Below, in pieces: positions 1-43,637 of a stretch of DNA of 43,637 nt; position 1 is the stretch's first letter, and the number at the start of each line of letters is the position of its first letter. Below the pieces are notes generated by a model. That model saw nothing but the letters and a program-made list of their open reading frames with translations. It was not told where the DNA came from and did not search any database. This DNA comes from Candidatus Dadabacteria bacterium (GTDB taxonomy: Bacteria; Desulfobacterota_D; UBA1144; Nemesobacterales; Nemesobacteraceae): the NCBI GenBank assembly GCA_026705445.1, contig JAPPAR010000001.1:72030-115666 (forward strand). Direction: 5' to 3'. A program made the translations under genes and the position numbers.

Positions 1-2
1 GG

Positions 3-740
3 CGCCTATTCACAACGCTGAATAAGACTACAAAACCTGTATCAAAGGGTGGAATTATTGCTTTGGATGAAGATGATGTTATGGCTATCTGCGTTCGACG
101 TCTTATAGAAGAGACAGATTTATTTTCTGGTAAACGCATAGCATTTGTGGCGACCAATAATATGCCGGTGACAAATGTATCAAGTTTAACAACTATCGGA
201 AATTTATACGACATACTGACAATATTGTTCTCAGTTGCTAAATCCTCACTGAAAAAACCAAAGACAGGTCTACAGAGAGTACGCCCGGATGATGAGAAAC
301 TTGATTTATATTTCGAATTTTCAAAAGATTTCTTCGTTCAATTATCCAGAAGCTTACGTGAGCTAAATGAATTTTTTGGTGCTAGCAGTACAACCAAAAT
401 TGTTAAGAAGTATCGTGGAAATCACGGAGGAAGTATGCTGTTTAGACCTATAGGGCTAGAAATTTTTGTGCGTATCGTAGCACGATTGACGGAAGACATG
501 TCTCTTTCCAATGCGATAAAGTTAGCTGCGAAACTTCCTCGTGACCTTAGCAAAGTCCCATACAAAGGGTTGATGTGGGATGTCAATACCAAAAGAATTC
601 TTAATTCCCACAGAGTGACGCTTCGTGAAATCTTACTTTATATGGTTGGGGTCTCAAAAATATCGGATGAAGATTTGCTGGAAAGATATCGTAAAGAGAT
701 TGGAAATGAGAGGGCAAAGTTGCCCACTGTTATAAAATAG
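3..740 (+). CDS. DGQHR/DndB-family protein, 5'-truncated by the window edge
   Basis: The frame is open to the left edge: upstream of the first TTG (position 63) it reads RLFTTLNKTTKPVSKGGIIA without a stop, so the gene starts outside the window and TTG63 is not the real start. The segments L-F-T-x-L-N-K, K-P-V-S-K, A-L-D-E-D-D and L-F-R-P-I-G-L resemble the second half of DGQHR-domain proteins, the family containing DndB, the repressor of dnd phosphorothioation operons. The DGQHR motif itself would lie off-window, so the family call rests on the C-terminal half only. It is AT-rich like the ssp genes and convergent with them. By analogy it may regulate or tune phosphorothioation; this is inference. 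Another DGQHR-family defence accessory is also possible. Confidence 0.65.
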   Translation, partial: RLFTTLNKTTKPVSKGGIIALDEDDVMAICVRRLIEETDLFSGKRIAFVATNNMPVTNVSSLTTIGNLYDILTILFSVAKSSLKKPKTGLQRVRPDDEKLDLYFEFSKDFFVQLSRSLRELNEFFGASSTTKIVKKYRGNHGGSMLFRPIGLEIFVRIVARLTEDMSLSNAIKLAAKLPRDLSKVPYKGLMWDVNTKRILNSHRVTLREILLYMVGVSKISDEDLLERYRKEIGNERAKLPTVIK

Positions 741-942
741 CATTCAGGGAACATTTTGGTTTCTTAAGGCTTCGTCAAACTTGCACTAGAGATTCTAGGT
801 GAGTACTGCATTTTTATCCTTTGTCATCTCAAAGACTTTTGGTAGCTCTGTCACTACAAGACCTTTTGGAGTTATCATTTTTGATCAATTCTATTTAGTT
901 GGAACACCGACAGAATAGCCTATGTAATGTAAATGAAGCCGA

Positions 943-1848
943 TTAAATCCTTTTGGCTTTAATGAGTTTTATCGAGTCTTGTGTCGTTTGGTATTCTGTT
1001 GGAAGAAAGTACGTGAACCAACGTTCAAGTATCTTAAGAACATCGCGGGGTTTGTGCTCTTTAACATTAACACCGATTTTGATAAGCAAATCGCTGAGCG
1101 TATCTTCAGTCATTTGTCCTTCCTCATTAATATGTTCAATTACTCGACTAACAAGAGGAGTTTGGGTGATTGTAGCAGCAACCCACGCTCGAAAGCCTTC
1201 CTCATCCATTCCTGAAACGATACCTATTTGTGCAAGGTCATTCCGCATCGTCTGTTGAGCAGAACGACTGATATCATCGTTGCCACAGTACATTGAATAG
1301 AGTTCTTCGGGATTTCTGACACGTGGAACCCAATTAGGAGGTAGTATCCCCATGTTTGTTTCTGGTGTTATAGAAGGTAGTTTACGGAGTTTGTCAAGTA
1401 AACCCTCAAGACGATTGCGTTGTTCCTCTGTAGCACGCACTGCTCCAGCAAGCAATGTTCCCTCAAACTTGACGATTTGATCAACAGTTCGGGGGACTGG
1501 TGTTAGTAGTTCTAAGTTTGCAGGTGTTTTCCAACCAAGTGCGGTGAGAGTTACGTTAGCCGATCCGATGAGGCACATATCATCTGCGGAAAAGAATTTG
1601 GCGTGCAGATCATGTCGTAAGTACAATGGTATAGATCTCGATTCAGCCAAGTCGTAGATCCCTAAGTCTGAAGTTCCCGCAAGTAGGTCTGCTAAGCGCC
1701 ACCGTGTAACAACTATAGTTTTTGTACCGATTGGAATACTGTCAAGGAGTCGAGAAAATGCCTCGGATCGTATGAATGGTGCTACAATTAACACGTTTTG
1801 TTGAGCACCATTTAGGAGCGAAGAGAGTTCGTCTCCCAAAGTTTTCAT
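943..1848 (-). CDS. Phospholipase D-like nuclease, last gene of the SspFGH-type module
   Basis: A 301-residue protein with one HKD motif near the N-terminus: H82-A-K84, D90, then I-G-S-A-N at 94-98. PLD-superfamily nucleases with one HKD usually dimerise to make a single active site. The C-terminal two thirds have no motif I recognise. A longer reading starts at 1890, but the ATG at 1848 overlaps the upstream stop as ATGA, which signals translational coupling, so I use it. It is the third of three overlapping genes (helicase, GHKL ATPase, PLD) downstream of sspD. It is the most likely DNA-cutting component of the restriction module. By order it may correspond to SspH, but I could not verify the letter. 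Confidence 0.75.
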   Translation of the reverse strand: MKTLGDELSSLLNGAQQNVLIVAPFIRSEAFSRLLDSIPIGTKTIVVTRWRLADLLAGTSDLGIYDLAESRSIPLYLRHDLHAKFFSADDMCLIGSANVTLTALGWKTPANLELLTPVPRTVDQIVKFEGTLLAGAVRATEEQRNRLEGLLDKLRKLPSITPETNMGILPPNWVPRVRNPEELYSMYCGNDDISRSAQQTMRNDLAQIGIVSGMDEEGFRAWVAATITQTPLVSRVIEHINEEGQMTEDTLSDLLIKIGVNVKEHKPRDVLKILERWFTYFLPTEYQTTQDSIKLIKAKRI

Positions 1849-3719
1849 GTTTCGATTACCTTTAAGAATTTGCGAGCTTCTCTCCCCCAATCCATTCGAA
1901 TATCCTCAAGTCTTTCTTTGATTTCAGATGGAACCTTATCTTCGTGACGGGCCCAAGCGATCAAAAGCATTTTGAGTGTGAACTCAGCCTTGCGGAGGCG
2001 TTCAACAAGTTCTTCGGAAGATTGGTCTTCAATTTCAGCGGTTAATACCTGAATAAGGTGTTTATGGACCGGATGCTGGTCATTCAACCATATTTCCAGC
2101 ACATCGTTGACCGACTCGACATCGAAAAAGGCATCCTGATGACCGAGGGTAACCGCTTTTATGAGTACACGGCGACCGCCACGAACAGTTTCTTCTGCCC
2201 ATTCGTAAGCAGTTTTATCGCCTACTCTGACTTGCTTGGTTGACTCAACGATCTGTTGAATTTTTTCTTCTTCATTTGTCTCAGGGGCCTTATCGCTATC
2301 TCCAGTGTCACCTTTTTGCATCTGCTCATTTATGACTTTCGTCGCAACATCTTCCACTTCTTCACCAGTTTGTGGATGTCGAGTTTGTGGACCCGTACCA
2401 AGCATTATCATTCTGCGCTCTCTTCTCATCTGTGCAATCTGTTTATCAATCCAAATCCATATCTCAAGAAGATGGCCCATAGGGTCGGATGTTTCTTTAA
2501 GTCGTTCAGAGAACTCGCCGAATGTCTCTCCAGGATTGGACCACTCGTTCCAATCGAATCCGGCACCTTTAACGAATGTATGAGCGTGTTGTTTGTTATT
2601 TACAACTCCGAATATTTCATCAAGAATAGGATCGAACTCCACCTCTACTGACCACCAACGTCCCTCCGGTTCGTAGTTATTTACCCAAGCTGTACTCAGT
2701 TCAAGTTCACGCCGGGCCCGAACAATCGATACTCCTTTGTTACGAGCAGCATGCTTGCCCCATGGTGCATCTCCGGCCTTGGAGTAAGATCTCGGCCACT
2801 GAACCTCGGACTTCTTCTCATTAATTGCGTCTGGACGTGCCATAGTACAACGTACATGGACTTCCCCTTGGGTGTTATTATTTTTGATCGACCATGTTTT
2901 TTCGTTGAATAATTGGAACATGGATTTATCTTGGAATGGCTCAGGTGTTGAAGAAGGGCTCATCAGGTAAAGCGGGTCGTTGGGAAAACACTTCCCTTCC
3001 TGTTCAATGGCCAAGTGGGGGTCTTTGTCAGAAGCAAGAATTAGCTTAATCGTAACCGGCCTTTCGTGATCTGTGAGAAACTTACGGTAGATACGGCCAC
3101 ATAGGTCTGCTGTTCGCTCAATGGTTTTCGCTCCACCGCGCCACTGAACTCGATCAAGTTTGCTCCATACGACTAAGGTTCCGGTTGTTTCAGAGGTTAT
3201 TGCTACAACCTCTTTCCACTGTTCTGGAACTGAAGAAGAGGTTGATGTGGGCACTTCCTGCTGTCCAGTAGATTTGATTTCGTCTAGGTCGAGATAGCAA
3301 TGGAAAGCGTTGTCAGCACCGTTTTGCCATGTCCATACATCCACACGCCGACACTGCGAAATCGAGGACTGTGGAAGTCCCACGCCAAAGCGACCTATCC
3401 CCCTTTTTTGACGATTTAGACGGCGGGTTCCATCGCCAAATTTCAAAGCGCGTCTTAATGTTGTACTATCCATCCCCTCACCATTATCGGCAACAGCGAT
3501 TTCGCTTACTTGAGGTCGCGCATAGGGCTTTTCTGGGTCCGATAGCTTTTCAACAGCTATAATCTCTACTAGATCGGCTTTAGCTTCGACAGAATTATCG
3601 ATGAGTTCCGCAAGTGCGTGATCGGTGTCCTTATAACCACTATCGCGCATTGCTTCAATTGTCAGTTCCGCCGAAACAATCGAAAAATCAAATTCTTGTT
3701 GAGTTAGTTTAGAATCCAT
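1845..3719 (-). CDS. GHKL (Hsp90/MutL/MORC-like) ATPase of the SspFGH-type module
   Basis: A 624-residue protein with an N-terminal GHKL ATPase fold. The N box is E38-L-I-D-N42, the second motif is D78-N-G-E-G82, and the glycine-rich lid is G-I-G-R-F-G-V-G at 107-114. All three motifs are intact, so ATP binding is expected. The rest is long and charged, with a Gly/Glu/Thr-rich linker after about residue 440, and shows no recognised catalytic domain. The start is set at ATG 3719, which overlaps the helicase stop as TAATG; an ATG five codons earlier (3734) is possible. The overlaps on both sides suggest stoichiometric expression with the helicase and the PLD nuclease. GHKL ATPases often act as DNA clamps or gates, so a DNA-sensing role is plausible inference. 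Confidence 0.78.
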   Translation of the reverse strand: MDSKLTQQEFDFSIVSAELTIEAMRDSGYKDTDHALAELIDNSVEAKADLVEIIAVEKLSDPEKPYARPQVSEIAVADNGEGMDSTTLRRALKFGDGTRRLNRQKRGIGRFGVGLPQSSISQCRRVDVWTWQNGADNAFHCYLDLDEIKSTGQQEVPTSTSSSVPEQWKEVVAITSETTGTLVVWSKLDRVQWRGGAKTIERTADLCGRIYRKFLTDHERPVTIKLILASDKDPHLAIEQEGKCFPNDPLYLMSPSSTPEPFQDKSMFQLFNEKTWSIKNNNTQGEVHVRCTMARPDAINEKKSEVQWPRSYSKAGDAPWGKHAARNKGVSIVRARRELELSTAWVNNYEPEGRWWSVEVEFDPILDEIFGVVNNKQHAHTFVKGAGFDWNEWSNPGETFGEFSERLKETSDPMGHLLEIWIWIDKQIAQMRRERRMIMLGTGPQTRHPQTGEEVEDVATKVINEQMQKGDTGDSDKAPETNEEEKIQQIVESTKQVRVGDKTAYEWAEETVRGGRRVLIKAVTLGHQDAFFDVESVNDVLEIWLNDQHPVHKHLIQVLTAEIEDQSSEELVERLRKAEFTLKMLLIAWARHEDKVPSEIKERLEDIRMDWGREARKFLKVIET

Positions 3720-5335
3720 TATGCTACGTTCCATACATCCTCCCAGTTCATGAAGGCTTCAGCGACATCGCCGAAACCCGGCAAGTTAGTGTCAACTACC
3801 GTAACTACTTTACAGTGTTTTGTACCCCCCGCTTTAGGTCCTCTAATTACCCGGCCTACCATTTGGCTGTACAACACCAAAGATTTTGTTGGACGAGCAA
3901 TCAACGCAGCACTTGCTGCCGGTGCGTCAAAGCCCGTTGTAAGTACACCGTAATTGATTAATATTCGGTGGGGACCACCGGGTCGCTTGAATCTTTGAAT
4001 CACATGTTTCCGCTTCCAGGAATCAGTTTTGGCGGTAACTGCGTCTGCTTTGAGTCCCATGCCTCTACAAACGCTTGCCAGAAGCAATGCGTTATCGACC
4101 GAGGCTGCGAAAACGAGTATCCGTGAATGAGTCTCTACAAGTTCCAGAAGACATTGAATAATGCGTAGATTACGTTGTTCATCCTCGCCAAATCGTGCGG
4201 CAAAGTCGTCAGAAATGTCCAATGCTTTTGATATTTCCGCTAGATCTTCGGTAGAGAGCTGGAGCCCTGGTTCAACATTGAGAAGAGAGAAATCAACTTC
4301 GGCGAGGTAGCCTTCATCGGTAAGGTGTTTAATTGGGTTAGATCCGTTAAAACTAATCATCACTTTATTTCCACAAAACAACTCCGCTACAGCGGTATCT
4401 ATATTTGGATCTCCCCATGTTCGTCCAGGCGTTGCACTCAATCCAAGGAGCGGTGTCTTGGGGTTTCGGCTAACAACTGTCTCGATAATATCTCGGTAAG
4501 TTGTGGCTACCGCTTGGTGTGCCTCATCAAATACTACCATAGTTGTCCGATCACCAAGACTCCATAGTTTCTTGCGTTCTTTTCCATAGGAATGCAGTTT
4601 AGCCAAGCCCGCAATAACCATACCATCTGTAATTTTATCAATCTGTGGGTTATGACTTGACCAGAATCGCAAACAATCAACTTGCCGATCTCCCAAAGCC
4701 CTCCAAGTCAATTCGAATTCTGTCGCCGCTTGTTCCAGAAGTTCACGAGTTGCTGCTAACCAGAGCACCAGACCTTTGGGACGGGTACGAAGGTGGGAAG
4801 CAACAATACTCATTGCCGTCCGTGTTTTCCCAGTACCTGTTGGGAGGTGTAGCATTGCGCGGCCTTCCTCAAAATATAGATATCGCTCAATATCGCTTGC
4901 GGCTCGTTTCTGGTGAGGAAATAATCCTCTTTCGGGCAACACGGTTTTAGCTGATTCGGAAATAGTAGTCATTTGATTAGCAATCGTTGTGAATCCAAAA
5001 AATCCCAAAAGATTTCGGCGTAAGGACTGCTCTAGCTTGTCTTTCTGTCGTAACTGATTGATGCTTATCCCGATTCGATCCTCTAGTTCACCGATTTTGG
5101 ATTGTGGTACAGCATTCAATAGAATTTCTCGTCTTTGAGTATCATTTATGACTAGCTCAAGAGAGAGAGTTCTACTAAGAGTTTCTACACGTTTTGAGCT
5201 ATTGATGCGTCCAGGGTCGATTGCATTGATTAGGTTGAATGCCCCGGTGGGTAGAAGCTGCGCAGCATGAAAATCATCTAGTTTCTCACAAATCTGAGAT
5301 GGTTGAACTCCTGGTAATTCTGTGGAAACAGTCAT
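3719..5335 (-). CDS. DEAD/DEAH-box helicase of the SspFGH-type module
   Basis: A 538-residue superfamily 2 helicase. About 135 N-terminal residues precede the motor and show no known domain. Motif I is P-T-G-T-G-K-T at 165-171, motif II is D-E-A-H at 270-273, motif III is S-A-T at 300-302, and motif VI is Q-M-V-G-R-V-I-R-G in the C-terminal RecA lobe. All motor motifs are intact. It is the first gene after a 214-bp gap downstream of sspD that contains a candidate promoter, and its stop overlaps the next ATG. It probably provides ATP-driven DNA translocation for the restriction module. By order it may be SspF, but that letter is unverified. Confidence 0.8.
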   Translation of the reverse strand: MTVSTELPGVQPSQICEKLDDFHAAQLLPTGAFNLINAIDPGRINSSKRVETLSRTLSLELVINDTQRREILLNAVPQSKIGELEDRIGISINQLRQKDKLEQSLRRNLLGFFGFTTIANQMTTISESAKTVLPERGLFPHQKRAASDIERYLYFEEGRAMLHLPTGTGKTRTAMSIVASHLRTRPKGLVLWLAATRELLEQAATEFELTWRALGDRQVDCLRFWSSHNPQIDKITDGMVIAGLAKLHSYGKERKKLWSLGDRTTMVVFDEAHQAVATTYRDIIETVVSRNPKTPLLGLSATPGRTWGDPNIDTAVAELFCGNKVMISFNGSNPIKHLTDEGYLAEVDFSLLNVEPGLQLSTEDLAEISKALDISDDFAARFGEDEQRNLRIIQCLLELVETHSRILVFAASVDNALLLASVCRGMGLKADAVTAKTDSWKRKHVIQRFKRPGGPHRILINYGVLTTGFDAPAASAALIARPTKSLVLYSQMVGRVIRGPKAGGTKHCKVVTVVDTNLPGFGDVAEAFMNWEDVWNVA

Positions 5336-5388
5336 AACTATTTGTTCGGATTTGCTACATTACATAGATAAAGGGATTAACCTCGGAA

Positions 5389-5417
5389 AACATAATTGAG
5401 TTAATGGATTTTTTCAA
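5389..5417 (-). promoter_or_regulatory. Candidate promoter for the helicase-GHKL-PLD operon
   Basis: Read on the minus strand, a TTGAAA box (5412-5417) is followed after 17 bp by TATGTT (5389-5394), about 50 bp upstream of the helicase ATG. It lies in the only sizeable gap inside the locus. It suggests that the restriction module can be transcribed separately from the modification module. Pattern match only. Confidence 0.45.
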
Positions 5418-5433
5418 GATATACAAAGAAGCA

Positions 5434-5457
5434 AGTCTGGTGTCTCTAACTCAGACT
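5434..5457. repeat. Inverted repeat in the sspD-helicase gap
   Basis: Perfect 6-bp arms AGTCTG and CAGACT flank a 12-base spacer, just upstream of the candidate promoter. It could be an operator or a weak terminator behind sspD. No U-run of terminator quality follows on the minus strand, so an operator is the more likely reading, if it is functional at all. Confidence 0.35.
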
Positions 5458-5549
5458 GGTAGCGAATAATATTTGTAATACCATTGGGGATTATGGGTTA
5501 GGCTTTTAGTTTTAGAGAATAAAAATTATGAAGAAATATACTTGTGTAG

Positions 5550-6389
5550 TTACTTGTGGCAGACAATGCACGACGCAGCTACTTCTGGAACTCCATATAT
5601 TTCGTCAATCTCTATACATTCAAGGCCTTCATGGAGCGGGTTTCTTTGTTTGCGCCTTTTCTCTCTTTCAACCCGTTTGTTATAGTCTCTTTTTATTTCT
5701 TCCATTCGCTTTGGGTGCTCAAGTTCCGTAAGAGACTCGTTCTCACTCCAAGTAAAAGGTGAACCATGTTGTAAAGCGGTTTTTTCATAACGTTTTGCTT
5801 CTTCAAAGGCTTCCGGATGCTCATGTTTTAGTCTTACCCACTCGATTTTCTGCTGAAAGAAGCAAAATGTACAACCACTCCGCGAACGCCAACGATAATA
5901 GCTAGGAAGTCCAAGACCCGAGGATTCAAGTAGGTTAATCACCCCAGCTTTGTCAATTGCATTTTCTCTAAAAGGAAATTTGATCTGAAGATTAGCATGA
6001 GTGGTTTGCATGCCTAGTCGTTCCGGCTCATCGGCCCTGATGGCAATATAGCTGAAGACTTTCACCCCAGATTCCAGATCATTCTTAATCCATTGCTCAA
6101 ATGGTCTTAGCTTGAGTTGGCGTGTACACCACCGAGAGCGTGCCGAGGGAAGATAGTTGCCGTATTGATGAAGCCAGAAATCAAAATCTCGATCTGGGTT
6201 AAGTCTTTCTATAGGTTTCCCCAAAAACCCTTCAATGTGTCCGAGAAATTCATAAACCTCCGGTAGTTCTTTGCCCGTATCAGTAAAGAAGTAGTGAATA
6301 TTAAGATCGGGGTAATTTTGCCGCATAAATACAGCTAGTGCTGCACTGTCACGGCCTCCAGATAAACCTAAAACATGTTTTTCTTTCAC
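5550..6389 (-). CDS. sspD: SspD-like PP-loop ATP pyrophosphatase (DNA phosphorothioation)
   Basis: A 279-residue member of the PAPS reductase / PP-loop superfamily. The pyrophosphatase loop S-G-G-R-D-S sits at 10-15. Cysteines C88, C173, C176, C274 and C277 could carry an iron-sulfur cluster and transfer sulfur. In Ssp systems this protein activates DNA with ATP and passes on sulfur supplied by SspA. Its short length matches SspD better than the much longer DndC. It starts with GTG at 6389, 20 bases after the sspC stop, and is the last gene of the A-B-C-D run. Its GC content is lower than that of the housekeeping genes to the right, consistent with transfer of the whole cassette. Confidence 0.82.
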   Translation of the reverse strand: MKEKHVLGLSGGRDSAALAVFMRQNYPDLNIHYFFTDTGKELPEVYEFLGHIEGFLGKPIERLNPDRDFDFWLHQYGNYLPSARSRWCTRQLKLRPFEQWIKNDLESGVKVFSYIAIRADEPERLGMQTTHANLQIKFPFRENAIDKAGVINLLESSGLGLPSYYRWRSRSGCTFCFFQQKIEWVRLKHEHPEAFEEAKRYEKTALQHGSPFTWSENESLTELEHPKRMEEIKRDYNKRVEREKRRKQRNPLHEGLECIEIDEIYGVPEVAASCIVCHK

Positions 6390-6409
6390 TGTGTGTTTTT
6401 CCTAAATAT

Positions 6410-9400
6410 TTATTTCTCTATTGATATATGTTTTAACGTTTCCGCTAAAGCGGCTAATTTCTGTTTGTTGTTAATACCGTTTTTATTGAGAATGGATTCT
6501 ATATCTCGTGCCAACATTAAGATTTCTTTTTTTTCATCTTCGGTGATATCAAAAGTCTCAATCATAGTATAGCCGTTTTCTCCTGTACCGAGCATTAAGG
6601 CTAAGGCTTCAGAAGTCGGATTTCGCTTTTTTAACTGTGCCAACATTTCCGCCTGACGGAACTTAAGAGTAAAGTTTGCAATCTCGAGCGCGGCGGCTTT
6701 AGGGTCATTATCAGACCAATCACGAACTGGCTTGTTGATTGCCAAGCTTGCGATTGATTCCATATCTTCTAGAGCATCGGAGAATTCTTCAAGTCTTCCC
6801 ACGAATGCGTCAAGACGAAAGTTTCCGGTTATGCCGCGAATAATTTTCGCCCGCCTGTGCAAGCTTTCTAGGTTTAGTTTTTTTTGCCCTAGTCCTTCAA
6901 GCATGTTTTTGCGTAGACTCGCTACCATTTTCGGGTATGCGTCTTCGAGTTCTTTCAGTGTGTCTTTGATGAATACGCCGAAGTGCCCATAGGACTCCTT
7001 CTCATGAAGCGGATTTCCTTGAAGCTTGGCATCCTCGAATATAATTGGCAAATCCACAAACAATGCCTGAAGAGGGTCATTGGCTGATAAGAGCACGCCT
7101 CGTACCTTTCGGGCTTCATCAGAAATTGAAGATGCTCTTTTTGTCCATGTGGGAAGTTTGAATGCAAACCGGACTAAGGCCCTTGCAACCTCAAGCGGTT
7201 TTTTGGGAACTGAATTGTCGCTGGTTTGATTGGCTACATCCCAGAGATACTCAAGTAACCTCTCGTTACGTTCTCCTAGGTCAACCCAACGCAGCTGAAT
7301 TGTGCTGTTTTTTTGCAAAAGATGGTCTACTACCAATTCGTTTATTTCCGTCTGGAATATGCCTTCGTTATAGACTGCGACCGATGTACGGTTTGTCATT
7401 ACAAAGGCCATGGTGAGAACAGGAAGTACCCCGCGACGTATACCAAACGGAGGGGATGTCCAGTGCTTATATATTTTCGAGACAGAAACGATTTGGTTTT
7501 CTTTAAGAAGCTTTTCGGTTTCTTTCCAAAGTTCAAAAACCCCTTTGGTCTCCTTATTTTGCGATAAAGGCTTAAGAAATCCATAAGCGTCGTTTTTTGT
7601 CTTGCCGTGGAGTTCTAGGGCTTCAAGAATGCTTTTATATATTCCTAGTTCTGAGGGGAACCCCTTTATGTCGAGATTTTCTTGATCGGGATGTTTAACC
7701 ATGCTGTAGAGCAGTTTTCGTATGGCTGCTTGTCCATTTCCCGAGGGTTTTTCCCGGTTAACTAACTCCGTACGAATCTTTGGCGCATGTGGAAATGTTT
7801 TGTATGCTAGGTTTGAGGCAAAGACGGACAAAGAAGATGTTGTTTTCCTTTGCTGCAGACGTCCTTCTATGAACCATCTAGTTTGATTAAGGGAAGTTTT
7901 TAGAATGGTCTGCAGTTGTTCTTTTACAATGGTGATTCTTGCCTCGATCTCTCGCCTTGCCACGGAATCACCTTCAAGTTCGGGATTGTTTCTTTTGATA
8001 TCATGCAAGGCGCTTAATTCTTTGCCTAAATCGTTTATGCTTTTGTATTTAGGGCTGAATCCTACAGCAACCGGATAACCGCTGACAACCGACTTAGACG
8101 CTTCTCTGCAAATGGCTTTTATGTTTTCCATGTCATAATCTTCAGATGGAATTACTAGAAGGAATGTTCCCGCCATTCCATCGGCCGGTCGGAAGTTTTT
8201 TGCTAAATCGTGCACTTTTTCGGCCGACACGATTTCTACTTTGAACCACCTGAGAGTACCGATTTCGTGATAATGCTTTTTGGCTATAATGGGACGCATT
8301 TGAACTAGATTGCCAAGTTGTTCTATATCTAATTCTCTTACGATAAGTTCTTTTTGAAGCGAGCCTTCAATGTCAAAATCACTGCCCGCATATATGGCCC
8401 ATGAATTAAAATGTTTTCTGAATATTACGGCTGACCATCTTTCTACATCCTTAAGTGCTTTTTCTATATCGCTTTCTCTAGCTTCTGCAACGCAGGCTTT
8501 TAAGACTTCATTTTCCGGCATCAGTCCGGATCCGTGGCGGAACATCTCGACAACCGCAATGGTTTTAGCAAGTTTTGCGTGTAGTGAGTCGCCCCTAGCT
8601 TCACAAAGCGCTATTGACTCTAGAGCCTGAGCCCACCTGTGACTGTCTGTAGATTCCATAATTGCCGATTCAAGGTTAACTCTCAGATAATTCCACAAGC
8701 GCCACGGTTCATATGTAGTTCCATTGACTTCGGTTGATTTTAGGAAATTTTGAAAACCTTCTGGTTCACTTGATCCCAGAAAACCAAATACGCTTCTTTC
8801 ATTCTGTCCGAATCGCCGTCGCGACAGGGGACCAAGCAATACGGCCGTTGCGGGATGAATGGGCCAGCAAGAATCAAGACAAGCAGCAAAATCAGATGGA
8901 ATGCCAGCCCGCCTGTTTCTTATAGAGTTTGCTATGACCTTCGCTGTTGAAAGACTTTCAGGGTGTTTCAAATCTGTATCTATTGCTTTGCCTATCAAGT
9001 CAACTACTTCTTCAACCGCAGTAACGAGAGGGATATCGACATAACGCCCCTGTACTTTAGCCCATTCCTTGCGCGCTTTTTCTCCAAGGCGGGAGGCGTA
9101 TTGTTCAAATGACTGATGAAGAATTCCCAATACTACAAGGTGCCCCTTGGTGCGGCTTGCTGACTCAGCGAGTTCTTGGAAAAAGTGAATATCTCCTCCA
9201 TGCCGGGTAGCTTCTTCGAGGTATTTACCCATCTCATCTATTACTAGCAGGACTCCATTGCCGGGGCGCTCTTCCGCTTTTTCCCGAAGAAATTTTATTA
9301 CGTCTCTTGCTGATTTCTCAGTTTGGTTTTGTTTTCTAGTCTGAAAGAGATTTTTTCTGAGATCGTTTACTAAATCACCTCTGTGCCCCACCAACGGAAT

Positions 9401-9730
9401 AACGAGCCAGCCCGATTCATCTGACGGGAAAGCTTTCTCAAAGTAGGGAAGCTCTTTTGTTAATTTCTTAGCTTGGCATCTAATAGGGTTTTTAGTAACA
9501 GAAGCACATAAAACCAAGGCTAGGCTTGATTTGCCCGCACCATAGGGCCCCGTGCAGGTAAATGCCCGGCGGTTGGATTCCGCAATCATCTGGGCCATTC
9601 TTTGCAGTGCATACTTGGCTGAATCGTGAAAGACGAATCCGTCAAGGGCTTCAGGAGTCTCTAGATCAGTATCAATGCGTGCAGACTGCTGAAAGGGTCT
9701 GGCTATCTTGATTTTTTCGAAAAGCAGCAT
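6410..9730 (-). CDS. sspC: SspC-like large P-loop ATPase (DNA phosphorothioation)
   Basis: A 1106-residue protein with a Walker A motif, G-P-Y-G-A-G-K-S at 61-68, and a Walker B, V-L-L-V-I-D-E-M-G-K-Y at 160-170. The remainder is long, mainly helical and charged, with no second ATPase motif that I can see. Position between sspB and sspD and the ATPase signature identify it as SspC, the ATPase needed with SspB and SspD for single-stranded phosphorothioation. It begins 11 bases after the sspB stop. A BREX BrxC-like ATPase is a structural alternative, but no BREX partner genes are present. The gene is uninterrupted. Confidence 0.75.
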   Translation of the reverse strand: MLLFEKIKIARPFQQSARIDTDLETPEALDGFVFHDSAKYALQRMAQMIAESNRRAFTCTGPYGAGKSSLALVLCASVTKNPIRCQAKKLTKELPYFEKAFPSDESGWLVIPLVGHRGDLVNDLRKNLFQTRKQNQTEKSARDVIKFLREKAEERPGNGVLLVIDEMGKYLEEATRHGGDIHFFQELAESASRTKGHLVVLGILHQSFEQYASRLGEKARKEWAKVQGRYVDIPLVTAVEEVVDLIGKAIDTDLKHPESLSTAKVIANSIRNRRAGIPSDFAACLDSCWPIHPATAVLLGPLSRRRFGQNERSVFGFLGSSEPEGFQNFLKSTEVNGTTYEPWRLWNYLRVNLESAIMESTDSHRWAQALESIALCEARGDSLHAKLAKTIAVVEMFRHGSGLMPENEVLKACVAEARESDIEKALKDVERWSAVIFRKHFNSWAIYAGSDFDIEGSLQKELIVRELDIEQLGNLVQMRPIIAKKHYHEIGTLRWFKVEIVSAEKVHDLAKNFRPADGMAGTFLLVIPSEDYDMENIKAICREASKSVVSGYPVAVGFSPKYKSINDLGKELSALHDIKRNNPELEGDSVARREIEARITIVKEQLQTILKTSLNQTRWFIEGRLQQRKTTSSLSVFASNLAYKTFPHAPKIRTELVNREKPSGNGQAAIRKLLYSMVKHPDQENLDIKGFPSELGIYKSILEALELHGKTKNDAYGFLKPLSQNKETKGVFELWKETEKLLKENQIVSVSKIYKHWTSPPFGIRRGVLPVLTMAFVMTNRTSVAVYNEGIFQTEINELVVDHLLQKNSTIQLRWVDLGERNERLLEYLWDVANQTSDNSVPKKPLEVARALVRFAFKLPTWTKRASSISDEARKVRGVLLSANDPLQALFVDLPIIFEDAKLQGNPLHEKESYGHFGVFIKDTLKELEDAYPKMVASLRKNMLEGLGQKKLNLESLHRRAKIIRGITGNFRLDAFVGRLEEFSDALEDMESIASLAINKPVRDWSDNDPKAAALEIANFTLKFRQAEMLAQLKKRNPTSEALALMLGTGENGYTMIETFDITEDEKKEILMLARDIESILNKNGINNKQKLAALAETLKHISIEK

Positions 9731-9741
9731 TTCACTCTAAA

Positions 9742-10671
9742 TCAATTGTCAGTATAAGAAAGATCAAGGAGACGCATTGATTCTATGTTCTCTTTTGCCT
9801 TAGCTACGTTTCTTATTCCCGAAGTATCGGTCCACTGAAAGCGCCCACCTGAACTTTCTCCTATCTTTACAAGTCGTTCAACTAGAGATTGTTCATCAAG
9901 CTTGAAGACTCGTCCGGGCGAACCAGGAGCATAGGTAAGAAGTTCTACCGAAGCGAAATTCTGGTTAGGTATCTCAGCTTGCCAAAATTCATTCAGGGAA
10001 TAGAGAAAGACACCTTCGGGCAGGTTCGGTTTCGGTCCATAGTTAAACTCAAACATATGAGACCCTACTGCGTTGATTAGTTCTAATTCTGACAGAACAG
10101 ATTCTATCGAGTCTTCAGAAAACTTTTCATCTCCTTGATGCACGTAGCTTCTGAGGAAGCAGTCGACATCTCTTTTGATGGTTGTCTCGGATGTACGTTT
10201 CCACTTCCGGTTTTCACATAGATTTTGTATGGATTTAACAATGTCCTCGCGCCCGAATTTCCTTTCGGAAAAATAGTTGAAGGCATAGTACCAAGTCGAG
10301 GTCCTTCCCCATTGTCCGGCTACCATCCAATGTATTAGCCACAAAGTCGCTTCTTTTTCCATAAAAGGGTCGCGACCGGTTTTGGGATTAAAAAGAAATT
10401 CGCCAATACTAGTTGGCTTAAATGATCCGTTCTTGTGTTCTATGATTTTACAAGCGAGGGACCAATGGCGAATTGAATTTACCATGTTTTTTCCCACACC
10501 GAAGTTTACTATGGCGTCGGGATCGGAGAACGGGTTTTTCCTGTGATTTTCTTCACTGAGATCGGCAACTTTTTCGTAAGCCTTGCATAACCAAAGATAT
10601 CTAAGCGGAAAGGTCTCGTGACCTGTAAAATGTCCTTTGTTTTTTTCGTCTGCTAGGGGTCCTGTGTACAC
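9742..10671 (-). CDS. sspB: SspB-like DUF4007 protein (phosphorothioation nickase family)
   Basis: A 309-residue protein with the family signature G-H-E-T-F-P-L-R-Y-L-W at residues 17-27, followed by an F-G-V-G-K-N-M-V-N-S-I-R-H-W segment. DUF4007 proteins include SspB, reported as a DNA nickase that opens the strand for sulfur insertion. The ORF begins with GTG at 10671, and no clear Shine-Dalgarno precedes it, so the exact start is uncertain by several codons. It is flanked by sspA 70 bases upstream and sspC 11 bases downstream on the same strand, the order expected for an Ssp modification module. Confidence 0.8.
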   Translation of the reverse strand: MYTGPLADEKNKGHFTGHETFPLRYLWLCKAYEKVADLSEENHRKNPFSDPDAIVNFGVGKNMVNSIRHWSLACKIIEHKNGSFKPTSIGEFLFNPKTGRDPFMEKEATLWLIHWMVAGQWGRTSTWYYAFNYFSERKFGREDIVKSIQNLCENRKWKRTSETTIKRDVDCFLRSYVHQGDEKFSEDSIESVLSELELINAVGSHMFEFNYGPKPNLPEGVFLYSLNEFWQAEIPNQNFASVELLTYAPGSPGRVFKLDEQSLVERLVKIGESSGGRFQWTDTSGIRNVAKAKENIESMRLLDLSYTDN

Positions 10672-10740
10672 AAAAATAGCCTGACTGGATAGATTATCCA
10701 GTTTATACCCTACATTCTGTGCAACGGAAACTCAAGACTG

Positions 10741-11898
10741 TTAAGAATTGGAGGAAATAGCGCAATTTCTAATTTGGATAGCTTTTTCAGAAATCAGGTC
10801 TATGGCACGATTAACTTCTTCGAGCGAGGTAAACCTGCCGAAGCCGAGACGAATAGAGCAGTTTATTTCATCTATACTAAGCCCTAAAGCAGCGAGCACG
10901 TAGGAAGGCTCGACAATACCGGCATTACAGGCGGCTCCGGTTGAGAAGGCAACTTTATCTTGGAGCATGGTAACGAGTGCATCTGAATCAACGCCGGGGA
11001 GTTGTATGTTAAGATTGCCGGGAATTCTTTGGTTAAGGTCTCCGTTAATTACCAAACCTGGAAAATGAGTACGCAGTTTGTCTATCAAAGCGTTTCGGAG
11101 CAACAAATTGTGTGTTCGGTCTTTTTCAATTTCTTCATCAGCGATTCTGCAGGCTTCTCCTAGTCCTGCGCAAAGAAATGCGGGTACTGTGCCGGCACGT
11201 AAATTGTTTTGCTGTGCTCCTCCGAAAATAATCGGTTCAATTTTTGAAGAATAGTGGTGAGATACGTACAGTGCTCCTATACCCTTTGGACCGTAAACCT
11301 TATGGCCGGATATGCTGAGTAGGTCAATTTTCATTTCTTTAACATTTATTGGAACCTTTCCTACTGCCTGTGCCGCGTCTACATGAAACGCAATGCCTTT
11401 CTTATTGCATAGTTCACCGATTTCTCTAATCGGCTGAATGGTTCCGATCTCGTTATTGACTAGCATGACGGAAACAATGACGGTGTCCTTGGTAAGAGTG
11501 GATTCTATCTTTTTAATGTCAACGATCCCGTTTTTCTCCACTGGAACCACATCAACTAGGCACCCATATTTCCTCATGGCGCGTGCCGTGTTCAACACGC
11601 ACTTATGCTCGATTGAACTTATAACTAAGTGTTTCGATCTAGATTTGTTATTGCGCAGAAGACCTTGAATGGCCAAATTGTTTGATTCGGTAGCTCCAGA
11701 TGTAAAAAGTATTTCTGATGGTTCCGCTCCTATGATTGAGGCAATTAATTCCTGCGCTTTGTCAATTGCTTCGGCGGATTTCCAGCCAAAAATGTGTTCG
11801 GAATGTGGATTGCCAAACCACCGTGTCATGTACGGTTGCATTTTCTCAACAACTCTAGGGTCTAATGGGGATGTAGATTGATAATCAAGAAAGATCAT
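10741..11898 (-). CDS. sspA: Cysteine desulfurase of the Ssp system (SspA/IscS-like)
   Basis: A 385-residue NifS/IscS-type PLP enzyme that strips sulfur from cysteine. The PLP lysine is K200 in S-I-S-G-H-K, the A-T-E-S-N-N segment lies at 69-74, and the persulfide cysteine is C324 in S-T-G-A-A-C. The length is that of full IscS-like enzymes. It is the first gene of the A-B-C-D run and is AT-rich like it, which argues that it belongs to the cassette rather than being the housekeeping desulfurase; no iscU, iscA or hesB is nearby. The start is ATG 11898. The 127-bp upstream gap probably holds the operon promoter, but I see no convincing match. Confidence 0.83.
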   Translation of the reverse strand: MIFLDYQSTSPLDPRVVEKMQPYMTRWFGNPHSEHIFGWKSAEAIDKAQELIASIIGAEPSEILFTSGATESNNLAIQGLLRNNKSRSKHLVISSIEHKCVLNTARAMRKYGCLVDVVPVEKNGIVDIKKIESTLTKDTVIVSVMLVNNEIGTIQPIREIGELCNKKGIAFHVDAAQAVGKVPINVKEMKIDLLSISGHKVYGPKGIGALYVSHHYSSKIEPIIFGGAQQNNLRAGTVPAFLCAGLGEACRIADEEIEKDRTHNLLLRNALIDKLRTHFPGLVINGDLNQRIPGNLNIQLPGVDSDALVTMLQDKVAFSTGAACNAGIVEPSYVLAALGLSIDEINCSIRLGFGRFTSLEEVNRAIDLISEKAIQIRNCAISSNS

Positions 11899-12025
11899 GA
11901 AGAGTTCTAGGTTTTTCTATTTGATTTTATGTTAGCGATTCGGCAAAAGTTTTGACTCTGTTTATAGCAAAGTAAGCTAACCAATTTTTTATTGATATGA
12001 GATAGCAGCGACGGAAATCCCTAGG

Positions 12026-13276
12026 TTAATTCTTGTCTGTCCTTTTACACTGCTTGATTACGACTTGCTCTATGCGTTGCAGTGCCGGATATTCGCCGAA
12101 CTGCTCCTCAAAAAAAGTTCTTGTTAAAATGAGATTCTCAGACAACTGGGCTGCAACCTCCTCGACAAGACCAACCAGGTATCGCGGTCGTATGTCGCAC
12201 TGCCTAGCCATATCTTCCCAATGTTGCTTGAGAATGGCACTAGGATTCCTTTCTTTTCCAACGGACAATGCCAGGTGGTAATCGATTCTATCTATGGCCC
12301 GGGTACACACAAGATCGTAAAAGGGCGCCAGCCGAATCTCTCCATCTGGCGTATGCAGAAGCGATAGATTCTTGGCGTGACCGTCAGAATTGCCCGCAAG
12401 CACGTTGAATATCTGCCAGCGCAGCAGGTGCGGAAGATCCGTGGCCGGATCACTCGATACATTCCGTAGCATCCCGAAGCACTGTGCGAAGGACGGTCCG
12501 CCGTCTTCCTGATATTTTCTTTCATGACCGTACCCAAGCGCTTGGCAGAAATCTTCCTGGTGTGCTCGCAGAACCTCTCCATCGTCGCTTGGGAAGCGGT
12601 CGTAGCGCTGCGTAATCGTGTAATGGATCTTGTTTATGGAACGCAACTCGATGTCGATGACCGGCAGGCCGACGGCACGGGCGAGTAACGTGGTGAAGGT
12701 CTCATAGGCGGGCACGTTACGGTATCCTTCAATCTCAAACTTGAGTATGTGACTCGAAGGTGACTCTCCCTGCGGCAGCAGATATTTTCCTTCCCGCACG
12801 AGAATAGGGAATTTGTTCTGGGCACCGGCCAGTGAGAACCTTGCTCTTTTTTCTTCTGACCAGGAGTACGGCTGTCCGCGTTGAGCTATCAGACCGGCGA
12901 GTTCTTCATCGTCTATAGGGCGATAGCTTTGCTCCACTGAGGGTTGCCGCCCTTCCGGGAGAACGGATAAAGCGCCTGCGCACTCACCGCCTATAGCCCG
13001 CAACAGATTAAAGTCCGTGTCAGATATTTTCAGGTCGCGGACGATGCGCTCCCGAAAACCGCCTTCGGGAAGCAGGTTGGCGAAGAACCTGTGGGCAACG
13101 CCTTCTTCCGCTGTAAATTCCTCGGGACTGAGAGGAAGAGTCTGCGAGATAGCGAATCCCCCGCCCGAGAGCCAGTCGTTATCATAACGAAAGCTTATAT
13201 GGCCGAAGGAATCTCGCCGCAGATGGCCTACCAGCCTGCGCCTGTTCCATATGTTTAGCGCATCGGGGTCACTCAT
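12026..13276 (-). CDS. hipA: HipA-family serine/threonine kinase toxin
   Basis: A 416-residue protein with the HipA architecture: an N-terminal beta subdomain and a kinase core. Visible motifs are S-L-A-G-A-Q at 148-153 (the nucleotide loop), K179 in I-L-K-F-E, R-Y-D-R at 224-227, the catalytic N-S-D-G-H-A-K-N with D298, and the metal-binding A-P-F-Y-D ending at D321. All catalytic residues are present, so it should be an active kinase; HipA of E. coli phosphorylates glutamyl-tRNA synthetase and promotes dormancy. Its start overlaps hipB by 8 bases, a normal antitoxin-toxin arrangement. It is richer in GC than the ssp genes and may have a separate origin. Confidence 0.88.
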   Translation of the reverse strand: MSDPDALNIWNRRRLVGHLRRDSFGHISFRYDNDWLSGGGFAISQTLPLSPEEFTAEEGVAHRFFANLLPEGGFRERIVRDLKISDTDFNLLRAIGGECAGALSVLPEGRQPSVEQSYRPIDDEELAGLIAQRGQPYSWSEEKRARFSLAGAQNKFPILVREGKYLLPQGESPSSHILKFEIEGYRNVPAYETFTTLLARAVGLPVIDIELRSINKIHYTITQRYDRFPSDDGEVLRAHQEDFCQALGYGHERKYQEDGGPSFAQCFGMLRNVSSDPATDLPHLLRWQIFNVLAGNSDGHAKNLSLLHTPDGEIRLAPFYDLVCTRAIDRIDYHLALSVGKERNPSAILKQHWEDMARQCDIRPRYLVGLVEEVAAQLSENLILTRTFFEEQFGEYPALQRIEQVVIKQCKRTDKN

Positions 13277-13553
13277 CGGTTTCTTTTCCGTTCTCCGAAA
13301 TCTTGGATAAGGGTGTTGTCCTGCGAGGCTGGATTACGACTTCAAGTCCGACGGTTTGCAGCGCTTTTAATACTTTGCCGATCTCGGCGGTCTCCTTGCC
13401 CCGCTCGAACTCGGAGAGAAAACGAGGACTCAAGTTTCCTAGTCCGGAAACCGTTTCTAGCGTAAGGCGGCGGTTCTTGCGATGGGCACGGGCTGTACGG
13501 CCCAATTCTTCCGTTGATCGGATGATGCCATATTCTGGGTTTTGTTTTTTCAT
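13269..13553 (-). CDS. hipB: HipB-family HTH antitoxin
   Basis: A 94-residue protein with an N-terminal helix-turn-helix of the Cro/C1 type (residues about 15-70), followed by a short charged tail that could insert into HipA. It neutralises HipA and represses its own operon by binding DNA upstream. Its start, ATG 13553, lies 20 bases from the first operator-like repeat, and its 3' end overlaps hipA by 8 bases. Confidence 0.85.
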   Translation of the reverse strand: MKKQNPEYGIIRSTEELGRTARAHRKNRRLTLETVSGLGNLSPRFLSEFERGKETAEIGKVLKALQTVGLEVVIQPRRTTPLSKISENGKETDE

Positions 13554-13572
13554 TGTATCACCTAAAATATTC

Positions 13573-13683
13573 CTGTACGGTAAAAAATATCATATTGTAC
13601 AGAGAGAGTCAATTAAAAGTTATCGTATGTGACTATATTATTAATAAAAGCTGTTTAATATAATAGATAATCACGTACGATAA
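13573..13683 (-). promoter_or_regulatory. hipBA promoter with four operator-like half-sites
   Basis: On the minus strand, TTGACT (13607-13612) and TATTTT (13584-13589) are spaced by 17 bp. An imperfect 30-bp inverted repeat with CTGTAC/GTACAG ends (13573-13602) overlies the spacer and -10 box. A second pair, TTATCGTATGTGA (13620-13632) and TCACGTACGATAA (13671-13683), is inverted with one mismatch and lies upstream. All four share a TATYGTAYG-like core. This suits autorepression by HipB dimers, possibly with DNA looping. The function is inferred. Confidence 0.6.
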
Positions 13684-13762
13684 AAATAAATCAATATAAT
13701 AATTGGAACTTATCTTTAGACGGTATGTTGAGATAGAGACCGAGTTGAAAGATGTTTTCTTT

Positions 13763-15469
13763 CTACCTCTTTAACTTGTAGCCGGCTTCCACCATGTCCC
13801 AGGTGTCTTTGGTAACGCCCTGTTCGCGAAGCTTGTTCTTCTGAGTTCTCTGCGTGCCGGTTTTGGGGAAGGAATCTACAGACCTTATGAATCTTGGAAT
13901 CATGAAATAAGGCATTCTGGGCTGCAGGTAGTCTATCAGTTCCGGGGGGTCTACCTCTTTTCCTTCCTTCGGAATCACTAGTATCATGAGCTCGTCTTCT
14001 GCGTATTTCCCGGCTTCTGACTTTATGCCTATAGCTGCCGATTCCTCGACATCAGGGTGGGAGTTGACAATTTTCTCCACCTCAAAGGAGCTTATGTTCT
14101 CCCCCCTTCTCCTTATGTAGTCCTTCACCCTGTCGACAAAGTATATGTAGCCGTCTTTGTCCATTCTTCCCGCGTCGCCCGTATGGAACCAGAAGTTCCT
14201 GAAGTCCTCGACGGTCTTCTCTGGCATTTTGTGATAGTAGTGAAGCATCACGTTCGGTATCTTGGGGCGGACTATGATCTCCCCTATGTCCCCCCTAGGC
14301 ACCTCTTCGTCTGTTTCCGGGTCGGCGATCTTTATCTCGTAGTTTGGGGCTTCCTTTCCGCAGGACCCAACCCTGAAGGGCTCTCCCGGTCTCATCCAGG
14401 TGCACTGGCCTATCTCGGTCAGGCCATAGCCTTCCATGAACTTTATCCCGAAGCGCTCCATGAACTCCTCTATCATGTCGTGAGGGGCGGGCGAGCCGAG
14501 AACGAGCTTTATCTTGTGCTGCTTTTCCTCCGGCACGGGAGGGGTGTTCCAGAGAAAATACGACATGGTCCCCACGGTGTTGAACTTTGTCACCCCGTGG
14601 TCTACCATCCATTTCCAGAAGCGGCTTGAGCTGTATCTCTCCTCGACCACCGCTTTTGCTCCCTTTATCAGTGCCGGGTAGACGGTCATCACCATGGCGT
14701 TTGAATGGAAAAGCGGAAGGCACGTGAAGCACACGTCCTGAGAGCCGACATCCATTATCTCGGCGTAGTTCCTAGCGCTGCTGTAATCGGCGGCGCAGGG
14801 TCTCATTACCCCTTTTGAGCGGCCCGTGGTGCCCGACGTGTACATGAGCCTCGCGTAATCCATGAAGGTAACCTCGACGTCCGGCTCCTTGCCCGAACCC
14901 GAGTTTATGAATTCTGAGTAGGAAATCATCTTGCGGAACCTGTATCCGTGTCTTTTAAACTTCTTGCTCCCGCTTCTTGTCCAGACTATGACATGGCGAA
15001 GCTTTGAGAGGTTCTTCGCTATGGGGGGCATCCGGTCTAGGTACTCTTCCGCTATGAAAAGCACCTCGGCATCCGAACTGTCGATTATGTATTCAAGAAA
15101 ATCCATCTTGTAGGCCGTGTTTATGGGTACCATCACGGCTCCCATCTTGAGGATTCCGAACCACGTTATTACGTAGTCGTCGGAGTTCGGCATGTAGACG
15201 GCGACTTTCTTTGCCTTTTCCACCCCGAGGGCGCAAAGGGCGTTTGCCACGCGGTTGGCGAGACGGTTTGTCTGGTAGAAGCTAAGCGGCTTTTTGTATC
15301 CGAACTGAAGAAAGGGCTTTTTGCCCAGTTTTTTCGCCTGTTCGCGAAGCACCTTGGGAAGCACCCAGTTCGACCTGTCTTCCTTGAGGTACCAGTTGAC
15401 GTCGAATTTCCCGTTCTCCCGCTTGTAGGTGACGGGATGCATGAGGTCCTTAGGTTTTTTTCTTGTCAT
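13763..15469 (-). CDS. AMP-dependent acyl-CoA synthetase (FadD/CaiC-like)
   Basis: A 568-residue adenylate-forming enzyme that activates a carboxylic acid as acyl-AMP and transfers it to CoA. The phosphate loop Y-T-S-G-T-T-G-R-S-K-G is at 210-220. It is followed by G-Y-G-L-T-E, W-F-H-T-G-D, the hinge D-R-V-K-D-Y-I-R-R-R-G-E-N, and a C-terminal K-T-G-T-Q-R-T-Q-K-N-K-L. All core motifs are present. The substrate cannot be read from sequence; medium- or long-chain fatty acids or a carnitine-like acid are possible. A good Shine-Dalgarno (GGAGAG) precedes ATG 15469. It lies 59 bases downstream of tatC on the same strand and may be co-transcribed with it. GC content is high, in contrast to the adjacent hipBA-ssp block. 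Confidence 0.85.
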   Translation of the reverse strand: MTRKKPKDLMHPVTYKRENGKFDVNWYLKEDRSNWVLPKVLREQAKKLGKKPFLQFGYKKPLSFYQTNRLANRVANALCALGVEKAKKVAVYMPNSDDYVITWFGILKMGAVMVPINTAYKMDFLEYIIDSSDAEVLFIAEEYLDRMPPIAKNLSKLRHVIVWTRSGSKKFKRHGYRFRKMISYSEFINSGSGKEPDVEVTFMDYARLMYTSGTTGRSKGVMRPCAADYSSARNYAEIMDVGSQDVCFTCLPLFHSNAMVMTVYPALIKGAKAVVEERYSSSRFWKWMVDHGVTKFNTVGTMSYFLWNTPPVPEEKQHKIKLVLGSPAPHDMIEEFMERFGIKFMEGYGLTEIGQCTWMRPGEPFRVGSCGKEAPNYEIKIADPETDEEVPRGDIGEIIVRPKIPNVMLHYYHKMPEKTVEDFRNFWFHTGDAGRMDKDGYIYFVDRVKDYIRRRGENISSFEVEKIVNSHPDVEESAAIGIKSEAGKYAEDELMILVIPKEGKEVDPPELIDYLQPRMPYFMIPRFIRSVDSFPKTGTQRTQKNKLREQGVTKDTWDMVEAGYKLKR

Positions 15470-15504
15470 TTTTCTCTCCTTTTCCGCGTTGCGGCGGGGA
15501 CTCT

Positions 15505-15535
15505 CGGTTAAGGGTCAGGTCTTTTTTCTTAACCG
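15505..15535. repeat. Perfect inverted repeat spanning the tatC stop codon
   Basis: Arms CGGTTAAG (15505-15512) and CTTAACCG (15528-15535) are fully complementary, with a 15-base loop. The right arm contains the tatC stop codon. In the tatC mRNA the hairpin would form at the 3' end and might end or attenuate transcription into the acyl-CoA synthetase. There is no U-run after it in that direction. Confidence 0.4.
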
Positions 15536-16290
15536 AATTCCTCTCCGGCCGGTTCTGTTTCAGGTTTTTTCTTTGCGAATACTTTTGCGATAATTATTCC
15601 AAGCTCGTAGAAGATGAAAAGAGGAACGAGCATGAACATCATCGATACGGCGTCTGTAGTGGGTGTTATGAAAGCGGCGAGAATGGCGTTTATCAAAAAC
15701 GCGTATTTTCTGTTCCTAGCGAGAAATCCCGCTGTTACAAGCCCGAGCCTTGAGAGGATGAAGACTATAAGCGGAAACTCGAACACGAGCCCGAAACCTA
15801 TCATAAGCGCCGTAAGGAACGACAGCGCCTCCTTTATGCTGGGAAACGCCTTTACGTACTCTGTAGTGTATTCCCCGAGCAGAAACCGAAGCCCCTGCGG
15901 GGCGGCGATGAAGTAGCAGAAAAGCGCGCCGATGATGAAAAACAGCGTTCCGAACGTGACAAGCGGAATAACGACCCTTTTTTCCCTCTTGTAGAGCGCG
16001 GGGGAAACGAAATGCCAGACGTTATAGAGAATGAACGGAACAGAAAGGAAGAAGGAGAAAAACAGCGATACCTTGAGATAGGTAAGAAACCCCTCGGCTG
16101 GGCGTGTGAATATGAGGGAGCTTCCCTCGGGCAGGCTCCTTATTATGGGTCCCATGAGCAGGTCGAAGAGCTGCTTTGAGAAAATGTAGCAGGGAACGAA
16201 AAAGACGAGTATCGGAATCAGGGAATATATGATTCTTTTTCTGAGTTCTTCTGCGTGCTCAAGAAAATCCATGCCGGTTTCTTCTTTCAT
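15529..16290 (-). CDS. tatC: Sec-independent translocase subunit TatC
   Basis: A 253-residue polytopic inner-membrane protein, the receptor for twin-arginine signal peptides in Tat export of folded proteins. The N-terminus has the TatC signature F-L-E-H-A-E-E-L-R-K-R at 9-19, followed by six hydrophobic segments. Length is normal for TatC. No tatA or tatB gene lies beside it in this window, so they must be elsewhere. It starts at ATG 16290; a second in-frame ATG six codons later is possible. It is divergent from serA. Confidence 0.92.
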   Translation of the reverse strand: MKEETGMDFLEHAEELRKRIIYSLIPILVFFVPCYIFSKQLFDLLMGPIIRSLPEGSSLIFTRPAEGFLTYLKVSLFFSFFLSVPFILYNVWHFVSPALYKREKRVVIPLVTFGTLFFIIGALFCYFIAAPQGLRFLLGEYTTEYVKAFPSIKEALSFLTALMIGFGLVFEFPLIVFILSRLGLVTAGFLARNRKYAFLINAILAAFITPTTDAVSMMFMLVPLFIFYELGIIIAKVFAKKKPETEPAGEEFG

Positions 16291-16385
16291 TACGGCAGGT
16301 TAGGGTAACCCAAATCGCGGTTTTTAACAATTTCGCGCTTCCCCGCGGGTTCTTTTTGCCCGCTCCGGAAACACGCCCCGGCTGA

Positions 16386-16413
16386 TTGACATTGTCTTTC
16401 GTTTAACTATTAT
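16386..16413 (+). promoter_or_regulatory. Sigma-70-like promoter for serA-hisZ-purA
   Basis: A consensus TTGACA (16386-16391) and TATTAT (16408-16413) are separated by 16 bp. A strong Shine-Dalgarno GGAGG (16440-16444) and the TTG start at 16451 follow about 30 bases downstream. Confidence 0.65.
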
Positions 16414-16450
16414 CTTAGTGGTTTTTATCCCGCCATCCCGGAGGAATTTC

Positions 16451-18041
16451 TTGAAAATACTGATAACCGACGGACTTGCTAAGCAGGGCCTTGAACTTCT
16501 TAAGGCCGCCGAGGGGGTCGAGGTTGACGAGAGAAAAGGCATCTCTCCCGACGAGCTTGTCGATATAATAAAGGACTATGAAGGCCTCGTGGTAAGAAGC
16601 GCTACGAAGGTTACAAAGGAAGTCATAGAGGCTTCGGGTGGCAGGCTTCGGATCATAGGACGCGCCGGAATAGGGATAGACAACATAGACCTTGACGCCG
16701 CGACCAGAAACGGGGTGGCCGTTATGAACACCCCCGAGTCAAACTCGATAACCACTGCGGAGCACACCATCACCTTGCTGCTTTCCCTTGCCAGAAGGAT
16801 TCCCCAGGCCCACTCCTCGATAAAATCGGGCAAGTGGGAGAGGAACAAGTACAAGGGAGTTGAGGTCTATGGAAAGACGATAGGTCTTGTGGGCCTCGGA
16901 AACATAGGAAAGCTGGTGGCAGAGCGTGCTATGGGTCTTAAGATGAAGGCGATCGCGTACGATCCTTACCTAAGCAAGGAAGCCGCGAAGAAGCTAAGCA
17001 TCGAGCTTGTCTCCCTGGATGAGCTTTTCCGTCGCTCGGACGTTATAACGGTGCACACGCCCCTAACGGACGAGACGAGGGATCTGGTGAACTCTGAGTC
17101 TTTTGAGAAGATGAAAAAAGGTGTGATAGTGATTAACTGCGCCAGAGGGGGGATAGTGAACGAGGCGGACATGGCTGAGGCCCTCCGCGAAGGCAAGGTG
17201 GGAGGAGCGGCGTTTGACGTTTACACCTCAGAACCCATAGACCCCGAAAACCCCGTTCTCTCGGTCGATGAAAACATAGTGCTCACCCCGCATCTAGGCG
17301 CTTCAACGGAGGAGGCGCAGATAAAGGTCGGGACCACAATGGCGGAGCAGCTTATAGATTTCGCGCAGAAAGGGGTAGTCAGAAACGCGGTTAACATGCC
17401 GTCGCTTACAACGGAGCAGCTTGCCGTCATGAGGCCTTATATGTCAATCTGCGAGAAGATAGGCAGTCTTCACGGGCAGATCTGCAAGGGCGCGGTTCGC
17501 ACTGTAGAGGTGACTTACGAGGGCGAAGCGGCCGAAATGGACTGCGGGTACCTGACGGTTTCCGTGCTGAAAGGCTTTCTCTCGCACATAATGGATATCT
17601 CGGTGACTTACGTTAACGCTCCGTCGATAGCCGAGGAAAGAAAAATAAAAGTGGTGGAGTCAAAATCCGCGGCCATGAGCCAGTACACAAGTCTCATTAC
17701 CGTGACCGTTACGACCCGCGAGGCGACCAACGAGATTTCGGGAAGCGTTTTCAGCGGGAACCACGGGAGGATAGTCAAGGTGAACGGGGTCGAGATCGAC
17801 GTCGTTCCCGAGGGATTCCTGCTCGTGAGCCACAACTACGACCGCCCGGGCTTCATAGGTTCCATGTGTACTGTTCTCGGGAAAAACGGCGTAAACATCG
17901 GTCGGATGCACCTTGGAAGAAAATCCGCCGGCGGGGAAGCCATAGTTTTTACGAACGTCGATACCGAGGTTAGCGAAGAAGTTATCCAGGAGATTTTGAC
18001 CGTAGAGAATATTATTTCGGTAACCCAAGTCAGTTTTTCAG

Positions 18042-18049
<8 letters not shown>
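16451..18049 (+). CDS. serA: D-3-phosphoglycerate dehydrogenase, long form with ACT domain
   Basis: A 532-residue enzyme catalysing the first step of serine synthesis from 3-phosphoglycerate. The Rossmann loop G-L-G-N-I-G lies near 150, the catalytic arginine sits in N-C-A-R-G-G, and the catalytic histidine is in L-T-P-H-L-G-A. An intervening substrate-binding domain follows the dehydrogenase core, and a C-terminal ACT domain starts near 455 (H-N-Y-D-R-P-G-F-I-G), so feedback control by serine is likely. I chose the TTG at 16451 because GGAGG sits seven bases before it and M-K-I-L-I-T-D matches family N-termini; the upstream GTG at 16418 would add an unlikely leader. Its end overlaps hisZ by 8 bases. 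Confidence 0.93.
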
Positions 18050-20605
<2,556 letters not shown>

Positions 20606-20995
20606 TTAGTCCTCTTTGAGAACCCTGATCGACTGCGCCGCAAGCTTGGGATCGAACCTGTTCTCAGATGAGATGAAGTTGCTGTCGAAAAGGCCCGAAG
20701 CTTCCACTATGTCCCCCTCGGCAAAAGAGAGTTCTTTTTCCCAGACGACAGTTATGTAGTTTCCGTCGCTGTCGGCGAGCTTAAAAGTCGCCGATTTCGC
20801 CGGTTCCCCCATCGTTTCGATCTCCCACACCTTTCCTTTGACGCGCACTTCCTGCATCGCGTATACCGAGGGATTAAGCACGAGAACCACTACGGATTTG
20901 TCAGCCGAGATCATTGAAGTTGCCGGATTCTCCCATCTTTTGCACGAGGGAGCAAGAAGCATGGCTGCGAGAAGAAAGGCGGCGAGTGTTTTCAT
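20606..20995 (-). CDS. Small exported OB-fold-like protein, probable lipoprotein
   Basis: A 129-residue protein with an N-terminal signal (K3, then a hydrophobic run A-A-F-L-L-A-A-M-L-L-A-P-S-C). The cysteine at 18 could be lipidated, although the lipobox is not canonical. The mature part has alternating beta-type segments (V-R-V-K-G-K-V-W-E-I, T-F-K-L-A-D, Y-I-T-V-V-W, G-D-I-V-E-A-S-G) that resemble a single OB-fold, as in periplasmic tOB or CcmE-like proteins. I do not recognise a specific family. It lies 13 bases downstream of the phoH gene on the same strand, so the two are probably co-transcribed. Confidence 0.6.
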   Translation of the reverse strand: MKTLAAFLLAAMLLAPSCKRWENPATSMISADKSVVVLVLNPSVYAMQEVRVKGKVWEIETMGEPAKSATFKLADSDGNYITVVWEKELSFAEGDIVEASGLFDSNFISSENRFDPKLAAQSIRVLKED

Positions 20996-21008
20996 CTGTT
21001 TTCTCCTG

Positions 21009-21986
21009 TTACGGGGTACGTCCGCTCACATTATCCTTAATTTTTTCGTACGCGTCTATTATTTTCATCACTAGAGGATGCCTTATGACGTCAGTTTTCG
21101 AGAAGTTGACGAACTCTATTCCCTTTATTCCGGAGAGGATGTTCATGGCTTCGATCAGCCCGGAGTTCTGGTCCTTGGCAAGGTCTATCTGGGTAATGTC
21201 TCCCGTTATGACCGTTTTTGAGCCGAATCCGAGCCTTGTAAGAAACATCTTCATCTGTATGGCTGTCGTGTTCTGCGCTTCATCGAGAATTATGAATGCG
21301 TCATTCAGCGTTCTTCCCCTCATGTAGGCTATCGGGACGATTTCAATCATGTTTTTCTCAATCAGCCTGTTTGCCCTCTCAAAATCCATCATGTCGTAAA
21401 GAGCGTCGAAAAGGGGCCTCAGATACGGATTCACCTTTTCTTGGAGATCGCCGGGGAGAAACCCCAGTTTTTCTCCCGCCTCCACGGCGGGCCGAGCGAG
21501 CACTATTCTGTTTACTTTCTTGTTCGTAAACGCCGAGACGGCCATCGCCATCGCCAGGTAGGTTTTTCCCGTTCCCGCTGGTCCTATGCCGAACACCATG
21601 TCGTTTCTTCTTATGGCGTCGATGTAGAGTTTCTGGTTTATTGTCTTGGGGGTTATTATTTTTTTCCGTACGGATATGCAGACCGTGTCGAGGAATATCT
21701 CTTCAAGGGAGGCGTCTTTCTGGCTTAGAAGCCTTTTCGCTATCTTTATGTCCGAAGGCTGGAGAAGGTACCCCTTTTCTATAAGAGAATACATCTGCCC
21801 CATGAGCATGCCCGCCTCCGCGGTCCTCTCCTCGTTCCCCTTGAGAGTGATTTTGTTGCCCCGGGTGTGGATGCTTATGTCGAATTCGTTCTCTATTTCC
21901 TTGAGATTCGAGTTAAATTCCCCGTAGAGGACCTTTACCGCTTCTATGTTCTCAAGTTCGAGTTCCCTGATTCCGTCCATAGGCAC
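21009..21986 (-). CDS. phoH: PhoH-like ATPase
   Basis: A 325-residue cytoplasmic P-loop ATPase. An N-terminal KH-like/PhoH leader (about 1-110) precedes the motor. Walker A is G-P-A-G-T-G-K-T and Walker B is F-I-I-L-D-E-A-Q-N-T-T. This family (PhoH/PhoL/YbeZ) is linked to RNA metabolism and ribosome maturation, usually next to ybeY, but no ybeY is present here. The ORF begins with GTG 21986; an ATG two codons later is equally likely. The 185-bp gap upstream separates it from the restriction-modification insert. Confidence 0.88.
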   Translation of the reverse strand: MPMDGIRELELENIEAVKVLYGEFNSNLKEIENEFDISIHTRGNKITLKGNEERTAEAGMLMGQMYSLIEKGYLLQPSDIKIAKRLLSQKDASLEEIFLDTVCISVRKKIITPKTINQKLYIDAIRRNDMVFGIGPAGTGKTYLAMAMAVSAFTNKKVNRIVLARPAVEAGEKLGFLPGDLQEKVNPYLRPLFDALYDMMDFERANRLIEKNMIEIVPIAYMRGRTLNDAFIILDEAQNTTAIQMKMFLTRLGFGSKTVITGDITQIDLAKDQNSGLIEAMNILSGIKGIEFVNFSKTDVIRHPLVMKIIDAYEKIKDNVSGRTP

Positions 21987-22171
21987 CTAGGCTGCCGCGC
22001 GGGAGAAATTACGCTTCGTGTTTAGAAATTTTATGGCATCCACCCGAAACCAATACTGTACAACTTGGCGTCTCACTTCTGTTTATTTTCCCTTTTTTAG
22101 TATTTTTCTCAACAGTTCTCCAGTTCTTTTCCCTGTAACGGATATATCCTATGAACTGGGCATTCTATTCA

Positions 22172-22906
22172 CTACCTTGCCGATTCGGCGGCTATATGAC
22201 CCGCAAGTTCCGTTACAAAGGTGCGAAGCCCTGTAATTTCACTCATTTCGGTATATTTGCCGGTGCTTGCGGCGGAGCGGGGGGACATGAGGACGCATGC
22301 GGCCGAGTAGAGTCGTTCCTGAACGAGTTTTTTGCAGAAAACGTCGTAGCGATCCGCATAGGAAGCGTTCTGAAAATCCGGGAACAGTTGGAAGTGGGGA
22401 GACCGATTTTTTACCGGTTTGCGCGATACATGGGTATCTTCAAGAAGGATCAGCCATCCCAGAAATGGTCGTGACTGTTCACCGAACGCGCCTTCGCGAT
22501 AGGCCGTCCACAGATCGACAGCGGTTCCTATAGCTTCTTCGGTACGGTTGTTAAAATTGTTACCGAATGAGGGGCCGACCTGTGATTTCAACTCGATAGC
22601 CGCAACTAGGCGGCCTCTCCTCAATATCAACAAATCCCAAATCTTTGTTGGGCGGAAATAACCGGGAAGAGTCAATACGCGTCCTTGTTTCAGAACTTTT
22701 GCATCCTTCATACCGTTTCTACGGACAAGACTGGAGACCAGGTCGAGAAAACCGTCCATATTCTTTCCGGCCGTGACGCTTGCGCGCTCCCCTTGGTCGG
22801 CTCTCCCAGAGTCACTTTGTCGCTTGCGCGCTGCTTCTCGGTTTTTCCAGAACTTTCTTACCGCTGTTGCGGTTTTTCTCTCGTAGTTTGCAAGATCAAG
22901 TGCCAT
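22172..22906 (-). CDS. Type II restriction endonuclease, XhoI/PaeR7I family
   Basis: A 244-residue protein. The N-terminus M-A-L-D-L-A-x-Y, the K-N-M-D-G-F-L segment (48-54), [12 protein letters not shown] (80-91) and [11 protein letters not shown] match what I know of PaeR7I, an XhoI isoschizomer. The nuclease core is of the PD-(D/E)XK type: D91, then E105-L-K107. Recognition of CTCGAG is therefore expected by family and was not tested. Length is the same as PaeR7I, so the gene looks complete and active. It follows its methyltransferase by six bases, so the pair is expressed as one unit with methylase first. Confidence 0.85.
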
Positions 22907-22912
22907 AATTTT

Positions 22913-24622
22913 TCAGTTTCCGGTTCCGCAGAAGGCAAGACGCTCATTTCCCTTCATTCCGTATAACTCGAAGATTGCTTCATTACGTTTACCGATGTCC
23001 CTGTTTTTAACTGTGGTGGCAAGTTCACAACGAAGATGTTCCGGCACATCTTTCCAGAACGGTATGCGTATGCGACGCAGGTACTGAGCCTGAAAACGGA
23101 GATATCCTCCGCGCATTTTCGTTGAGTAGGTGTTTACGAACAGTTCGGCAACACCTGATTGCAAAACGGCCTGCAGCACCTTCAAATCCCACCGTTTCGA
23201 GGTTATGTAGTAGAGATTATGGTGCGGGTAAAATATCCCGTCTTCGTATACTATCTGCGCTTCCCCTTTGATGTCCGGAATCAGCAGTTTCGGCTGTTTT
23301 GCCAGTGCCGGATAGATGCGGTCAATTGTTCTGTACCAGCTATGCGGACTCTTTCTGGAGATATGACGTTTCCTGATTTCATGCTCGTAGCGCCTAAGAT
23401 AGTCTGCTAGCTTCGGGTAGTCGTCTAAAGAGACAAGACCATCTTCATCATCAAACGGGTTAATGACCCCGTATCCCTGCCACCGCACTTGTCCCGAGAC
23501 AATGTCGCGCGTAGTGACAAGGGGAAGCTTGCGGTCCTCCTCAACGTCAAGTGCGTCAAACGGTGCGATGAAAAACTTGTCCGCACCTGTGGCTACTCCG
23601 ATTCCCACATCGCAGCCAGCATCTTTGAGCGAAGGAAACTCTCGTTCAATCCGCCGTACTAAAGCCAATCTGTCAAAGGACTCCAATATCCATGGTTCGG
23701 TCCCTGCTGCGACTCCGCTAATTTCCTCCACGTCTTCTGTATCGGCTGGTTCTTGGGACAACATCTTCTGAGATAAAGCGGCCAGACCGTCAACGCTGAT
23801 CTCAGGTTGGCGGGCGAGACGAGTTGGGCCTGAGGGTTCTTTGGAGATGATTGTTATCGCCGGATAGGCAATAACATCGGAATTGAAGGCAGGTGTATCA
23901 ACCATGTCCACGTAGAATTTTAAGCGATAATTTTCTGCCACCAGTTTACGAAGAGGTCCCCCGTATCGGTTTTTCATCCACCTGTCCGCGCAGATAAATC
24001 CCAGTGTTCCATCTTTGGACAATAGCGACAGGGATTTTTCAATGAATGGGATATATATGTCCGCGCGGTCGAAGATCGTGGTAAACCGACGTCGGTATTC
24101 CTTCATCAAGACGTCGGGAATCATTTCATGTCTTACATAAGGCGGATTGCCGACCACATAATCAAAATGGCCGTTTATAGATTCCAAAAGAAAGTCTCCT
24201 TGAGTTAACCACCTGTTCAGTAATGCGACCCGCGTCTCTGCCGTGAGTTTTTCCCGGGAGAGAATATTGTCCAAACGCTCGCGAGTTCTTTCAAAGGTGG
24301 GGTGATGTAATTCCACCGCACAGATAGCATCTTGCAGGGCAGTGTCGGGAATTTCAGAATTGCGCCAAGTGGCCAGAAGACGTTCCACGGCAGCCAGGAG
24401 GAATTCGCCATCGCCGAAAGAAGGTTCAAGCAGGCGCTGCTTGTAAAGCACCTTGTCAGTTGTGTATTCCGTCAGATCAAGGATGAAGTCCACTACTTCG
24501 CGACGGGTTGTAACTGCACCGCGCTCTTTTACCCCGCTTTCCGCCATTGTTGTCGCTTCGGCTTCAGCGGTATAAATTCCAGGCAGAAATGGTTGGCGTG
24601 TGAAACGGATTGCTCTGACCAT
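22913..24622 (-). CDS. N6-adenine DNA methyltransferase of the XhoI/PaeR7I-type system
   Basis: A 569-residue Eco57I-like adenine methyltransferase. The SAM-binding motif [13 protein letters not shown] is at 64-76, and the catalytic motif IV N-P-P-Y is at 159-162. The [10 protein letters not shown] segment at 41-50 is shared with M.PaeR7I-type enzymes. A target-recognition C-terminal domain with [12 protein letters not shown] is visible. It would protect CTCGAG sites by methylating the adenine; at least nine such sites remain in this window. The pair sits between phoH and an unrelated reductase, as an insert of defence genes. The start at ATG 24622 gives the N-terminus [13 protein letters not shown]. 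Confidence 0.88.
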
Positions 24623-24824
24623 TACCTCAGTTCGACTTCTTTTTCTCTAGGAATAACGCACCCTGTTCCTGACGTAAAACCATTAAACATGTTACCATGC
24701 CTCGGGAGAAATACATTTGGAAGTACGAGTTATAATCGGGATTTCAAGCGAAAATATTTTCCGCCGGAACCGACAATTGACTGTAAGATGCCGTTAGGCG
24801 TTTTTCATATAGCTTTTGTCTCTT

Positions 24825-25637
24825 TCAGGGTATGGCAAGCGGATCCGGGTAAATGAGCCTGTACCCGAGTGTTCTCTTCAGTTTTTCGTTCGAGACTATC
24901 TTGTATTGCGGGGGATTTTCCGTTTCGAAAAGCGGCGGCGGGATTCCGTATTTCTGGGCTTCACGGGAGTAATACTCCCTTCTTGTGGGATGTTCGTCGC
25001 AGGTGGCGTTAAGCACAGTGTTTCTCACGTCAAGATCTATTACGCTTCGGACGATTGCTATGCAGTCGTCGCGGTGTATGAGGTTAAGGGGGCAGTCGGG
25101 GTTTAGCACCAGTTTTTTTCTTCTGATCGATTTTATCGGAGCCCTGTCGTAGCCCATGAGTCCTGAAAAACGTATCACGGTCGTATCGAATTCAGGATTA
25201 TCCATTAAAAGCCTCTCCACGTGCAGAAGAGCCTTTCCCGACGGCTTGTCGGGATGGAGGGAGTCCTCTTCCCTCACGACTCCGTTTGTGTTCGGATAGA
25301 CCGAGGTTGAACTGGCGAAGATGACCATTTTCCCCCGGGGGCCCGGTATCGCTTCGATGAGATTTTCGATCTGCTTTTTATGATAGGTCTCGATGTCGTC
25401 TCTTCGCTCGGGGGGGAAGTTTATGAAAAGAACATCAGAAGAGAAAAATTCATCCGCCCTCTCCGCGTTTACCTCGGGGGCTATATCTATAAGGTAGGGT
25501 TCTATCCCCTTTTCCGAAAGGGCGGGGAGCCCCTCGGGTTTTCTTGCCGACCCTCTTACCGAAAAACCCGCATCCTTAAGAGATAAAGCGAGCGGCTCTC
25601 CGAGCCAGCCACAGCCAAGGACGCTGACGGTCTTCAC
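24825..25637 (-). CDS. NAD(P)-binding SDR-family reductase/epimerase (YeeZ-like)
   Basis: A 270-residue Rossmann protein. The dinucleotide loop is S-V-L-G-C-G-W-L-G at 5-13, followed by the S-S-T-S-V-Y-P (catalytic Thr/Ser region), and the partner lysine of the extended SDR family may lie in P-S-G-K-A-L-L. It resembles E. coli YeeZ, whose substrate is not established. The start is GTG 25637, whose GTGA overlaps the stop of the upstream DUF1289 gene, so the two are translationally coupled. It belongs to the purC-DUF1289-reductase transcription unit. Confidence 0.8.
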   Translation of the reverse strand: MKTVSVLGCGWLGEPLALSLKDAGFSVRGSARKPEGLPALSEKGIEPYLIDIAPEVNAERADEFFSSDVLFINFPPERRDDIETYHKKQIENLIEAIPGPRGKMVIFASSTSVYPNTNGVVREEDSLHPDKPSGKALLHVERLLMDNPEFDTTVIRFSGLMGYDRAPIKSIRRKKLVLNPDCPLNLIHRDDCIAIVRSVIDLDVRNTVLNATCDEHPTRREYYSREAQKYGIPPPLFETENPPQYKIVSNEKLKRTLGYRLIYPDPLAIP

Positions 25638-25810
25638 TGGTTCTGCTCCGCTTCCCGCTGCGTTATTTCACGCATGACCTCGGCTCTCTGCTCGTCTGAA
25701 TAGTCCTCCCAGCCTGCTATTTCGTCGCTTGTGCGAAGACATCCGACGCAGAGCCCCGTGTCCTCGTCCATTATGCATATGCCGTTACATGGAGAATTCG
25801 TCTTTCCCAA
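25634..25810 (-). CDS. DUF1289-family small cysteine protein (58 residues)
   Basis: This short gene fits exactly into the gap between purC and the reductase. It starts with TTG 25810 behind a GGAGG and ends as GTGA overlap with the next gene. The 58-residue product has cysteines C8, C12, C21 and C24 in S-P-C-N-G-I-C-I-M-D and G-L-C-V-G-C-L-R-T, then G-W-x-x-Y-S-D-E-Q-R. This is the DUF1289 (YdhL-like) pattern, probably a metal or iron-sulfur site. Its function is unknown. Translation through purC may drive it, since its start is five bases after the purC stop. Confidence 0.85.
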   Translation of the reverse strand: MGKTNSPCNGICIMDEDTGLCVGCLRTSDEIAGWEDYSDEQRAEVMREITQREAEQNQ

Positions 25811-25814
25811 AACC

Positions 25815-26705
25815 CTATCCTCCGCGGAAAAGCCTGAGCATCTCGAGATACTTTTCGCTTGTTTTCCTTACTATGTCGGGTGGGAGTTCGGGAGCCGGGG
25901 GATTTCTGTTCCAGCCCGTTTGCTTGAGGTAATCCCTTACGAACTGCTTGTCAAAACTCATCTGCGGTCCGCCGGGAGCGTAGTTCTCCAGGGGCCAGAA
26001 TCTTGAGGAATCCGGCGTCAGGGCTTCGTCTATCAGGATGAGCTCTTCAGTGTCGCGGTCTATCCCGAACTCGAATTTCGTATCGGCTATTATCACTCCC
26101 TTCTCCTCGGCTATTCTGGCGGCGGCAGTGTAGATCTCGATGCTTGTGTCCCGTACCCTGCCTGCGAGTCCCCCACCTATCATATCGCGCACTTCACCGA
26201 ACGTTATGTTCTCGTCATGGGTTCCCTGCTCGGCCTTGGTTGACGGGGTGAAGATGGGTTCCGGAAGCTTCTGGGACTCAACTAGGCCTTTCCCCAAGGG
26301 GATGCTGCAGACGGAACCGGTTTTTCTGTACTCCTCCCACCCCGAGCCGCTTATATAGCCTCTCACTACGCACTCCACGGGAAGCGGGTCGGTCTTTTTC
26401 ACGAGCATTGAACGGCCCGAGAGTACCTTGGCATGGTCCCCGAAGGGATCGGGGAAATCCTCGGGATCCGTCGAGACCATGTGGTTCGGGATTATATGCT
26501 CTGTTTTCCGGAACCAGAACTCCGAGATTCGGTTCAGCACCTCACCTTTTGAGGGTATTCCGTTTGGGAGTATCACGTCAAAGGCGGAGATGCGGTCGGT
26601 GGCTATCATCAGGATGCACTTGCCGAGATCGTAGATGTCTCTTACCTTGCCCCTGGTGGGTTCTGCGAATCCGATGAATTCTGTGCTGAGTATCGTTTTG
26701 CGAAT
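25815..26705 (-). CDS. purC: SAICAR synthetase with non-canonical start
   Basis: About 296 residues; ligates aspartate to CAIR in purine synthesis. The family N-terminus (T-I-L-S-T-E-F, then [10 protein letters not shown]) and A-T-D-R-I-S-A-F-D are present, but the first ATG (26609) lies inside this conserved stretch and would delete it. Between the in-frame TGA upstream and that ATG there is no ATG, GTG or TTG. ATT at 26705 (I-R-K-T-I-L) is the best-placed candidate start. The nearby hairpin and the IS110 element directly upstream suggest that the insertion removed the original 5' end. The catalytic body, including G-S-G-W-E-E-Y and S-K-A-E-Q-like T-K-A-E-Q, is intact. Confidence 0.82.
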
Positions 26706-26933
26706 GGTTCCGTCACTTGATTCCCGTTTTTGCGGGATGCTTTGACTGAATGGTGAAACTACCCGAAACCGAAGTCATTCTCAAGCGTCCCCGCCGTTGC
26801 TGTAGGACTTCCTGTTTTTTAGCAAGCTTAAATTTATGTATAGTGCGAATTTCCTTTTTTAAGATTCCTCCTCGATTTTCTCTGTTCTTTTGTTCTGCTT
26901 TCCCTGACGATTTCATTCCTGCTTGGTTTCCAT

Positions 26934-28184
26934 TCACACCGCAATATCCTCCAAGGGTTTCTTGAACTCCTTGTCGAACAATTCTCCCTTTTTCAGTATA
27001 GCGCAGGCAACCGATAAAAGACGATCGCATACAGTACGAACAGATCTGCAATGACGATGGCCTTTTGCGCGAAGTGCTTTATATTTGGCCTTGCTCGCCG
27101 GATCATTGACTGCGGCTATCCTGCCCAGAACATGAAACGCGTCGGCGAGGTTCCTGCATACCGCTCTTCGCAGAACAACCTGTCTGCTTTTGCCCGACTG
27201 TCTCGTTACAGGGGCCGTACCTCCAAGACATCGAAGCGCCTCGCGGTCTCGACGACGTATAAGGTCCCAAGCCTCGGCAATCAAAGTAGCGAGAACTACA
27301 TGTCCCACCCCCGGAATGGAGATGAGTATCTCAATGTCGGTTGGCCCTTGGCCCTCGGTCTTGAGTTTTGAGTTCATGGTCTCAACAATCTGTTTGATAG
27401 AGTCTTCGGTCTCTTTTATCTGGCGGTCTATCACTTTCATGCGTTCAATGATTTTCCTTATGTGCCAAACGCAGCTCTCGGTGGTTGCATCGTTTAATTC
27501 TATTTTCTTGTCATGCAATACCCTGAGCACCTCCTTCGCGTTAAAACGCCTCACTCCGTTGCGTCTGAGGAGGTTCTTGACCGTTGAGACTCTTTTTCCT
27601 TTTGTAGAGTCAGGACAAGGCATAAGCTCCCATAGTTCCAGGTGCCACGCGCTTACCTTCTTGCCCAGAAGCTCGCCGAACTGGGGGTAATACCTGAAGA
27701 GCAGTCCGCGGAGACGGTTTACCAAGCGGGTGTGTTCTGCTGTGAGCTCCTCTCTGGTTCTGTTGAATTCCCGCAGGATTATGACATTGGGGTCCTGGGG
27801 TTCAATAAAGCGGAAGTGATAACGATCCGTTCTAAGCGCCGAAGCCAGTACCAAGGCGTCTCTTCTGTCATCCTTGGCTCCTGAGACGCAGAATCTGTCC
27901 CTGAAGCGGTCAAGCTGTTTTGGGTTTATGGAATAAACCCGGAAGCCCTGTTCAACAAGACTTTCCACGACAGGGCCGTGGTTTACCTCAATAGCTGCTG
28001 CTATGTCGCAGACCTCAGAGTCTGAGATCTTTCTCATCCACTGAGCCATTTCCAAAAGACCGCCTCCTGAGTGCTTGAAGCTTTTTTCTCCGATGACGGA
28101 ACCTTCGCGATCAACAACGCAGACCTGGTGGGAATTTCTCCCCCAGTCAATGCCTGCAAAAAATAGAGATTCATGATTCTTCAT
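26934..28184 (-). CDS. IS110-family DEDD transposase/recombinase
   Basis: A 416-residue recombinase. The N-terminal RuvC-like DEDD domain has G-I-D-W-G (D13), E66 in A-A-I-E-V-N, and the A-K-D-D-R-R-D-A cluster with D105, D106 and D109. The C-terminal Tnp_20 domain contains P-G-V-G and the catalytic serine near S330 in T-R-Q-S-G-K-S-R. A coiled-coil linker joins them. All catalytic residues are present. The frame extends upstream to 28283, but that stretch overlaps the structured non-coding end; ATG 28184 with GGAGG upstream gives the family N-terminus. The enzyme is expected to act with a bridge RNA. Confidence 0.93.
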   Translation of the reverse strand: MKNHESLFFAGIDWGRNSHQVCVVDREGSVIGEKSFKHSGGGLLEMAQWMRKISDSEVCDIAAAIEVNHGPVVESLVEQGFRVYSINPKQLDRFRDRFCVSGAKDDRRDALVLASALRTDRYHFRFIEPQDPNVIILREFNRTREELTAEHTRLVNRLRGLLFRYYPQFGELLGKKVSAWHLELWELMPCPDSTKGKRVSTVKNLLRRNGVRRFNAKEVLRVLHDKKIELNDATTESCVWHIRKIIERMKVIDRQIKETEDSIKQIVETMNSKLKTEGQGPTDIEILISIPGVGHVVLATLIAEAWDLIRRRDREALRCLGGTAPVTRQSGKSRQVVLRRAVCRNLADAFHVLGRIAAVNDPASKAKYKALRAKGHRHCRSVRTVCDRLLSVACAILKKGELFDKEFKKPLEDIAV

Positions 28185-28217
28185 GTAAATTAATACCTCC
28201 ATGTAAATTCGGGTTAG

Positions 28218-28358
28218 CCGTGATGTTTGTCGGATCCAGTACGGGTGCTCGATGGCACGAACTTCCTGTTGGACATTTATCACGGTGGTGCTTGACCGAG
28301 GCGCTTGTCCTACACAGGCGCTCTTTGGCGCGGAAGCAAATTAGGCAGCTCTCGGTCA
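28218..28358 (-). ncRNA. Candidate IS110 bridge RNA region
   Basis: The 5' non-coding end of the element holds two nested stem-loops. Stem one pairs TGACCGAG (28293-28300) with CTCGGTCA (28351-28358), enclosing a GCGC/GCGC hairpin (28318-28331). Stem two pairs CCGTGAT (28218-28224) with ATCACGG (28279-28285), enclosing a GTGC/GCAC hairpin (28245-28258). Two stem-loops upstream of the transposase are what a bridge RNA with target- and donor-binding loops looks like. The exact ends and the guide bases cannot be set by eye. Confidence 0.6.
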
Positions 28359-28542
28359 GGCAACCCGTGAATTTAAGCAAACTCGATTTTAAATTTTTTC
28401 GCTTGATTTAAGCTTTCAGAAGGGTACTGGAAGTAAATTATCCGGTCTGATAATGGGCCGGGAAGTGATTTGGACGTAACTGTATAATGACGGAATCTTG
28501 GGGAGAGCCCTTTTCATCTGGATTTCTCAACCTACGGAGTCA

Positions 28543-28944
28543 TTAGGCACGCCAGAGTTGTAGCGGTGTCCATTCTGAGATGTGGCTGAAATCACGGTCA
28601 GTCGTCAACATAACCAAATTGTGACGGATGCAGAGTTGCGCGAGCAGTGCATCAATAGTTCCAACCTGAATGCCGTGGTGGCGGCACGTGTTGCGGAGTT
28701 CGGCCGCGTCGATATGGTCATCACGTGCCGGGACAATCAGAGCAAGGGCGGTGAAACGTTCCACAATCTGTGCCTTGGCCCTTGGTCCCCGATAGCCTTG
28801 CAACAATTCTTGGAGCACGATTCCGGTCGTGTGAACCGCTTCACCGCCGCTGAGCGCATCCCGCAGGCGTCGCACATGGGGTACTTCGGGAGACGGGTCT
28901 CGTCGCAAGGCAAGCGACCAGACGCTGGTGTCTGCAAACAGCAT
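28543..28944 (-). CDS. vapC: VapC-family PIN-domain toxin ribonuclease
   Basis: A 133-residue PIN-domain protein. The acidic active site is complete: D5 in F-A-D-T-S, E46 in L-Q-E-L-L-Q-G, D98 in G-T-I-D-A-L-L, and D116 or D118 in T-T-D-R-D-F. VapC toxins cleave specific RNAs, often initiator tRNA or 23S rRNA; the target here is unknown. Its ATG overlaps the vapB stop as TAATG. Confidence 0.88.
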   Translation of the reverse strand: MLFADTSVWSLALRRDPSPEVPHVRRLRDALSGGEAVHTTGIVLQELLQGYRGPRAKAQIVERFTALALIVPARDDHIDAAELRNTCRHHGIQVGTIDALLAQLCIRHNLVMLTTDRDFSHISEWTPLQLWRA

Positions 28945-29159
28945 TACCGGCGCGTCCGTTCCCGCTTGTAGTCGTACTCGTCGTCCCAGTCGAGTTTGCC
29001 GAACAGCTCAAGCAAGCGTTCCTGCTCACGCCGTGCAATGAACTCCCATAAGGCCCTGTTGACGGTTGCCTTCTTCGTTTTCTCGCCACCGACTTCAAGC
29101 GCCCTGTCAAGCAGTTGTGGGTCTATCGCCAAGTTTGTAGCTATTGTGTAATCCTCCAC
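28944..29159 (-). CDS. vapB: VapB-family antitoxin
   Basis: Up to 71 residues, with the A-T-N-L-A-I-D-P N-terminal strand (DNA-binding part), a T-K-K-A-T-V-N-R-A-L helix and a C-terminal L-F-G-K-L-D-W-D-D-E-Y-D-Y-K-R tail that should bind the toxin. Coordinates use the GTG at 29159. That GTG overlaps the Shine-Dalgarno GGAGG, whose 8-base spacing points instead to an ATA at 29144; family members begin M-A-T-N-L where this one reads I-A-T-N-L. The start is therefore probably ATA, giving 66 residues. Confidence 0.8.
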   Translation of the reverse strand: MEDYTIATNLAIDPQLLDRALEVGGEKTKKATVNRALWEFIARREQERLLELFGKLDWDDEYDYKRERTRR

Positions 29160-29175
29160 ACATAAGAATACACAT

Positions 29176-29205
29176 AAAATACCTGCCAGAGGATAACGTG
29201 GTCAA
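29176..29205 (-). promoter_or_regulatory. Candidate vapBC promoter
   Basis: Minus-strand TTGACC (29200-29205) and TATTTT (29176-29181) are spaced by 18 bp, just upstream of vapB. Confidence 0.4.
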
Positions 29206-29210
29206 GTATC

Positions 29211-29232
29211 GTAACAGGCATGTAACAGGCAT
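29211..29232. repeat. Tandem 11-bp repeat between divergent vapBC and tRNA-Val promoters
   Basis: Two perfect head-to-tail copies of GTAACAGGCAT lie just upstream of the vapBC -35 box. It may be an antitoxin-binding site, or a simple slippage duplication. Confidence 0.7.
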
Positions 29233-29243
29233 CATCGCCGTTC

Positions 29244-29271
29244 TTGACAATACGGCATAATTAAAGACAAT
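29244..29271 (+). promoter_or_regulatory. Promoter for tRNA-Val and thrS operon
   Basis: A perfect TTGACA (29244-29249), a 16-bp spacer and GACAAT (29266-29271) lie 11 bases before the tRNA. It probably drives tRNA-Val and the thrS-infC-rpmI-rplT genes behind it. Confidence 0.6.
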
Positions 29272-29282
29272 ACCAAGTTTTT

Positions 29283-29357
29283 GAGCACGTAGCTCAGTGG
29301 CAGAGCACTTGCTTGACGTGCAAGGGGTCGCAGGTTCAAATCCTGCCGTGCTCACCA
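29283..29357 (+). tRNA. tRNA-Val (anticodon GAC)
   Basis: A 75-base cloverleaf with encoded CCA. The acceptor stem is GAGCACG/CGTGCTC, the D arm is GCTC/GAGC, the anticodon stem is CTTGC/GCAAG with loop TTGACGT, and the T arm is GCAGG-TTCAAAT-CCTGC. The anticodon GAC reads GUC (valine). It lies 22 bases before thrS. Confidence 0.95.
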
Positions 29358-29379
29358 TGGAGTCCAGGGGACGAATCGG

Positions 29380-31305
29380 TTGGATATGCAGGTAAATATC
29401 GACGGAAAGCAGGGCATTTTTTCTTCGGGAACGACCGTCGGGGAAGCGCTCGCGGAGCTTGACGCAGACAAACGCACCGTAGGGGCCGTAGTAGATGGCC
29501 AGGTTGTTGATTTCTGGCACCGCCTTGAGGGTGACTGCGATCTTCTGCCCGTAAAAAGCAATACCGAAGCATCTCTGGGGCTCCTTAGGCACACCACGGC
29601 CCACGTTCTGGCCGAAGCCGTCCAGTCTCTTTTCCCCGAAGCCCGTGTCACCATAGGTCCCGTGATAGAGAACGGCTTTTACTACGATTTTGATTTCAAA
29701 AGAGGCTTTACCCCCGAGGATCTTGAGAACATCGAAGCGAGGATGCTCGAGGTAATAAAGAGAAACCGTCCTCTTGTAAGAAAATCGGTCACCAGAGAGG
29801 AGGCCGTCGCCATTTTCTCCGGGATAAAGGAGAACTACAAGGTGGAGATAATAAACGATCTTCCCGAAGGGGAGGAGATAACAATATACGATCAGACTGA
29901 CTGGTATGATCTCTGCAGGGGACCGCATCTTCCCTCTACGGGGCTCATAAAGGCCTTTAAGCTCACGAGTTCCGCAGGGGCTTACTGGAGGGGCAACGAG
30001 AACAACCCGATGCTCCAGAGAATTTACGGAACGGCCTTCTGGGACAAAAAGGATCTGCGCAAGTATCTGCGCGACCTTGAGGAGGCCAAAAAAAGGGATC
30101 ACCGCAAGCTTGGAAGGGAGCTTGATCTTTTCAGCGTGAACGATGAGATAGGTCCCGGTCTCATCCTCTGGCATCCGAGGGGGGCCAGGGTAAGAAGCGT
30201 GATAGAGGATTTCTGGAAGAAGGAGCATGTCTCAAGGGGCTACGAGTTGCTCTACACTCCGCACATGGCCAAGCTTGACCTCTGGCGCACAAGCGGTCAC
30301 GTGGACTTCTACTCGCAGAACATGTTCTCGTGCATGGAGGTTGAGAGCTCCGATTACCAGGTAAAACCCATGAACTGCCCTTTCCACATACTGATTTACA
30401 AATCAAAGACGAGGAGCTACAGGGACCTGCCAATCAGGTGGGCGGAGATAGGAACCGTTTACCGCTACGAGCGCTCGGGGGTTCTTCACGGTCTTCTCAG
30501 AGTGAGGGGTTTCTCCCAGGACGACGCCCACATATTCTGCCGCCCCGACCAGATACGCGAAGAGGTCTCCGGGGTGCTTCGCCTCACTCTGGATTTTCTC
30601 AGAACTTTCGGGTTTGATAATTACGAGATTTTTCTCTCTACGCGCCCGGAGAAGTTCGTCGGAAGCGAGGAGAACTGGGAGAGGTCGATAGAGTCAATCG
30701 AGCAGGCTCTCTCAGATGCCGGTCTTCCCTACGGAGTGGACAGCGGCGGGGGAGCCTTTTACGGTCCCAAAATAGATCTTAAAATAAAGGACGTGATAGG
30801 CAGGGCTTGGCAGTGCTCAACTATTCAAGTAGATTTCAACCTGCCCGAGCGGTTTGAAATGGAGTTTGTGGGTGAGGATAACGCTAGACATACCCCGATA
30901 ATGATACACAGGGCCATATTCGGCTCGATCGAGCGGTTCTTCGGAATCCTGATAGAACATTACGGGGGAGCGTTTCCGCTCTGGCTCAGTCCCGAGCAGG
31001 TAAGGGTGGCATCCGTGGGACAAAGCCAGGCCGAGTACTGCGAGGAAGTCTGCGCCGAGCTTCGCCGCCGGGGAATCAGGGTCGCAAGCGATTTGCGAAA
31101 CGAGAAGCTAGGATATAAGGTTAGGGAAGCGCAGGTAATGAAAATCCCCTATCTGCTGGTTGTAGGAGACAAGGAGGTCGAAACGGGAACGGTTGCTCCC
31201 AGAAAATACGGTGGGGACGCCATGGAGGCGTTGCCTGTGGATGATTTTATCGAAATCGTCACCGGGGAGAACGATCCCTACAGCTGGATGGAGGTAAAGG
31301 CATAG
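29380..31305 (+). CDS. thrS: Threonyl-tRNA synthetase
   Basis: A 641-residue class II synthetase charging tRNA-Thr. Domain order is TGS (1-60), editing domain with H-T-T-A-H (about 71-75), class II catalytic core with zinc-ligand motif M-N-C-P-F-H, the E-R-S-G-V-L-H-G-L-L-R-V-R-G-F loop and a histidine in H-T-P-I-M-I-H-R, and a C-terminal anticodon-binding domain. Length is normal. The start is TTG 29380 or ATG 29386 two codons later. Its last codons contain the Shine-Dalgarno for infC, and its TAG overlaps the infC ATA. First protein gene of the classic thrS-infC-rpmI-rplT cluster. Confidence 0.96.
   Translation: MDMQVNIDGKQGIFSSGTTVGEALAELDADKRTVGAVVDGQVVDFWHRLEGDCDLLPVKSNTEASLGLLRHTTAHVLAEAVQSLFPEARVTIGPVIENGFYYDFDFKRGFTPEDLENIEARMLEVIKRNRPLVRKSVTREEAVAIFSGIKENYKVEIINDLPEGEEITIYDQTDWYDLCRGPHLPSTGLIKAFKLTSSAGAYWRGNENNPMLQRIYGTAFWDKKDLRKYLRDLEEAKKRDHRKLGRELDLFSVNDEIGPGLILWHPRGARVRSVIEDFWKKEHVSRGYELLYTPHMAKLDLWRTSGHVDFYSQNMFSCMEVESSDYQVKPMNCPFHILIYKSKTRSYRDLPIRWAEIGTVYRYERSGVLHGLLRVRGFSQDDAHIFCRPDQIREEVSGVLRLTLDFLRTFGFDNYEIFLSTRPEKFVGSEENWERSIESIEQALSDAGLPYGVDSGGGAFYGPKIDLKIKDVIGRAWQCSTIQVDFNLPERFEMEFVGEDNARHTPIMIHRAIFGSIERFFGILIEHYGGAFPLWLSPEQVRVASVGQSQAEYCEEVCAELRRRGIRVASDLRNEKLGYKVREAQVMKIPYLLVVGDKEVETGTVAPRKYGGDAMEALPVDDFIEIVTGENDPYSWMEVKA
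31290..31304 (+). promoter_or_regulatory. Shine-Dalgarno and AUA start of infC
   Basis: GGAGGT (31290-31295) lies six bases before ATA (31302-31304). infC genes commonly use a rare AUU/AUA/AUC start, which lets IF3 repress its own translation by rejecting non-AUG codons. Here the start also overlaps the thrS stop. Confidence 0.75.
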
Positions 31306-31844
31306 CTAGAAGGAGAAGGAGTAATTCCCGGGCCCGCGTCCCTGAGACTCGCGTTAACAGGAGGATTACCTCAAAGGAGGTCAGGCTCATAGATGTCGAG
31401 GGTGAGCAGCTGGGAGTCGTAAGCATTGAAGACGCCTTGCGGATTTCGGAGGAAAAAGAAGTCGATCTGGTTGAGGTCGCATCAAACGCTACCCCGCCCG
31501 TATGCAGACTCATGGACTACGGGAAGTTCAAGTACGAACTTAGAAAACAACGGAGCGCGAAAAAACAGAAAGATCAGACGGTAAAGGAGATAAAATTTCG
31601 ACCCAACATAGGGGAACACGATCTTGAAGTCAAGGTAAACCGGATGAGGGGTTTTCTTGAAGCGGGTCACAAAACCAGGATGAGGATATTTTTCAGGGGC
31701 AGGGAAATAGTTCATCCGGAACTCGGCCGCGAACTTGCAAATGAGGTTCGCGAGAAACTGTCCGATGTGGCCTCGGTGGACATGGAGCCCAAAATAGAGG
31801 GCAAGAACCTGATAATGATTCTTGTACCGGCAAAAAAACAGTGA
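31302..31844 (+). CDS. infC: Translation initiation factor IF-3
   Basis: With the ATA start this is 180 residues, the usual IF-3 length. The N-domain R-V-N-R-R-I-T-S-K-E-V-R-L-I-D begins at about 16, and the D-L-V-E-V-A, P-P-V-C-R-L-M-D-Y-G-K-F-K-Y signature spans the linker. The C-domain contains I-K-F-R-P-N-I-G-E-H-D and K-x-R-M-R-I-F-F-R-G-R-E. IF-3 prevents subunit joining and checks the start codon. An ATG/GTG/TTG-only caller would begin it at TTG 31437 and lose 45 residues of the N-domain. It is followed by rpmI after 12 bases. Confidence 0.93.
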   Translation: MARRRRSNSRARVPETRVNRRITSKEVRLIDVEGEQLGVVSIEDALRISEEKEVDLVEVASNATPPVCRLMDYGKFKYELRKQRSAKKQKDQTVKEIKFRPNIGEHDLEVKVNRMRGFLEAGHKTRMRIFFRGREIVHPELGRELANEVREKLSDVASVDMEPKIEGKNLIMILVPAKKQ

Positions 31845-31856
31845 GGGATTTACCAG

Positions 31857-32054
31857 ATGCCTAAGATGAAAACGAACCGCAGCGCGGCGAAAAGATTTTC
31901 CGCTACGGGAAGCGGGAAGATAAGAAGAAACAAGGGTGGCAAAAGCCATATAAACGTAAAGAAAAGCTCAAAGAGGATGCGGAGACTGCTGGAGCCGGAT
32001 TTCCTTGAAGGTTCCGCCGCCAAGAAGATCAAGACCTATGTTCCTTACCTGTGA
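31857..32054 (+). CDS. rpmI: 50S ribosomal protein L35
   Basis: A 65-residue, very basic protein with the L35 opening [13 protein letters not shown] and the [12 protein letters not shown] segment. It lies between infC and rplT in the usual order, 12 bases after infC and 23 bases before rplT. Confidence 0.96.
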
Positions 32055-32077
32055 GCTGATACAGACGGAGAATACCG

Positions 32078-32431
32078 ATGCGCATAAAAAGAGGAGTCAC
32101 TTCCAGAAGACGTAAAAAAAGAGTTCTTAAGCTTGCCAAGGGGTACTGGGGCAGAAGAAAGAACAATTTCAGAAGGGCTAAGGAAACCATACTCAGGGCG
32201 CTTGCCTATTCCTACAGGGACCGGCGCCGCAGAAAAAGGGATTTCAGGGCGCTTTGGATCATGAGGATAAACGCCGGCGTAAGACCCTTCGGTCTTTCAT
32301 ACAGCAGGTTCATCGACGCGCTCAAGAAATCGGGGGTCGAGCTTGACCGCAAAAGCCTCTCTGAGCTTGCCGTAAGAAACCCCGAGAGCTTCAAGGCCGT
32401 AGTGGAGTTTGCGACCTCGAAAAAAGGCTGA
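32078..32431 (+). CDS. rplT: 50S ribosomal protein L20
   Basis: A 117-residue basic protein with the L20 signatures [15 protein letters not shown] and [12 protein letters not shown]. It is the last gene of the cluster; a terminator follows six bases later. In other bacteria L20 represses rpmI-rplT through mRNA structure; I did not find a clear matching leader here. Confidence 0.96.
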
Positions 32432-32436
32432 TTTCC

Positions 32437-32459
32437 GCCCCGACCGGGGCTTTGTTCTT
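32437..32459 (+). terminator. Rho-independent terminator after rplT
   Basis: A GCCCC/GGGGC stem with a four-base loop (32437-32450) is followed by a T-rich tract (32451-32459). It lies between convergent rplT and the DNA glycosylase gene. Confidence 0.75.
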
Positions 32460-32467
32460 ATTTCCTG

Positions 32468-33145
32468 CTAAACCAAATCTATTCCGGGATCGTGCGGGTC
32501 GTGCTCAAGCGGGCAGCCCTCGCAGTGGGGTGTCTTCCGGCAGTGGAGTTTTCCCGTTTTTACTATGAGCGCGTGGTACTCTCCGAAAACTTCCACATCG
32601 ACCGAGAGGCTTCGTACAAAAAGTTTCTGCATTTCCGAGTAGCTTGCTCCCTCGGGAATCAGGCGGTGGCGGCGGAGAATTCTCCGGGAGTAGTTATCGA
32701 CCACGAACACAGGTTTGCCGAGCGCATAGAGCAATATTGAGTCAGCCGTCTCTTCGCCGATGCCGTTCACTGAGAGCAGCTTTTCCCTGAGTCTGTCGGT
32801 GTCCTCAGCCAGCATGTTCTCCATCACTCCTCCGTAACCGGCAAACAGGAAGTCGATGAAGTTCTTAAGCCTCTTTGCTTTTAAGTTGTGATATCCGCAG
32901 GGGCGGATCAAGACTGCGAGCTGCTCATGGGATACCGCTCTGAGTTTTTTTGCAGAGAGCATTGAATTCTCCCTGAGCGCCTCTATGGCTTTTTCCACGT
33001 TCACCCAGGAAGTGTTCTGAGTGAGTATGGCTCCCGTCGCGCACTCAAGCCTCGTCCGGGCGGGCCACCAGTTCTGCGGGCCGTATCTTCCGTAAAGAAC
33101 TGAGTAGAAATCCCGTATTCTTCGGGAGTTTCCTCTATCGGTCAA
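32468..33145 (-). CDS. HhH-GPD DNA glycosylase, endonuclease III/MagIII-like
   Basis: A 225-residue base-excision repair enzyme. The catalytic aspartate is D150 in F-V-V-D-N-Y. The helix-hairpin-helix is V-N-G-I-G-E-E-T-A-D at 126-135. The lysine of bifunctional endonuclease III (G-x-G-x-K-T-A) is replaced by E132, which points to a monofunctional glycosylase such as the alkyl-adenine MagIII group, as does the W-W-P-A-R-T-R-L-E opening. The C-terminal cysteine loop has C202, C208 and C211 but no fourth cysteine, so a full [4Fe-4S] cluster of the Nth type is doubtful. It starts with TTG 33145, overlapping the permease stop by 4 bases. Confidence 0.82.
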   Translation of the reverse strand: MTDRGNSRRIRDFYSVLYGRYGPQNWWPARTRLECATGAILTQNTSWVNVEKAIEALRENSMLSAKKLRAVSHEQLAVLIRPCGYHNLKAKRLKNFIDFLFAGYGGVMENMLAEDTDRLREKLLSVNGIGEETADSILLYALGKPVFVVDNYSRRILRRHRLIPEGASYSEMQKLFVRSLSVDVEVFGEYHALIVKTGKLHCRKTPHCEGCPLEHDPHDPGIDLV

Positions 33146-34791
33146 CCTGCTGCGCCCCCGCCGCTTTTGCGGTTAACGTGGGAGACAATCATGAAAAAGG
33201 CGGCTGAAAGAGCATATCCGACTGCCCACTTGGCTCCCGTTCCGAAACCGAGAGAATAGAGGTTTCCCTCAACCGAGATTTCTCCCGCGTGTATGAAGCC
33301 GAAAAACGCCATCACGGCTCCCGCTCCCATCCACGCTGCCGCCTGGTTTAGCCTGCGTTCAACGAGGCAGACGGCTGTTGCGGCCCAGACCACCGACGAA
33401 AGCATGAATCCCTGGGAAAGTGCTACCAGCCCGGGCAATTGAAGACCCGAAAAGACAAACGCGTTGAGGTTCTCAAACGCACGGGTGGCCACCGAACCGT
33501 CCGATATAGCGGCTCCCACCGCCGAGACGGTCTGGGAAACCACCACGGTTCCCCACGCCGCAAGTGCTGGTATCAGTCCCAAGGCCACGGCGGGAGCATG
33601 GGAGCGGGGAGTGGTCTGAAACGCTTGAGATGTCATCGCGAGCCCTATCCATATAAGTATTATTCCCGCGGCTTCGATCGGCACCAGCGCCGAGACCAGG
33701 GAACCCAAGCCGACAAGCGATACCACGGCGAAGAAAATTCCGTTTATTACCGAGTATCCTCCTTTCGCCCCCATTTCCTTCCATCCCGGATGTCCTATAT
33801 ATATGGTCGTTGGGAAGCACGACCCGAAAAGTGAGGCAGCTATCGATCCCGCACCGTTAACCGCAAGGCACGATCCGGTGGGGTAGGGGTCTCCCGCGGC
33901 CTCGGCGGACTCTATGTTCTGAAGGGACCCGAGGATATTGTAAAGACCCATAGGAAGCACGACCGGAATCAGCACCGAGCGCACGAGGGGATCAGAAAGC
34001 CCTGCTACAAGATCCCCCAGGATCGGAACGGGCAGATAGAATCCCACGTCGCCAAGAGCTTGGCTCACGGCAGGTCCCGACACCGTTGTTTCCGCTCCGA
34101 ATCCCACCGCAAAGAGAAGCCACGCGGTGAATATTCCCAGGACGAGCGCCAGGCCGACTCCCGGAATTCCAAGCGGAAGCCTCGTTCTTGAGAGCAGGGT
34201 GAACAGCAGCACTCCCAGAGAGAGCAGGGCGACCAGGGGATAGGCGAAGCATCTTGCGGCAAAGTCCATGCAGAGAAACGCCACGGCTATTCCGGCAAGG
34301 GAAGTGAGCAGCGCGGCGCGCGGAGTCGCCTTTCTGATCCTCTCGGCTACAAGGGATCCTGCGAGTTCAATGACTCCGGAGAGAAAGCAAGCCGCGACCC
34401 CGACGCGCCAAGCCACAAGCGCGGCTTCCTGAGGGGGGACTCCCCGGCTTTCGGCCGCCAGTTTCGCCGGGATCATTACCAGGAAGATGAAGGCGAACAG
34501 GGAAATCGTGTTTACTCCGTAGGGAAGCGCCGTTACGTCTTTTCTTCCGGTGGCTGCCGAGAGTCGTTGCGCAAGCCATGCGTAGTAGAGATTGCCGATA
34601 ATAAGCGATATCGCTATGGCAGGGAGGACCGAGGAGACGACGAACTCCCTTTGCAGACCCACAAGTCCGGTGAGCAGTATCATGATCAGAACGTACTGGA
34701 CGAGGTTGTCCACCATGAGGCCGAAAAAGCCTTCTGCGTCGGAGAACGAAAAAAGAGGCTGTGCCCCCGCGGGGAAAAAGAGGTGTCTCAT
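33142..34791 (-). CDS. NCS2-like (xanthine/uracil/AzgA-type) membrane permease
   Basis: A 549-residue inner-membrane protein with about 12-14 hydrophobic segments. D-V-T-A-L-P-Y-G-V-N-T (about 84-94) and the N-I-L-G-S-L-Q-N-I-E-S-A-E-A-A-G-D stretch match the proton- or sodium-coupled nucleobase transporters. A purine base is the likely substrate; it cannot be set further by eye. Its stop overlaps the TTG start of the glycosylase. The beta-barrel gene further upstream on the same strand may supply the outer-membrane step. Confidence 0.72.
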   Translation of the reverse strand: MRHLFFPAGAQPLFSFSDAEGFFGLMVDNLVQYVLIMILLTGLVGLQREFVVSSVLPAIAISLIIGNLYYAWLAQRLSAATGRKDVTALPYGVNTISLFAFIFLVMIPAKLAAESRGVPPQEAALVAWRVGVAACFLSGVIELAGSLVAERIRKATPRAALLTSLAGIAVAFLCMDFAARCFAYPLVALLSLGVLLFTLLSRTRLPLGIPGVGLALVLGIFTAWLLFAVGFGAETTVSGPAVSQALGDVGFYLPVPILGDLVAGLSDPLVRSVLIPVVLPMGLYNILGSLQNIESAEAAGDPYPTGSCLAVNGAGSIAASLFGSCFPTTIYIGHPGWKEMGAKGGYSVINGIFFAVVSLVGLGSLVSALVPIEAAGIILIWIGLAMTSQAFQTTPRSHAPAVALGLIPALAAWGTVVVSQTVSAVGAAISDGSVATRAFENLNAFVFSGLQLPGLVALSQGFMLSSVVWAATAVCLVERRLNQAAAWMGAGAVMAFFGFIHAGEISVEGNLYSLGFGTGAKWAVGYALSAAFFMIVSHVNRKSGGGAAG

Positions 34792-34959
34792 GTCTTATTC
34801 CGGGGTTGCGTGGAACCGCAGAAGCAAACGGCGAACCTGCGATCAACTATCGATTATAATGAAAAAGACAGCACAGGCAAAGACGGACCCTCGCGCCTGA
34901 TTCCCGCGTATGTGACCGCAGCCGACGATTTTCCCGCTGTGCCCGGCAATGGGTATCAG

Positions 34960-35703
34960 CTACAAGTTCACCCTTATCATTGCCTGAACAACTGATTCCT
35001 TGACCCCCGAGATGCCAAACTTGTTGTGCCAATACCACCACTCAATACCGACATATACCTTCCCCTGCCTATTCACCAGACGACCCGCATCCAGCAGGAG
35101 CTGGGGCTGCATAAGAAAGTTTTGTTTTTCATAGGCGGATGTTTCAGCCTCACCCTCTGAGCCGGCCCAGTCGAAATAGCCATTAAACATCCAGTGCGCC
35201 GGCCCCGTTTCGAAGGTCGTATTCCAAACCACTGTCACCTGCCAAGTTGTTCCGGCAAGGTCCGGATTCTCCCTTAAGTAGCCGTTTGTCTGGACGAAGT
35301 TAAACCCGGGCACATCAAGGTCCACCGCGGCGCCAACGAGATAGTTGGTAAAGTCTTCTCCCTTTTCCAAAGTGCCGGACAGAAGCACGTCTTTCGCCGG
35401 CCCTGCGGAAAAAGCTTTACCGCTTATTTTGGAGAAGCTCAGACGGGGCGACCACTCCCCATAGAATGAACTGTTACCTCTCAATGGTCGGATATCCACA
35501 AAGGCAAAGTTATCGCCATAGGCCCATCCGTTAATCCATTCCAGAGTGAGGGTTTCCGCTTTCTCACGCTCCAGTTTGAAGTCCGCGCCATAGAGCAACT
35601 GGGCATTGAATGCATTCCAGGTCTGCGCTACTGCCGGCGCAGACGGTAACAAGACAAGCAAACAGAGGCATACGGCGTAGACAGTTATTTTGGGGTAATT
35701 CAT
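34960..35703 (-). CDS. Outer-membrane beta-barrel protein, Tsx-like channel candidate
   Basis: A 247-residue protein with a signal peptide: K5, a hydrophobic run at about 7-22, and A-V-A-Q cleavage near 24. The mature part consists of alternating amphipathic strands rich in aromatics (W-I-N-G-W-A-Y-G-D-N-F-A-F-V-D, W-T-V-like repeats, V-G-I-E-W-W-Y-W-H-N-K-F-G) and ends in an L after a beta-strand, as in outer-membrane barrels. The D-N-F-A-F-V-D style resembles nucleoside-specific Tsx channels. I chose ATG 35703 because the longer reading to 35802 adds 33 residues in front of the signal peptide. Confidence 0.65.
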   Translation of the reverse strand: MNYPKITVYAVCLCLLVLLPSAPAVAQTWNAFNAQLLYGADFKLEREKAETLTLEWINGWAYGDNFAFVDIRPLRGNSSFYGEWSPRLSFSKISGKAFSAGPAKDVLLSGTLEKGEDFTNYLVGAAVDLDVPGFNFVQTNGYLRENPDLAGTTWQVTVVWNTTFETGPAHWMFNGYFDWAGSEGEAETSAYEKQNFLMQPQLLLDAGRLVNRQGKVYVGIEWWYWHNKFGISGVKESVVQAMIRVNL

Positions 35704-35917
35704 CTTGCGTTCAGCTTCCGGCTTCCGCCCGCCCGGCACACGGCCTGCCAAGGCGGCATTGACGATGGTCTGTCCTAAATTTGGTATTCCGACTCCATTC
35801 AATCATGAAATCATTATACGGAGTTTATCATAAAGATAATTTTCATGTCGTATATCCAGTTGTCCATTACCCGCACCGCTGGTGAAGGGGAATTTAGGGC
35901 GGTTCCTCGAGGTTATT

Positions 35918-35946
35918 TTGACAGTCCACTTTTTTGGATGTTTAAT
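35918..35946 (+). promoter_or_regulatory. Strong promoter for gcvTHP, predicting a leaderless transcript
   Basis: A perfect TTGACA (35918-35923), a 17-bp spacer and TTTAAT (35941-35946). The start site would fall at about 35952-35955, at the gcvT ATG (35954). No Shine-Dalgarno is present, so the mRNA may be leaderless. Confidence 0.7.
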
Positions 35947-35953
35947 CTAGTAT

Positions 35954-37048
35954 ATGACTTACACCCCTTTATACGAAACACACAAGAGTTTCGGGGCGAA
36001 GATGATCGATTTTGCCGGGTGGAAGCTTCCTCTTCAGTTTGAAGGTATAAGACGGGAACACATGGCGGTCAGGACGGCCTGCGGCCTTTTCGACGTAAGC
36101 CACATGGGAGAAATAGAGATCACGGGGACCCAGGCTGAAGCCGTCTGTCAGAAGCTTAACACCAACGACATGGCGGGGCTCCGGGACGGCCGGGCCCGCT
36201 ACGGTCTTTTCTGCTACCCCGACGGTGGGGCGATTGACGACCTTATAACCTACAGGTTTTCGGCTGATCATTTCCTTGTGTGCGTAAACGCGTCCAACAC
36301 CGAGAAGGTCTACCGCTGGATCGGTGATAACTGCGAGGGATTTGATGTTGAGATAACCGATGCGAGTTCGGCCTACGCGCAGATCGCCGTTCAGGGACCT
36401 CGTTCTGTATCAGTAATGGAAAGGGCGCTTGGCGAAGAGAGCGTGCGGGATTTTCCGAGGTTCTCTTTCAGGATCCTTGAGGGTGATGCGGCAGGGGCTA
36501 TAGCGGCCAGGACGGGTTACACGGGTGAAGACGGCTTTGAACTGTTCGTGCCCGCGGGAGACGCGGTCGGGATCTGGGAGAAGCTTTTTGAAAGCGGGAG
36601 CGAATTCGGGATTGCTCTTTGCGGTCTGGGAGCGCGCGACACGCTTAGGATGGAAGCCGGATATCCTCTTTACGGAAACGAACTGGATGAGAAAACGACT
36701 CCGGTCGAGGCTGGCCTTAATAGATACGTGAAGATGGACAAGGGCGATTTTATAGGCAGAGACGTGCTCTTGGAGCAGGTGGAGAGCGGAGCGGCCAGGG
36801 AAAGCATCGGTTTTAAGATGCTTGATAGGGGGGTTCCCAGACACGGCTATGGGGTAGTGAAGAACGGAAAAAAAATAGGAGAGGTTACAAGCGGCACCAT
36901 GTCACCGGTTCTTGGTATTGGCGTGGGCATTGCTTCGGTTGCCTCGGGTGAAGTTAAGTGCGGAGATGAGATAGGAATTGAGATCCGGGGAGATGTGAGA
37001 AAGGCGGTTTCTTCTGAATTTCCGCTTCATAAAGACGGTATGTCTTAA
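35954..37048 (+). CDS. gcvT: Glycine cleavage system T protein (aminomethyltransferase)
   Basis: A 364-residue folate-dependent enzyme that releases ammonia and passes the methylene group from GcvH-bound aminomethyl to tetrahydrofolate. The N-terminus T-P-L-Y-E-T-H-K-S-F-G-A-K-M-I-D-F-A-G-W is the family signature, which fixes ATG 35954 as start. F-D-V-S-H-M-G-E-I, the G-Y-T-G-E-D-G-F-E segment and G-L-G-A-R-D-T-L-R are present. First gene of gcvT-gcvH-gcvP. Confidence 0.95.
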   Translation: MTYTPLYETHKSFGAKMIDFAGWKLPLQFEGIRREHMAVRTACGLFDVSHMGEIEITGTQAEAVCQKLNTNDMAGLRDGRARYGLFCYPDGGAIDDLITYRFSADHFLVCVNASNTEKVYRWIGDNCEGFDVEITDASSAYAQIAVQGPRSVSVMERALGEESVRDFPRFSFRILEGDAAGAIAARTGYTGEDGFELFVPAGDAVGIWEKLFESGSEFGIALCGLGARDTLRMEAGYPLYGNELDEKTTPVEAGLNRYVKMDKGDFIGRDVLLEQVESGAARESIGFKMLDRGVPRHGYGVVKNGKKIGEVTSGTMSPVLGIGVGIASVASGEVKCGDEIGIEIRGDVRKAVSSEFPLHKDGMS

Positions 37049-37076
37049 TCAAAGAACATAAAGGAGCATTTAGGTT

Positions 37077-37475
37077 ATGAGTGTACCGAAAGACTTGAAA
37101 TACACTGAGGAGCATGAGTGGGTGAGATTTGAAGAGGACAGGGCCGTGATCGGAATAACGGATTACGCCCAGGAAGCCTTGGGGGAGATAGTTTTTGTTG
37201 AACTGCCGGTTGAAGGAGAAGAACTCGTTCAGGGAGACTCCTTCGGTGCGGCGGAGTCGACAAAGGCGGTTTCTGAGCTTTTCGCTCCGGTCTCGGGGGA
37301 AATTGCCGAGGTGAACGATCTTCTCGTGGATTCCCCGGAACTTGTAAACGCCGACCCTTACGGTGACGGATGGATCGTAAAGATTCATACCGACGAACTT
37401 GACGCAAGCGAAGTCGAGAGTCTTCTTGATCCTTCCGGTTACGAAGAACTGATAGAAGACGAGGAAGATGCCTGA
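37077..37475 (+). CDS. gcvH: Glycine cleavage system H protein (lipoyl carrier)
   Basis: A 132-residue carrier. The lipoylated lysine is K63 in E-S-T-K-A-V-S-E, and E-H-E-W-V-R and G-I-T-D-Y-A-Q-E are the family landmarks. It shuttles the aminomethyl group between GcvP, GcvT and the dihydrolipoamide dehydrogenase. AAGGAG precedes the ATG. It lies 28 bases after gcvT. Confidence 0.96.
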   Translation: MSVPKDLKYTEEHEWVRFEEDRAVIGITDYAQEALGEIVFVELPVEGEELVQGDSFGAAESTKAVSELFAPVSGEIAEVNDLLVDSPELVNADPYGDGWIVKIHTDELDASEVESLLDPSGYEELIEDEEDA

Positions 37476-37522
37476 TATGTCCCGGTGGCATGGATGGGGC
37501 GATTATTTGGGGAGAATTGTGA

Positions 37523-40441
37523 TTGCGAAACGAAAACGGCATTTATGAACAAGAGGATTTTTTCTCGGCGAGGCACATAGGTCCCACGCCCGAGGAAGCA
37601 CGCCAGATGCTTTCGTGCGCTGGGGCGGAGAGCCTTGAGGAACTGGTGCGGGAAACCATACCGGCTGACCTGCTTTCAGAGATTGAGATGGCCGTTCCCG
37701 CTGCCATGACCGAGAGCTCCTATCTTGACCATATAAGGGCTATTGCACGCGAGAACACTATATTCAGGTCGTACATAGGTCTGGGTTACTACGACTGCGT
37801 GGTCCCGGCAGTCATCTCAAGGAACATTCTCGAGAATCCAAGCTGGTACACCCAGTACACTCCTTACCAAGCCGAAATATCGCAGGGACGGCTTGAAGCC
37901 CTCCTTAACTTCCAGACGGTGATTTCGGAACTTACGGCTATGGAACTTTCAAACGCCTCGCTGCTCGATGAAGCAACGGCGGCTGCCGAGGCCATGGCCA
38001 TGTTTCACAGGCTGAGCGGCGCTAAACGGGAGAAGGCGGACGCAGACAGGTTTTTCGTTTCCCGAAGATGTTTTCCCCAGACCATTGATGTTCTGAGGAC
38101 ACGGGCGGAGCCTCTTGGGATAAGGGTCGTGGAGGGAGAAGAGGATCAAATTTCGCTTGACGGGAGCTTTTTCGGTGCGCTTCTGCAGTATCCGGACGCC
38201 TTCGGTGAAGTCAGGGACTACTCGGAATTCGTAAAAACCGCTCACGCTCACGGCATAATGGTTGCAGTTGCGGCCGATCTCATGAGCCTTGCGCTGCTTA
38301 CGCCTCCCGGGCGCTTCGGCGCCGACGCCGTCGTGGGAACTTCGCAGAGACTCGGGGTTCCGGTCGGCTACGGCGGTCCTCACGCCGCGTATTTCGCCAC
38401 GAGGGAAGAGTTCGGAAGGCAGGTTCCCGGAAGAATAATAGGGGTGTCTCTTGATGGCAACAAGAACCCCGCCTACAGAATGGCCCTTCAGACAAGGGAA
38501 CAGCACATAAGAAGAGAGAGGGCCACTTCCAATATATGCACCGCCCAGTCTCTGCTTGCCATAATGTCCTCGATGTATGCGGTTTACCACGGTCCGGCCG
38601 GGCTGCGGCGCATCTCAGGGAGGATAAACACCCTTGCTAAGATGCTTGATCTGGGCCTCAGGGAAATGGGGCTTTCCCAGTTGAACGGAACGTTTTTCGA
38701 TACCCTGCTCGTGGATCTTTCGTCATGCGGAGAAGGGGCCTGCGATGTACTTCGTGCAAATGCCCTCAAAAGGAAGATCAATTTCAGGTATCTTCCGGAC
38801 CAGAAAATCTGCATATCACTTGACGAGACCGTCACCGAGGGGGATGTCGCGGAGATACTTTCGCTTTTCTCAGAGTCCCTCGGACTTGAGGAGAAGGTGT
38901 CCGTTGCCCCGGACAGCGTTTCTGACATTGCGTCTGTGCCCGATAGTCTTGTGAGGAAAGGAGATTTTCTTTCTCAGCCGGTATTTAACCGCTACCACTC
39001 GGAAACACTTATGCTCAGGTACATAAAGAGCCTTGAGGGCAGGGATCTTTCTCTGGCTAATTCCATGATCCCTCTTGGCTCCTGCACAATGAAACTCAAC
39101 GGCACGACGGAAATGATTCCGATAAGCTGGGAGGAGTTCTCGAGAATACACCCCTTTGTGCCCCGCGACCAGGCAGCGGGTTACGCACAGGTGATCAACG
39201 ATCTCGAAGAATATCTATGCGAAATAACGGGGCTTAGTGCCTGCTCGCTTCAGCCCAATTCGGGAGCTCAGGGGGAGTACGCGGGCCTCATGGTAATACG
39301 CAGGTACTTTGAGGAGAGAAAAGAGACTGAGAGGAACGTGGTGCTGATTCCCTCTTCTGCGCATGGAACCAATCCCGCAAGCGCCAGGATGGCTGGAATG
39401 GACGTCGTGGTAGTAAAATGCCGGAAAAACGGGGATGTGGACATAGATGACCTTCACCGCTGCTGCCGGAAAAACGAGGGGAAAGTTGCATGTCTTATGA
39501 TTACCTATCCTTCGACTCACGGGGTATTCGAGTCCGGGATAAGGGAGATATGCGACATAATTCACTCAAACGGCGCGCAGGTTTACATGGACGGGGCCAA
39601 TCTTAACGCGCAGGTAGGTCTTTGCTTTCCCTCTCTCATCGGCGTTGACGTATGTCACATAAACCTGCACAAGACTTTCAGCATTCCCCATGGAGGCGGA
39701 GGTCCGGGAATGGGTCCCATATGTGTCGCGTCCCATCTTGCTCCGCATCTCCCCGGACATTGCGTTGTGGAAGGGGTAGGGGACGAGAAGCCCTGCGGAG
39801 CGATATCCGCCGCTCCCTGGGGAAGCGCTAGCATACTGCTTATATCCTACGGATACATAAGGCTTCTTGGAAGGGATGGAATGACCGAGGCTTCCCGGCA
39901 CGCGATACTGAACGCCAATTACATAAAAGCCCGTCTTGGGGAGCACTACGATATTCTCTACGAAGGTGAGAACGGAAGAGTTGCCCATGAATTCATACTT
40001 GACCTGCGCGAACTTGGAAAAAGCGCGGGAATAACAGTGGAAGATGTGGCCAAAAGGCTCATGGACTACGGATTCCACGCGCCGACTATGTCATGGCCGG
40101 TTGCGGGAACCCTTATGGTGGAGCCCACCGAGAGCGAGTCCATGGAGGAAATGGACAGATTCTGCGAAGCTATGATAAAGATACGCGGGGAAATCCAGGA
40201 GATTATAGACGGTGTCGCAGACTCTTCGGACAACCTCCTTGTAAACTCTCCGCACACGGTTCTGGATCTTGCGTCTTCTGACTGGAAACACCCCTATTCA
40301 CGCCAGCAGGCATTTTTCCCGCTTCGGTATCTGAGGACCAGCAAGTTCTGGCCGCCGGTTTCGAGAATAGACAACGCCTACGGTGACAGGAATCTGGTGT
40401 GCACGTGCCTTCCCATCGAAGCCTACTCGGATGAAGAGTAA
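37523..40441 (+). CDS. gcvP: Glycine dehydrogenase (decarboxylating), single-chain P protein
   Basis: A 972-residue PLP enzyme that decarboxylates glycine and loads GcvH. It is the single-chain form, with the two homologous halves fused. The PLP lysine is K717 in N-L-H-K-T-F-S-I-P-H-G-G-G-G-P-G. F-x-x-R-H-I-G-P-T at the N-terminus and S-S-A-H-G-T-N-P-A-S-A are conserved. It starts with TTG 37523 after GGGGAG and follows gcvH by 47 bases. No lpd gene for the L protein is adjacent. Confidence 0.95.
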   Translation: MRNENGIYEQEDFFSARHIGPTPEEARQMLSCAGAESLEELVRETIPADLLSEIEMAVPAAMTESSYLDHIRAIARENTIFRSYIGLGYYDCVVPAVISRNILENPSWYTQYTPYQAEISQGRLEALLNFQTVISELTAMELSNASLLDEATAAAEAMAMFHRLSGAKREKADADRFFVSRRCFPQTIDVLRTRAEPLGIRVVEGEEDQISLDGSFFGALLQYPDAFGEVRDYSEFVKTAHAHGIMVAVAADLMSLALLTPPGRFGADAVVGTSQRLGVPVGYGGPHAAYFATREEFGRQVPGRIIGVSLDGNKNPAYRMALQTREQHIRRERATSNICTAQSLLAIMSSMYAVYHGPAGLRRISGRINTLAKMLDLGLREMGLSQLNGTFFDTLLVDLSSCGEGACDVLRANALKRKINFRYLPDQKICISLDETVTEGDVAEILSLFSESLGLEEKVSVAPDSVSDIASVPDSLVRKGDFLSQPVFNRYHSETLMLRYIKSLEGRDLSLANSMIPLGSCTMKLNGTTEMIPISWEEFSRIHPFVPRDQAAGYAQVINDLEEYLCEITGLSACSLQPNSGAQGEYAGLMVIRRYFEERKETERNVVLIPSSAHGTNPASARMAGMDVVVVKCRKNGDVDIDDLHRCCRKNEGKVACLMITYPSTHGVFESGIREICDIIHSNGAQVYMDGANLNAQVGLCFPSLIGVDVCHINLHKTFSIPHGGGGPGMGPICVASHLAPHLPGHCVVEGVGDEKPCGAISAAPWGSASILLISYGYIRLLGRDGMTEASRHAILNANYIKARLGEHYDILYEGENGRVAHEFILDLRELGKSAGITVEDVAKRLMDYGFHAPTMSWPVAGTLMVEPTESESMEEMDRFCEAMIKIRGEIQEIIDGVADSSDNLLVNSPHTVLDLASSDWKHPYSRQQAFFPLRYLRTSKFWPPVSRIDNAYGDRNLVCTCLPIEAYSDEE

Positions 40442-40482
40442 ACTTGGACTTATCTCTACATGTAGCAGTTGTGCCTGACGTC

Positions 40483-41530
40483 CTCAAGCCACCAAGTTAC
40501 CTGAAAAGAGTTCCGGTTTCGCAAGAGCACAGGAGTTCTGTAATTCAAAAGACTTGCGGAGGACCCAATGCTCGGACCGCAGGCGGAATGTCGTTACGCT
40601 CAGACGGCCTGTTTTCAGGACAGAAAAACCCCGGTTCTTCCACAAACTTTCTTATGGTCTCCGCATTAGGTCCCTCTGAGTAGTCCTGTCCTATATAAAC
40701 CGGAAGGCGGTTGCGGATCACAAGAGGCCCTGGGTCATTCCATTCTCCTTCTTCCCCTGCTCTGCCGACAGTTCTCGAATTTATGGAAACTACTTTGCCG
40801 TCTCTGTCTACAATGGGACCGCCGCTCATGCCTGGGACAGTGAAGTGGGAGAGAAATTCGGACATGTAGTCATATGTCAGCATGTAAACGGCCCCGACTC
40901 CCTGGAGGGGGCCTACGTTGTCGTATAAGTCTCCGGAACCGATAGAGACAAGAGGGTCTCCGCACTTAGGTGAAGAGGAGTCGGCTATCTCGAGCTCTGG
41001 ATACTCTGACAATGCGCCTGGCTTATCCATTTTTATAACCGCGATGTCACATTCCCCAAGCCCACCAAACTGCCTTTTTGAAACAGTTCCCTCATATTCC
41101 TTGTTGTCGTAGGCCGTAATTGTTGCTTTGAGGCCTGTCTTTATGCCCAAGTGTCCTGCAGTGACGATAGTATTCTCGTCGTATATGAACCCTGAACCAA
41201 ACGCAACGGCGTCGTTGAATCGTATCCCGATAGTCACGGTGGCTTTACGTGCTTCTTTATATGTCCTGTCCATATGCTCGAACTGATCAAGCGGAAACGG
41301 GCTGTATTTGTCGCCGAACTCATGACCGGTTGGCCATACATTGTCATTCCTGTAATTACCGGCGTTATGAGGCTTTTCATCATCGGGGATCCTTTCCTCA
41401 TAAAATTCTTTAAGTTGTTCAATGTTCGGTCCGGCGGAATATCTGTACGGATGCGGTTGCTCAAAAGCGTAGACCCAAAGGCGTTCCGGAGGATCCTCGG
41501 GAACCTCAGACGGCATGACACCAAATGCGT
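40483..41530 (-). repeat. Duplication unit copy 1 (second protease domain plus 3' flank)
   Basis: This segment, from about 60 bases beyond the protease stop to the middle of the gene, is repeated at 42533-43570. Similarity extends into non-coding DNA: both begin CTCAAGCCAC and share ATTCAAAAGACTTGCGG. Boundaries are approximate. Confidence 0.8.
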
Positions 41531-42347
41531 TCCTGATTGTATGTTCGCTTAGAGGGGATCCCGCGGACACAATGGAAACCACTTCTCCATCTTCGTTGAA
41601 TATTGGTCCTCCGCTCATCCCTCCAGAGGTCGGCACCGCGTGATACATCCTGTCAGTGCGCAACGGATATCCGCTTTTTAACTCAAGTGCCGGTCCCGCG
41701 GAAACTGTCCATCCGCCGATGCCTTTCTGCCACTGCCCCCCGCCTATAGCCATCAGGAATTCGTTTCTTAAGGGTTTTCTGTCCGCTATTTTCAAGGGGG
41801 TGGCGTCAATTTCCCTCTCAAGGCGGAGCAATGCCAGATCGGTTGCCCTTGTCACTCTCGGATCGGCATATACTACTTCCGCTTCTATTCTGTCACCGTC
41901 AAAGGTGTGGATAAACACCCTTTCTGTTGGTTTTCGCTCTAAGGTCTGGAAGTCAATGAATGCATGGGCGGCTGTAACGGCATATTTCGGGGCAATAAGC
42001 CATGCGCTGCCCACTCCAAGATCTTGGCTGTTGGTTTCTCTGACTTCAAGCTCTAGTACGGAGCGGCTTACTTTTCTTGCGATATCCTCATGCTTTTTTG
42101 TGGGAGATATATCGGCACTGTAGTTTTTCTTGAAATTACGGCTGAACCTCTTTGGATAATAATCGTCTCTTCTCTCGCCTGCTCTCTCAAGGTACAGTCT
42201 CTGTTCGTTTCTCTGGGAGGTAAGATCGCACACTGGTGGAGGGGTGTAATCCGTATCACCGCCACCGCAGGAAGTGGACCCCATAGCGCCAAGCGCAATG
42301 AGGACGGGGAGAAAGATTTTTAACGATAAGCACTTTTTCAGGCGCAT
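40545..42347 (-). CDS. Lipoprotein with two tandem trypsin-like serine protease domains
   Basis: A 600-residue exported protein. A basic N-terminus and hydrophobic run lead to G-S-T-S-C27, a probable lipid-anchored cysteine. Domain 1 (about 85-275) has the triad H128 (T-A-A-H), D170 and S245 (G-M-S-G-G-P). Domain 2 (about 365-555) has H399 (T-A-G-H), D434 (C-D-I-A-V) and S508 (G-M-S-G-G-P). Both triads are complete, so both domains may be active. I see no PDZ domain, unlike DegP. The two domains differ considerably, so the internal duplication is old, while the tandem copy to the right is recent. The target is unknown; a surface or periplasmic protease is likely. Confidence 0.85.
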   Translation of the reverse strand: MRLKKCLSLKIFLPVLIALGAMGSTSCGGGDTDYTPPPVCDLTSQRNEQRLYLERAGERRDDYYPKRFSRNFKKNYSADISPTKKHEDIARKVSRSVLELEVRETNSQDLGVGSAWLIAPKYAVTAAHAFIDFQTLERKPTERVFIHTFDGDRIEAEVVYADPRVTRATDLALLRLEREIDATPLKIADRKPLRNEFLMAIGGGQWQKGIGGWTVSAGPALELKSGYPLRTDRMYHAVPTSGGMSGGPIFNEDGEVVSIVSAGSPLSEHTIRNAFGVMPSEVPEDPPERLWVYAFEQPHPYRYSAGPNIEQLKEFYEERIPDDEKPHNAGNYRNDNVWPTGHEFGDKYSPFPLDQFEHMDRTYKEARKATVTIGIRFNDAVAFGSGFIYDENTIVTAGHLGIKTGLKATITAYDNKEYEGTVSKRQFGGLGECDIAVIKMDKPGALSEYPELEIADSSSPKCGDPLVSIGSGDLYDNVGPLQGVGAVYMLTYDYMSEFLSHFTVPGMSGGPIVDRDGKVVSINSRTVGRAGEEGEWNDPGPLVIRNRLPVYIGQDYSEGPNAETIRKFVEEPGFFCPENRPSERNDIPPAVRALGPPQVF

Positions 42348-42532
42348 AGGCTGCTTACCCTAGAAGACTCAGAATTCTTTGCCAACTGCTTACATTGTGC
42401 ACGGAATAAGACAGAAAGTAAATTTTCGGCCATTGTTTTACAGATGTGCGGCATGAATTCCCGTTTCAGCCGCCGTTGTGTTCTGCGGCTGAATGGTGGT
42501 GAACGGCATTACGTTCCCATCTAAGAGTTTTT

Positions 42533-43570
42533 CTCAAGCCACGAAGTTATCTGAAAGGGATTCCTGCTTCACTGCAGCACGGGAGTTCTACGATTCAAAA
42601 GACTTGCGGTCCGCGCCCAGACAATCTGCCGTTTATCAGGGGCGAGGGCAGAAAAACCCCTCTTCTCTAACAAACCTCTCTATGGTTTCCGCATTAGGAC
42701 CATCTGAGTAGTCCTGTCTTATGTAAACCGGAAGGCGGGTGCGGATTACAAGAGGTCCTGGGTCATTCCGTTCTCTTCCTTCTTCCGGTCTGGCCCAGCC
42801 TGTCGAAATCACGGAAACTACTTCGCCGTTTCTATCTATGACTGGACCGCCGCTCATGCCGTGGACATCGAAGTGGGAGAGAAATTCGGATACGTACTTT
42901 TGTGTCAGCATGTAAACGGTTCCGACTCCCTGCAGGCGACCTACGCTGTTGTATGCCTCGCCGGAACCGATAGAGACAAGCGGGTCTCCGCACTTAAGCG
43001 AAGAGGAGTCAGCTATCTCGAGATTGCGATATCCTGACAATGGTTCATCCATTTTTATAACCGCGATGTCACATCCGCTTCCATCCTCATACTGTCTTTT
43101 TGAAACAGTTCCCTCATGCTTCTTGTTGTCGTACGTCGTAATTATTGCCCTGAGATTTTTCCTTATGCCCACGTGTCCTACAGTAACGATAGTATTCTCG
43201 TCGTATATGAACCCCGAACCAAACGTAGTAAACGCAGCACCGGCGTCGTTGAATCGTATATTGATTGTCACGGCGGCTTTACGTGCTTCTTTATATATCC
43301 TGTCCATATGCTCGAACTGATCAAGCGGAAACGGGCTGTATTTGTCGCCGAACTCATGACCGGTTGGCCATACATTGTCATTCCTGTAATTACCGGCGTT
43401 ATGAGGCTTTTCATAATCGGGGATCCGTTTCTCATAAAGTTCCTTAAGTTCCCCGATGTTCGGTCCCCAGGCATAACTATACGGATTCGGTTGCTCAAAA
43501 GCGTAGACCCAGAGACGTTCCGGAGGATCCTCGGGAACCTCAAACGGCATTACACCAAACCCGTCCCTGA
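42533..43570 (-). repeat. Duplication unit copy 2
   Basis: Partner of the segment at 40483-41530, on the same strand, so this is a direct tandem arrangement separated by about 1 kb. Downstream of the stop it still carries the ATTCAAAAGACTTGCGG that contains the stop region in copy 1. Confidence 0.8.
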
Positions 43571-43589
43571 CAGTACCCCTAGCCCGCAT
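42636..43589 (-). pseudogene. Shortened duplicate of the trypsin-like protease (second domain only)
   Basis: The readable frame (317 residues) matches the double-domain protease from about its residue 270 onward, with the second triad kept (T-V-G-H, C-D-I-A-V, G-M-S-G-G-P). Immediately upstream of the first ATG (43589) is an in-frame TGA, and similarity to copy 1 stops there, so no first domain or signal peptide is joined to it. The C-terminus ends in C-P-R-P, about 20 residues earlier than copy 1. It looks like a fragment or a frameshifted copy whose 5' part might continue beyond the right edge in another frame. Expression and export without a signal are doubtful. Confidence 0.6.
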
Positions 43590-43637
43590 TTCTCACCGCA
43601 TAGGGATATGGAAGGGTTTTTAGGGTCAGCAGCCATG

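Follow-up and report, generated by a model that had tools for sequence, protein, structure and literature searches.

Ssp modules are recognised by single-stranded phosphorothioates (PT) placed at 5'-CCA-3' in host DNA. In SspABCD-SspE, the restriction partner of this module is a single DUF262 GTPase-HNH protein, SspE, which needs PT for its action. SspABCD-SspFGH of Vibrio anguillarum FF-93 joins the same modification module to an adjoining three-gene effector, in which SspF has a Walker A motif, SspG is without recognised homology and the C-terminus of SspH is FtsK/SpoIIIE-like (PMC8092258). About 84% of 2,678 sspBCD clusters carry neither SspE nor SspFGH, and the existence of further restriction partners has been asked about (PMC8092258). 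DndCDEA-PbeABCD likewise relies on PT, and its effectors include an HKD nuclease and an SF2 helicase, which are fused in PbeA and accompanied by the ABC-type ATPase PbeC and the DndE-like PbeD, and its PT is placed on double-stranded DNA by Dnd; PbeAC need PT to act, and only 42% adjoin dndCD (PMC6459918). MORC/paraMORC restriction-modification operons combine a GHKL ATPase of MORC-like fold with an SF2 helicase and a nuclease, a few with an N-terminal HKD domain on the helicase, and DNA methylases carry out the modification (PMC2292703).

The locus described here lies in a window of 43,637 nucleotides from Candidatus Dadabacteria, a "sponge-type" bacterium. It shares the SspABCD module with the first two systems, whereas its effector is a trio of an SF2 helicase, a GHKL ATPase and a PLD nuclease, all unrelated to SspF, SspG and SspH. 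Unlike the Pbe system, it is Ssp-based and its nuclease and helicase are separate proteins; unlike the MORC/paraMORC operons, it uses phosphorothioation and a separate PLD protein, and its GHKL ATPase belongs to a distinct clade linked to Ssp. We read the locus, with a probability of roughly 0.7, as a PT-based defence island in which helicase-GHKL-PLD forms a dedicated Ssp restriction module of a third class, separate from those of SspE and SspFGH, and PT marks spare the host.

Gene content and predicted functions of the locus

Seven intact open reading frames follow one another in the same direction between 943 and 11898 on the minus strand (Table 1), in agreement with the sequence-only reading, which had proposed SspABCD together with helicase, GHKL and single-HKD PLD genes. 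PADLOC places the first four in SspA, SspB, SspC and SspD, including the assignment of the DUF4007 gene to SspB and of the PP-loop gene to SspD; with all four encoded, the presence of an Ssp PT module is firmly predicted. The seven-gene set is far beyond chance: dozens of unrelated genomes contain it too. Within the trio, 16 bp are shared by the helicase and GHKL genes, and the GHKL and PLD genes overlap by ATGA.

Table 1. Features of the island within the window, by window position.
Feature	Position	Strand	Evidence and remarks
In-window part of 14.9-kb genomic island (C1:70857-85792)	1..13763		Between ppx/gppA and AMP-dependent ligase
DGQHR/DndB-like gene, 3' part, 419 aa, accessory	1..740	+	Convergent with trio; PF14072 DndB 1.2e-25; PADLOC DndB 44 bits
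PLD-family nuclease, single-HKD, trio member, 301 aa	943..1848	-	Weak PLDc_2 match, confirmed by fold search
GHKL ATPase (MORC/paraMORC-like), trio member, 629 aa	1845..3734	-	HATPase_c_3 9.2e-23; AlphaFold model fold matches; motifs invariant in 51 homologues
SF2 helicase/translocase, trio member, 538 aa	3719..5335	-	Pfam ResIII, DEAD, Helicase_C; closest solved relative RadD 2.1e-41; in 79/80 homologous loci
SspD, PP-loop sulfurtransferase (PAPS-reductase type), 279 aa	5550..6389	-	PADLOC SspD 445 bits; SGGRDS PP-loop in sequence
SspC, AAA+/P-loop ATPase (SspC/BrxC-type), 1106 aa	6410..9730	-	PADLOC SspC 1265 bits; Walker A GPYGAGKSS in sequence
SspB, DUF4007, 309 aa, predicted DNA-binding/nicking component	9742..10671	-	PADLOC SspB 355 bits; PF13182 2.8e-86
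SspA-type cysteine desulfurase, 385 aa	10741..11898	-	PADLOC SspA 491 bits, DndA 484 bits; Pfam Aminotran_5 6.7e-83
HipA-family toxin	12026..13276	-	HipA_C, Couple_hipA; in island, outside PT system
HipB-like HTH antitoxin	13269..13553	-	TIGR03070 couple_hipB 6.8e-11; in island

The readable active-site motifs, described earlier as intact, are conserved across homologues. In the helicase these are GTGKT, DEAH and QMxGR; in the GHKL protein the N-box (E43/N47), D83xGxGM and the G-rich loop are invariant in the alignment of 51 homologues. The GHKL AlphaFold model finds its best fold matches in SMCHD1, HSP90 and MORC2, and also matches MutL. Its S5 stretch GVSIVRARREL is near, but an incomplete match to, the MORC motif GhXhhpXXRhl and does not fix the subfamily. 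GHKL motifs with an S5 domain, the modelled MORC/MutL-like fold and the SF2 helicase and nuclease partners together predict an ATPase of MORC/paraMORC type. In the PLD protein, H82 and K84 of HxK as well as S96 and N98 are invariant among 50 aligned homologues, Asp89 being the majority residue rather than an invariant one. Its AlphaFold model (pLDDT 94) is matched best, among solved structures, by SauUSI, an ATP-dependent restriction endonuclease, and next by Nuc; the HxK(x)4D...GSxN pattern and the modelled PLD fold predict a PLD-family nuclease. In SauUSI, PLD and helicase share one polypeptide, and neither a GHKL subunit nor PT genes are known for it.

No trio protein has a full-length match in PADLOC-DB 2.0.0 or NCBIfam 20.0. 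For DndFGH, neither PADLOC nor NCBIfam gave DndF, DndG or DndH matches. DISARM (DrmA, DrmB, DrmC) is represented by a weak DrmC match only (PADLOC 19 bits; NCBIfam 19.6 against a cut-off of 133), and MZA by the N-terminus of MzaB (86 bits against an NCBIfam cut-off of 850), with no other Mza match. SspE was likewise rejected as the effector: among ten window proteins scanned with PADLOC and Pfam, none matched SspE or DUF262, and the PADLOC SspE profile gave 910 and 1113 bits for two positive controls (L064 and L112).

Coupling of the trio to sspBCD

The names SspF, SspG and SspH, which the sequence-only reading had inferred for the three effectors from gene order, had to be dropped. The three genes do adjoin sspBCD, but they match none of the PADLOC SspF/G/H profiles, on which the genuine proteins from an Agrobacterium plasmid (L011) score 787, 726 and 2427 bits, and BLASTP found no similarity to the genuine proteins in any of the three pairings tested. 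The published SspFGH proteins are of other kinds, SspH being FtsK-like, and on the same Agrobacterium plasmid genuine SspFGH neighbours a related helicase-GHKL pair. The identity of the trio with SspFGH therefore has next to no chance of being correct, although the two effectors likely follow a common logic, in which DNA without PT is damaged.

Linkage was assessed on a plasmid collection and on contig flanks, including 80 genome contigs from about a dozen phyla that carry this GHKL clade, the loci being those closest to the query. The helicase accompanies GHKL in 79 of the 80 and PLD in 71; SspB, C or D is found in 75, and the five loci without them are short contigs or lie near contig ends. 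Where at least 8 kb is available on both sides, 47 of 48 loci hold at least two of SspB, C and D. Of the plasmids whose GHKL protein reaches at least 34% identity, all 13 carry DUF4007, as against 96 of 72,556 plasmids overall. The boundary of linkage by GHKL identity is fairly sharp: of five plasmid GHKL homologues whose identity is about 30% or lower, four are without sspBCD in the 8 kb read on each side, and the fifth belongs to a divergent set of GHKL, helicase and PLD genes, with sspDCB about 7 kb away. Among 60 DUF4007 plasmids listed, the trio is present in 12, SspF in 28 and both in 2 (one SspF match being a fragment). The coupling of the trio to SspABCD that had been proposed is thus borne out: it is near-obligate, and co-occurrence with sspBCD, the absence of which would have counted against the proposal, is near universal.

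Pairwise distance correlations amount to 0.81-0.91 within SspA-D and 0.77-0.85 within the trio, compared to 0.52-0.67 between the two, and across loci the trio and SspABCD adjoin in several relative orientations. The trio is inherited as a unit, moving among different SspABCD lineages. It is a separate, widespread partner of the SspABCD marking system rather than the named SspFGH set, and is best explained as a third Ssp restriction module, so far unnamed. In open-licence PMC literature on phosphorothioate with GHKL, HATPase, MORC, PLD or DUF4007, the trio is not described and no experiment on it was found. With a gene set open to testing, it is a candidate partner for the sspBCD clusters that carry neither known effector.

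Several helicase-GHKL loci without PLD encode another nuclease nearby: two Nostoc loci (L060 and L064) have SspE beside the helicase-GHKL pair, three others (L051, L078 and L088) encode HNH proteins, and the Agrobacterium plasmid encodes a predicted endonuclease. In cyanobacteria, some loci whose helicase is short or whose PLD is missing may reflect decay instead of a nuclease swap. We lean towards a module class across about a dozen bacterial phyla whose core pairs a RadD-like helicase with a MORC-like GHKL clamp and whose nuclease can be exchanged (usually PLD, at other loci SspE, an HNH protein or a different endonuclease); the class would be shuffled between SspABCD lineages and would serve part of the "orphan" sspBCD clusters.

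Proposed mechanism and alternatives

SspA, SspB, SspC and SspD would put phosphorothioate on host DNA, as in characterised Ssp systems. Most probably, the RadD-like helicase would translocate on or open DNA, the MORC-like GHKL ATPase would shut as an ATP-driven clamp around this DNA, and the PLD protein, expected to be a dimer like other single-HKD enzymes, would cut it. The three proteins presumably form one complex in which PLD is the DNA-cutting subunit, and the trio probably destroys foreign DNA. The target would be judged by its PT status, with PT marks protecting the host. The least certain step is that the attack falls on unmodified and not on modified DNA, and we favour it only somewhat. 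If true, a MORC-like ATPase would take part in PT-based immunity, and the trio would offer a simple model for the handling of epigenetic marks by MORC-like clamps.

The opposite direction, in which PT-marked self DNA switches the trio on and phage DNA is then blocked or nicked, is possible but distinctly less probable. SspE and PbeABCD are precedents for effectors that require PT, PbeA likewise joins an HKD domain and an SF2 helicase, and SauUSI, the best match of the PLD model, is a modification-dependent enzyme. Solitary trios, however, are nearly absent, compared to 320 solitary cases among 553 PbeAC (PMC6459918); this fits a trio that harms a host without PT, although a similar linkage would be expected if the trio needed PT for activity, as SspE does. 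That the locus is a variant of PbeABCD itself is very doubtful: the 86-bit match of the helicase to the PbeA profile covers its helicase part alone, whereas PLD and helicase are unfused, PbeB, PbeC and PbeD find no match and PADLOC assigns the module to Ssp instead of Dnd. It also appears improbable that the trio represents a paraMORC-type system of its own, merely neighbouring sspABCD within a defence island. MORC/paraMORC GHKL proteins, SF2 helicases and nucleases are known together in methylation-based operons (PMC2292703), and the insertion site of the locus is used by other PT genes, but sspBCD in 47 of 48 well-flanked loci from about a dozen phyla, and cohesion despite several relative orientations, argue for the dedicated module.

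The island and its other genes

Homology to an empty-site relative (G025) ends at C1:70856 and resumes at C1:85793, with 51 bp in between in that genome; at this Candidatus Dadabacteria site, relatives carry other PT genes or nothing. The DGQHR/DndB-like gene (L014:9511-10770) starts about 520 bp ahead of the window, and homologues of it are present at 12 of the 80 trio loci. Two other genomes (G020 and G027) carry inserts at the island's site that encode a protein of 416-417 aa, whose weak PADLOC match is the one also given by the HipA-family gene. A 175-aa upstream protein, for which Pfam gave no match, displays an invariant GIY...Y.G...R...E...N pattern in its alignment.

Identity of the effector genes

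The seven same-direction genes described in the sequence-only reading correspond to seven intact, co-directional ORFs, and the identities it gave to SspA, SspB, SspC and SspD are upheld by high scores on PADLOC profiles, with which Pfam is concordant for SspA, SspB and SspD. A 214-bp gap separates sspD from the three effector genes. Their products are an SF2 helicase with the Pfam domains ResIII, DEAD and Helicase_C, a GHKL ATPase recognised by HATPase_c_3, and a PLD protein of the single-HKD kind. The PLD sequence match is weak (PLDc_2, under its Pfam cut-off) but the fold match is clear, with SauUSI and Nuc as best matches of a model with pLDDT 94. The GHKL model (pLDDT 83) matches SMCHD1, HSP90, MORC2 and MutL in fold, and the nearest solved relative of the helicase profile is RadD. 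Since the genes overlap by 16 bp and by an ATGA, their arrangement suggests a single transcription unit.

The same reading had equated this trio with SspFGH, an assignment that does not hold, as none of the SspF, SspG or SspH PADLOC profiles is matched by the trio. An Agrobacterium plasmid locus (L011), reached with the GHKL query, encodes a related helicase and GHKL together with genuine SspF, SspG and SspH (787, 726 and 2427 bits on PADLOC). BLASTP detected no similarity in the three pairings helicase-SspF, GHKL-SspG and PLD-SspH. According to published descriptions, SspF carries a Walker A motif, SspG lacks recognised homology and the SspH C-terminus is FtsK/SpoIIIE-like (PMC8092258). SspFGH was thus rejected by profile scores, BLASTP and these descriptions. 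GHKL-helicase-nuclease restriction operons are already known, with methylases (PMC2292703), and more Ssp restriction partners have been anticipated (PMC8092258); the open-licence literature searched yielded no description of the trio as an Ssp effector, and no full-length profiles for it were found in PADLOC-DB or NCBIfam.

Linkage to Ssp genes and the nuclease slot

The proposed coupling of the trio to SspABCD is borne out by co-occurrence in genome and plasmid loci. GTDB species genomes were searched with the GHKL protein, and the closest 80 of 299 loci were annotated with purpose-built HMMs. Among these 80, the helicase is present in 79, PLD in 71, SspC in 73, SspD in 72 and SspB in 68, while SspF and SspH are found in none (0/80). 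Five of the 80 (L056, L070, L074, L080, L085) lack any of SspB/C/D; all are shorter than 14 kb, L074 has 9.9 kb upstream of GHKL and only 2 kb downstream, and the upstream part is short in L056 and L085. Where at least 8 kb is available on both sides, at least two of SspB/C/D occur in 47 of 48 loci. DUF4007 is present in all 13 plasmid records with GHKL at ≥34% identity, whereas 96 of 72,556 plasmids carry it overall. Five more distant plasmid homologues, at about 30% identity or less, were also examined. Four lack sspBCD within 8 kb to either side, and one of these four lies in dcm/vsr restriction-modification surroundings; the fifth, on the SC52 plasmid, belongs to a GHKL/helicase/PLD set that is divergent and has sspDCB about 7 kb away. 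Because sspBCD linkage pervades genome loci and plasmids and is mostly missing at about 30% identity or less, the window's GHKL clade is, on genomic context, an Ssp specialist.

Several loci without PLD encode other nucleases. In two Nostoc loci (L060, L064), SspD and the helicase are separated by a full SspE, which in L060 was called from GmrSD domains and a purpose-built HMM. L051, L078 and L088 combine a shortened helicase with HNH proteins, the domain being confirmed in one or two proteins each, and L077 encodes a similar, putative HNH protein. In L011, a predicted endonuclease follows GHKL in the place of PLD. These replacements support, without proving, a view of PLD as an exchangeable cutting subunit. 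An Aminobacter plasmid (L122) carries helicase-GHKL, a putative other endonuclease in PLD's place and an SspF fragment.

In Ssp systems, SspA mobilises sulfur, SspD activates it, and SspB and SspC act in selection and nicking (PMC8092258). The helicase would translocate on DNA, GHKL would close as a clamp and PLD would cut, with self DNA protected by phosphorothioation (PT). A mode in which PT activates the trio is possible; we infer that PT would rather spare self, since solitary trios are nearly absent, unlike solitary PbeAC (320/553; PMC6459918).

Genomic island and module history

Compared with a related Dadabacteria genome (G025), the contig carries 14,936 bp in place of 51 bp, bounded by ppx/gppA and an AMP-dependent ligase.

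Coordinates of the gene set, the island and neighbouring features
Feature	Coordinates	Strand	Remarks
sspABCD and trio	window 943-11898	-	seven ORFs
Island	C1:70857-85792		contig coordinates; in window to 13763
175-aa protein, then DndB-like protein (PF14072, DGQHR)	L014:8987-10770	+	L014 coordinates; left of window and into 1-740; island members
HipBA toxin-antitoxin pair	window 12026-13553	-	right edge of island
ClpP-like SDH-type serine protease	L014:6273-7181	+	adjoins ppx/gppA, outside island

The 175-aa protein, encoded upstream of the window, conserves a GIY-YIG pattern with invariant GIY/YIG/R/E/N positions. With the DndB-like protein it forms a pair that is also flanked by sspD and the helicase in L054, L058, L059 and L063, and that adjoins sspD in L006 and L106. 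The ppx/gppA-ligase site was compared across G015-G027. In two genomes of the genus it carries SspE with a cysteine desulfurase and a gene weakly resembling SspD/BrxP (G020) or DndC with a DndA-type desulfurase (G027), SspABCD adjoins the ligase in G021 and G022, and the site is empty in G025 and G017. Differing PT genes thus mark this site as a recurrent home of such genes in Dadabacteria. The G020 and G027 inserts also encode a 416-417-aa protein that shares the weak PADLOC match of HipA.

Record titles place the 80 annotated loci in about a dozen phyla, among them Dadabacteria, Acidobacteriota, Pseudomonadota, Bacteroidota/Rhodothermota, Gemmatimonadota, Actinomycetota, Verrucomicrobiota, Myxococcota, Cyanobacteriota, Bacillota, Armatimonadota and Planctomycetota; GHKL-carrying records also include a Treponema plasmid, and three of four IMG/VR viral matches (L117, L118, L119) hold full SspABCD and the trio. 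Across 53 complete loci, pairwise distances correlate at 0.81-0.91 within SspA-D and 0.77-0.85 within the trio, against 0.52-0.67 between them; judged from these distances, SspA-D and the trio are two modules. In the closest group, GHKL distances are 0.38-0.50 but SspB/SspC distances (1.0-2.3) reach the level of unrelated loci, and the trio has therefore moved between different SspABCD sets. The closest GHKL relative (L015) shares 89% identity and marks the genome as a Candidatus Dadabacteria MAG. L016-L024 share 61-70%, in MAGs of Terriglobia, Rhodobacteraceae, Rhodothermales, Gemmatimonadales, Acidimicrobiia, Gammaproteobacteria and Verrucomicrobiae. These identities suggest that the trio has crossed phylum boundaries, possibly by exchange between symbionts of the same sponge. 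Bin names suggest that several close loci are sponge metagenome contigs, and sponge metagenomes are reported to be enriched in PT genes (PMC5099237).
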